A DNA stretch of 64,000 nucleotides from Artocarpus heterophyllus. Its lineage: Eukaryota > Streptophyta > Magnoliopsida > Rosales > Moraceae. Shown piece after piece: positions 1 through 64,000 of the stretch; the stretch's first letter is position 1, and each line of letters opens with the position of its first letter. The DNA lies in the NCBI GenBank assembly GCA_025403435.1, contig CM046345.1, positions 17,030,160 to 17,094,159 on the forward strand, in the 5' to 3' direction. The notes under the pieces are model-generated. The model made no database searches. It was not told where the DNA came from and saw nothing but the letters and a program-made list of their open reading frames with translations. The position numbers and the translations under genes were made by a program.

Positions 1-141
1 TTGGCCTATATATATGGTCTTTTAGAGGTTGTGTTTGTACACAACATAAGAAGATAAATAATTAGATTGTTTCCCTCTGTTTCCTTTGTGTCTCTCAATT
101 TTATGTTTTACAATTTAATTATTTGCATTTGTTTTATAAAA
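1..141 (+). repeat. Partial copia LTR in tandem copy 1
   Basis: This is the right part of an LTR whose full form is seen at 4693-5019 and 11876-12204, including the TATA-like ctatatatatgg and the ending tttgttttataaa. The left part lies outside the window. No primer-binding site follows, so this is a 3' LTR. Confidence 0.7.
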
Positions 142-2599
142 AGGAGAAGTTTTTTTAATTATCTTATCTCAGTAAAATTAGTCTATGTAGTCATTTATAT
201 CTAATTATGAATAGCCCTTAAACTGAAAAAATGTCTCATATGAAAGGCCTCCCTATTAAATTTTGAACTAAAAATATTAAATTAGATTAATGAAAGGTCC
301 TAAAAATTTTTTCTCTTTCAAAAAAGGTCCTTGAGTTAAAAGCTGAACCATATTTAGTCTCAGATTTCTAAAAAGTGCAAAAGTTAGAGCCTAAAATTTT
401 TATATAAAACGTCTAAAAGTAAGCCTTTCTATTAAATAAATTGATGAAAACTGAAGAATATCGATAATGTAGGACCATTCTAACCCTTTTTTAGAACATT
501 TTTTGTTTTTTTAAATAAAAAAGTGATTTTTTTTAATTAAGTTGGATAGAATTTTTTTTTTTTTTTTGTTCTCTTTCTTTTAAATGTTCTTTTTAAGGCA
601 AATTCTTCGTTTTGTCAACATCGGTTTTATACAAAACTTTTCTCAACTATATTTTTTCTTTTAAAATTGGGACAAAGTTTGAGATGGGGTTTAGATTGAA
701 CTTCGAATCGAGGCCATAATCCTGGCGGTAGACAAGGTGGGGAACGAAGCCCTTAGTTAAACATATTTTTTGGTACCACTGCACAAGGCCTAAGTGACCA
801 TTCATAAAACCATATTTTCAGTTTAAGGACTGTTTGATGATTTGCTAATGCACCCTCTTTTTCAGATTTAAAAAAAAAAAAAAAAAAAAAAAAGACTGTT
901 CATGGGACAGTAAAGACATAATTGACCATTCACCAAAAATGACCGATACTTTATATCGTTTGTACAAAGGTAGAGCCCATTGTTTTCGACCAAAAAAAAA
1001 AAAAAAAACTTGCTAACATTTTTGGTGAAAAACTTCCTGTTTTGAAATTATTAGATCTTGTCAAAATTATTATTTTTTTTTTTGTAAATTTATAACTGTT
1101 GGAAGACAGATATCTACTGGCAGATATCTTTTTCAAATCCCATAAGAAAAATTACCCCAAAAATTAAGATTCCCTGCAGTTTACAGATGACTCATAAATT
1201 ATTTATAGTTTGCTTTAACAAGTTTTTAAGGTTTGTTTTAAATCATTGAGGCTAACCAAAATTTGTTTTAGTTAGTTGAACAATTAAAAAAATAGTACAA
1301 ATGTTACTAGTACATGATGTCATTTTAAACTTTAACTGCAGGATGGGTCATATATAAAATGCAACGAGATTAGGACTCACAGGTAAGGTAACAATTAGTT
1401 GTACAACTCAACGCCAGTCACTAGTGTCTCAAACATTTTTTTTTCTCACTTAAATTCTTGTCCTCCCTGTTACAATATTGTAAATAATGCTATAAAATTT
1501 CGGTGGTGCACTAATGCTAATAAAAATCACGTCTTTAACTCATAAACGAGACTCATTTTCATTCGGTTTTTGTGTTTAGCACGTCGTGCCCTTCAATTTC
1601 CAAGCATTTTTTGTATTTTTTACTTCCAATCATGTTTTGCAGGCTTCCAATGTGAGCTTTGATAAGACGAAAGAGACAACTTATCCGAGCAAAATAATAA
1701 AAAAAAAGGAAACAAACAAAATGATTACATCAAATGTTATCCTCTAACATAATGCCTTATCGAAGAGAACTTGAGAAATATCACCACCAAAAACTCGTTA
1801 ATAAGCGATTTTCCGAAATTAAAATACTACATATTATATGCGAAATGATTATGATCGTTTAAAAGAAAATGAACAGAAATATATTCACTTGTCAGATAAT
1901 AACGCATCATCATCAGCTGTTGGAAAAGAACTTTAAGCATTAAATTTTGCCAAGCTATAAAATAGCACTAAAAAAACAAAAGACACTTCAATTCTATAAG
2001 TTGGAAGTTGCTATGGAACATGACATCTTGTAATTAAGAAACGTAACATAAAAATATAATAAAATGTAGTAGGTTCAAAAAATAAAATTTAGAAAAGATC
2101 AAACTTCTTGAAGTCATTGAGCTCCTTAAGTAGTTCAAAGGGTAAAATTGAAATTTAGAAATACTAAAGAAAAGAAGGAGATCTCGAAAAGTCATGTCAA
2201 TGTAAAAATAATGTTAAATTACAATAAAAGTCATTGTCGACAATTACAAAATGCTTGAATTATTGGTATATTGAAAACAAAGGGAAATCTTCAAAAATAT
2301 TTGAAACCCATTGAAAGTGATTGACGTAAAAAAATGACCTATAGGTAAAAAACGCAAAGAACTGGCAGGTATATATGCTAGTGCAAAGTATGGTAGACCA
2401 ATAGCTCAAAATATTTTAAATATTAGTGCCAGTAGGGTGGAAATGAATATTCGTATCAAATATGCTATGAAAATGTACGATTTTATGAAAAAAAAAAATT
2501 ATGAGTTGCAACAATAAGTTTTTGTTGAAAAGTTGCAAAAAGCATGAGTAACTGTACTCATATATGATGGATAAACAATTATATTTTAATAGCCTATGA

Positions 2600-2626
2600 A
2601 AATATATATATATATATATATATATT
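2600..2626. repeat. (AT)n microsatellite
   Basis: Uninterrupted AT dinucleotide run; counterpart of the run at 7494-7513 in tandem copy 2. Confidence 0.9.
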
Positions 2627-4069
2627 TATATGTAATAAGTTCATGTACGTCTAAAAACATGTTACAACAATCTATTGATATTTATAAAGAGTCCCAAAGG
2701 GGCTTCAAAGGTCTAAAAGATATAAGTTGAAATTGTACGTTTAATTATTAAGGTCACAAATATCTTTGTGTAAATGAATGCAATCCAGATATAAATGATA
2801 CTACTATGTTTTTATGATATAAAAAATAAAAGTGCTAGCAAATTAATATCGCCATTGTTTTGTAATGAGCTCAAAGATACTGGATCTAATATTTTTTTGT
2901 AAAAACTCTTGAAGATGTCATAAGAGAAAATTGAGATTGAGATTTACACGTGAAAATTGAGATTTCCTTAAAAGAATGCTTATCCATAATTTTTCTTAAA
3001 AGAACTTTTAGGGATATTGTGTATTTTTATCATTTATTCAATGATTAAATATTTTGAGGATATACTAAAACAATTCTAAGTCTTGAATTTTTATATAATA
3101 TTTTGTATAGCATCTCAGTATTTAATTTACTATATTATAGTATGAAATATTATCTGATAATTAAGTAGAATGATAAATATTTGGCTATAAGTGTAGAATA
3201 TTTTATACTCACTTTGGAGATGAGTTTATTTGCAAATAATAGTTGCACCATTGTTCTAGCAATTAAAAAATAAATATGGGTAAAGATTCGATCATGTATA
3301 CCCATAAAAACAACCAATGGTTTTCTGAAATTCTTTATGATAAATGAGTTCTTAAAGAGCGATGGCAGAAATATTAGCAAAAGTGTTAAGGGTAATAAGT
3401 TCAAATAGTTGATTACAAATATCTTGAATTTGTTTACAATAGTATGCATAGAATCAATCATTTTCTATCAAATCAGTTGTTATTAATAGAACTATGATAA
3501 CGGTACAAGGGAGACACAAGTATGCACTGTACTTTTTTTTCCATGGTCAAGGTTTTTTCCCACCAGGTTTTCCTAACGAGGTTTTTAATGAGGCAGTTTA
3601 CATCATATAATAAGAATGATGTAATCTTTTTCCTTCACTAGAATTTTTGTCCCCTGGTATTTTATCTAGCAAGGCTTTAATGAGGCACATTTTAAAGTGT
3701 TGAGCATCCAACAAATTACGTTCACCTTCTAATACTAGAAATGTGTTCTCCAATGGTTGTTTGATCCCTTGAATAAGGTTGTTCTTGATCTCTAGAATAG
3801 CAAAAATATCATCAGGTGATATTTGAAGAAATTATTGGTCCAAATAATATTATTAGTACGGTAATATATTTGCGAATAGCACAAGACCTCACACGATAGT
3901 CTTTGCTATTGTACTAGCAATATATAGTAATGAATGACATTGAAAAGATATAAAACACGTATTTTGTTTTTATTGTGAAACATTTAATATGGACACTAAA
4001 ATTGATTAGATGAATATTTTTCAATCCATATAATAGCATGATTACACACGTGCTACTTGTTTACATATG

Positions 4070-4692
4070 ATGGTACTATTATATCTTGGCAATTTATAAG
4101 GCAAACTATTGTCTTTGCACCTTTAAATCTTGTTGAAATATTGGCAATTTATGAGATAGCCATCTTATGTACATTATATTGATAAGATTTATGCTCCAAT
4201 ATATCCAAACAACAAATGACCATTACTTTAGCGAAGGAAGTCCGATGACTTTTGATGGGGAGAATGTAACGTTTATCACCTAAGTTAAGGAGACATAATA
4301 AAACATGTTTTCTTTCACGCATGAGCTTTTAAAGGATGGCATTCATCGAATTTTTTCAAGTGACAACTTGGAAAATTTATATAGAGATACTTCGTACAAC
4401 TACATTTGAGATATTACAACGCAAGATTAATATGTGTCTACTCAAAGATCTTTGCATATGATTTTGTTAAAGAAGACATGTTGGCATAAGGTGAGGCTAT
4501 TGGCTATTGTATTCTTTTTTCCTTTTTAAAAGTTTTGTCCTATCGGGTTTTCCAAGTAAGATTTTTAACGAGGTAGTTCTAAGCCAAATCTTCAGTGAAA
4601 AATGTACTCTTTTTTCCTTCGCTAGGATTTTTTTTCCTGATAAGGTTTTTAACGAAGCATATATTCTTAATTGGTGAACATCCAAAGGGGAG
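4070..4692 (+). pseudogene. Copia RNase H 3' remnant, tandem copy 1
   Basis: Reading frames around 4315-4450 resemble the C-terminus of copia RNase H: HELLKDGIHRIFSSDNLENL followed by a phase-broken tail, against the family pattern of SSDNLADLFTK. A polypurine stretch, aaaggggag at 4684-4692, directly precedes the LTR at 4693. The rest of the polyprotein is absent. It is part of the duplicated unit; the equivalent in copy 2 lies at about 11390-11875. Confidence 0.55.
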
Positions 4693-5019
4693 TATTATGA
4701 ATAAATTAGTTTAATAGTGTGGATGTTCGTATTCCTAACACCCTCATGAATTGCATTATTACCACCTTAATGACCATTAGAGTTGGCATTTTATGACCTT
4801 CATGACCTCCCAATTACCACTATATTAGTATTATTTTGTTGTAATTTTTGACTTTTGGGTTCTCCTATTTTATGATCATTGGCCTATATATATGGCCTTT
4901 TGGAGCTTGTATTTGTACATAATATAAGAAGATGAATAATTAGATTGTTTCTCTCTATTTCTTTTGTATCTCTCGATTTTATGCTTTGCAATTTAATTCT
5001 TCGCATTTGTTTTATAAAA
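4693..5019 (+). repeat. Copia 3' LTR, tandem copy 1/2 junction
   Basis: About 327 bases, starting tattatgaataaattag (TGTTATAAATAAATTAG in the better copy) after a polypurine tract. It contains a TATA-like ctatatatatgg and ends ttgttttataaa. No primer-binding site follows, which marks it as a 3' LTR rather than a 5' LTR. Confidence 0.65.
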
Positions 5020-7493
5020 GTGAGTAGTTTTTTAATTATTTTATCTTCTGTAAAATTAGTCTATATAGTCATTTATATCTAATTATGAATAGCCCTTAAA
5101 TTGAAAAAATGTCTCATATGAATAGCCTCCCTATTTAATTTTGAACTAAAAATATTAAATTAGATTAATGAAAGGTCCTTAAATTTTTTTCTCTTTCAAA
5201 AAAGGATCCTTGAGTTAAAAGCTGAACCATTTTTAGTCTCAAAACTTTAAAAAGTGTAAAAGTTATAGCCTAAAATTTTTATAAAAAATGTCTAAAAGTA
5301 AGTGGTCTATTAAATAAATTGATGAAAACTGAAGAATATCTATAACGTAGGACCATTCTAAACCTTTTTTAGAACATTTTTTTCAAATAAAAAGGTGATT
5401 TTTAAATTAAGTTGGATAGTATTTTTTTTTTTTGTTCTCTTTCTTTTTAATGTTCTTTTAAAGGTAAATTCTTTATTTTGCCGACATCTGTTTTATACAA
5501 AACTTTTCTCAACTAAATTTTTGTTTATAAAATTGGGACAAAGTTTGAGATGTGGTTAGGATTAAACTTCGAATGGAGGTCAAAATCGTGGCCGTAGACA
5601 AGGCTGGGAATGAAGCCTTTAGTTAAACATATGTTTTGGTACAACTGCACAAGGCCTAATTGACCATTCATGAAACCAAATTTTCAGTTTAAGGACTGTT
5701 TGATGATTTGCAAATGCACCCTCTTTTTCAGATTCTTTAAAAAAAAAGACTGTTTATGAGACGATAAAGACATAATTGACCACTCATCCAATCTTTAATA
5801 TTTGAATATCTATGGTCACTTACGAGTTATGACCGATACTTTATGTCATTTGTACAAAGGTATAGCCCATTGTTTTCGACAAAAAAACACTTGCTGGCAT
5901 TTTTGGTGGAAAACTCCTTAGATGGCATATGTTCTAAAATTATTAGATCTTGTCAAAATTACTTGTTCTATAAATTTAGAACTATTGGAAGACAGATATC
6001 TACTAGTGGACATCTTTTTCAAATCCCACCAGAAAAATTTCCAAAAAAATTAAGATTCTCTGTTGTTTAGAGATGACTCATAAATTATTTATAGTTTGCT
6101 TTAACAAGTTTTTAAGGGTTTGTTTTAAATCATTTAGGCTAACCAAAATTAGTTTTAGTTAGTTGAACAATTAACAAAATAGTACAAATGTTACCAGTAC
6201 ATGATGTCATTGTAAACTTTAACTGCAGGATGGGTCATATATAAAATGCACGAGGTTTAGGACTTACAGGTAAGGTAACACTTTTTATTAATTGTGCGAC
6301 TCAACGTCAGTCAGTAGTGTCTCAAGCATTTTTTCTTTTTTATCACGTAAATTCATGTCCTCACTGTTACAATATTGCAAATAATGCTATAAAATATCGG
6401 TGGTGCACTGATGCTAATAAAAATCACGTCTTAAACTCATAAATGGTACTCATTTTCATTCAGTTGTTGTGTTTAGCACGTCGTGTCCTTCAATTTTCAA
6501 GCATTATTGTATTTTTTATTTCCAATCATGGTTTGCAGGCTTCCAATGTGAGCTTTGATAAGAAGAAAGAGACAAATTATCTGAGCAAAATAAAACAAAA
6601 AAAAAGGAAACAAACAAAATGATTACATCAAATGTTATCCTCTAACATAATGCCTTATCGAAGAGAACTTGATAAATATCACCACCAAAAACTCGTTAAT
6701 AAGCAATTTTCCGAAATTAAAATACTAAATATTATATGCGAAATGATTATGATCGTTTAAAAGAAAATGAACAGAAATATATTCCCTTTGTCAGATAATA
6801 ACGCATCATCATCAGCAGTTGGAAAAGAACTTTAAGCATTAAATTTTGCCAAGCTATAAAATAGCACTAAAAAAACAAAAGACACTTCAATTCTATAAGT
6901 TGGAAGTTGGTATGGAACATCACATCTTGTAATTAAGAAAAGTAACATAAAAATATAATAAAATGTAGTGGGTTGAAAAAATAATATTTAAAAAAAGATC
7001 AAAGTTCTTGAAGTCATTAAGCTTCTTAAGTAGTTCAAAGGGTATACCTACAATTTAGAAATTGGAAAGGAAAAAGGGAGATCTTGACAAGTCATGTCAA
7101 TGTAAAAATAATGTTAATTTGCAATAAAAGTTGTTGTCGACAATTACAAAAAGCATGAATTATGAGTATATTGAAAAGAAATGGAGGATCTTCAAAAATA
7201 TTTGAAATCCATCGAAAGTGATTGACATAAAAAAATGCCGTATAAGTAAAAAACACAAAGAATTGGCACGTATATAAGCTAGTGCAAAGTATGGTGGACC
7301 AATAGCTCAATATACATTAAATATTAAAGTCAGTAGGGTGGAAATGAATTTTCGTATGAAATAAAACATATGAAAATATGAGTTTAAAAAAAAATTATGA
7401 GTTGTAACAACAAGTTTTTGTAGAAAAGTTATAAAAATGAGTAACGGTACTCATATATGATGGATAAGCAATTATATTTTAATAGGCTGGCAA

Positions 7494-7513
7494 TATATAT
7501 ATATATATATATA
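7494..7513. repeat. (TA)n microsatellite
   Basis: Simple TA dinucleotide run. The matching place in copy 1 (2600-2626) also carries an AT run of different length, as expected of a microsatellite duplicated with the unit. Confidence 0.9.
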
Positions 7514-8806
7514 ACAAGTTCATATGTGTCTAAAAAACATGACGCAATAATCTATTGATATTTATAAATTGTTCTAAAGTGGCTTTAAAGCTCTGAAAGA
7601 TATAAGTTAAAATTGCATGCTTAATTATTAAGGTCACAAATATCTCTGTGCAAATGAATGCAACCTAGATACAAATGGTACCGCTATGTTTTTATGATAT
7701 AAAGAATGGAAGTGCTAGCAAATTAATATCACCATTGCTATATACTGAGTTCAAACATACTGAATTTATTGTTATTTGTTAAAACTCTTGAAGAGGTCAT
7801 ATGACAAATTTAAGAAGATAAATCTCATAGAAGAAAGTTTATTCACACCTGAAAATTGATATTTGCTTCAAAGAATTCTTATCCATAATTTCTCTTACAT
7901 ATAAGAAAATTGTCCTAAAAAAACTTTCTAGGATATTGTGTATTTTTATCATTTATTTGATGATTATATATTTTGAGAATATACTGAAACAATTCTAGGT
8001 CTTGAATTTTTATATAGTGTTTTGTGTAGCATCTTAGTATTTAATTCAGTATATTATAGTATGAAATATTATTTGAATAATTAAGTAGAATGACAAGTAT
8101 CTGGCTATAAGATGCAAAATATTTTATACTCACATGGAGATGAATTTATGGGCAAATAATTGTTGCACCATTTTTCTACCAATTAGAAAATAAATATGGT
8201 TAACGTTTGATTCATGTATGCCCATAAAATAGCCAATACTTCTATGAACTTATTAATGACAAATGAGCTCCAAAAGAACAATTGTTGAAATATTAGAAAA
8301 AGTACCAAGGGTAACAAGTTCAGATAGTTGATCACAAATATCTTAAATTTGTTTATAATAGTATGCATCGACTTAATTATTTTCTATCAAATCAATTGTT
8401 ATCAATAGAACCATAATAACGGTACGAGGGAGACACAAATAGACAACGTACTCTTTTTCTGTTGCTCAAGGTTTTTTCCCACTAAGCTTTCCTGACGAGG
8501 TTTTTAATGAAGCAGTTTACATCGTATAATAAGAATGATGTACTCTTTTTCCTTCGCTAGAATTTTTGTCCCTTGTGGTTTTTTCTAATTCTAGTTAGGT
8601 TTTAATGAGGCACATTCTAAAATGTTGAACATCTAACAAAGAGTCTTATAAATTAAATTGACTTGTTATTATTATTGATGTTCACCTGCTAATACCAACA
8701 ATGTGTTCTCCAATGGTTTTTTGATCCCTTGAATAAGGATGTTTTTGATCTCTTGAAGTGAAAAATTATCATCGGGTGATATTGAAGAAATTCTTGGTCC
8801 AAATAA

Positions 8807-11021
8807 TGTTAGAAAACGAGTACGCAGTGGAATTTTAAAAATTTTTAAATCAGAGTATTTTTTAAATACAAGTTTGACATGCTAAATATATAAATTAATA
8901 ATAGATCTTACTAACCTCTTTTGTATACCAAAGATGACTTAAATCTGTGTATAGAATAACTTTCCAGAAGAGCCTCAACCAACTAGTTGTCTTTGCTATT
9001 CTCTATCCACGATCAAAGTGTGTATGGGCGCACGTCATATAGTCCTTCCTCCAATGACTCTCCTTCCAACCACTAGAGAAAACCTTGAGCTAATATTTAA
9101 ACCTTGAGCTAATATTTCTAAACAATAACTCACAGGGAGTTTTAGAGTTTCTCCAATTCGAATACTTACTCTATATTTCTCAAGTGATTTGAGTAATCAA
9201 GAAAACTCTTCCCCTATTTATAGTGGTCTAGTTAGGGGTCAATCCCTATTAGATTAGGCCTCAAAATTCGAATTTGGATCAACTTTTGAGTGAAAATGCA
9301 TGATAACATGTAATCTGATATTTCCTGCTGCGATTGACCACGATACAAAGGGGCGGTCGACCGCGCTGTCACTGATCCCGAGTTTGAAACATATTCAAAC
9401 TCTAAAGTTGATCTGATTGATTCAATCTCAATCAACTGGATAATTTCTATCTTATTTGACCTAGGTATCATTCATAGAGTCTCAATTTTAATTCAGCAAA
9501 AGCCACCCTATGCAGTCGTATAGATTGGTTGAAGGGTTTGAAAGAGAATGTTGTTCTAGGGGGGATGATACCCATCGGTACGGGATTCAAAGGATTAGTG
9601 CACCGTTCATATAATTCTTTTTCGTAAGTGAAAAGGACGAGTTTTTTTATATTTTTACAAATTACAAAGAGTATTTGATTGAAGAATTAAGTTATTACTT
9701 AACAAAGAAAAATTGAAATGATTATTGAAATTTTGAAATTAAAGGATAACCCAATAAAAAAGTTTTCTAATTAAAAAAGTCATATACAGATAAACCTATA
9801 CAAATAAAATATTATCCATAATAATTTAACATGTTTATCTTGAATTAATTCACAAAATTAATTTAACCGATAAACTGACATGAATTATTAAATCTAATTA
9901 ATTCAAATTTTAGCCAATCTAATAATATAACATAAGTCACCAATAATAGGAAAAACATGCCGTATTGTTACAAGATTATTATGAGCCAGCAAAGGGGACT
10001 TGATGGACCTATATAGTTCAAACTCTTAAAATTATAAAATACATTATCCGAGATACAATTTGACAATTATCAACTCCCATGCTACTCCACTAAAAGCTTA
10101 AAGCTGCACTCTCGAACTATATAAAATTACAAAGCTCCAATAAGCTAAGTGTCCATAACATATTACCATGTGCCACATCCCCGTAGGATATGCATAATTG
10201 GCTTAAGGATAAATTCTATTTTACCCTCTCGATTAATTTTATCTTACATTCCATTATCACACCATTAGAATATTTACCATCTGAAGATAGTATACCATTT
10301 AGTTACACCTATGTATCTAAATGGTTGAGCACTCTAGTCTTCCAATTATAGGATAAAGCATATAAGATGATATTATTAACTCCTAAAGAGGAGCTATGGA
10401 TTCTGTATCAATGAATAACAGGTCTACGCAATCAGGAGTCATGTCTCTAACGTACTAGTATGCATACTATTATTAAGTTAGGATGTCACCCTTTGGAATA
10501 TCAAAAGACATAAGTCAAGACAACGACCTATTAGTCATTTCAGGATTAAGATACAACACATGTGATTGTCAAAAGTGAATTGATTTGCACAAACTAAATT
10601 ATTAATCAATTCAAATCAATATTATGTCCCGATCCAACACATCATCACCTATAACAATGCGCCAATGTTTCTACTCGTGAAGTCCTACTACGATGACCAA
10701 GACAAGCTATCTCCCGTTAGGGATGTGGACAACATACCAATCTTAGAATGAATAAAGCGCCCAACTTTATTCCCTTGATTACGGACCTTATCATTTAGAC
10801 CATCACTTTTAAGATCATGTCTTTCGCATAATCTATCCATCATATCCACAATCTTAAAGGTTTAACTAACAGTATCGAATTTTTGTTTGCTTATCATTCA
10901 TTCAACAAAAATTAACATAAAGAGGAAAAAATTTGATATATGAATAAATAAACTCTTTATTGATAAAAATGTCTTCAAAAACATAATATATTTTTACTCC
11001 TTAGGGCACTTATGTCTAACA
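8807..11021 (-). mobile_element. Solo LTR of the large copia family, reversed
   Basis: The segment starts tgttagaaaacgagtacg and ends cttatgtctaaca. Its reverse complement matches the LTRs at 13428-15103 and 58770-60694, including the end segment with caaacttg and aatactctgattt, and a TATA box (reverse complement of ctatttatagtgg at 9217-9229). It interrupts tandem copy 2: copy 1 reads ggtccaaataat straight into the sequence that resumes here at about 11022. No internal domain remains, so it is a solo LTR of 2215 bases. A clean 5-base target duplication is not visible, so the flank has probably been altered. Confidence 0.8.
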
Positions 11022-11389
11022 AAGCGGTAATGTATTTGCTAAAGGCACAAGACCTGACACGACAATATTTACTATTGTACTAGCAAGACATAGTTCTCAA
11101 AGACATTGAAAAGATGTTAAACAAGTATTTCATTTTCACTGTGAAACATCTGATATGGATATTAAAGTTGATTAAATGTTGAATATTTTTCAATCCATAT
11201 AGAAGCATGATTACACACATGCTTCTTATTTACATACGATCGTACTACTAAATCTTAGCAATTTATAAGCAAACTATTTTCATTACATCTTTGTATCATG
11301 TTAAAATATTGGCAATTTATGAGATTGCCATCTTATGTGTATTATATTGATGGGATTTATACTCCAATATATCAAGAAACATCTTACCT

Positions 11390-11875
11390 TTTATTTAGCA
11401 AAGGAAGTTCAATAGCTTTATATGGGGAGAATGCAACGTTTATCATCCAAGTTAAGGAGACATAATAAAACATGTTTTCTTTCATACATGAACTCTTAAA
11501 GGATGGCATTTATTGAATTTGTTCAAGTAACAACTTGAGAAATTTATATAGGGATACTTCCTACCACTACATTAGAGAAATTACTAAGCAAGATTAGTAT
11601 GTGTCAACTCAAAGATCTTTGCATATGATCATTTTGTTGAAAAAAGCATGTTGACATGAGGGGGAGGCTTTTGGCCACTATACACTTTTTTCCTTTGCAT
11701 AGGTTTTGTCCCATCGGGTTTTCTTAGCAAGGTTTTTAACAAAGCAGTTCCAAGCTAAATCTTAAGAGAATAATGTACTCTTTTTTCCTTCACTAGGATT
11801 TTTTTGTACAAGGTTTTTCTTGGCAAGGTTTTTAATGAGGCATATATTCTTAAGTAGTGAACATCAAAGGGGAAG
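11390..11875 (+). pseudogene. Copia RNase H 3' remnant, tandem copy 2
   Basis: Counterpart of the remnant at 4070-4692, with the same degraded RNase H tail and polypurine tract (aaaggggaag) just before the LTR. No usable reading frame. Confidence 0.55.
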
Positions 11876-12204
11876 TGTTATAAATAAATTAGTTTAAAAG
11901 TATGGATGCTCATATTCCTAACACCCTCAAGAATTGCATTATTTCCATCTTAATGATCATTAGTGTTGGTTTTTATAACCTTCATAACCTACCAATTACC
12001 ACTGTACTAGTATTATTTGGTTGTTATAATTCTTGACTTTTGGCTTCTCCTATTTTAGGATCATTGGTCTATATATATGGTCTTTGAGAGTTTGTATTTA
12101 TACACAATATGAGATGATGAATAATCAGATTGTTTCTTTCTATTTCTCTTGTATCTCTCAATTTTATGCTTTGTAATTTAGTTTTTTGCATTTGTTTTAT
12201 AACA
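11876..12204 (+). repeat. Copia 3' LTR, tandem copy 2/3 junction
   Basis: The best preserved of the three related LTRs, 329 bases, beginning tgttataaataaattag and ending ttgttttataaca, with TATA-like ctatatatatgg near 12068. No primer-binding site downstream. Confidence 0.7.
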
Positions 12205-13422
12205 GTGAGTAGTTTTTTAATTATTTTATCTTTGTAAAATTAGTCTATGTAGTCATTTACATCTAATTATGAATAGCCCTTAAACTGAAAAAGTGTCTCA
12301 AATGAATGGTCTCCCTATAAAGTTTTGAATCAAAAGTATTAAATTAGATTAATAAAAGTCCTTAGAATCGTTTCTCTCTCAAAAAATGGTCCCTAAACTT
12401 TTTTTTTTAAAAATGTCTAAAAGTTAGTCATGCTATTAAATAAATTGATGGCAACTGAAGAATATCAATAGCATAGAACCATCCTAAATTTTTTAGAACA
12501 TGTTTTCTTTAAATAAAAAGATGATTTTTTAATTAAGTTGGATAGTATTTTTTTGTTCTTTTTCTGTTTACTGTTCTTTTTAACATAAATTCTTCATTTT
12601 GTCAACATTTGTTTTATACAAACTTTTCTTAACTAAATTTTTGTTTTTAAAATGGGGAGCCAATTGGGATGGGTTTTGGATTGAACTTCGAATCGAGGTC
12701 AAAATCGTGGCTGTAACCAAGGCCAGGTTTGAAGTCTTTAGTTAAACATATGTTTTAGTTCAACGACACAAGGCTTAACGTATTTGACCATTCATAAAAC
12801 CATATTTTCAATTTAAGGACTGTTTGATGATTTGCTAATGCACCCTCTTTTTCAGATTAAAAAAAAAAAAGGTTGTTCATGGACAATAAGGACATGATTG
12901 AACATTCATATAATCTTTAATATGATCGATACTTTATATCGTTTGTACAAAGGTAGAGCCCATTATTGTCAACAAAAAAAAAAGTTGCTAACTTTTTCGG
13001 TGGGAAACTCCTTAGAGGGTATATGTTTTGAAACTATTAAATCTAGTGAAAATGATTTTTTTCTACAAATTTACAACTATTGGAAGACAGATACCTATCG
13101 GCGGGTATCTTTTTCAATTTGTACTAGAAAAATTTTCCAACAAATTAAGATTCTCTGTTGTTTAAAATGACTTATAAATTGTTTATCATTTGCTTTAACA
13201 AGTTTATAAGGGTTTGTTTTAACAATTTTGATGTCATTTAGGCTCACCAAAATTAGTTTTAGTTAGTTGAATAATTAAAAAAAATTAGGACAAATGTTAC
13301 TAGTACATGATGTCATTTTAAACGTTAACTACAGGTGTTACTAGTACATGATGTCATTTTAAACTTTAACTGAAAGATGGGTCACATATAAAATGCACCG
13401 AGATTTAGGAGTTGCACATATG

Positions 13423-13427
13423 GTAAC
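13423..13427. repeat. Target site duplication GTAAC, left
   Basis: GTAAC immediately before the LTR start tgttagacat. The same five bases follow the 3' LTR at 33690-33694. Confidence 0.9.
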
Positions 13428-15103
13428 TGTTAGACATGTATACCCTATAAAGTAAAAATATAATTTTTTTTGGAGACATTTTTATTAATAAAGAATTTAT
13501 TTATTGTTTATATACCAAATCTTGTCCTCTTCACGTTCATATTTGTTGAATGTATGTTAAGCAAACAAAAGTCTAAGACTATCAGTCTAAGACTTTAGAA
13601 TCAAGCACATGATGGACAGATTATACGAAAGACGTGATTCTAAAGGTGATGGTCTAAATCATAAGATCTGCAATTAAGGGAATAAAGTTGAGCATTTTAT
13701 TAATGTAAATATTGTTATGTTGTCCATATCTCTAACGGGAGATGGGTTGTCTTAGCCATCAGAGGTGGTCCGTGAATAGAAACATTGGTATATTGTAATA
13801 GGTGATAATGTATTGGATCGAGTCATAAAGTGTAATTGATTTGGGTTAATAATTTTGTCTCGGCATATAAATTCACTTTAGATAATCATATGTGTTGTAT
13901 CTTAATCCTGAGATGAATAGTGGGCCCGTTATCTTGACTTATGTCTTTTGATGTGCCAAAGAATGACATCCACATTTCATGTTGGTACGCATACTGGTAC
14001 GTTGGAGACATGACTCTTGGTAGCATAGACCTGTTATTCATAGATACAGAATCTATAGCTCCTCCTTAGGAGCTGATAATATCCTCATATATGCATTTTC
14101 CTGTAATTGGAAAACTCGAGTGCTCAACTATTTGGATACATAGGTGTAATTGGATGGTAAGTTTTGCGATGGTGAGATAATAGAACGTAAGATAAAAATA
14201 ATCAAGAAGGTAAGACAGAATTTATCCTTAAGCCGATTATGGATAATCCTATAGGAATACGATACATCATGATATGTCATAGATACTTAGCTATTCAGGC
14301 TTCATAATTTTATATAGTTAAAGAGTGCAGCTCTAAGCTTATAGTGGAGTAGCATTAGAGTTGATAATTATGAAACATATATCTAGGATATTGGGTTTCA
14401 TAATCATCAAGTGCTTAAACTATATAGATCTATCAGGTCCCCTTTGCTAGCTCATAATAAACCTTATAACGATACGACGTGCTTTTTCAATAAATTGCTG
14501 ACTTGTGTTAAATTATTAGATTGGATGAAATTAGATAGGATCAGATAATTCATGTCTATTTATTGATTGAATTATTGTGTAAATTAATTCAACATAAACT
14601 TGTTGAATTATCGGGAATATTTATTTTCCTAGAGATTATCTAGATATGGTTGTTTTATTTAGATAACTTCTCCATTGGGTTATTTGAATTAAAACTGAGG
14701 CTTTATCCAAAGAGTCTCAGGTGGGAAATAAAGATTCGCAGGGATCACTTATCATTAGTTTGGCAAGCTCGTCTTTAGGTTCAGCCTGTCGATGAACTAA
14801 GTTTAGCAGGCCAATCTGCTAGTTCGGCCTGTCGACTGAACAATTGGTTGGAAGGAGAGTCACTAAGGAAGAGCTATACGATATGCACCCACAAGTACTC
14901 CGATTGTGGATAGAGAATAATAAAGAAGACTAGTTACTTCAGGCTCTTCTAGAACGCCATTCTCTTTATAGACTCAGGAGTTCTTCGGCATATAAGGTTA
15001 GTAAGATCTGGTTAATTTATGCATATAGCGTGCTAAACTTGTGTTTTGGAAAATACTTTGATTAAAAATTTGTAAAATCTTGCTGCGCACTATTTTTCAA
15101 ACA
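13428..15103 (+). repeat. 5' LTR of the copia element
   Basis: 1676 bases, starting tgttagacatgta and ending tttttcaaaca. Compared with the 3' LTR it lacks 234 bases at about 14841. The missing piece corresponds to 33194-33427 and holds the TATA box ctataaataa (33294-33303), so this copy has probably lost its promoter. A cluster of GGCC-core palindromic motifs lies at 14763-14840. Confidence 0.88.
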
Positions 15104-16790
15104 ACTGGTATCAAAGCCAAGGTTTTTACATAAAATTACAAGTTTGTGACCATGCTATGTGAATAAATTATATGATCTTGATCTCTCCATGCTTGAATTT
15201 AATTTTTAGAGAGTTGGCACTCTAAGGTTTCTATATATTTATATACATTGTCATGAATTATATGGTGAATATTTATTAATTAATTATAGTTGATTAAATT
15301 ATTATTTAATTAATTGATGCTGGTTATGGTTCCTTATAGGTTTGAATGTGTATCTAAGTTTTTCATGTAATTAGATGGCGGTTTATCATTACTGTCTAGG
15401 AATTATTATTTAATTTTAAATTTATAAGAATTTTGTAATTAAATAATCATTTGGAAACAAGACAGATCTAGAAGATGGATAATAACTTTTCCAGGTATTT
15501 CTTGAGTTTTTAAATTTTTATGTTTTTGAATTGTTGAAAATAATATTGAAAAACTGTGTTAAAAACTATTTTCTAGAAAATTGTGATTTTTGCTTGGTTG
15601 TCTTAAACCCTCAAGTTTGGCAGGCCAATGGTCGCAGATCGACAGGCCATACCTAAGGCTCGGTAGGCCGTCTGCGGGACAAAAATCTGATAGCTCTAGT
15701 AGCAGGCCAAACTTTCTAGTTCAGTAGGCCGATCTGTAATGACTGGTAGGCCAATCTGAAAAGATCGGTAGGCTGATGGGTCATAACTAGTAGGCCGATC
15801 ACACAGATCGGTATGCCAGTAGAGAGCTATGAATTTTCAAAAAAGGTATGTTTTTCCATGCAGTTTTGATTTTATTTTTGGGACAATTCTGAGAAACATT
15901 AAATTTAGATATGGCCCAAAAGATGAATTATTTGATCTATATAGGATTGAAGGCTTGAAGATGTATGCCACATGAAGAAGCATACAACTTGAAGATTCAA
16001 GGATGACGAATCGATAAAATGTTTCGATTATTCTCTTGTAATCTTTGATTTCTTTTCTCTAAGATGGAACCCTAATATTACGATTATTTATAATTATTTT
16101 GCTTGTATCTTTGCATGATTGCTTTGCTTGTCTATATTATAATATGATTTGCCACGTATGTTGAAAACATGTCATATAGAATAGGGAGTGTCGCTCATTA
16201 AAAATTCTTCATGCATGTTTTTAAAATAAAACATTGATTTCAAAAGATTAAGTGGGAGAAATTTTTGAAGAGAGGACCTACAGCCTCCATCGTTGGTCCA
16301 TAGGTTGCACATGGTGGTTCGACCCCTAGGAAGGGACTTCATCATATACCAGGTTAGATCCCTGAGAGGATAAGGTATTTTAGCATGACTTATCATTGCA
16401 CGCCCCTAGGTGGTGATTATAAATCATGGATAGAATATTGAAATGATGGTTATACACTCATGTTGATTTTATTATTAACCTCCCCTAGAATTTCTATTAA
16501 TAAAATTAATGGCCAAAGAAACGATTATTAATATATGTTGGATCATACAGGTCCTACATGGCATATATTAATCAGGAGAGGATCCGTATCATTCCTAATT
16601 GAATTTAGCAAGTCTCGCCAAGGCGGCTCGTTGAATTCTGAGTTAGGAATTACTATTGTAAAGTTGTGAATTTTTCAAGATTTTGACATATAAACACATT
16701 GTATGTTTTATACATGATTGTGTTATCTTACTAAACTGTTATAGTATGTTTACTTATGTTTGGCATATGATTCTTTATTGTAGATTAAAA
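15104..16790 (+). other. Copia untranslated leader with palindromic repeat cluster
   Basis: A long non-coding stretch between primer site and gag. At 15618-15815 it holds roughly nine imperfect copies of a motif near TCGGTAGGCCGATC, spaced about 20-25 bases. The remainder is AT-rich with no ORF I would call. Confidence 0.6.
15106..15119 (+). other. Primer-binding site, copia element
   Basis: tggtatcaaagcc follows the LTR after two bases. It matches the initiator methionine tRNA 3' end (TGGTATCAGAGC) with one change, as is usual for plant copia elements. Confidence 0.85.
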
Positions 16791-19700
16791 ATGTCTAAAA
16801 ACGCTTTATCTTTGATACACGATAAAAACCAATTAATTGGTGAGAATTTTAATGATTGGAAACAGAACCTAAATATCGTCCTATCCTTTGAGAAGCTAAA
16901 AATTGTGCTAACCATATCGTGTCCTCCCAAACCTACTAGGGAATCCACTTATAAGGAAATCTAAGCATATGATCACTAGAAAGTTGCTAATGATCAGGCC
17001 TGTTGTTATGTTATGGCCAATATGAATAACATACTAAAAGCTGAACATGAAGATCATAAGACTGCGAAGCAGATCTTGGATAATCTTGAAGACATATTTG
17101 GAGGCCAAGCCCTGATAAAATGGCAAGGGGCACTTTGGAAACTCTTAAACTGCAAACAAAGACTAGCGATGTCTGTGAAGGAGCATATGATGTTGGTCAT
17201 AGGTTACCTCGCGGAGGCTCAAACCCATGGAGCTAACATAGATGCTAAAACATGGATGACTATGGTTTTTGAGACTTTATTTAAGGAGTTTATCCCATTT
17301 AGAGCTTTATTTAATTTGAGCAATAGACGAGATATGACCTTGATTGAGCTGATGAAGCAGTTATAAGAGTTTGAAAAACTGACCAGGGAAACTCCTGCTA
17401 GTGGAGAGGTTAACTTGGCTACTGCATCTAGTTCCAATCCTAATCTAAGGAATGGAAGGAAGCAAATGGCTGAGGATGAAAAGGTTGGGCACATAAAGAA
17501 GAATTGCAAGGACTTCCTTACTTGATGAGGTAGGTGTGATCTTCTAGTTATAGAAACTTGTTTAGTTGAAGAATTAAGTGACACATGGGTCATAGATTAT
17601 GGTGTAACTAATCATGTTTGTGTTTCTCTAGAGAGATTCTGGGAAAGGAGAAGTCTACTTCGCGAAGACTTCACGTTTCAAATGGGCAATGGGTCCTTGG
17701 TGTTGGCTGAAGCAATAGGAGATGTCCATCTTTATTTTGATAATTATATGAGTTTAGTTTTATGAGATTATTTTTATTTTCCTAAACTTAAAAGGAAATT
17801 GATATCTATAGCTTATTTATTTAAAGATTCTTACTCAGTTTCTTTTAATAATAGAGTAGTGATTCGTAAAAGCAAATCTTTTATCAGTGATGGATGATGC
17901 AAAACAATCTATATTTTATCAAACCTAAGATGAACTCACTGCTAAACATTGAGGTTAATGATAATAACTCTAAAAGACTTAAGACTTCTCAGTTTAATGA
18001 GATTTATCTTTGGCATTTGTGATTAGGTCATATTAGCCTAAATAGGATTCAAAGGTTGGTAAAGGATGGACCTTCAAGTCACTTAAAGGTGGAATCTATA
18101 CCACAATATGAATCTTGTTTGAAGGGCATAATGACCTAAAGATCATTCGGGCCTAAGGACAATAGGGCCGAAGGGGTTTTAGAACTTGTACATAGTGATG
18201 TTTACAGTCCTATGAACATCCGGGCACGAGAAGGGTATGAGTATTTCGTCACTTTTATTGATGATTACTCAAGGTATGGGTATGTGTACCTAATGTACCA
18301 TAAAAGCGAAACTTATGACAAGTTCATGGAGTTTCAGGCTGAAGTGGAAAACCAATTCGGTAAACCCATAAAGGCACTTCTATCCGATCGAGGTGGTGAA
18401 TAGCTTTCTGATGAGTTCTTGGAACACTTGTCAGAGAATGAGATTTTATCCTATTTGACTGCGCCAAGCACTCCGTAGTAGAATGGCGTGGCTGAGAGAA
18501 GGAATAGGACTTTGTTGGACATGGTTAGGTCCATGATGAGTAATTCATCATTGTCTTTATCTTTTTGGGGATATGTACTACTAATCGCATATTATCTTTT
18601 GAACAATGTACCTTCAAAAACAGTTCCTAAAACTCCTCACGAGTTGTGGACGGGCAGGAAGACATCCTTAAACTATATTCGCAAATGGGGATATCTAGCT
18701 CATGTCTTGTTTAGGGATACGAATAAGTTGGAAGCACATTTGAAAGTTTGTATGTTTATAGGGTATCCAAAAGGGATAGAGGGGGTTATTTCGATAACCC
18801 AAAGGAAAATAACATCGTGGTTTCAACAAATGCAACCTTTCGTGAGGAAAGTTACATGGATGACTTTAAGCCTTGAAGCAAAGTGGTGCTTAACGAGTTG
18901 GCGAGTGATTCGATCCCTCCCAAGGTTCTAAATGAAACCGTTCCCATCAGTATAGAAAAACCAATAGAACCTAAACAAGAACCTAAGGGGCTTTGGCCTA
19001 GTGGGAGGATCGGGCATTAACCCGAGAGGTATATGTTCAATAGCAAGGCCTTTTTGGCTGAACCGATTGAACATGACAGGGATCCTTACACTTACAAAAA
19101 GGCTATAGAGGATGTTGATTCAAAACTCTAGACAGAGGCCATGGACACTAAGATAAAGTCTATAGAGACTAATCGGGTCTAGGAACTTGCAGATCTTCCC
19201 GAAAGGGTAAAACCCATGGGGTGTAAGTGGATCTATAAGAGAAAGAGAGGAGTGAATGGAAAAGTCAAAACCTATAAAGCTAGACTTGTACATAAGGGAT
19301 ACACACCAAAGGAAGGAATCGATTACGAGGAAACCTTTTCTTAAGTCTATCTGCATTCTCTTGTCCATGGCTGCTGCTCTTGACTACGAGATTTGACAGA
19401 TGGATGTCAAGACGACCTTTTTAAACGATTATCTTGATGAGTCCATATATATAGAACAGCCAGACGGGTTCAAGGCTAAGGGTCAGGAGGGTAAGGTTTG
19501 TAAGCTGCTAAAGTCAATTTATAGACCTAAGCAGGCTTCCCATTCCTGGAATATAAGATTTGATCAGGTGATCAAGATTCATAGGTTCGAACAAAATGTT
19601 GACGAATCATTTGTTTATCAGCACATTAAGGATGCGAAGGTTTTTTTTTTTGCTGTTCTATGTAGATGACATATAACTTATTGGCAACGACGTTGGGGCG

Positions 19701-20643
19701 TTGTCATTGGTCAAACTATAGTTGACTAAGCAGTTTGACATGAAAGACTTGGGTGAAGCTAATTATGTTCTTGGTATCTAGATCTTTCAGGATAGGAAGA
19801 ACAGAATGATGGCTTTGTCTCAAGCAAGCTACATAGATAAAATTCTCAAAAGGTTTGCAATGCAGGATTCCAAGAAAGGTGGGCAACCATCTAGGCCTGA
19901 AATTATTCTTTCTAAGAAAGACTCACCAAAGTCTGGTGGGAAAGAGAATGCATGAAGAAGGTGCCTTATGCTTCGACAATGGGTAGTCTCATGTATGCCA
20001 TGCTTTGCTCATGACTAGATATTAGTTATGCGGTTGAGATACTAAATTGATTTCAAGCAGATCTGGGACCAAACCACTAAGTTGCAGTCAAGCATATTTT
20101 CAAGTACTTGAGAAGGACTTGAGGGTATATGCTTTTATATTTGAGTAAGGATTTAACACTTCTAGGATATACTGATTCGAATTTCTAATCCTATCCAGAT
20201 TCCAGGAGATTGACTTCAGGTTTTGTGTTTACTTTGGGCAATGGTGCCATTGTTTGGAGAAAAGTTAAGCAAGATTGTACTTCAGATTCAACGATGGAGG
20301 CCAAGTATGTGACAACTAATGATGCTTCGAAAGAAGCAGTGTGGCTCCGTAAATTCCTTGAAGATCTTGAGGTAGTTCTTAGCGTGGATAAGATAATATC
20401 GTTGTATTGTGATAACACTACAACGATAGCTAATGCCAAGTAACCTAGATTTCAAAAGAAGAGTAAGAATATTGATCAAAAGTATCATGTGATAAAGGAC
20501 TTCGTAGAGGACGAGCATGTTGCGGTATGAAAAATCGCGTCGGAGGATGATTTAGCTGGCCCATTCACGAATACACTAACTGCAAGAATCTTTGAGAGGC
20601 ATGTGGAAGCTATGAGGATGCGAGATATGTCATATTTACTCAC
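16791..20643 (+). pseudogene. Copia gag-pol polyprotein, degenerate
   Basis: The frame opens at ATG 16791 with a copia gag start (LSLIHDKNQLIGENFNDWK), continues at 17013-17366, and a zinc-knuckle remnant lies near 17485. Integrase spans about 18130-18930, with HSDV, SDRGGE and NGVAERRNRTLLD motifs. Reverse transcriptase runs from about 19085 to 19760, with MDVKTTFLN and a YVDD box reached only after a frameshift at the T run near 19640. RNase H ends at about 20640. Many stops interrupt it. Several are clear substitutions of conserved Gln or Trp codons: two adjacent TAG at 18476-18481 within the usual TPQQNG, and TAG at 19129. An intact protein cannot be made. The order gag-IN-RT-RH is diagnostic of Ty1/copia. 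Confidence 0.93.
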
Positions 20644-20661
20644 TTAGAGTAAGTGAAAGAT

Positions 20662-21469
20662 TGTTAGACATGTATGCCCTAAGGAGTAAAAATGTAATAT
20701 GTTTTTGGGGACATTTTTATCAATAAAGAATTTATTTATAGTTTATATATCAAATCTTGTCCTCTTTACATTCATATTTGTTGAATGTATGTTAAGCAAA
20801 CAAAAGTCTGAGACTGTCGGTCTAAACCTTTAGAATCAGGCATATGATGGACAGATTATGCAGAAAACATGATTCTAAAGATGACGGTCTAAATCATAAG
20901 ATTCACAATCGAGGGAATAAAGTTGGGCGATTTATTCATGCAAAGATTGTTATGTTGTCTATATCCCTAACGGAATATGGTTTGTCTTGGTCATCGAGGT
21001 GGACTCTGCGAATACAAACATTAGTACATTGTCATAGATGACGATGTATTGGATCGGGACATAAAGTATAATTGGTTTGTCTCAGTAAATCAATTCACTT
21101 TAGACAATCATATGTGTTGTATCTTATTGTTGAGATGAATAATGGGTCTGTTATCTTGACTTATGTCTTTTAATGTGCCAAAGAGTGATATCCACATTTT
21201 GTATTGGTGTGCATGCTGCTACGTTGGAGACATAATGACTCTTGATAGCTTAGACCTATTATTCATAGATACGAAATCCATAACTCCTTTTTAAGAGTCG
21301 ATGATATCATCTTATATGTATTATCCTGTAATTGGAAAACTAAAGCGCTCAACCATTTGGATATATAGGTGTAATCGAATGGTATACTATCTTTGGATGG
21401 TAAGTTTTTTGATGGTGACATAATGGAACGTAAGATAAAAATAATTGGGAAGATAAGATAGAATTTATC
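20662..21469 (+). repeat. 3' LTR of the copia element, left part
   Basis: Begins tgttagacatgtatgcc right after a purine-rich stretch (agtaagtgaaagat). It matches the 5' LTR up to gaatttatc, where a gypsy-type solo LTR has been inserted. The LTR resumes at 32626. Confidence 0.9.
21465..21469. repeat. Target site duplication TTATC, left
   Basis: TTATC precedes the solo LTR; the second copy is 32626-32630. The uninterrupted 5' LTR of the host copia element reads aatttatccttaagcc at this place, with a single copy. Confidence 0.88.
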
Positions 21470-23555
21470 TGTAACGCCCCGAAATTTATTTAATGTTATT
21501 ATAATGTAAAATGAAGAATTAGTGTGCCATAATTAAGGTTTCAACGTTAATTTGATCAATTGGTTAAATTTTGAATTTTAGGTTGTTTTGTTAATTTAAT
21601 GAATTCTAATGATTCCTTATTATTTTAAAATGTTATTTTGAGTTTTTAAAATCCAACAACTTGTAAAATGTTAAAAATATTCCGTTTTACAAACCGTGGG
21701 CAGCACATGATTTTCGCACAGTAAAACCGCCCACCCTTTCTCTCTATTTATTCTCCCTCCTCTTCCTCTCTCTTCGCTCTCAGCTCTCACTCTCTCTCTC
21801 CTCCTCTTTCACCCATGAGTCTCCCTTACTCTCTTCCTCTGGGTTTCTCTCTTCTCTCTCAATTTTTCATCAAAATTTTTGAAACAAAATTTGAGTCCAA
21901 GCTTCGGGTTAGCAAATAGGAAGCTCGAGGACATGATTTGACAACCAAGAATGCGGATTGAAGCTTCGATTCGAGGTTAGTTTTGAAATTTCTAAACTTT
22001 TTCAAAATTTTCAATTTTTGTGCATTTTTGAAATCTAAGCTTGTTTGAGCTTAGAAAACCCTTGATTTAAGTTAAAGGAACTTAGAACACCTAGAATCTA
22101 AGCTTGGTTTGAAGAAAAAAACAGATTAGATTCAAGATTTTTCATTTTTCCTCATTTTCTCCCATTTTTGGATTTTTGGGATTTTTGTGTTTAAATCTTG
22201 TTTGAATGAGTTCAAAAGTGTTCTATTATGTTTTTCTATCATCTATGAATGTTTTCCATGCCTGAGATTTGAGAAAAACAGGTTAAAATCAAGATTTGGA
22301 TTTTGGGAGAACCAAAACTCGTGGCTAGGATTTCTAGGTTTTTTCAGTTCGACAGGCCGAATTACGTGTTCGGTAGGCCGGATTCAAAGGATTGACAGGC
22401 CGGACTCATCCATTCGACAGGCCGAACCTGGAAAATGTCCGGCCGACTAGACCTGATTTTCGGCAGGCTGAACTGCACAATTCGGCCGGCCGAAGCAGGG
22501 CGTCCGGCAGGTCAGCAGAGGATGGAAAAATTTTGTGATTTTTCACTTGTTTTCACTGTTTTGAACCCCGATTGAAATTCCAACCTTGTAAAATGATTTT
22601 AAAGATACAAATGGCACACTAGGACATCATGAAATGGTTTAGTAATATAGAATGTCTCAAACTAGATATTGATCGACTTAGTGTGTATATAGGATCGTTC
22701 GTGGTTCCACGGAGCTAACGTATAGCGGACCAGGATTATGATGTGGGGCACCAGCACGAGTATCGAGGTAGGACTTATACCCTATCTTTGGTAACCCAGT
22801 TTCAAAATGATTTGGCCTTGAAAAGGGTTTCTATAAAAATGTTTTCAATGGTTGATTGAAAATGAAATTTATCGGTTGTATTTTTGTAAACCATGAACTG
22901 AGATGAACTTGATAATGAACTTCATAATGAATGATAATGAAAACATCTGATAAACAGTCTTGAATAATGTTAGAAATAAATGTAACGGCATGATGCCATA
23001 TCAGAGATCGGGTCGTGTAGCGATCGACCTTGGGGGCAGGTCCCGAAACCCAACTAGGCCACTACGGTAGTGATATCCTTATGGTTTGTCTAGAAAAAGA
23101 AAAAATGTATTTCTGGTCGACCGAATAAACTGTTTTGGGTAAGAACGGATTTATTAAAATTTATTTATTCAAGGTTTCTTTTAAATAATTCCCTGAATAA
23201 TGAGATTTTTCTTTAAATTAAATGATTTAATAAAATATAGTCCTACTGAGCATTTTGCTCACATTTTCTTTGTTTTCCTAAATTTTCCCCTCTAGGTGGA
23301 TTCCCATTTAGGTATAGAGAGGACTCAATGGACATGATTCAGGAGCAGTAGGAGGACTAGTGGATTGTTTGTATCAATTGAACAAGGCATGTAATGTTTT
23401 TAACTTTCTTTGTGCTTGGACTGTAGTTGTATTATTATATTGTCAGTACTATGTGTATGCACAAGTTGTGAGTTAGTGGGACCTATACTCGCGGTTCTTT
23501 ATTATTTTATTATTCGTTTAATGTTTATGAAATCTTTTACAAAATGTTGTTTTAA

Positions 23556-23560
23556 GACTT
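23556..23560. repeat. Target site duplication GACTT, left
   Basis: GACTT precedes the LTR start tgtaacgcccc; the second copy is at 32510-32514. Confidence 0.92.
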
Positions 23561-25914
23561 TGTAACGCCCCTATATGGGGGTTAACAGTTTTTAATGAGA
23601 TAAAATAAAAATAAATAATAAAAGTAAAACCTTAAAAATAAAATTTGCCCGGGACTTAAATGAAAACTCTCAACTCAAAAATAAAAATATAAACGACAAA
23701 TAAACCACAGTTTTAATGTAGCACCTTAAATTTAATAATATAAACTGTTGTCATCATCATTTTAACCCTCAACACATTGTAATACAGTCACAGAAAGTAA
23801 CAATTGATGCTTACATTATCATGAAGAACATTCTCAACAATTGAAGCAGTCCTAATGTAATATAGCTACATCACTTCCTCAACTATATTTCTCGTAGCCA
23901 CCTCACACTTAGTGAGTCCTGAAAAGATATAAACATAAGGGAATGAGCGACACTATGCTCAGTAGAGAAAGCCATTACTCACCTCTATCATTACCACATT
24001 AAAATCTGCATGGTTAGTAAGTCACATCATATTTCAGATTATGAGGTTTATTATGATCACATCTTATGGATACCGTAGTTAATCATTACCAAGTGTCATA
24101 ATTACACATTTATACAAATATTACCAATCATCATTGTTCCTAGGTATCCATGTTAAATTGAGTATCACTCAACTCATCGAAACCCAAATGGGCGCACTTG
24201 ATCACCCTATAAACATTCCAAGGGTGTTCCGGTGAGGGGACATCAAGCCCCGAGTCCTCACCAAATCGATTCCTGTACAGTGTGTTCTGGGACTTTCAAC
24301 CCAAGGAAGCGTCATCGCCTTCCCCCTACTTTACCTTTTAGGGTATTCATGCCCAAGGACGTAACCGTCGCCCTTTTCATGTCTCACAATTTCTCTATAT
24401 TAAATCATTATTAATAGAGTTAATTTTCCTAACCATGCTTCTCAATTTATAACATGTGTCAATTCATTATGTTCCTCGCCGTACAATACAAGACGAGTCC
24501 ATGTCATAGTTTCATATGTGATACACATATAATATCAGTTCAACATAGATATATATATATATTGCGGCAAAACAATCAATTTTAATTCTATAAAAACCTC
24601 ACAAAAGATGAGTAATAGAATCCCTACCTTTCAAGCTTATCAACAATCTTTTAATCCTGGAATCAGTTAACGTTAGCTCCATACTCCCTTGATCCTAAGG
24701 CGTGCATAAGGACAATTAAAACTAAAGCACAACATACAACTACATTCATAAATAAATCATGTGTAAACCTATCTTACTAGTATGCCATTAAAGCTTTTAT
24801 ATAAATCTCTTTTGAATACCACAGTAAACAATTTTTGTCTTAACACAATATAAAATGTGAACAAGTAATCTATATGTTTTAGTCCCTAATAAGATTCATC
24901 AATCACTTAGGATAATATTGGAAAGGTTGCAAGCATTAAAGAATTAGGTGGTGAGCAAAGATGGGTTCTTGGTTCAGGTTAGCAGCTGGTATACCATAAC
25001 AAATTGGCAGATTTACTAGTTTCCAATACAAAAATTGAATAATTCTTAGAAAATAAAATACAACTCCGATTTAGGTTTATGATAGCTCGTTAGAAAGCCT
25101 AGGATGCTACTTTTCAAATATGCAAACCAATTCATAAAATTCATTTTAATTTAATCTTAGAATTTCAAGAAATAACCACTGCCCATAGAGGTATTACAAA
25201 GTTTAACAATATAAATTTTCTGTCTAGGGCATATACACTTAGACTTCATACATATTCTCCAAAATAGCAACAAACATATACTTAGGTTTAAGAACGCAAA
25301 TTTGAATAATCCTTTAGTATAAAAGAAAATTTATAAATGAAAGACTAAATTTGTTCATAAGATTCTAACCTCGGATTATGGTTAGTTGGAAGCTTGAAAT
25401 GGCTTCAAAACAGGTTCCTTTAGTTCGGTATGACTGAAATTCTTGCTCAAATGGAGGTGATCGTGGCTGATTTTTATGGCTGCCTTGAAGAAGTTCTCTA
25501 AGTATTTTGCTTCAGCAAAGAAATAAGAAGAAGAGTGTGGGAACCGTGGAAGAGAAAGGAAGAAAAGATGAAGTCTTTGAAGAGAAGTGATAGAAACAAT
25601 TATAGAGGAGACATGTTGAAGCATGTCACGGAGGAAATAAAGAAAATGAGGGTCAAGAGTAGTTGGAAAATATATCCTTATGTCTCATCTAAAGACTTTA
25701 ACACACATAATGCCAATATGACATTTTTGAGATTTATTAGAAGTTCTAAGGCTTTTTAGTAATCATACTAAATAAATATAGGAGAATTTTAGAAAACTTA
25801 AAAATAGATAAAAATAAATATTATAAAATAAATTTAAATGAAGCAATTTTTTTTTATACATTAAAAATTAATTTAATTACCTCAATACCCGTTAGGAGAA
25901 TAACGGGTGTCACA
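23561..25914 (-). repeat. 3' LTR of the LOG-carrying element (element strand minus)
   Basis: On the plus strand it runs from tgtaacgcccctatat to gggtgtcaca. It is nearly identical to 30155-32509: differences seen are t/c near 23857, c/a near 25062 and a missing base near 24928. The small ORFs here (24232-24414, 25382-25624, 25535-25759) recur identically in the other LTR and show no family match. I treat them as LTR sequence, not genes. Confidence 0.92.
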
Positions 25915-25952
25915 GCTCTACCCCCCTTAAAGAAATTTCGTCCTCGAAATTT
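25915..25952 (-). other. Polypurine tract and Tekay-type 3' signature
   Basis: On the minus strand the sequence reads AAATTTCGAGGACGAAATTT, then CTTTAAGGGGGGTAGAG, then the LTR. The purine run primes plus-strand DNA synthesis. The palindromic AAATTTCGAGGACGAAATTT block followed by AAGGGGGG is a known hallmark of the 3' end of Tekay/Del chromoviruses, which ties this element to that lineage. Confidence 0.85.
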
Positions 25953-26868
25953 CAATTCTAGCAATACTAGTAAAAATTATGATTCCACTATGATTCCAAT
26001 TCTGAGTCTAAACCGTTAATGTTGTTTGTCCTCCAAATTTAAGTTATCGTATCTCCACTCATTTACTTGCATAATAAATCTTACTCCTAAATCCCTCAAT
26101 GAGAGTATTTCTGACAAGTTTCAACTTATAACACCGTATAATAGTCTAAGAATCTGATCAGGCATACATATTGACCATATCATGATTCCAGTCCTTCATT
26201 GTCCATGGACTGTGATTTACAATCACATTTAAGGAGATTGCCAGAGAAATTTTATATACTTCATCTTTAGGTTCCTTTTCCTTTTTGAGTAAAGAAAAGT
26301 CAAATATATTTGATTTCATACCTCAACTAATAAACTAGAACATAATCATAAAACATATATCACAAACACTTTTATTCAAAACTATACATTAAACTTACTC
26401 ATAGAGATATTAAACGGAATCTCTGGTTGCAAACATACCCGACATATTTTTCATTAAACAGCTATCCTCATGACACAAACATTCAATCCAAATAATATAC
26501 TCATATTTCATATGGAATATCCCCATAACTGACTCTGGTACTTCCACATAATATTAACAGAATATTACACATTACAAACATAATACGGATACGTTTCGAG
26601 AGTACAAGGCACTCCGTATACCAGCTATCCATATCATGCATGCTTAGAGGATACAAAAACATCGATAAACAAAAGATCGGACCTTAAGAAGGATGCGTTT
26701 CGAGAGCATCAAGTACTCCGTATCCAGCCATCCCGGCATTAGGCTCAATGAATCTAAAAGATTGAACAACGACGTACCACAAGAAACACAGAATACAAGG
26801 CAAACGGTTATTCGTAACACACGAAATACGGACACACATGCCTACATGCCAAAGATAAAACAAAAAGA
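25953..26868 (-). other. Non-coding 3' part of the LOG-carrying element
   Basis: Lies between the LOG stop codon and the Tekay-type 3' signature. It holds a short direct repeat near 26598 and 26695 (gtttcgagag, cactccgtat / tactccgtat). No family-supported ORF. Confidence 0.5.
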
Positions 26869-27558
26869 TTACAGATGGAGATTCAAATCAATTGGCCGCT
26901 CCCGGCTTTCCCTTTCCCATTCAAGCTTGGATGTTGCAGTGTCGGATTCTGGATGTATGATTTGCATTTTATCTATCAATTCCTCAGCTGTTGAAGCAGT
27001 AACAAAGATTTGTCTCTCCGATTCTGTAGTGATGTTTTCTTCCACAGCGTAATCTAGAAATTTCAAAAGACCGTCATAAAAACCCTTTACGTTCAACAGT
27101 CCCAAAGGTTTGGAATAAAAGCCCAACAATTGCCCACAAGCAACTATAAATATTTCCTCAAGAGTACCTAGACCACCAGGTAATGCTATAAAAGCATCAG
27201 AATTATAGATTATGTCTTTAAAATTTTTAGGGATACTCCTGACTCCTTCTCCCTTACCTATGGCTTCCTTACAAAGGTTTCCTTCAACTGGAATATGAGG
27301 CCAAATTCTTACATCAGTAGCGTCGCTAGACCTAGCTGCTAGTGTCATATTTACCATCATTTTTATACTACCACCCCCATAGATTATGTTAATCTTCTTG
27401 CGTGCTAGGACTTGCCCTAAGTGATTTGCAGCTTCTAAATAAGCTTTATCTTTTCCAAGGCTGGAACCACAAAAGACACAGACATTCTTTATTTTCTTCG
27501 TGGACTGGGAGGTAGACATATTTGGTTTATAGAAGTGGTTGCTTAATGTCTGCTCCAC
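26869..27558 (-). CDS. LOG family cytokinin riboside 5'-monophosphate phosphoribohydrolase, retroelement-captured
   Basis: 229 residues, uninterrupted, close to the usual plant LOG length. LOG enzymes release the active cytokinin base from its riboside monophosphate. Visible family features: VCVFCGSSLGKD at the N-terminus (about residues 27-38), IIYGGGS (about 58-64), the PGGLGTLEE motif (about 129-137; family pattern PGGxGTxxE with the catalytic Glu), KPLGLLNVKGFYDGLL, and a C-terminal TSKLEWE. Two usual motifs are changed. GGGSVGLMG has become GGGSIKMMV, and the MHxRKAEM stretch with its conserved Arg has become IPKNFKDI, so catalysis is doubtful. A second possible start lies 13 codons in (MSTSQSTKK). 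Plant LOG genes normally have several introns; this copy has none and lies on the coding strand of the retroelement, which suggests capture of a spliced transcript. Confidence 0.85.
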   Translation of the reverse strand: MEQTLSNHFYKPNMSTSQSTKKIKNVCVFCGSSLGKDKAYLEAANHLGQVLARKKINIIYGGGSIKMMVNMTLAARSSDATDVRIWPHIPVEGNLCKEAIGKGEGVRSIPKNFKDIIYNSDAFIALPGGLGTLEEIFIVACGQLLGFYSKPLGLLNVKGFYDGLLKFLDYAVEENITTESERQIFVTASTAEELIDKMQIIHPESDTATSKLEWERESRERPIDLNLHL

Positions 27559-28174
27559 TTAGACTTCGGGTTCTACATAAGTTTTTAAAGATGAGAAATA
27601 TACAAAAAGGGCTAAAGAGATAGACGAGTAGGTAATGAAAAGGTAATCCAAAGATTTAAACAAAATCTTGTGCGGATAAGAAAGTAAGATAAGGTGATTA
27701 ATAGTTTACAGAAAATCTGATTCACTTTTTGAAAAAGATTAGACTCTAATTGTATAACTTTTGACAATTGAGAACAATTCGACAGAAGACCCTCATGACA
27801 CAACTGTAGACTTTTTGACAAATATACACCAAGTCTAGAAATTTAATATAAACGACAAATACTGTAGAACTTTTGAAATTTGAGACACAAATCTTGAAAT
27901 ATCTGGATAAGCTTTTCAAAATTCAAACATATTACTGTACCGTATGTGACGTGTCTGATAAGATAATATATTTTATTATATATATATATATATATATATT
28001 TAAGAAAATCATAAATTAAATAAGATATTAACACTTACTATATCAATCTAATAATCACAATTATTTCAAACACAAAAGTAAATATTCTGAGTAAAAGAAA
28101 AACACAAACTGTTGAACATCAGCTAAAACTGCTTCAAATAAGTAAAGACTAAATAACCTTTATAGAGCGAAGAC
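27559..28174 (-). other. Spacer between the two ORFs of the LOG-carrying element
   Basis: AT-rich, with a TA microsatellite at 27976-27999. No coding signal. Confidence 0.6.
27976..27999. repeat. (TA)n microsatellite
   Basis: Uninterrupted TA run inside the LOG-carrying element. Confidence 0.9.
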
Positions 28175-28696
28175 TTATTCCCCATCCAGTTTTCTTATGG
28201 CTTGACAAACAGGATCTAGAAATACCATATTCCTGAGGCGTTGTCTTTCTGTATAAAATTTAGGCCAGAGTTTAAAAATAGCTCCTTGAACATATCCACT
28301 AGGGTGACCGTGGAGAGGAGGATGGATGCTATCCAAGTTCTCCTTTGAAAGTCCATTCCTACAAAACCTTATTTTATCCTCTCTATTCGTAGACATATAA
28401 CCAGGTGAAGTACATTTACCGTTACAATTTTGTCTTCCACATTTGTTACAAGTGATCACGATGGCACGAGCTCTTCTTTTCATTGCACTACGACTGGTAC
28501 CTGTTCCTGGTAAACCGACATCTTGACTAAAGTCACTCGGACGGATTTTCCCCTCTATCAACATTCTCACATCACAAGGGATGCCAAAATGCATAAGAAT
28601 CCACAACCGAGTAATTCTAGCCTTGTATTTCTTTCTGAGAATCTTTTGGGAGAGTGATGGGAAATACTTTCTCAGATGTTGGTACTTTGGGTCCAT
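28175..28696 (-). CDS. Unrecognised 173-residue ORF with zinc-knuckle-like Cys cluster
   Basis: First ORF of the LOG-carrying element, between primer site and LOG, on the same strand. I do not recognise the family. The N-terminal third is basic (MDPKYQHLRKYFPSLSQKIL and on). A Lys/Arg-rich KRRARA stretch precedes a cluster CNKCGRQNCNGKC (about residues 84-96). That is C-x2-C-x4-C-x3-C, reminiscent of but not the same as the gag zinc knuckle C-x2-C-x4-H-x4-C. The C-terminal part is hydrophilic and ends RKLDGE. There is no signal peptide or membrane segment. An unbroken frame of this length in AT-rich plant DNA, in a very young element, suggests it is real. It could be a diverged gag-like nucleic-acid binder or a second captured host fragment. 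Confidence 0.55.
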   Translation of the reverse strand: MDPKYQHLRKYFPSLSQKILRKKYKARITRLWILMHFGIPCDVRMLIEGKIRPSDFSQDVGLPGTGTSRSAMKRRARAIVITCNKCGRQNCNGKCTSPGYMSTNREDKIRFCRNGLSKENLDSIHPPLHGHPSGYVQGAIFKLWPKFYTERQRLRNMVFLDPVCQAIRKLDGE

Positions 28697-30130
28697 GATG
28701 AGATGAAAGAAGAGTAAATAGAAAGGAAAAATTAAGATAGTAAATTGCAGAATCCTAGAATTCCTTCTTCTTTTAGAGAAAAAGAAGAATTTTTAATGAA
28801 AAAGAAGAGGATTTGCGATTTAAAGAGAAAATAACAAATTAAGAGAGAAAAAGTGAACTCGGAGAAATAAGCTCCTATGCACAGTAAACATATATGTAAA
28901 CAATGATTAAACCACTGTATAAGACACGTATAGAAACCACGTGGGAGAGATAGTGTGAATCAAACTGATTTAAGATTTGAACTAAGCCCAAATGTTCTAA
29001 GTTGAAAATGGTCAGGTTGTTTCGGGCCTTAACACATTTAGAACGAGTTAAATAACAAACATAAAATTGAAAACCAATTCGTATGAATCTTAAACCCAAT
29101 TCAAAGCCCACTATAGATAAAGTTAACTATAAACAACAAATCTAATTTAACGACAACAAGGATCTTCTTGAATGATCCAGCAACTCAAATAATTTTGTTT
29201 TAATCAAAACCTTATTGAACAATACATACACCCATATGTTATTCCTAATACTCAACATCTATCAATGGATTCATCATCATTACTACCAAGGGTTTAGAAT
29301 GTGACTAACCTTGAAATCAATACGATTTACGTCTTTCAACGTAGACCATATCAATGAACAAAGACACTAGATGTTACTACTTAGGAACATCTACAATCTC
29401 CACAATTCTACTTATACAATATCGAATTTCCTCATATAACAAAATCTTGGGTAACCAAAAGATTCACTGATACACTTAAATACAATGTACGTAATGAAAT
29501 ATTCCAATTTTGAGATTCATGCATTCTAGACTTTACACAGTCTCAACAGACCAAAAGTCTAACATTTATCTCTCTCAAGATTCAATACCATGATTCCCAA
29601 CTTATATCATATTCCTCAAATAAATAGAACTTTTAAGAAAAGATATTGACACTTATGTGTTCCATCGAATCCACACATAATCATTACTTAGGTTTGAATC
29701 AATTACGAAAAATTTGGCATATCTATGTCAAACTTTAAAATCAATAAATCAAGCCTTATATTTCTCATTGTTTTTCACGAGACAAAAGGCTCTTAAATCC
29801 TCGTATCTACACGAATTTCTCATCGTTTATACGAATTAAATATGCTTATAGATCCTAATATTATACGAATCTCTCATAAGCATTCTACTTATAAACTCAT
29901 TTCATATAATTATCATTCCCTCATAACTATTAATACTTTCCTTCTATATAATTATTGTACTCATATAACCATTAGTATTTTCATTCTATGGCCTTTCCAT
30001 GTTACATCCTTCTAAACTGTATAAATCAATGTGAAGGTTCATTTTGATGATGACAATGAAAATTCAGCTTCAAAACCATCTCAAAAATATATTTTTTTAA
30101 AGTGGTGCTACACTCCCTAGGTTAACCGAA
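28697..30130 (-). other. Leader region of the LOG-carrying element, no recognised gene
   Basis: About 1.4 kb between primer site and the first ORF. AT-rich. The only ORF over 60 codons (28875-29111, minus) has no family features. No gag or protease remnant was found, so the coding part was replaced rather than decayed in place. Confidence 0.6.
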
Positions 30131-30147
30131 CCTAGGCTCTGATACCA
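30131..30147 (-). other. Primer-binding site, tRNA-iMet, of the LOG-carrying element
   Basis: The plus strand reads ggctctgatacca, i.e. TGGTATCAGAGCC on the minus strand, complementary to the initiator methionine tRNA 3' end. It lies seven bases inside the right LTR and fixes the element orientation as minus. Confidence 0.9.
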
Positions 30148-30154
30148 AAAATTC

Positions 30155-32509
30155 TGTAACGCCCCTATATGGGGGTTAACAGTTTTTAATGAGATAAAAT
30201 AAAAATAAATAATAAAAGTAAAACCTTAAAAATAAAATTTGCCCGGGACTTAAATGAAAACTCTCAACTCAAAAATAAAAATATAAACGACAAATAAACC
30301 ACAGTTTTAATGTAGCACCTTAAATTTAATAATATAAACTGTTGTCATCATCATTTTAACCCTCAACACATTGTAATACAGTCACAGAAAGTAACAATTG
30401 ATGCTTACATTATCATGAAGAACATTCTCAACAATTGAAGCAGTCCCAATGTAATATAGCTACATCACTTCCTCAACTATATTTCTCGTAGCCACCTCAC
30501 ACTTAGTGAGTCCTGAAAAGATATAAACATAAGGGAATGAGCGACACTATGCTCAGTAGAGAAAGCCATTACTCACCTCTATCATTACCACATTAAAATC
30601 TGCATGGTTAGTAAGTCACATCATATTTCAGATTATGAGGTTTATTATGATCACATCTTATGGATACCGTAGTTAATCATTACCAAGTGTCATAATTACA
30701 CATTTATACAAATATTACCAATCATCATTGTTCCTAGGTATCCATGTTAAATTGAGTATCACTCAACTCATCGAAACCCAAATGGGCGCACTTGATCACC
30801 CTATAAACATTCCAAGGGTGTTCCGGTGAGGGGACATCAAGCCCCGAGTCCTCACCAAATCGATTCCTGTACAGTGTGTTCTGGGACTTTCAACCCAAGG
30901 AAGCGTCATCGCCTTCCCCCTACTTTACCTTTTAGGGTATTCATGCCCAAGGACGTAACCGTCGCCCTTTTCATGTCTCACAATTTCTCTATATTAAATC
31001 ATTATTAATAGAGTTAATTTTCCTAACCATGCTTCTCAATTTATAACATGTGTCAATTCATTATGTTCCTCGCCGTACAATACAAGACGAGTCCATGTCA
31101 TAGTTTCATATGTGATACACATATAATATCAGTTCAACATAGATATATATATATATTGCGGCAAAACAATCAATTTTAATTCTATAAAAACCTCACAAAA
31201 GATGAGTAATAGAATCCCTACCTTTCAAGCTTATCAACAATCTTTTAATCCTGGAATCAGTTAACGTTAGCTCCATACTCCCTTGATCCTAAGGCGTGCA
31301 TAAGGACAATTAAAACTAAAGCACAACATACAACTACATTCATAAATAAATCATGTGTAAACCTATCTTACTAGTATGCCATTAAAGCTTTTATATAAAT
31401 CTCTTTTGAATACCACAGTAAACAATTTTTGTCTTAACACAATATAAAATGTGAACAAGTAATCTATATGTTTTAGTCCCTAATAAGATTCATCAATCAC
31501 TTAGGATAATATTGGAAAGGTTGCAAGACATTAAAGAATTAGGTGGTGAGCAAAGATGGGTTCTTGGTTCAGGTTAGCAGCTGGTATACCATAACAAATT
31601 GGCAGATTTACTAGTTTCCAATACAAAAATTGAATAATTCTTAGAAAATAAAATACAACTCAGATTTAGGTTTATGATAGCTCGTTAGAAAGCCTAGGAT
31701 GCTACTTTTCAAATATGCAAACCAATTCATAAAATTCATTTTAATTTAATCTTAGAATTTCAAGAAATAACCACTGCCCATAGAGGTATTACAAAGTTTA
31801 ACAATATAAATTTTCTGTCTAGGGCATATACACTTAGACTTCATACATATTCTCCAAAATAGCAACAAACATATACTTAGGTTTAAGAACGCAAATTTGA
31901 ATAATCCTTTAGTATAAAAGAAAATTTATAAATGAAAGACTAAATTTGTTCATAAGATTCTAACCTCGGATTATGGTTAGTTGGAAGCTTGAAATGGCTT
32001 CAAAACAGGTTCCTTTAGTTCGGTATGACTGAAATTCTTGCTCAAATGGAGGTGATCGTGGCTGATTTTTATGGCTGCCTTGAAGAAGTTCTCTAAGTAT
32101 TTTGCTTCAGCAAAGAAATAAGAAGAAGAGTGTGGGAACCGTGGAAGAGAAAGGAAGAAAAGATGAAGTCTTTGAAGAGAAGTGATAGAAACAATTATAG
32201 AGGAGACATGTTGAAGCATGTCACGGAGGAAATAAAGAAAATGAGGGTCAAGAGTAGTTGGAAAATATATCCTTATGTCTCATCTAAAGACTTTAACACA
32301 CATAATGCCAATATGACATTTTTGAGATTTATTAGAAGTTCTAAGGCTTTTTAGTAATCATACTAAATAAATATAGGAGAATTTTAGAAAACTTAAAAAT
32401 AGATAAAAATAAATATTATAAAATAAATTTAAATGAAGCAATTTTTTTTTATACATTAAAAATTAATTTAATTACCTCAATACCCGTTAGGAGAATAACG
32501 GGTGTCACA
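30155..32509 (-). repeat. 5' LTR of the LOG-carrying element (element strand minus)
   Basis: 2355 bases, same sequence as 23561-25914 apart from two substitutions and one indel. Reading the minus strand it starts tgtgacacccgttatt and ends ggggcgttaca, so it should hold the element promoter. I did not identify the TATA box with confidence. Confidence 0.92.
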
Positions 32510-32514
32510 GACTT
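32510..32514. repeat. Target site duplication GACTT, right
   Basis: GACTT follows the LTR end gggtgtcaca and pairs with 23556-23560. Confidence 0.92.
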
Positions 32515-32625
32515 TCACATTTTTATTATTTAATTTATCCCCAAAAATTCTTGATTTTAATTAAATTCTCCTTTTAATTAATTTGAACAATTCGTCACGT
32601 CAACCCCTTACCCCAGGGCGTGACA

Positions 32626-32630
32626 TTATC
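32626..32630. repeat. Target site duplication TTATC, right
   Basis: Second copy of TTATC, directly after gggcgtgaca. Confidence 0.88.
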
Positions 32631-33689
32631 CTTAAGCCGATTATGGATAATGCTATAGGGATACAATACATTATGATATGTCATGGATACTTAGCTATTT
32701 AGGCTTCGTAATTTTATATAGTTCGAGAGTACAACTCTAAGCTTTTAGTGGAGTAGCATTAGAGTTGATAATTATTAAACATATATATGGGATATTGTTC
32801 ATAATTATTAGGAGCCTGAACTATATAGGTCCATCAACTCCTCTGTGCTAGCTCATAATAAATCTTGTAATGATACGGCGTGCTTTTCCAATAAATTGGT
32901 GACTTGTATTAAATTATCAGATTGGCTGAAATTTGATAGGATCAGATAATTCATGTCTGTTTATCGGTTGAATTAATTTGTGTACATTAATTCAAGATGA
33001 ACTTGTTGAATTATCTGAAATATTTATTGGGTTATTTGAATTAAAACTGAGGCTTTATCCAAAGAATCTCGGGTGAAAAATAAAGATTCGTAGGGATCGT
33101 TTATCGATAGTTCAGCAAGCTGGTCTTCAAGTTCGGCCTGCCAATAGACTAAGTTTGGCAGGCCGATCTGCCAGTTCGGCCTGCCAACTAAACGATAATC
33201 TGATCATGCGTTTTTACACGATTTTATCAGATATTGATCCAGATTCAAATTTTTGGGGCCTTATCTGATAAGGACTAAACCCTAGGTCCAACCTCTATAA
33301 ATAAGGAGTGGGACTTCGCAGTTATAAGATCAGTTAAGAAATTAAGAGTGAGTACTTTAGTGTGAGAACTCTAAAAACCCCCTCAGAGCTTTTGTTCATA
33401 ATCATGAACTCTACTTTAGGTCTTCTCAATTGGTTAGAAGGAGAGTCATCGGGGAAGAGCTGTATGACATGTGTCCACACGTGCTCCGATCGTGGATAGA
33501 GAATAGCAAAGAATACTAGTTGGTTGAGGCTCTTCGGAACGCCCTTCTCTTCACAGATTGTAGGAGCTCTTCATCATACAAGGTTAGTAAGATATAGTTA
33601 ATTTATGCATATAGCATGTTAAACTTGTATTTTAAAAGGTACTCTGATTAAAATTTTTTTAAATTCCACTGCATATTATTTTTTCAACA
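32626..33689 (+). repeat. 3' LTR of the copia element, right part
   Basis: Resumes with ttatccttaagccgatt, matching the 5' LTR at 14220 onward. It retains the TATA box ctataaataa at 33294-33303, absent from the 5' LTR, and ends tttttcaaca before the GTAAC duplication. Confidence 0.9.
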
Positions 33690-33694
33690 GTAAC
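33690..33694. repeat. Target site duplication GTAAC, right
   Basis: GTAAC immediately after the 3' LTR end tttttcaaca. It pairs with 13423-13427. Confidence 0.9.
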
Positions 33695-34430
33695 ACTTTT
33701 TATTAGTTGTGCATCTCAACGTCAGTCAGTGGTGTCTCAAACATTTTTTTCTCACGTAAATTCTTGTCCTCGCTGTCTTAATATTGTAAATAATGCTATA
33801 AATTTCGGTGATACACAAATACTAATAAAAATCGCTTCGTAAACTCATAAATAAGACTCATTTTTATTGTTGTGTTCAGCACGTCGAAACCATCAATTTT
33901 CAACCATCAGTGTATTTTATATTTCCAATCATGGTTTGCAGGCTTCCAATGTGAACTTTGACAAGACGAAAGAGCCAAATTATCTGAGCAAAGTAAAAAA
34001 AAAAAAAAAGGAAAAAGAAAAAAGAAAAGAAAAGAAACAAAAAAAAAAGATTACATCAAATGTGATCCTCTAACATAATGCCTTATCGAAGAGAACTTGA
34101 GAAATATCACCAGCAAAAACTTGTTAATAAGCGATTTTCCGAAATTAAAATACTACATATTATATGCGAAATGATTATGATCGTTTAAAAGAAAATGAAC
34201 AGAATATATTCACTTGTCATATAATAACGCATCATCGTCGGCAGTTGGAAAAGAACTTTAAGCATTAAATTGTGCCAAGCTACAAAATAGCACTAAGAAA
34301 AACAAAACACGCCTCAATTCTATAAGTGGAAGTTGGTATATATGGAACATGACATCATGTAATTAAGAAATGTAACATAAAAATATAATAAAATGTAGTA
34401 GGTTGAAAAAAATAATATTTAAAAAAAGGT
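33695..34430. repeat. Tandem copy 3, right part
   Basis: Continues copy 3 beyond the copia insertion, matching 1389-2090 of copy 1 and 6271-6985 of copy 2 (shared gcaggcttccaatgtga, catcaaatgt.atcctctaacataatgcc). Similarity stops near 34430, where the sequence turns to unrelated AT-rich DNA. Confidence 0.85.
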
Positions 34431-35052
34431 GGGCAAAAATGTTGTCTTTATAAGGATTTTTTAAGAAGGAATTAAACACTATCTTCTGTGCGGAATAAAC
34501 ATAAATAACAAAAAGTTTGGATAATTGAAGATTTCACGAAAAAAAATAGTTATTAATGCCAAAGGCCTTCAAAATTTGAGATCTCTCAGACTTTGCTCTT
34601 AAACTTTTTAAATCATCACTTTGCTACTTTGAGCTTTCAGATCTCCTTACTTTTCCCCTCTATTAAATTTCCTGTCAAAAGTGAAGGAAATTGACTCATG
34701 TGTAGCTGTAAGGGAAAAAATGACATTTTGTTAAGAGAAAATTATATGTTATACTACACTATCATTCGTATTACATATTAAGTTGTGTCATAAATAAACA
34801 TGTATGGTACTTAGAAAAAGTAAATATTAAAATATGACATTTAAAAAATTATCCTTTTATCAATCCTAAGTTCTAATTATTGTTTTTACTCTCATTTAAA
34901 AGGTTGGGAAAAAAAATAATTTGAAAATTTTCAATCTAGTGTTTTACAATATTAGGGGCAGACGCGAAGAGCATTATCATGCCATAAATAGTTTCAACAA
35001 CCCCATATGTGCTTCATGTGGGTTTATTTCCATATCTTATGACAAGAAATTG

Positions 35053-35092
<40 letters not shown>

Positions 35093-38000
35093 TTCAATAC
35101 GAGAAGATTTAAAAGTTTGAGGTAGTAAAGTAGTGATTTTTAAAATTTAAAAAATAAAATAAAGAAGGAATTCAAAGTTTATGAGTCGTTAATGTTAAAC
35201 CCTAAAGAAGAAAATATTAATTAAAGCATATTCGCGCCAATTTCTCTTTCCATCATTTATCATGTTGGTGCTAGAGAAGTTAGTTTCTGGCTTGTTGCCG
35301 TAAGGATCCACGGCCGGACAAGAGAGAGTGGCTGGACAATTTAAATGAAATTCTCACGGTCCATGAAATGAGCGCACAAATGATCTACAACGCAAAATTT
35401 TAGTAAATAAATTTTTTAGTTAATAAGATTATTTTTTACTCTTAAAAACTACTTTTAAAGTTAAAATTGTAATTTAATTAAGCAATTTGGATGTAAATGA
35501 CCCTTCTTAAGCCTTTTTTAGCAAAATGGTCAAAGTGTTTAAAAATTAAGAAAATGACCCTTTTTTATATAAATAACATACAAAAAATTTGTGTTTCTTG
35601 ACTCAGTCTTTAAAAAGTACAATCTGATATAACCTTAAGTATAAAGTTGATCAACTAATAAAACATAATGAATCCAAAATAGAACATACAAGGAAGGATT
35701 TTGTTAAGTTCCAATATATTTATTATATTATCTTTTTATTTATTTTTAATGTCGAAGAATTTGAGAATTAATATTTATTATTTATAAAATATATTTACAA
35801 TATCTTACACACTTTTCAGTATTTTTCATTTTCAAAATTTGTTATTATGGATCTTCAATAACAAGAAATGTAGCTAAAATAAAATAGAATTTCAACAATA
35901 AGTACAATTAATTTCAAATAACTTTAACAAAAATAACAACAATAATAACAAATTAAAAGGGATAAAACAGTAATTAGAACATAGCCAAAGTTTAAAGGTT
36001 TCATTCTGACAATCAACTTAAACAAATTTTAGTTTTTCTAATTATTTATTAATTGGTTTAAGAATATATTATGCAATCCTATGTCAACAATAAATTAAGC
36101 ATTACTAAACATTTACTGTGTCATTTCATGTCTATAATGTAACAAAAAACTCAACTTAATAAATGAGCAGAATTTCACCATTCCTTAACTAAAAGAACAA
36201 CAAAAATAATAAGTTAAGAATTTACTAAGCCATTCTCTATCTACGGCTAATTAAGGTCCTCCCAAATATTATTCGTGCCAGTCTATATTGTCAGAAAATC
36301 AGAACCAAAATTTTGATGGAATTTCAGCTAAGAAAATATTAAAATGCTAAGTTAAAATATTTTAGCATTATAATAGCTTAAAAAATTAAGAAAAACTAAA
36401 AATATTTAGAGTAGTTTTGCCAAAATTTTCCTCTCTCACCTCAGTTAAAAATACATATTTAATAAAATACTAAAAATATTATTGAGCATAATTTTTACAG
36501 TAAAATTTGAAAAATATTTTACAAGACCTTAGGTAAACATAAATACTTAACTTTTAAATACACAACAGTTTTTTTTTTTTTTTTACACCAAGGATTGATT
36601 AAAGAACAAAGCCCCCAGCACCCCCCCTCCCCCCCGGGATCAATGGGAAGGAAACATGGGTCTCCGTCCATCGCTTCTCGATTCTAATTATTGTTTACTC
36701 CAAAAAGTAAAAAATCTGACCCCTCCTGCGGTTATTTATAGGCACTTAGAATTGCTATTGAGAAATTTTTTTAATATTTTTTTACATATCTTCCTTTAAC
36801 ATTTCGGATGAAATTTTGACAAATTGATCATTTTTTTTTTTTACATTTTTGCTTCTTTTCCCATTGCATTCTTAGTTTAAGAGAAGCAGAGTTTTTTGCC
36901 GAGATCCAGTGCTTCACGGCAGCGGACATACCATGTGCGACGCAATCTCAAACGTCGATTTCGTGATCCAATGTCTAAGAGATGCGCAAATAAATGGGCC
37001 TAGGTTGGCCAAGTTAGGACATAACAAAAACCATATGATCAGTCTTGGTATGTTGATCAAATGACTCAAGAGACAGCTTCACGTAAAATGCACTACACTA
37101 GATCAGGCGAGGCTATTGACACGTTGGTCCCACTCTAACGTCGCAGTCTAGTGGCTGGAGCAATTGACAACATGTGGGTCCCAAAAATGTGCCACGTGGT
37201 ATCCTCTTGTCCAATTTTGCTTGTTTTGATATTATTTTACTCTATTTTTCACGTGATTTCAAATTTAGAGATAGAAAATTAAAAAAAATTAATTATTTTA
37301 CCAACATTATATTTACAATAATTTTTAAAATTTATTTATTTTACATTAAAATACACAAAAATAATTTTAAACTTCTAAAATTCTACTCATTTTGGTTTGA
37401 TACAGACATAATTTTTAAGACTTAAAAATATTTTTAAAAATTACTTAAAATATTATAGAACGTATTTGCTAACTTAAAACACACTATGGAATACACTAAG
37501 ATTCAAAATAAAATTATCACTAATTATTTTTACAGTTTTAATTAATTTCAAACTAAACTAATATTTTAAATACAAAAACGATTCTTAAAATGGCGGTAAA
37601 TATTATTCGACATTAAAACATATTAAAAACTTATTATTAAACATATTTTTACACTAACACGCTAAATATTGTTTAACACTTAATTGCTTTAATTCATGAG
37701 TTTAACAAGAAATATTAATGTAAAATGATTGATTTTAGCTTTAAGAAATGTGTATTTTCTAACTCTCGTCATTTCTCAATGCTAAATCATAAGTAGATCA
37801 ATAATAAACCAATTTATTAGTGATATATTATAGTTAATAAGTGTTGTACTAATATTAATCAATAATGTACATCAATAATATGCTAGTGCTTAACAATGAT
37901 GTACAACTAAACAAAAAAGGTCATTTTTCTAGCTTTTAAAAATTTTAGTCATTGCTCTAATTTTTGGAAAGTTCTGTCATTTATTTAAAAATGTGGTAAA

Positions 38001-38190
38001 AAAAAAAAGACCATTTGCGTAATTTTCCCTTTAATAATTAACCATTATAGAAAATATGCGATGAGATTCATTGTTAATTGTCATGATGCTGTCCTCTTTG
38101 TTTTCCTTTGGAAGTCATTGTAAGAATTCTAAAAGTTAGAACAACCTGCTATAATATTTGTTTTCATTATTTTTTAATATGTTCACTATG
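34431..38190. other. AT-rich interval, no gene recognised
   Basis: About 3.8 kb upstream of the dioxygenase gene. It holds an AT microsatellite (35055-35088), a T-run followed by a C-run (36571-36637) and a more GC-rich patch at 36880-37180. Two stretches near 35480-35560 and 37910-38030 carry similar AATGGTC/ATGACC words in opposite orientation and may be the ends of an old DNA transposon. No convincing protein-coding region. Confidence 0.5.
35055..35088. repeat. (AT)n microsatellite
   Basis: Uninterrupted AT dinucleotide run. Confidence 0.92.
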
Positions 38191-38197
38191 CAACCAC

Positions 38198-38204
38198 TAT
38201 ATAA
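38198..38204 (+). promoter_or_regulatory. TATA box of the dioxygenase gene
   Basis: TATATAA lies 64 bases before the ATG at 38262. Transcription would start near 38230, after the upstream in-frame ATG at 38226, which argues for 38262 as the true start. Confidence 0.6.
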
Positions 38205-38261
38205 CATGGTTACACCGTCTGAAGAATGAAGATAAATAGGGAGAAAAATATATTTAGGATT

Positions 38262-39482
38262 ATGGCATCTGAAGTAGAGCGTAAGATTCCTGTCATAAAG
38301 TTAAGTGAGGTGAAGGACTTGAATCCCGGATCAGATTCATGGGTCTTGACCTGCCAAAATGTCCGATACGCCATGGAAGAGTATGGCTGTCTCGAAATTG
38401 TTTGCGATGAATTTCCACTGGAACTTCACAACTCGATATTTTGTGCAGCTAAAGACTTGTTCAATCTTCCCAAAGAAACTAAAATGCAGAAAACCATTGA
38501 CAGGCCTGTCACAATAGGCTATGTGGCTGAACATCCCACAAATCCTCGCTATGAAAGTCTTGGAATTGATTTTCCAAACACTCTACAAGGAGCTGAACAT
38601 TTCACCAAAATTATGTGGCCTGCAGGAAATGATACTTTCCGGTATATGTGTACATCCTGTATATATTGGTGTATATATACATAAAGATATACGTAAATCT
38701 GAAAATGAGTTTTCTCTAACTTTCTCTGAATATGATTATGTTTATATATGTATTATTAGTGAAACTGTGCATTCTTTCTCAAAGCGCCTAGTGGAATTGT
38801 ATGAAATGGTAACAAGAATGGTGATTGAGAGTTATGGTGTGGAGATCAAGCAGTTTGACTTCATCAGGGAATCTAGCTTTCACGTTCTCCGATTCACCAA
38901 GTACAGAACTCCGCGGTCCAACGAGAATGACTTAGCATTGGGAGCTCACAAAGACCCTGGCTTCACAACCATACTTCATCAGCATCAAATTGAAGGTCTG
39001 CAGATCAAAACAAAGGACGGGCAGTGGATCGATGTGAAACCCTCGGCTTCTTCTTTCCTAGTCCTTGCAGGCTACGTGCTTATGGTATGTGTCCTATTGA
39101 GTGTTTTTGTGTGCGTGTCATCTGATTAATTTGTGGTTTTTTCAGCTTGAAGAAGGAAAATCAAAGAGATAGACATATTAATTACATGATCTGGTTATCT
39201 TTTTTCTTTTTTTTTTTTTTTTTTTTGGTTTCGAAGGCATGGAGCAACGACAATATACACCCTTGTGAGCATCGAGTGATGACAAAAGATCAGGACGAAG
39301 TCAGATATTCCCTTGGATTATTCACATTTACCAAGGGGGTGATACATGTTCCTGAAGAACTAGTCGATGACAAACATCCGTTACTATATAAACCAATCGA
39401 TGCTTTAGATTTCTACGCCTTCCATCTTTCAGACGTAGGACGGAAAAGCGCATGTTCTATCAAAGATTATTGTGGTCTTTGA
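38262..39482 (+). CDS. AOP-like 2-oxoglutarate-dependent dioxygenase, three exons
   Basis: Fe(II)/2-oxoglutarate-dependent oxygenase, closest by pattern to plant AOP-type enzymes; the substrate cannot be read from sequence. Exons 38262-38641, 38760-39084 and 39237-39482 are separated by GT-AG introns. The exon 1/2 junction rebuilds an Arg codon, and exon 2/3 joins in phase as LM|AWSND. The product is 316 residues, normal for the family. Exon 1 holds the N-terminal DIOX_N region (IPVIKLSEVKDL onward). The jelly-roll part has the iron ligands HKD (in GAHKDPGFTTILH) and the His of CEHRV, and the 2-oxoglutarate-binding RYSLG (R-x-S). It ends IKDYCGL, as AOP proteins do. One oddity: the usual GD before the last ligand block is GY here (LAGYVLMAW). 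An alternative ATG at 38226 would add 12 residues but lies too near the TATA box. Confidence 0.9.
38642..38759 (+). other. Intron 1 of the dioxygenase gene
   Basis: 118 bases, GTATAT to TTAG. Removing it restores NDTFRETVHSF, the expected continuation in AOP-like enzymes. Confidence 0.85.
39085..39236 (+). other. Intron 2 of the dioxygenase gene
   Basis: 152 bases, GTATGT to AAG, with a long T tract (39199-39227) before the acceptor. Confidence 0.85.
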
Positions 39483-40250
39483 GCGCAGCTGTTGTGATAT
39501 CAAGGCGCATTTATATTTTATTTTGGTCATTGTCTGCTTTATAAGAAAACTTCGATGATCTTTTAATGTTTGCAAAAAATTATGTAATATGGTATTGGAA
39601 TCATTGGCCTTAGAAGCCAGCCATATCATGTGGAAATTGTACTCCGGGCCCTTTCTTCCTGCTTAATTAATGTTCATGTCATGTTCTAATAATACTCGTC
39701 TGAGTCCCGGCTGATCTCTCTATGCAATTTAAAAGTTCCAAATTTTACATTTTTATCCCTCTTTCTTTTCTGCGTAATTTGCTAAGCTTACAAATATGCC
39801 CTAAAATTATCCAATAGTTAGATCTTGGATAATGGACTTCATTATAAAAGAGAGAGTCTCAGCTTGATCTATTGTCAGTTTCTAGGTTGTTAATATCGTC
39901 AGACTAATTTTATTTTGGGGTTGTATCCTTTATCTCTTTTGCTTTTTTATTTTCGCCCTTCTCTGGTTCATCACCTTTTTTTGTAATTTACTTTCTTATT
40001 AATAATATTTGGTGAAGGTTTGGTGTAGAATAGAATCTTTAAACGATGTCAACCTTTGGAATATGTGTAGAGATCGTTCCTATTTTTGTTCCATCTGTTC
40101 ATTCAAAAATAAAAATAGACCCTCTTGAACGATGGTCCCTATACAGGAATACGTGTCTTTGGGCTGCAAGATTATTCTGGCTCAAATTTAAAGTTATCTT
40201 TTTTTTTTTTGGTGACTGAAATTTAAAGTTATCTTTTATTTAAACATGAT
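39483..40250. other. Downstream flank of the dioxygenase gene
   Basis: Probable 3' untranslated region and AT-rich spacer. At 40184-40237 a tiny poly(T)-ggtgactg insert sits between two copies of aaatttaaagttatctttt. No gene seen. Confidence 0.6.
40184..40237 (-). mobile_element. Minimal retroposed insert with direct repeats
   Basis: aaatttaaagttatctttt occurs at 40184-40202 and again at 40219-40237. Between them lies a T run and ggtgactg (minus strand: cagtcacc plus poly(A)). This is the form expected of a severely 5'-truncated LINE- or SINE-type insertion with a target duplication of 15-19 bases. Confidence 0.5.
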
Positions 40251-40284
40251 AAAAGGATACTAATTCTCGACTGTTATTTAATAC

Positions 40285-40752
40285 ATGCTTCTGATTAAGA
40301 AAATGTAACATACAAATATTGTAATATGTTGGGGGTTGAAAAACGAAATTAAAAAATTTGGGCCAAAACAGAGTACATCTTCGTAGGTAGATAGCCGTAA
40401 ATCCGAGTACTAATGAATTCATCCATGACAAAAAATTTGGTAAATGTTTTTATCAAACCTCACAACGAAATTTGAAAAATTGAGAATTTACCAGTCATAC
40501 AACAGGAGCAAATTTGATAATCCAAGATTTACTTTATTTTTTGCGCTTACAAACTTCCTTTTAAAATTTAAAAAAATATCATTTATTACCAAATATGTAA
40601 AATATGTTATTAGAGATTCGTTATTAACTCTCATAATGAAGCCCCTCCTGGTTTTTTTCTTTGGGAGTTCTTGTAAGGATTCTATAACTTAGAACAACTT
40701 TCTATAATATTTGCTATAGTATTCTCCGTACGCAACCACTATGTAGAGCAAA
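40285..40752 (+). pseudogene. Diverged duplicate of the dioxygenase upstream region
   Basis: Two blocks match sequence upstream of the intact gene. Block 40290-40345 (attaagaaaatgtaacata, ggttgaaaaac) matches 34352-34405. Block 40625-40745 (cttgtaaggattctata, ttagaacaac, tataatatttg, cgcaaccactat) matches 38085-38205. The TATA position reads ctatgtag here instead of ctatataac. The copy ends where a copia LTR begins at 40753, and no second coding region is found. This looks like the promoter stub of a lost tandem copy of the dioxygenase gene. Confidence 0.6.
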
Positions 40753-41076
40753 TGGCAACAATGAAACTCAGAAAACCCGAAGTGGTACTTTCTTCTACCT
40801 TGTGTGATGTGGTTCTTACCAGTAAACAAAAACAAGAACAAAAGAAAACTCTGGAAGCTCTGTATTGCAGCAGCTAAAGAGCAAAACCAAAAAACTTACA
40901 CTTACAACCCTAAAGCCGAGTTCTATAAAAGAAGAGAAAAACCCTAAAAACAGTAACCCAAATGGGCCTAAACCCAAGGTCCATACTATGGCCTAATCCC
41001 TCCGCTGCTATCACAGTCTCAAAAAATATAAGTTACAAAATACAAACACAAAGGAATCTAAGTCACACATATGACA
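40753..41076 (-). repeat. 3' LTR of the short copia fragment
   Basis: Minus strand starts TGTCATATGTGTGAC just after the purine-rich AAAATGGAGAT and ends TTGTTGCCA. It is inserted directly after the duplicated dioxygenase promoter. Confidence 0.7.
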
Positions 41077-41092
41077 ATCTCCATTTTGACTT

Positions 41093-41730
41093 GAATTCAC
41101 TACAACACCATAAAACTAGCAGCAAGCAGCAATCAAATTCAGACAGTGTCTGAATTTTGCAATTGGTAGAGGCTTAGTAGGCATGTCAACTGGATTGTCA
41201 GCAGTCTCAATCTTGTTGATAAGTATTTCAACTTATGAAAAGGTCTTTTAGACAAAATGATACCTGATATCAATGTGCTTAGTTCTCTCATGGTACATCT
41301 GATCTTTGAATACATGAACTACACTCTGACTGTCACTATGAATAATAATAGGACTAGAATCTAAAGTGATCTCACTAAGCAAACCTTTGAGCCAGATTGC
41401 CTTCTTGGTAGCCTCTATGATTACCATGTATTCTACTTATGTAGTGGATAATGCAACTGTAGATTGAAGAGTAGCCTTCCAACTAATAGCACATCCTCCC
41501 ATGGTGAATATAACGTCAAAGATCTTCTTTTATCAAGATCTCCAACATAGTCAGAGTCCACAAATCCTTTCAACATGTCCCTGTTTCTACCAAACTCCAA
41601 ACGAGCATTCACAGTACCTCTCAAGAACCTAAGTATACACTTGACTGCTTCCTAATGCTCCTTTCTGGGACAAGCTAAGTATCTGCCCACAATGCTAACA
41701 ACTTTAGCAATATTAGGTCTAGTGCATACC
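41093..41730 (-). pseudogene. Copia RNase H fragment
   Basis: Conserved copia pieces are readable across frames: a VCTRPNIA start, GRYLACPRKEH, RFLRGTVNARLEFG, the VDSDYVGDLDKRRS block, and near the end a remnant of the usual [11 protein letters not shown] pattern. It holds stops and frame changes and no complete domain. Confidence 0.8.
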
Positions 41731-44700
41731 ATTAAATTTCAGCTTGGAGCCCATTGCTCCTTGTATGCTCTTCCAAAATCTTGAGGTGAATCGACTATCT
41801 CTATTAGAGATGATAGATTTTGGAACTCCATGCAACATCACTAGCTTTGATACGTATAATTCTACTAATCCCTCTACAAAAAAGCTAAGTTTGATGGGTA
41901 AAAAGTGTGCAGACTTGGTTAGTTGATCGACAATTACCAAATTGCATTGTTGCCATTAGAGGTTCTTGGCAATTCAATTGCAAAATCCATCGTTATTTAA
42001 TCCCATTTCCATTCTGGTGTGTCAATTTTTTGCAACTCCCCTACTGAACGCTAATATTCTTCCTTGACTTTCTGACATGTAAGGCATTTTGATACAAATT
42101 TAGCAATATCTTTCTTCATTTCGTTCCACCAGAAGCTCTCTTTTAGATCTGTGTACATCTTTGTCACTCCTAGATGTACAGAACAAGGGTTTTTGTGTGC
42201 TTCCGAAAGGATCTTTTTCTTCATTTCTACATTGTTAGGTCTACATATCCTACCCTTGAGGTGCAGTATGCTGTCTTCAGAAAGCCTAAACTCTGTTTTC
42301 TTTCTTTCTTTATAGAACCTCCCCGTGTATTTTAACCAAAGCAGGGTCAAGTTCTTTATTGCCTTTCATGTAATCGATGGTAGTAGGTTGGAGTGTTAAT
42401 GTTGATAATTTTCCTGAAATCAACTCAACTCCAACGTTGTTGATATCTTTTTATAGAATCTAGGGTAGAAATGAGTGTTGCTGTAAACTTTCGACTCAAT
42501 GCATCGGTTACTTTGTTTACTTTGTCGGGGTGATAAAGGATATCATAGTTGTAATCCTTCACTAGTTCTAGCCACTTTTGTTGCCTCGTGTTTAACTTCT
42601 TCTACAAAAAGATGTACTTGATTCTTTGATGATTAGTGTAAATTTCACATCTTTCTCCACATAGGTAGTGCCACCATATTTTTAGCATAAAAGCCACCCC
42701 TGCAAGTTTTAAATCATGCATCGACTAGTTCTTCTTATGGTCCTTAAGATATCATGAGGCGTAGGTAACTATTTTAACTTGCATAAGGACAGCTCCTAAA
42801 CCCAATTTAGAAGCGTCATTGTAAATCATGAAATTTCCTTCTTTTGCATCTAGAATTGTTAGCACTAGAGCATTATTGAGCCTTTTTTTAGCTCCTTGAA
42901 GTTTTCTCTAAACTTATCAGTCCATTCATATCATTTTCCTTTCTGTGGGAAAGCTGTAAGAGGTGCTGCTATCTTCAAAAATACTTCTACAAACCATCGA
43001 TAATACCTTACCAATCCAAGGAAGCTATGTTTTTTTGTCACACTTTTTGAGGTTGGCCATTGAGTCAATGCTTCAATCTTCGCAGGGTCCACAACAACTC
43101 CTTCTTTAGATACCACATGTCCCAAAAAATTGTACCTTTTCTAGCCAAAATTCACACTTTGAGAATTTGCAAACAGCTAATTTTCCTTCAATATCTATAA
43201 GGCTATCCTTAAGTGTTCCATGTGCTCTTCTTTGGTCTTTGAGTAAATCAAAATATCATCTATGAAAACGATGATGAACTTGTCTAGATAGTCCTTGAAT
43301 ACTCTATTCATCAGCTTTATAAATACTACTAGAGCATCAGTCAAACCAAAAGGCATCATAAGAAATTCATAGTGTCCATAACGTGTCCTAAAAGTTGTCT
43401 TTGGCACATCTCCTTCCTTAATTCAAAGCTGGTGATATACATAACGCAGATCAATCTTTAAGAAGTAGGCAGCTCCCTTCAACTGATCAAATAAATTGTC
43501 GATTTGTGATAGTTGATACTTGTTCTTAATTGTGATCTTGTTTAGCTGCCGATAACCGATGCACATTCTTAGTGTACCATCTTTCTTCATTACAAACAGA
43601 ACCGGTGCTTTCCTTGGTGAGTAACTTAGACGAATAAAAACCTTGTCTAGTAGTTATTGTGACTACTCTTGAAGCTCTTGACGTTCTACTTGGGCCATAG
43701 AAACTAGTGCTGATTCGGGCATTAATTCTATCTTGAATGAAATCTCCCGTTCTAGCAGCAGTCTTAGCAACTCTTCTAGAAAAAATTCAACAAAGTTTTT
43801 GACCACTGGGACGTCTTGTGGTTCTATCTTACTCTCCTTGGTCTTGTCCACTAAGTTGGCTAAGTATCCTTTGCAGTCACTAGCTAATAGTTTGCTTGCT
43901 TTTACAGCCGATGTCATTGATACTGACTACTTCTACGATGTTCCCATGCAAGTAAATTCTTCTTCCTCTACAGGTTTGAATGTGAGCTTACGATGTCGAT
44001 AGTTGATAATTGCATTGTACTTTCCCAAGAAATCCATTCTCAAGATGACATCATAATCATTCATATCAATTATTATCAAGTTCACGTATAGCTCTCTACC
44101 ACATATAATTATTGGTATATTTCATAGCCAGTAATTTGACACTAGCATTTCCCAGAGGGCAAAGCAATCCTAACTGATTAGTTTATTTTATCATTGTCCC
44201 TATCTAGATGCTTGACAAACTTAGTTGATATAAATAAATGTATTGCTCTTGAATCAAATAAAGCATAAGCATTACGGTTGGCTATAGGAAGCTGACCTAT
44301 TACCATTGTAGAGGTCCTAGTTTTCACATCATTCCTGGTATACACATCGATGCAGGCCTGTGGCTTTGGAGCTTCCAACCTTCCTTGTAAAATCAGTAGT
44401 CCTGTGATCTTGGCTTGGACTACATGTAGCTAATTTGTTGGTGCTCTTTACTGGTTCTACCTCGACTGATTCTTAGGGTTTGAGTAACACTGCTTAGCAT
44501 AATGGCCTTTTTAGCCACAAATATAACAACAGTTTGACTCAGCTCTACATTCTCCCAGATGTTTCTTTCTACATTTAGAACAAGTAGGGTAGTTGTTGTT
44601 ATTATTCCCATTGTGGTTTTTTCTCTAAGGCTAGTCTGTCTAGTTGCCTTGATTGGGATTTCCCTTTCTCTTATTGTTATTATACTAGCCTTGTTGTTTG

Positions 44701-45683
44701 TTACCCTTGCTGGAGTTATTGCCTTGATTCTTTTGCTAAGACTCAAGGTTTTGTTTTGCTTTGGCCTTTCTTCTTTTCTGGCCCTTGAAAACTTGGCTCT
44801 CACTTCTTCGTTATGGGTTACCTAATAATCAATGCAGACTGCTCAACGGATGAAATTCTCTATGGAGTTTGCTCCCACAACTGACTACGACAGCAATGTC
44901 AGACCTAAACATCTTCATCATCTTCCTTATTTCATCCTTCTTATTGCTCACCATATGAGGGCAAAGTCAAGGTAGTTGCTTGAACTTTTGTACAATGTCT
45001 TTTACTGACATATTACCCTAAAGAAAGTTATTGAACTCATCCTCCTGAGCTGCCATGGTGTCCATATTGAAATACATCTCATGGAACTCATCAACAAAAT
45101 CTTGCCAAGTCATCTCATTAACATCTCTCCTTAGCTCTACACCTTGCCACCAATGACGGGCTTCCTTCTTCAATACATAAGAGGCACACAGGACCTTCTC
45201 TTGATCATTCAATCTCATAAAGTTCAGTACCACTTGAACATCATTCAGCCAATTGTCTATTTCTATAGGATTGGTGGAACCATCAAACTTTGGTGGCTTC
45301 AAACATCAAAACTTTTCTAGCACCATGTCCCATCGCACATTCGCCATTAGCTGATCTCCTCATCCTCCCACTAATTAAAGTTCTAATGGGTCATGTGGCA
45401 TTTCTGGATTATCTTGTCCTCCATCTGCTAAAAGATCTTCTGGTATAGAAGTATCCTCTTTCTTGTTATGTCCCCTTGCTTCTAGAAGGTCTTGTGATGT
45501 AGGTAGGTTCTCTTGATTCTAAATCCCTCCAGTTAGAGGTGCTAGATTTTGTCGTGCTAACTGCTCACGTAGTTCATTCTTCTCTCGTTGTTGGGCTAGT
45601 AGTTGCTATCTCATCTCAGCAATTTGTGCCAGCATAAAAATTTCATGCAGCTGTCGGGCCGCTTGAGCTCATGGTCTAACCAT
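41731..45683 (-). pseudogene. Ty3/gypsy gag-pol, degenerate, integrase truncated
   Basis: Order on the minus strand: gag from about 45683 (coiled-coil-like N-terminus, then MKPPKFDGSTNPIEIDNWL and RHWWQG); two Cys knuckles near 44480-44600 (CSKCRKKH and CYICG-GHYAKQC, the second with a stop); protease near 44280 (LFDSRAIHLFIS, a decayed DSGATHSFIS); reverse transcriptase near 43700-43195 with MPFGLTDA and intact FIDDILIY; RNase H to about 42400; integrase zinc finger near 42060-42150 (CLTCQKVK) and core to 41731 (IVDQLTKSAHF, NRDSRFTSRFW). Many stops and frameshifts occur. It ends mid-integrase at the junction with copia RNase H. Confidence 0.9.
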
Positions 45684-46170
45684 TGTCTAAAAGTCAATGA
45701 GTAAATTATAAATTTTCAATACACATGAGCAAATTCATATTTATATCTTCATGAATTATTACCATATTTGTGTAAATTATATCAGCACAGAAACATCATC
45801 AATAATATCTATTGCATGATCTTGCATAAACATAAACTTTTTTTTCATAGCTTTCAGGAATATGAATCACTTTCCGTAGCATCATACATATATATTCATA
45901 TATTTGTAAAGGTTCATGTACAATAATTTTAGTTAGGAGTGGGCTAACACTTCCTAGTACATCAAAAGTAAAATATAGTCTAATGAGAGTGGCTACCACT
46001 ACTCATAATACATCAAAAGTCATGTTAACATCTAGTATGAGTGGCTCTCACTTCTCACCTTACAATAAAATAAAATAAATAAAAGAAAAATTTATATACA
46101 AAATGTCAAACTATGAGTGACGATCCCTATCTGTCAGATGACATCCCCAACTCGGCATCTAGCTCAGCAT
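45684..46170. other. AT-rich leader or spacer between two gag-like regions
   Basis: No primer-binding site or LTR end was found. A short phrase, tacatcaaaagt, repeats near 45956 and 46007. It may be the untranslated leader of the gypsy copy to its left. Confidence 0.4.
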
Positions 46171-47040
46171 CTACGAACTCATCATCCTCAAAGAACTCAT
46201 CCTTAGAGGGTCCTCCTCCTCAAAAAACTCATTGTTGCTGGCTCTAATAATGTGCTTAGGTAAGGGTTGCCCATCGGCACCATCAAAGTGTACTTCAGGT
46301 ATGTATTTTGGACCACCATCATCATTATCATCGTTGTGTGCCCCAGGCACATGCTCGTAATCAGGGAGCTCATCGTTATCTTCATCTTGAGGATGTTCCT
46401 TAGCTACACCCTGCCACATGGCTTGATCCTATTGTTGCTCTCTCTGCACAATCTCTGCTAAAAAGTGATGAATGTTATGATATCATCCTAGATATGTTAC
46501 TTGCTCATTTACCTTAGAGGGCACACCTCTCCATGCTAAGGGCATGAACTTCTGACAATAGGATGAGAAATAGAATGTTAGGCAGCATGGCATCTTAGAA
46601 TCTTTGGTAATAATGCCCATAGATTCCCCCTCATATACATCCCAAATAGCTACTAGAGCCTTGTAACATCTCAATCGCATCTCATCCCAGATGAGAGGAT
46701 TACTAGGCTCCTCTAGAATTTGCTCCATGCCACCTTGCACTACCTCATACTCTACTCTCATTTGATCGTTGAACCCCTTACAGTCTTGTCATTGGTGATT
46801 GGCTCCCAAACCAAGCCACCAATCCAAAGCTGGCCCCCTCAGTCTAGTGATCGCTAGGGAGACTTGTAGGTGCTCTTCAATATGATGTAGAGCAAATATC
46901 TCATCTAGGTCGTTGATCCATTCAGTCAATAAGTGCGGCTGGTGGATTCCTACAAAGGTACCGTGTACCATATCCTTGAATGCAACAGCTACTCTATGGT
47001 CGGCATTGATTTGTTGAGGATCTATTGGTTCGGCAATGGT
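46171..47040 (-). pseudogene. Second gag-like region of an LTR element
   Basis: Minus-strand frames at 46971-46789 (FVGIHQPHLLTEWINDLDEI, then RGPALDWWLGLG) resemble the retrotransposon gag core, including the Ala-x-x-Trp-Trp pattern. Downstream pieces (46761-46483, 46419-46171) add an acidic segment, DEDNDELPDYEHV. Single stops separate the pieces. A primer site at 47164-47183 lies just upstream, so this is the 5' end of an element. It differs from the gag at 45018-45302, so two elements are probably fused here. Confidence 0.55.
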
Positions 47041-47163
47041 CTAATCTAGAATATTAATTAATATAATTTAATATTAGAATTCTAGCTAAAAAAACACAAA
47101 TAAATAATAAATTACTTGGACCGTGACTTGGCAGGCGCGTGATGATGTATAGTAACATGGTAG

Positions 47164-47183
47164 GATATCGGCTCTGATATCAA
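47164..47183 (-). other. Primer-binding site, minus-strand element
   Basis: Minus strand TTGATATCAGAGCCGATATCC-like, one change from TGGTATCAGAGCC. It indicates that an LTR of this element begins near 47186 on the plus strand. Confidence 0.65.
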
Positions 47184-47185
47184 GT

Positions 47186-48069
47186 TTAACGACCCTAACT
47201 ACGTGGCCATTACTCAATTACTTAAATATAATTTACTTAAATTACTTAATTTTTCACAGAGCAAATTTTTTTCCCATCTTTTTCTTTCAAAGAGTTAATC
47301 TTCGTTAGTATCTAAAAAATAGTTAATTATATCATTATTTAATTTATAACTATCTTTATAAATGCTAACCTTGTTGGTGAATTTTAAAACTTTTTTTTGT
47401 TAACATTACTAATCTATTTTAATTTAATGTTCTATTTACTTTTTGATGTAACAAAGATAATAATATTTTAATTTAACGTTCTATTTACTTTTTGATGTAA
47501 AAAAGGTAATAATATTAACTACTAGTTTAACAGTTATCTCGGCGCATGCTTCATACTGGAGTTATAAAATTAAACATAACATCAAGAGAGTCATAATTAT
47601 CAAAACTATATGCGGAAAATAAGCGCGTGGTATCCATTTCCCATAACTCCTCTCTAATTGTCCACCGCTTCACCACTGTCCCTTAAGCATTACTGACAAA
47701 TTGTTTATCCACAGTATGAATATTTTTGAATGAGCTTTCACTCAGCAATAATAACTCGTAAAACAATTAAAGTAGCATGTGATAACATTAAAAATGCACG
47801 TACTGATTATGCTTGATTATAATTTTATCTTATTATTTATTAGGCTTGAGTAGTCATATCGGTTGTGCGCGATCAAGGATATGTTAAGGTTTGCAAGGTC
47901 CCAACAACAACGTGATCAAATTTAATTTATCTTTTACCAATTGGGTTTTAGCCTCCTTGTAGGTCGAGAGGTTGGTATGACTCTTTTAGATTAGTTTATA
48001 CTTATTAGTTTCACAAATCAATTTAGTGAGCATGCAATATAGCATGGTATAGTATATTATGATTGAAAT
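47186..48069 (-). repeat. Probable LTR of the minus-strand element
   Basis: Sequence beyond the primer site, starting tttaacgaccc. The far end is not clear because a gypsy LTR starts at 48070. It contains two tandem copies of a 49-base unit at 47416-47513. No gene. Confidence 0.4.
47416..47513. repeat. Tandem duplication, 49-base unit, two copies
   Basis: attttaatttaatgttct and what follows recurs 49 bases later with three or four changes (taatgt/taacgt, acaaagata/aaaaaggta). Confidence 0.85.
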
Positions 48070-51000
48070 TGTAACACCCGTCGATTTTCATGTAATGGAT
48101 TATGTCATATTAGTGACGATGTTAAGTATTTTCCTTATTGATTTATGATATTACTGCCACTGACTACTTTATTTTAAGTGTTATGACAAGTGACGATCAC
48201 GTAGAATTGACGTGCTCAAGTGTTCATGTTATTTACGATGTATGTTAATTTTATTTTTTGCAATAAATTAATGTTTTGTAAAACTTTATTGTGTAAAGCA
48301 GTTCGGCAGGCCGAAATGGCCCTCATGGATCGACAGGCCGATGGAATATCATCGGCAGGCCAGACTTCACAGAATCAGCAAGCCAAAGCGAGACATCGGT
48401 AGGCCAATGACAGTTGACGAGCAGTCAGAAAAATTCTCCTAAAATTGTGACAAGGATTATTAGTTATGATTGGATGATGATATGTGATTGATTGGCATAT
48501 ATTTGGATTAATTCCTCATTTTAGGAAATGAAACATTTGACTTTTGATTGAATGGATTTAATTGATGAAGTTTCCTCCTTTGTAATTGAGAAATATTTAA
48601 CTTGAATCATTCTTGGAACTTTGATTTTTTCCCACTCAATTCCCTCCATTCCCACGTGATGATTTCCTCTAATTTAGTCAGAAAATTCTATTGATATAGA
48701 ACAGAATAATTTCTTTTGTTTTATGCTATTCTCAAATTCTTATGACAATTTTTCTCTCTCTCTCTCCAAAATTTCTTTCAGACTTCCTTTTCTTTTCTCT
48801 TCTACACGTTTTTCTCTTTTCTTTCTCCCTCGTTTCTCTTGCAAAAAAAAAATTAAAAGAAACATTGAAATTTCTTTGGGCTAATTCGAAGGAGTTTGAA
48901 GAGAACTCATTTTAAGGTAAGAGTTTATTTTTCAGTATTTCTGAAATTTAATTCTTTTTCTTTCAACTGACCACTGTATTTTGTTTAGGAATCTTTATTT
49001 GCTCTAAAATTTTAATATGTTATTCATGTATGCGTTATGTGATGCTCCTCCAAATTTCCTGTTATTTTGATTTTTTTCTATGATAAACTAAGAATTTTCT
49101 TCTCTCAACAACTCACGAAAATTTGTTGATGTTTGTTATGTGCACATAAATGTAGCATTTGCTCTTAGAGCAAATGAAAGATTCTCTCATGAAATTTCTA
49201 TATGTATATGTTAAATTTGTAAAGAGAAAAGTCTCAAGATAATTTAATGAATAGTATATTTGTTATGAAATTTTTATTGAAACTAGGTTTTTTAGATTGT
49301 TTTAAGGAAAGGTTAACGAACTTTTATGATGTAATGTTTTGTATGATTTAATTATGAATTTATTTGATGATGAAATACTTTTATGCTTCTGTAATTATAT
49401 GTAGAGTTTTTATGATATTACATAGATAATTCATTATAGAAATGCAAGTAAGAATTATTCACTGTTTTTGTTTTTCTAATGGCTGGCAGTTTTTTTTTAT
49501 GAGAATGATGATTTGTTTGAGACATTAGATGGAATTTTTATGACTAATAAAAAAAAAATCATGATGATAAGTTTATATGTTATCCTTGTTTTCGCTAAAT
49601 TTGGTGCCCTTATTGTGTGTTAATGTAAAGTTAGTGAGTTAAGAATTTATGGAGGCAGAAAATGTTTGTGTTGATAGTTGTATTCTAAGATTTATGGTTA
49701 ATGAAACATGTTATAAATTTATGTTTCAAGAGATGAGTGTAGGTGTGATGTTATATGGTAATGGATGTTTTGCTGTGGTGACTAATTCGTTAAAAATATA
49801 TGTTAATTGCCATTTTGTTTAGGAATGTATGACATGAACACTATATGAAGTGAGCACATCAAGACCGCGGCATCGTCACCTACAAAATTAAAGTTAAGTA
49901 AGCTACACAAGTAAGTACATTCTCACCTGCAACATGATGAATTTATGAAAAGTTTGAAATCTATATTTATGATGGTTTTATGATGATTTCTCATGATGAT
50001 TATACATGATATGTTATTGTGGAAGTTATTAATGTATAAAAGTTTATGCATGTTTTGATGATAATGTTTTTCAAAGCATGAAAGTATAAGTATGTATATA
50101 TATATGTATCACCTCAATAAGTGTTGCACACCAAAGTTATGTTATGAAGTGATATGATGTCATGTTTGGTTTAGGATTAGCTACCCTTCTCCTCTCATGG
50201 CGGCGCGCCTACTATGATGATTATAGTGCAACACTTGGGCCTTAATGAATAAAGTTTTAATATGGATAATGCATTGAAAGATATGTTCCTCATGAAATTG
50301 TGCTTAGTGCACTATTATGATGATGATGTTGATGATGTTCATAAAAAGTTTTAAGTTGTGAGATATAAATGTACTTACTAAGCATTAGCTTATTCAGTTT
50401 TATATCATGTTGCAAATAAGGATAAGAAGGTTATGGATTAGGCGGAGGGCATGGAAAGGCGTGTGAGCTAAGGACGATGAATTGCAAACAAAAGACGTAA
50501 AGAAAAGAGGTTTTAAAACTTATGAACCATGCTATATTTTTATTTTATTTCATTTTGAGTATGATATTTGATGAATTTTAAAGATTTAAACTATGACTCT
50601 TCAACTTTATAGTTTTATCATATATATTCCGCTTTTAAATTTGAGTTTGGTTTTTAAGAAACTAGTTTTTGACAGTCGGTTGGCCTGCCGACCATAACTG
50701 GTTGGACTGTCGATGAATGGACTGGCCTGCCGAATGCCCAGTATTAGCCTGCCAATCTTAATGAATTTTGGAACCCTGTTTTGCAGAGCCTTGGGTAGCT
50801 TGCTGAAGGTTGACCTTCAGTCTGCTAGACAAGTTTGGCATGCCGAAGTCTGAAGTTTGGCCTGCTGAACTATGTTAGCAGATTTTGAACTATGTGATTT
50901 TTATTATGAATTTAATATTTAGTGTGATAAACTATTAAAGAATTTTTATATTTGGGTAATATATTTTATATATAAAAAAAGTATGCATGGATCTTGGGGT

Positions 51001-51100
51001 ATGTTTTCGAGTTATGTTTTGTACTAATAGTTTATCTTAAAATAAAGGTATTAATAAATGAATGTAACGACATCTGTGATGTCTATTAGGGGGTGTTACA
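48070..51100 (+). repeat. 5' LTR of the plus-strand gypsy element
   Basis: 3031 bases, from tgtaacacccgtcg to gggggtgttaca. Two clusters of GGCC-core palindromic motifs lie near its ends (48298-48412 and 50672-50880, the second in the opposite orientation). It has a pyrimidine-rich stretch at 48743-48840 and no host gene. Confidence 0.85.
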
Positions 51101-51105
51101 GGCTT

Positions 51106-51117
51106 TGGTATCAGAGT
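51106..51117 (+). other. Primer-binding site, plus-strand gypsy element
   Basis: tggtatcagagt, five bases after the LTR, complementary to tRNA-iMet. Confidence 0.88.
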
Positions 51118-51317
51118 AGATTTTTGTTTTCAATTCATATCGCCACACGTCAGTCCAAGTTCTCCAAGTAAGTATGTTTTAAAGTATGATGTTAAGATGC
51201 AAGTATGATGAAAAGTGTAAGGTTTAGATGTTTAATGATTAATGCCCTAGTAGTAAAAAACTGTCTCATAAACTAGAAGATTATTCTTAAGCTCCTAATT
51301 CTTTTAGGAAATCAACG

Positions 51318-54300
51318 ATGGACGGTCACAGAAGAATGCAAACCCGCACCTAGACCAACGAAAGGTTGATGACGATGATTGCTGAGATGTAGAGGCAACT
51401 AGAGGATCAAAGAAGAGAGATTGCAGAATTAAGGGCCAACGGCCAGAACGATGAATGACAAGGCAATGACGTGCCTCCTCCTCTTCCTCCTCCGCAGCCA
51501 CAAGTCAATGAAGTACCGACTCTTGTTGTTGAACTAAGAGCGGCCTATCAGGAACCGTTCTTAGTTAGATGAAAGATGGTTAAGCCAGCAGATTTTGAGG
51601 GTTCTAAGGATCCACTAGTCGCACAAGGATGGCTAAAGACAATTGAGGCCACTCTGAGACTCATGGACTTCACAGATAACAAGAAGGGTCTCTGTGCTTT
51701 ATACTGTCTTACCATGGAGGCTAGGATTTGGTGGGACAAAATCGAACAGAGCAGGAATGTTGATGAAATGATATGGGTTGACTTCGTTCATGAGTTCAAC
51801 ATGAAGTTCTTCCACATGATCATTAGAAGAAAGCATTATGATGAGTTCGAAAACCTACGCCAAGGAGATATGTCAATAACAGATATGGTGACAAAGTTTG
51901 ATCAGCTAGCTCGCCTTTGTCCAGGGATGGTTAATGATGAGAGTGAAAGGGTTAGAAGATTGATCAGAGTCCTCAGGCCAGAAATTACTGTGATTGTTGA
52001 TGGGGCGAGTCCACCCGGAAGCCAGGAGTAGGTTGTTATGAGGGCCCAACATGCTGAGTTCCACCTGTCAAAGCTAAGAAGAAATCAGCCTCAGTCTGGT
52101 CAGTCAGCCAGTAATACAAACAAACAGAACCACCCTCCACATCGGAACAACAACAACAGCAGCAACAACAACAACAACCAGAACTAGAGGAATAATAAGA
52201 GGAAGGCCAATTCTCAGAACCAACAGGGCCAAGGTAACAAGAGGCATAATGGTAGCCAGCCCAACAACAACAATAGGCAGTATCAGTCGTGCACTAAATG
52301 TAGAAGGAAACATCCTGGAGAATGTCACATGGGGACAAATCAGTGTTTTATCTGTGGGCGGGAAGATCATTTTGCTAAGAACTGCCCCAACTAGACAAAT
52401 GCTCAAGCCCAGCAAAGAGCTTCACAAGCCTAACTCCATCAGATGCAAGCTTCCTTAGAAGGGCCACTGATTAGTCAAGGAAGACTTGAAGCCCCACCTA
52501 TGAATGCCCGCATCTATGCCATGATAAAAGAACAGGTGGCTGTTGAAGCCTCAAATGTGGTCACAGGTCAGATAACAAGTCTTTCTATTAATGCATATGT
52601 CCTCTTTGATTCAGGTGCCACACATTCTTTTATATCGTCATCCTTTGCTAAGAAGTTAGGGGTTCATTTAAAACCAATGAGATAGGCATTCACTATGACA
52701 CTACCCTCTAGGGAAGTGATGATATCTACGCACTGTTTGCGTACAGTACCTCTATGGATTTTTGATAGGGAACTCTTTGTCAACCTTATCGTGATCGACA
52801 TGTATGATTATGACATGATTCTTGGGATGGATTTTCTGAGCAAGTACAATGCTTCCATTGAATGCCAAAAATGAAAGGTGATCTTCCATCAAGAAGGTGA
52901 TCAAAAGTTCGTGTATGTTGGCGAGTCCAGGAAGAAACCCAGCATGTTTTTATTCACCATGAAAGCAAGGAAGTTGTTAGCTAGTGGCTGCATGGGCTAT
53001 CTGGCCAACATTATAGATAAAAGCTAAGAAGAAAAGACAAAGATTGAAGATGTGGCAGTGGTATGTGAATTTTCAAAGGTGTTTCTAGATGATCTGTCAA
53101 ACCTACCTCCTGATAGAGAAGTCGAATTCAAGATCGAGCTCGCTCCTAGCACCGACCTAATTTCGAAGGCTCCATGCAGAATGGCCTCAACAGAGTTAAA
53201 GGAGCTTCACAAGCAATTAAAAGAATTACTCGACAAAGGCTTCATCAGGCCTAGTCACTCACCATGGGGAGCTCCAATTTTATTTGTCAAGAAGAAGGAT
53301 GGATCTATGTGACTCTGCATCGACTATAGAGAGCTAAACAAGGCAATGATCAAGAACTAGTACCCATTGCCTCGAATCGATGACTTGTTTGATCAGTTTA
53401 AGGGTGCATCTATGTTCTCAAAGATTGATCTGCGGTCAAGATATCACCAGCTGAAGATTAAAGAAGGAGACATTCCTAAGACAGCCTTTAGATCGAGGTA
53501 TAGTCACTATAAATTTGTGGTTATGCCCTTTGGTCTAACGAATGCACTTGCAGCCTTCATGGACCTGATGAATCGGGTATTCAAGGATTTCCTTGATAAA
53601 TTTGTCATTGTGTTTATCGACAATATTCTTGTTTATTTGATGAGCCAAGAAGAACATGTGGAGCATCTAAGGATTGTGTTGGAGAAATTAAGAAGACACC
53701 AGCTATATGCAAAATTCTCCACGTGTGAGTTCTGGCTCGATAGAGTGTCTTTCTTGGGGCATGTAATATCAAAGGAAGGAATCATGGTAGACCCTGCTAA
53801 GGTAGGGGCTATTCTCAACTAGAAACAACCAACAAATGCAAGTGAAATAAGGAGCTGTTTGGGACTAGCGGGTTGTTATCGGAGATTCGTAGAAGACTTT
53901 TTCAAGATAGCAGCACCCCTCACGAATCTAACTCGCAAGGGAAAGAAGTATGAATGGACTAAAGCATGCGAGAAGAGTTTCCAAGAACTAAAGAAGAGGT
54001 TAATGACAGCTCTAGTATTGGCTATTCCAGAAAGAAGTGACAGATTTATAATTTACAGTGACGCTTCTAAGATGGGTCTTGGTGTAGTCCTAATGCAGAA
54101 TGACAGAATAATTGCTTACACATCAAGACAACTGAAGGATTATGAAAATAACTATCTTACTCATGACCTTGAGTTAGCAGCAATCATTTTTGCATTGAAA
54201 AAAAGGAGGCATTATTTATATGGGGTCCAATGCAAGATCTTCACTGATCATCAAAGTCTAAAGTACTTCTTCACTCAGAAGGACCTAAACATGAGAAAAG

Positions 54301-54500
54301 GAAGATGGCTAAAGCTGGTGAAGGTTTACAATTGTGAAATCCTATATCACCCTAGAAAGGCCAGCCGAGTGGTTGATGCTTTGAGTAGGAAGATAACGGC
54401 TACACTAATGTCATTACAAGCAATGTCTCCATCTTTGAGAAAGGAAATTCAAGACTTCAGTTTGGAACTTATCACAAGCTAGCTGTCAGCACTCACTCTT
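51318..54500 (+). pseudogene. Ty3/gypsy gag-PR-RT-RH polyprotein, degenerate
   Basis: Gag opens at ATG 51318. Its core is at 51576-52031 (VKPADFEGSKDP, RIWWDKIEQ), with Cys knuckles at about 52290-52390 (CTKCRRKHPGECH and CFICGREDHFAKNC). Protease carries LFDSGATHSFISSSF near 52600. Reverse transcriptase runs from about 53050 to 53820 ([32 protein letters not shown]); its active-site box reads FIDNILVY, with Asn in place of the second catalytic Asp. RNase H at 53860-54480 has [11 protein letters not shown] and [11 protein letters not shown]. Stops include TAG codons where Gln or Trp is expected (for example near 53360 and 53821). Not functional. Confidence 0.92.
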
Positions 54501-54631
54501 TGAAGGTATAATTTATTTCATTTGTTGTTCATTAATTTTGTATTGCTATAAGTTAATTTTATTGTGTAATTATTTTATTTAATTTTTATTAATAGTGTTA
54601 TATTAATTTATTGTTATTTTTTGTCGAAGCT

Positions 54632-56728
54632 ATGGCGTCATCACATGGAGGGAGAGCCAACGTTTCAAATCTGGTGATCAACGAAGAAAAACAATTTAAT
54701 GATCCACATGAAGAAATTGGCGCTGACTTAATATCTCAAGTTGGTGGTTCCTCCGAAATGACTTGTAAAAGCAAAAGAAAAGTGCAACGAACTTCATCAA
54801 TTTGGAGTTATTTTGATCTAGTAACATGTACAAACAAGAATGGTGACAGAAGAATGCATAATTTGCAAAGTGTAAAAACAAGACTACACAGGTAAATCCT
54901 CTTCTGGCACTGGTCACTTAGAGAGGCATCGTAAAAAATGCGAAGCTAAGTATGGTGTAGGTAGTGTTGATTGTCGTCAACAAACACTTCAATTTAGCCC
55001 TAATGGTAGTGTTACCAATTGGTCATATGACCAACAAAGAGCTAGAGAATGGCACGCTAGATATTTGGCTAATGCTCAACAACCAATTAGTCTTGCTGAT
55101 GATCTGACCTTTGAGGAGTACATTTAAAACGCTTATAATCCACAATATAGGCGTGTCTCAAGAACTACCACAAGAGTTAACACCATAAAAGTTTTTCATT
55201 CAATAAGGGAAAAGTTAGTAACTGAATTTAGTTCATTCACTGCATCTGTTGCATGCACATCTGATTTGTGGGAAGGTCGTACCAAAACTAGTTAAATCTA
55301 TGTAACTGCACATTATGTGGATAAAGATTGGTCTTTTCAAAAAAGGTTAATTCTTTTTTACCAATGCCTTATCTACATGGTGCCAAGGCCATTCATGATG
55401 TCATCATGGAAGTATTTGATTTTTATGGCATTAAATAAAAGGTTTGAAGCATCACATTTGATAATGCATCTACTAATATTGCTACTATTAACCTTTTCAA
55501 AACAACTTTGAGACCATAGCATGGCATAACACTTTTTCACCAAAGATGTGCTTGTCATATTATTAACTTATGTGTTCAAGATGGCATGAAATTTTTTCAA
55601 GGTTATTTGAAAACTATTCGAATGGCCTTAGGTTACATAGCAAGTTCTGGCTCTCGAATTGAAGAGTTTGTTAAACTTTGTAAGAGAGCAAGCATGAAAC
55701 TCAGAAAACTTCCAACTGACATAGGACACTGGTGGAATTCAATATATTTGATGCTGAATGCATGCCTACCATATAAAGAGGTCATAACCGTGTATTACAA
55801 CTTGAAGAATCCAACTAAACCGCTTCAAGAATTTGATTGGCACATTGCTTCATGCTTCTACAATTTCTTAAAGGCTTTTTACGAAACCACTCTCCAACAC
55901 TCAGGTGTGTAGTATCCCACCTCTCCTCATGCATTACATAAATTGTACGACATTCCTGCAACCTTCGATATAAATAGAGATTTTGACATGTTTAGGGAAT
56001 CTGTTGAGTTCATGGAACAAAAATTCAAAAAATATTAGGAGCATGTTCCACCTTTGTATTGCATAGCCGCAATATTGGATCTAAGAGTTAAATTAGCTGG
56101 TGTTGAATATTTGTTTAAGGGTATAGGGAAAAAATTAAGGGTGTACTCTGACATCATAACCATTCAAAATGTGCAAGCAAAAGTTAACAACATATTTACT
56201 ACATATAATAAAAAATATGGAGGACGTCAAATAGTATCCCCTACACCTTTAGCAAATACTACATCTGTACCACATGGTTCTTCATGGGAAAGTATGATTA
56301 GCTACACCAGATTTGATTTCGGTGTATTGTACACATCTTCAACAAGCAGTGAATTAGAAAACTATCTGGAAATAAATTTTGCAGTATTCATTTTCAATGA
56401 GCAAGGTGGTGGTCATGATTTCAATAAGTTTGATCTTTTGTCATTTTAGAGATCATAGTCAAGAACTTTTCCTATACTCTCTAAAATGGCTCGTGATATA
56501 CTAACCATACCAGTGTCCACAGTTGCAAGTGAACAAGTATTTAGTTGCAGTGATAGAGTACTTGATGAACGGCATGCACGTATGAGTGATGATATTCTGG
56601 AAGTAGTAATGTGCATAAAAGATTGGGAGGATGCTCGCAGAAGAAGCCAAGAAGTTCAAGATGATTGGGTTGATGACTTTGAAAATTTGGACATTTCTGA
56701 TACTCCTACTGGGAGTAATACATTGTAA
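54632..56728 (+). pseudogene. hAT transposase (Ac-like), frameshifted
   Basis: Starts ATGGCGTCATCA at 54632. A BED-type zinc finger follows, split by a frame change near 54810: SSIWSYFDLV, then ECIICK and HLERHRKKC in another frame. The catalytic region is readable in pieces (ACTSDLWEGRT near 55255, then 55317-55511). The middle part is at 55586-55912 (KLCKRASMKLRKLP, DIGHWWNSIYLML). The C-terminal dimerisation domain is at 56486-56728 (ARDILTIPVSTVASEQVFS, RVLDERHARMSDDILE, CIKDW). Stops near 55125, 55294 and 55911 prevent an intact protein. In 54632-56728 the overall order fits Ac/Tam3 transposases. Confidence 0.88.
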
Positions 56729-56739
56729 TTATGAACAAT

Positions 56740-57219
56740 ATTTATTTTTTATGTTTTTTATGTTTTTTTTTTGTTTTTAGTAATTTTGTGAACATCTTAT
56801 GTATAATTATTCCTATTGTACTCTTTTTTTCTTACCAAGGTTTTGTCCCACTGGGCTTTCCTTGAAAAGATTTTTAATGAGTCAATCATAAATAAAATAT
56901 CCCTTTTTATATTTCCTTTGACTATTCAAACTTTTATATTTGTGAACTTTTTTTAAAATTTAAAAATAAAAAATAAATATAAAAAAATTAAAAATTGTAT
57001 GCTTAGATGGGTTGGCCCATCTAAACCCATAATGGGCGAAGATAGGCTAGCCCATTCAAGGCCCACGACATGACCCAACACAACCCACGTAAAATTGGCC
57101 TGCAGGCTGAGCCGGGCCAAGGTAATTCTAATATGGGTGGTCTTGCCCGGCCCGCGACCCGGGTGTGCCTAAGGAGAATGGGTCGGGCTGGGCTGGGCCG
57201 ACCCGTTTTTGCATCACTA
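56740..57219 (+). repeat. hAT 3' untranslated and subterminal region
   Basis: Contains a 60-base module (ccaaggttttgtcccactgg near 56838) also found in the copia remnants at 3541, 4530, 8466 and 11698, then GGCCC-rich subterminal repeats from 57003. Confidence 0.75.
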
Positions 57220-57227
57220 CGTAGAAG

Positions 57228-58745
57228 CTATAGATGATGTTGATTGAAAGCTCTCGACAAAAGCTATGAACATTGAGATAAAGTCTAGAAAGAGTAATTA
57301 AGTCTAGGAACTTGTGGATCTTCCCAAAGGGGTAAAACACATAGGGTGTAAGTCGATCTAGAAGAGAAAGAGAGGAACAAATGGGAAAGTCAAAACCTAT
57401 AAGGCTAGATTGGTAGCAAAGGGACACACGCAAAAGGAAGGAATCGATTACGATGAAACAGTTTCACCTACAGCCATGCTTAAGTCCATCCGCATTCTCT
57501 TGTCCATAGCTATCGCTCTCAACTAGGAGATTTAGCAAATGGATGTCAAGACGGCCTTTCTAAATGGCTATCTTGATGAGTCCATATATATGGTGTAGCC
57601 AGATGGGCTCAAGGCTAAGGGTCAAGAAGGTAAGGTCTGTAAGTTGCTAAAGTCAATTTATGGACTTAAGTAGATTTCCCGTTCTTGGAACATAACATTT
57701 GATATGGTGATCAAGACTTATGGGTTAGAACAAAACGTTGATGAACCATGTGTTTATAAACACATTAAGGATAAGAATGTGGTTTTTCTACTACTCTATG
57801 TAGATGACATATTGCCTGTTGGCAATGACATTAGGGCATTATCATCAATCAAATTATGGTTGACCAAGTAGTTTGACATGAAAGACTTAGGTGAAGCTAA
57901 TTATATTCTCAGTATCCAGATCTTTTGGGATAGAAAGAAAAGAATTATAGCTTTGTCCCAAGCAGCCTACATAGGTAAAATTCTCGAGAAGTATACAGTG
58001 TAGAACTCCAAGAAATATGGGCGACCATCTAGGTCTAGAATTACTCTTACTATGAAAGACTCTCTAAAGTCTGAAGAAGAAAAAGAATACATGAAGAAGG
58101 TACCTTATGCTTTGGCAGTGGGTAGTCTCATGTATACTATGCTATGCATACGACCAGACATTTGTTATGCAATCGGGATAATAAGTCAATTTCAATTGGA
58201 TCCAAGACCAAACCATTGGGTTGCAGTTAAGCATATTTTCAAGTACCTGAAAAGGAACCAAGGTTATATGCTTATATATTCGAGTAAGGATCTAACACCT
58301 CTAAGATACACCAATTTGGATTTCTAATCCTATTTGGATTCGAGCAGATCAACTTCTGGTTATATGTTTACTCTGGGCAACAGCGCCATTGTTTGGAGAA
58401 GTGTCAAGCAAGACTGTACTTTGGATTCAATGATGGAAGCTAAGTACTTGGCAGCTAGTGATGCTTCAAAAGAAGCAATGTGGTTTCGCAAGTTCCTTGG
58501 GGATCTTCAAGTATTTCCTGGTATGGATAAGGCAGTATCGTTGTATTGTGAACAATATTTCACAAGAAGAGTAAGCATATTCATCAAAAATATCATATGA
58601 TAAAGGACTTCGTTGAGGGTGGACATGTTGTAGTGTGCAAGATAACGTTGACAGACAATGTAGTTGATCGTTTCACAAAGACACTAACTACAAAAGTCTT
58701 TGAGAAGCATATGGAGGCTATGGGGATACGAGATATGTCGTATTT
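57228..58745 (+). pseudogene. Copia RT-RNase H fragment
   Basis: Begins within the segment equivalent to 19097 of the first copia element. Readable motifs: KRKRGTNGKVKTYKARLVAK, QMDVKTAFLNGYLDESIYM, LLLYVDDILPVGNDI (intact YVDD), then RNase H at 58052-58600 (SLMYTMLCIRPDICYAIGI, SSRSTSGYMFTLGNSAIVW, DSMMEAKYLAASDASKEA). Several stops are TAG at expected Gln or Trp codons (near 57533, 57596, 57671, 57868). A frame break near 58555 removes the usual DN in the SLYCDN motif. Confidence 0.9.
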
Positions 58746-58769
58746 ACTCACTTAGTACAAGTAAGAGAT

Positions 58770-60694
58770 TCGTAGACATAGGTGCCCTAAGGAGTAAATT
58801 GTAATATGTTTTGGAGATATTTTAATTAATAAAGAGTTTATTTATTCATGTACCAAATGTTTTCCTCTTTATGTTCATTTCTGTTGAATGTATGATAAGC
58901 AAATAAAAGTCTAAGACTGCCGATCTAAACTTTTAAGATCGTACATATGATAGACATATTATGCAAAAGACATGATCTTAAAGGTAATAGTCTAAATCAT
59001 AAGATACACAATTGAGGGAAGAAAGTTAGGCGCTTTATTCATGCTAAGATTGTTATGTTGTCTACATCCCTAGCAAGAGATGGCTTGTCTTGGTCATTGG
59101 AGTGGGACTCCGGAGTGGAAACATTAGCGCATTGTCACAAGTGACAATGTGTTGGATCAAAACAAAAAGATGGATTGATTTAGTTAGTAATTCTGTTTGT
59201 TCAAATCGATTCACTTTAGACAATCATATGTGTTATGTCTTAATCCTAAAATTACTAATGCGCCCCTCACCTTGACTTATGTCATTTGATGTACCAAAGG
59301 TAATGATAGTACACATATCAGTACGTTAGAGGCATGACTCTTGATTGGTGTAAACTCATTATTCATAGATATGGAATCCATAGCTCTTTTATGTAGAGTT
59401 AATGATATTCTTTTATATACATTATCCTATAATTAGAAGATTAGAGTGCTCAACCATTTGGATACATAGGTGTAACCGAATGGTATACAATCTATAGATA
59501 GTAAGTATTCCAATGATGTGATAATGGAACACAAGATAAAAATAATCAGGAAGGTAAAATAGAATTTATCTTTAAGCTAATTATAGATATCCTATGGGGA
59601 TGTGACATATTATGATATGTCATAGATGGTTGGCTTATTGAAACTTTGTAATTTTATATAGTTCGAGAGTGCAGTTGTAAGTTTTTAGTAGAGTAGCATT
59701 AGAGTTTATAATTATAAAATATATATATGAAATATGATTATTTTATAATTATAGGAGCTTGATCTATATAAGTCCATCAGGTCCACTTTGTTAGCTTATA
59801 ATAAATCCTGTAACGATGCGGCGTATTTTCCTATATATTGGTGACTTATGTTAAATTATTAGATTGGTTGAAATTCGATAAGATTGGATTTAATAATTCA
59901 TGTTAGTTTATCGGTTGAATTAATTTTGTAAATTAATAAACATGTTGAATTTTTGATAATATTTTATTTTCTATAGGATTATCTATATATGACTGTTTTG
60001 ATCAGATAACTTCTCTATTGGGTTATTTGAACTAAACTGAGGCTCTATCTAAGATTCCCAGGTGGAAAATAAGATACTTTAATGATTCCAGATTATCATA
60101 TGTTTGACAGGCTAGTGGGAAACTTCAGCCTGCTGATGGAGTAAGTTTGGTAGGCCGATCTCCTAGATCGGCTTGCCAATCATGCGATAATCTGTATAGT
60201 GTTTTTGATGCATTTTACATCAGAAGTTAATCCAGACTCGAATTTTAAGACCCAATCTGATAAGGTTTAACCCCAAATTTAACCACTATAAATAGAAGGT
60301 GAGTTTTTTTTTTTTTTTTGTTATTTAGACCACTTGAGAAGCATAAAGTGAGTACTCTAGTTTGAGAACCTTTGAAACTCTCTGAGAGCTATTGTTCAAC
60401 ATCAGGAACCTTAGTTCTAGGTTTTCTCTAGTGGTTGGAAGGAGAGTCACCAGAGAAAAGGTTGTACGATGTGCAACCACCCACACTCTGATGATAGAAA
60501 ATAGCAAAGAAGACCTATTGATTGAGGCTCTTCTAGTATGTTCTTCTCTACACGGATTCTAGTCCACTGCAGCATACAAAAGAGATTAATAAGATCTGTT
60601 ATTAAATTCATATATTTACTATGTCAAACTTGTTATTTGAAAAATACTCTGATTTAAAATTTTTAAAATACTGTTACATACTTGTTTTTCAACA
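58770..60694 (+). repeat. 3' LTR of the truncated copia element
   Basis: Aligns throughout with 20662-21469 plus 32626-33689. TATA box ctataaatag at 60286-60295. Ends cttgtttttcaaca. A short GGCC-core motif cluster lies at 60105-60180. Confidence 0.88.
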
Positions 60695-63180
60695 AGAACC
60701 TATATAGTAACGTTATTATATAAAGCTACTTGGTTTCATGGAAACAAATTTCTAAAAAAGTAGAAAAACTACTTAACTTAGTATTCGACATAACTTTGTT
60801 GCTCGTTTGCTTGTTTGACATACTACCAAAAGTCAGGCCTTCACAAATGGGAAGGCAATTCAAGGAGCCTTAACAAACTAGGGCCTTATATAGAGTTGAT
60901 CATTTCCCCCAATAACTCAGACGGGTCTGCAAGATGCTCGACCCTCAATTAATGATAGAGCTCTAATCCATGATCTTGCATAGTGATGTGACAAGAACTT
61001 CAGGATTCTCCTGAAGAGATTGTTGACGATCCACTTAGGTCACTATTAGCAAAACTACATAAAATAAAGAGAAACAGACAAGTTTAATATTAACAAAATA
61101 TTACAAAAGAAGGAGAAACAATTACAACGAAACTTTCAATCTTCAACCAAATAAAACACAAAAATGGACATCGAGGCACAAAATTGGCACTCTTTCCTTA
61201 AAGCAAATTTGCTTTCTCATTGGGTGCTTAAGATCACGATGAGCATCTGCTTCCTAGGATATAAAGACGATCAAGTAGGACTCCGACACCAGAGGTACTA
61301 CTCCAGCGAACTTGAAATTGTGCCTTCTCTATCACTAGAGCACCTAAAACTCTAAGAGAATATGAGCCTAACAAAGCAAGAGAGACTTTAATCCAAAGGT
61401 TACAAGCTTGATGGAGCGACATTTGCCCTGCCACGTCATGCAGGCATATATATTGAGCCCCTAACTCACTAAGCCAATGATTTGTATCCTTGTACAAGAG
61501 AAAGCCTCTTGGGTACATGTTCTTACCCGAAAACAAAAACGCAAACTCATCTAAGCTCCCCCAAGGCAAGTTGCCTAAGCAATGTTGAACTTCCAACAAT
61601 CTTTCCAACAAAAACTAATTCCATAAGGCTTATTTTGATGATCAATTTCTCATCCATCCATTGACCATTTTGAGCGCATGAATATATGATTTCTATTTCC
61701 TTGTGACATAAAACAGAAATCCACAAAGACCTGTCATATTTATGAGGTAAGTCTCACTCTAATTTGGGTCCCAAAATGGCTCCTCACAAGGGTTTATTAA
61801 ACCATTTTCTAACAGCCACAACGGAAATCTGGCAGTCCCTTCCTCCTCATGTTGCCAATGGATGTGGAGGAGAAAACTGTTAAAGCTGGGGACGTGGAGG
61901 CAGATAACCTATAGAAAAAAAAGTGCAAATACAATGTTATTGATTATACGATTATTGTAAGAATATTCTCTACTAATGAAAATTATCAGTTCACCAAATT
62001 AAACTTGACTTTGCCGTCAAGAATTCTCTGTGGTTTTTGTGTTTGTGTGATAATATAAACGACTATATATGTGTGTGTACACCAACCATTATAAGAAAGA
62101 AGAAAATTAGAATGTTCATTAAGGAAGATATAGGAAGAGGAATAATGCTTCACAAAAAAAAAAAAAAAAAAGTTGTTAAAAGGTTGAGTTCAGCCAAAAA
62201 GAAAACGTGTTTCAATCGATAGTGGTTCTTTTAATGATCGATAGCGCATTTTAAATTATGTCAAAATAAGAAAAGAATAAAAGAATTATAAAACGTGGTA
62301 AAAGGTATAACGGTTTTCAAAAAGTGTTCTGTCCAGAATAGCTAAAAGGGTATTGAAATAGCTGTACGTATTTTTAACTACAGAGTCCTCTACTGTCCCT
62401 TGTAAGAAAGGAAGTTTATAAGTTAATGTTTCATAGTTAAAAGGAAAAAAAAAAAAAAAAGGGCCGAACAATAAATTCATTGTCAGATTCTGTAAGACCA
62501 AGTTTCGAGAGTTTAATTAAAGGACTACTGCTTTTAAACATTTGCAAATCAACTATAAAATTTCAGTAGTAAATTTACATTTATTTTTCACATCAAAATG
62601 GTGCAAGACTTCAGTAGGGGTATATAGTTATCCGGATCAATAGGAGACGTTAGGAGAAAAGACAATTCTTTCGATTTGAAAAGAAAAGAAAATAAGATCA
62701 TAGAACAAAGGAGAGAGAGATCTTTCAGTTTTTGCTATAAAACATGAGCACTACTCTTTACTTGCAACACAAGTCTACTGCATGGTATATCTAAGCGTGG
62801 TTTTAGCAAATAACTAGTTAGGAGATATAAGGAAAGGAACCAAGAGTTTGAGATTAAAACGTAATAACTCAGTAAATCACCTGCCGCTCCAAAAACCTCA
62901 AGAAACTATCATCCTTGCATTTCCCATGCCACCCACTTCTAATCAGCATATTAGTTGATATTCTCAACTACCTTTAACCTTCGTTTGAGCTCCAAATGTT
63001 GACCTTTTTGAGAGGTGGAAACATCTTGAACACAAGGCAGCTTTTTCTTAACTCTCTGCTCAGGAAAATTTGGACCCTATTTACCTATGATGCATGGAAA
63101 AAAAAAAAATGCAACTTCTTCTTCAATGCATTTGTTCTTGAGGCATTGCCAACGTATTTAAAGAGAGCTTAGGCGATGAA
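60695..63180. other. No recognised gene
   Basis: About 2.5 kb of unique-looking sequence, somewhat less AT-rich at 60830-61900. The longest frame (61234-61611, minus, 125 codons) shows no family motif and no support from structure, so I do not call it. Contains A runs at 62154-62172 and 62443-62459. Confidence 0.5.
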
Positions 63181-63189
63181 AAACTTAGT

Positions 63190-63530
63190 GGTTATCGAAA
63201 TATGAGAGAATCGTTCATGTTATTTAATGTGATTCATAGTGTATCAGTTACAGATAAGATAAAAATCATAAATGAAAATAAAAGAGATTCTGGCGAGATA
63301 GATAACTATTCACATAAAATTTATTCGATGACATTGATGATAAAATTAGTAATTGTATAAATATGAGACAATCTTTTATGTGATTTCATGTAATTCACAA
63401 TGTACAAGTATACATGCAACAAAAGTCATATATGAATGTAAGAGTTATATTCTGACGTGACAGATAACCGTATGCATAAATATTTATTCGATGAAATCAA
63501 TGATAAAATTGGTACTTTTAAAAACTCTTG
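63190..63530. repeat. Degenerate tandem repeat, unit about 165-170 bases
   Basis: The phrases aatatgagagaatc, aatgtgattcatagtgta and tttattcgatgacattgatgataaaatt at 63198-63350 recur as aatatgagacaatc, catgtaattcacaatgta and tttattcgatgaaatcaatgataaaatt at 63360-63510. A third, weaker trace follows to about 63600. No coding signal. Confidence 0.75.
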
Positions 63531-64000
63531 AGAGCATATTTCACACGATCACAAAACTAAGAACAATAACATCGATGACAGAATTAACAAATTTTAAAAT
63601 AAAATAGAATCTTTCACATGAGTTCACTTAGTTTAATAATCTTCCTTGATTAGATCAAAGATCATAAATTAAATATTTTTCAAACTTATGGAGAGCTTTT
63701 GATTTTATACCATTCAAAACACTTAATTATACACATAGAGGGAAAGTAGTAATGACATTAATATGCATTTTTGAAATTAAAGAGAGTAACCCCCGTGTTG
63801 TTTCATGAAGACTGAGAATTCTTACTTATGATTTCACAAGCTTTAGAATGCATCAGTAACACACATGAAAAGGGAATGATGGTAATACAGGTTTCCAAAA
63901 GTTGAAGGACTATAAGCATTACAGTAATCAATTCTTTTTTTAAAATATTCATTTTCAATTTTATGACCACAGATCAAACCTACCAAAACTATTAACCTTT
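63531..64000. other. AT-rich terminal stretch, no gene recognised
   Basis: Nothing supported beyond weak continuation of the tandem repeat. Confidence 0.5.

What the first reader, a model, noticed from the sequence alone, without database searches (positions are those of the whole stretch)
23561..32509. Recently moved retroelement that carries a cytokinin-activation (LOG) gene
Two almost identical 2.35 kb LTRs, perfect GACTT target copies, an iMet primer site and a Tekay-type polypurine end define a complete element. Inside there is no gag-pol but an intronless, full-length LOG ORF plus a second ORF, both on the element's coding strand. LOG genes in plants normally contain introns, so capture of a spliced transcript by template switching is the simplest reading. 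With only two substitutions seen between LTRs the insertion is young, so this could be an active family spreading a hormone gene. I know of no described LOG-carrying LTR element.
Basis: partly seen in the sequence, partly recalled or inferred. Interest (0 to 1): 0.92.

Follow-up and report, generated by a model that had tools for sequence, protein, structure and literature searches.

The report
Gag-pol-less retroelement with two accessory genes
A recently inserted plant retrotransposon without recognisable replication genes carries instead two intact genes, one related to a zinc-finger protein family of plant RNA viruses that includes silencing suppressors, the other a relative of a hormone-activating enzyme (LOG) that has lost a key active-site residue, which hints that such elements collect genes that act on their host.

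Summary
The element is real: 2354/2355-bp LTRs (two substitutions, one 1-bp indel), GACTT target copies, primer site and polypurine end, and no gag-pol found. The interpretation changes in three ways. (1) LOG-carrying LTR elements are already in print: PMC9289625 reports the YgdH/LOG domain in Citrus and Populus LTR-retrotransposon consensuses, 'in line with' a 2011 report. (2) This LOG is not a fresh host copy. It lies outside the five sampled canonical LOGs (100/100), on a long branch, and has Asn where 108 of 115 relatives have the catalytic Arg; cytokinin activation by this copy is unlikely. In a second plant-like contig (L001) it lies directly behind a gypsy-type integrase on the same strand. 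Best reading: a non-autonomous, Tekay-like element carrying an old retroelement accessory cassette. Copy number in the host genome is untested, because the genome search did not complete.

The parts
23556..23560 (.). target-site copy GACTT (left)
23561..25914 (-). 3' LTR of the element (2354 bp)
25915..25952 (-). polypurine end AAGGGGGGTAGAGC next to the 3' LTR, with AAATTTCGAGGACGAAATTT just inside; Tekay-like by recall only
26869..27519 (-). LOG-family ORF, 216 aa, intronless, with Asn in place of the catalytic Arg and a C-terminal LxLxL tail
28175..28696 (-). second ORF, 173 aa: basic run plus CxxCxRxxC finger, member of a plant family matching flexivirus cysteine-rich protein models
30136..30147 (-). 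primer binding site TGGTATCAGAGC (initiator-tRNA-Met type by recall)
30155..32509 (-). 5' LTR of the element (2355 bp)
32510..32514 (.). target-site copy GACTT (right)

Best explanation
A non-autonomous LTR retrotransposon (a large retrotransposon derivative with Tekay-like ends) that is moved by gag-pol proteins of a related element and carries, where gag-pol should be, an old retroelement accessory cassette: a flexivirus-type cysteine-rich zinc-finger protein (CRP) followed by a LOG-derived protein. Shown: anatomy, recent insertion, two intact ORFs, the wide plant distribution of the CRP family and its place behind a gypsy-type integrase in another contig, and the loss of the catalytic Arg in this LOG. 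Inferred: mobilisation in trans; that the CRP acts like viral CRPs, weakening RNA silencing of the element or acting in the nucleus; that the LOG-like protein is a pseudo-enzyme kept for its fold or tail, or is beginning to decay; and that the cassette reached this shell by template switching or recombination from another gypsy lineage.
For: LTRs, TSD, PBS, PPT; no gag-pol found. CRP: 854 profile hits at E 0.01 or better, 120 listed, including chromosomal proteins of Populus, Xanthoceras, Acer, Hibiscus, Rhamnella and Orobanche; of 16 aligned members 15 match Carla_C4 and 13 Viral_NABP at E up to 0.1; L001 CRP passes the Viral_NABP cut-off (34.1 against 23 bits) and lies directly downstream of an integrase ORF on the same strand; codon positions differ 75/53/96 over 172 codons and 15 of 26 fourfold sites differ between window and L001 CRPs, the pattern of a conserved protein. 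LOG: PGGLGTLEE kept, 37 of 45 conserved positions kept in residues 106-190 but only 4 of 15 in 51-105. LOG domains in LTR elements elsewhere (PMC9289625). LOG relative P0050 and CRP relative P0149 are both listed with a longest contig of 8723 nt, 0.02 coincidences expected in the 5-10 kb bin.
Against: The window CRP alone is below both Pfam cut-offs (16 and 13.3 bits against 23 and 20.9) and has an NCBIfam match to an unrelated enzyme at E 7.8e-4, far below that model's cut-off. The CRP model is poor (pTM 0.34) and no viral structure match is significant (best E 0.036). L001 has a CRP but no LOG. CRP and LOG on one piece of DNA are seen directly only in the window. 103 of 125 collected CRP members, not all, show the basic run plus finger. 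Copy number, transcription and protein activity are untested.
Confidence: 0.58

Rival explanations
1. Passenger or relic: both ORFs were picked up by a gag-pol-less derivative and do nothing for it; they are intact only because the insertion and its source copies are young.
For: The LOG has lost the catalytic Arg and most conserved positions of residues 51-105 on a branch of 1.37 changes per column; no expression data; LTRs nearly identical.
Against: After that much change a drifting ORF of 216 codons would be expected to hold stops, yet it is open, its fold core is kept and the near-copy P0001 differs at one residue. The CRP family shows codon-position constraint against L001.
Confidence: 0.27
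2. One reading: recent template-switch capture of a spliced host LOG mRNA, so that the element spreads an active cytokinin-activating enzyme.
For: Intronless full-length LOG-family ORF inside a young LTR element; host LOG genes have introns (recalled).
Against: 37-47% identity to relatives; outside the five sampled canonical LOGs at 100/100; catalytic Arg and Trp129 lost; LOG domains already known in LTR elements.
Confidence: 0.07
3. The CRP is a recent fragment of an infecting flexivirus integrated into the retroelement.
For: Pfam models of flexivirus CRPs match the family; the five best viral structure matches are flexivirus CRPs, though not significant.
Against: It belongs to a large, diverse family present in plant chromosomes and behind a gypsy-type integrase in L001; members share about 180-aa architecture with conserved N- and C-terminal blocks; no other viral domain in the 10 of 26 internal frames scanned.
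Confidence: 0.04

Closest known systems
LOG/YgdH-carrying LTR retrotransposons of Citrus and Populus (PMC9289625; Steinbauerova 2011, Athila-like elements with LOGL4 similarity, recalled)
   Same: LTR elements with a LOG-family accessory ORF
   Different: Those were found by their reverse transcriptase and reported as LOG domains only; here there is no gag-pol, the ends look Tekay-like, a CRP ORF precedes the LOG, and the LOG has lost its catalytic Arg. Whether the Citrus and Populus elements also hold a CRP was not tested.
Cysteine-rich proteins (CRP/NABP) of carlaviruses, allexiviruses and mandariviruses (PMC12172455 passages)
   Same: Basic run (NLS-like) followed by a Cys finger; Pfam Carla_C4/Viral_NABP similarity of the family
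   Different: Carried by retroelements and plant chromosomes; about 180 aa with further conserved blocks; no activity shown
Additional/extra ORFs of plant gypsy elements (PMC7264820, PMC6317226, PMC11728184)
   Same: Non-gag-pol genes, often in sense between pol and 3' LTR, as in L001
   Different: The PMC6317226 survey took only extra ORFs of at least 250 codons, so ORFs of 173-182 and 216 codons would have been missed there
AlkB-carrying gypsy elements of Phalaenopsis orchids (PMC9289625)
   Same: Plant gypsy elements that gained an accessory gene of a type also found in flexiviruses (the viral part recalled)
   Different: Another gene; giant 25-kb elements; enzyme activity shown in vitro

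Membership tests
LTR retrotransposon insertion | near-identical TG...CA direct LTRs flanked by a 5-bp target copy | tested here: met
LTR retrotransposon insertion | PBS after the 5' LTR and PPT before the 3' LTR on the coding strand | tested here: met
   tRNA identity recalled
autonomous Tekay chromovirus | gag, RT, RNase H, integrase and chromodomain | tested here: not met
   none found (10 of 26 frames scanned); hence 'non-autonomous, Tekay-like ends', not a Tekay member
Tekay lineage | LTR or polyprotein phylogeny within Tekay | not testable with these tools
   no polyprotein in the element and no reference LTR set on hand
LOG family (fold) | LOG/TIGR00730 sequence family and LOG fold | tested here: met
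   TIGR00730 128.4 bits, cut-off 96.35; 2a33, E 1.8e-16
active LOG phosphoribohydrolase | catalytic Arg and the Glu of PGGxGTxxE | tested here: not met
   Glu motif present, Arg replaced by Asn99; activity itself not testable here
flexivirus-type CRP | basic NLS-like run followed by a Cys finger | tested here: met
   window copy and 103 of 125 collected members
flexivirus-type CRP | Pfam PF05515/PF01623 above cut-off | tested here: inconclusive
   window copy below both; L001 member above PF05515 but just below PF01623 (20.4 against 20.9 bits)
flexivirus-type CRP | silencing suppression or nuclear activity | not testable with these tools
   needs an assay

The most novel reading that the evidence does not exclude
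Plant gypsy retrotransposons across eudicots share with flexiviruses a CRP that counters silencing or reprograms host transcription, and some pair it with a LOG-derived protein (here a non-catalytic, LxLxL-tailed one) as a mobile host-manipulation cassette that hops between retroelement lineages, in this case into a gag-pol-less shell.
Probability: 0.3. Interest if true: 0.82.

Novelty: new variant of a known kind. Interest (0 to 1): 0.58.

Why it matters
LOG domains in LTR elements are known but unexplained. Here a LOG-derived ORF sits with a CRP of the type that plant viruses use against silencing, both intact in a young element without recognisable replication genes. That makes the question of what accessory ORFs do for plant retroelements directly testable with two small proteins and simple assays. 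A CRP family shared by plant retrotransposons and RNA viruses would also be a case of gene traffic between them; no paper in the listings showed such a report.

Tried and rejected

Papers: PMC9289625 abstract, passages and section 12; PMC7264820 part 1 of 3 and passages; passages only of PMC6317226, PMC11728184, PMC11963269, PMC13317346, PMC6338049, PMC4979012 and PMC12172455. Steinbauerova 2011 is not held; its LOGL4/Athila content is recalled and is supported by the citation in PMC9289625. Recalled labels: Tekay end, iMet PBS, Athila-type pol of L001, large retrotransposon derivative, EAR-like LxLxL tail, introns in host LOG genes, substitution rates.
Full report
The element. Window 23561-32509 is a complete LTR retrotransposon insertion. 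The LTRs (23561-25914, 30155-32509) differ at three of 2355 alignment columns (two substitutions, one 1-bp indel), are flanked by GACTT on both sides, and have on the - strand a TGGTATCAGAGC primer site and an AAGGGGGGTAGAGC polypurine end. With the two substitutions and recalled rates of 7e-9 to 1.3e-8 per site and year the insertion is about 33-61 thousand years old. The internal 4240 bp hold no recognisable gag-pol: 10 of 26 other frames of 45 aa or more were scanned by Pfam without a retroelement domain, and gag, RT, RNase H and integrase queries gave nothing better than E 0.78 there, while finding gypsy copies elsewhere in the window.

The LOG ORF (27519-26869, - strand). It is a LOG-family protein, below the cut-off of the LOG equivalog model. 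Its model (mean pLDDT 75, block means 49-54 over residues 71-100) matches solved LOGs, best 2a33 at E 1.8e-16. The protein search gave 5278 hits, 120 listed. Apart from P0001 (8 member sequences, 12 contigs, one residue different) the relatives aligned with it are 37-47% identical. Of 115 relatives compared, 85 end in LxLxL, as the window copy does. In a 28-row tree the five canonical LOG rows form a clade at 100/100 that excludes the window copy, whose stem with P0001 is 1.37; its exact neighbour is unresolved. Of 79 positions conserved in at least 90% of the relatives it keeps 56: 15 of 19 in residues 1-50, 4 of 15 in 51-105, 37 of 45 in 106-190. It has Asn99 where 108 of 115 have Arg, Ile96 where 110 have Met, and Gly129 where 97% have Trp; PGGLGTLEE is kept (109 of 115 relatives have PGGxGTxxE). 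In CgLOG, Arg99 and Glu122 are the proposed catalytic residues and alanine substitutions of the AMP-site and catalytic residues, except one serine, nearly abolished activity (PMC4979012 passages). So this copy is probably not a working cytokinin-activating enzyme. The relatives themselves mostly lack the His97 and Lys100 of the prenyl site (28 and 13 of 115), so substrate use may differ in the whole group.

Prior report. PMC9289625 section 12 found the YgdH/LOG domain in LTR-retrotransposon consensuses of Citrus sinensis and C. clementina and, with a filter lifted, P. trichocarpa, 'in line with' Steinbauerova 2011. LOG-carrying LTR elements are therefore not new. The several Populus 'LOGL10' and unnamed Populus proteins among my hits fit that, but I did not see their surroundings.

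The second ORF (28696-28175, - strand). A single-sequence search gave 15 proteins and a profile search 854, of which 120 are listed, among them chromosomal proteins of Populus, Xanthoceras, Acer, Hibiscus, Rhamnella and Orobanche. Of 16 aligned members 15 match Carla_C4 and 13 Viral_NABP at E up to 0.1; the window copy alone is below both cut-offs. A basic run followed by CxxCxRxxC is in the window copy and in 103 of 125 collected members. Viral CRPs have an NLS-plus-finger layout; several are silencing suppressors, and chrysanthemum virus B p12 also acts as a transcription factor that induces hyperplasia (PMC12172455 passages). The structure model is weak (pTM 0.34). Its five best viral matches, and 8 of all 20, are flexivirus proteins, but the best E is 0.036.

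Where the CRP lies elsewhere. L001 (3330 bp) has an integrase ORF at 194-1594 (rve and H2C2 domains), then on the same strand a CRP ORF at 1787-2347, 49% identical to the window's, then a polypurine-like run with GGGGGG at 2603. This is the place where env-like and other 3' accessory ORFs sit in plant gypsy elements (PMC7264820). I recognise the pol as Athila-type from recall only. L001 lists no LOG ORF. Between window and L001 CRPs 172 codons differ at 75/53/96 first/second/third positions, and 15 of 26 fourfold sites differ, as expected of a conserved protein. That LOG relatives sit beside CRP genes elsewhere is only hinted at by P0050 and P0149, both listed with an 8723-nt longest contig, which I could not open.

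Mechanism. Most likely the element is copied in trans by a related gypsy element and spreads with two host-directed proteins: a CRP that weakens silencing or acts in the nucleus, and a LOG-derived pseudo-enzyme. Mobilisation, CRP activity and any role of the LOG protein are inferred. The main rival is that both ORFs are relics. The LxLxL tail resembles an EAR repression motif (recalled); among the canonical rows of the tree it is absent from the four with a complete C-terminus (AtLOG3 was only the stretch printed), but six or more non-canonical rows also lack it.

Limits. The host species was not identified. The listings showed no paper on CRP genes in retroelements, but the library lacks most subscription journals, and the survey in PMC6317226 took only extra ORFs of at least 250 codons.

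Noticed in passing
window 51576-54482 (+): Another Ty3/gypsy element with gag, RT and RNase H ORFs (Pfam Retrotrans_gag, RVT_1, RT_RNaseH) and a PBS-like 12-mer with one mismatch at 51106.
   Followed up: partly
window 41961-45302 (-): A further degraded gypsy copy, found by tblastn with the gag, RT and RNase H of the 51-54 kb element (41-62% identity).
   Followed up: no
window 17013-18931 (+): Retroelement remnant: an ORF with a retroviral polymerase SH3-like domain, Ty1/copia-like by recall; a PBS-like 12-mer with one mismatch lies at 15106.
   Followed up: no
window 38226-39129 (+): Parts of a 2-oxoglutarate/Fe(II) dioxygenase gene (Pfam DIOX_N and 2OG-FeII_Oxy in overlapping ORFs), probably a host gene.
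   Followed up: no
LOG relatives P0004-P0120: 85 of 115 listed LOG relatives end in an LxLxL tail resembling an EAR repression motif.
   Followed up: partly
L001 1-3330: A plant-type gypsy pol with a CRP gene sits in a public contig titled as a Candidatus Nomurabacteria MAG, most likely contamination.
   Followed up: yes
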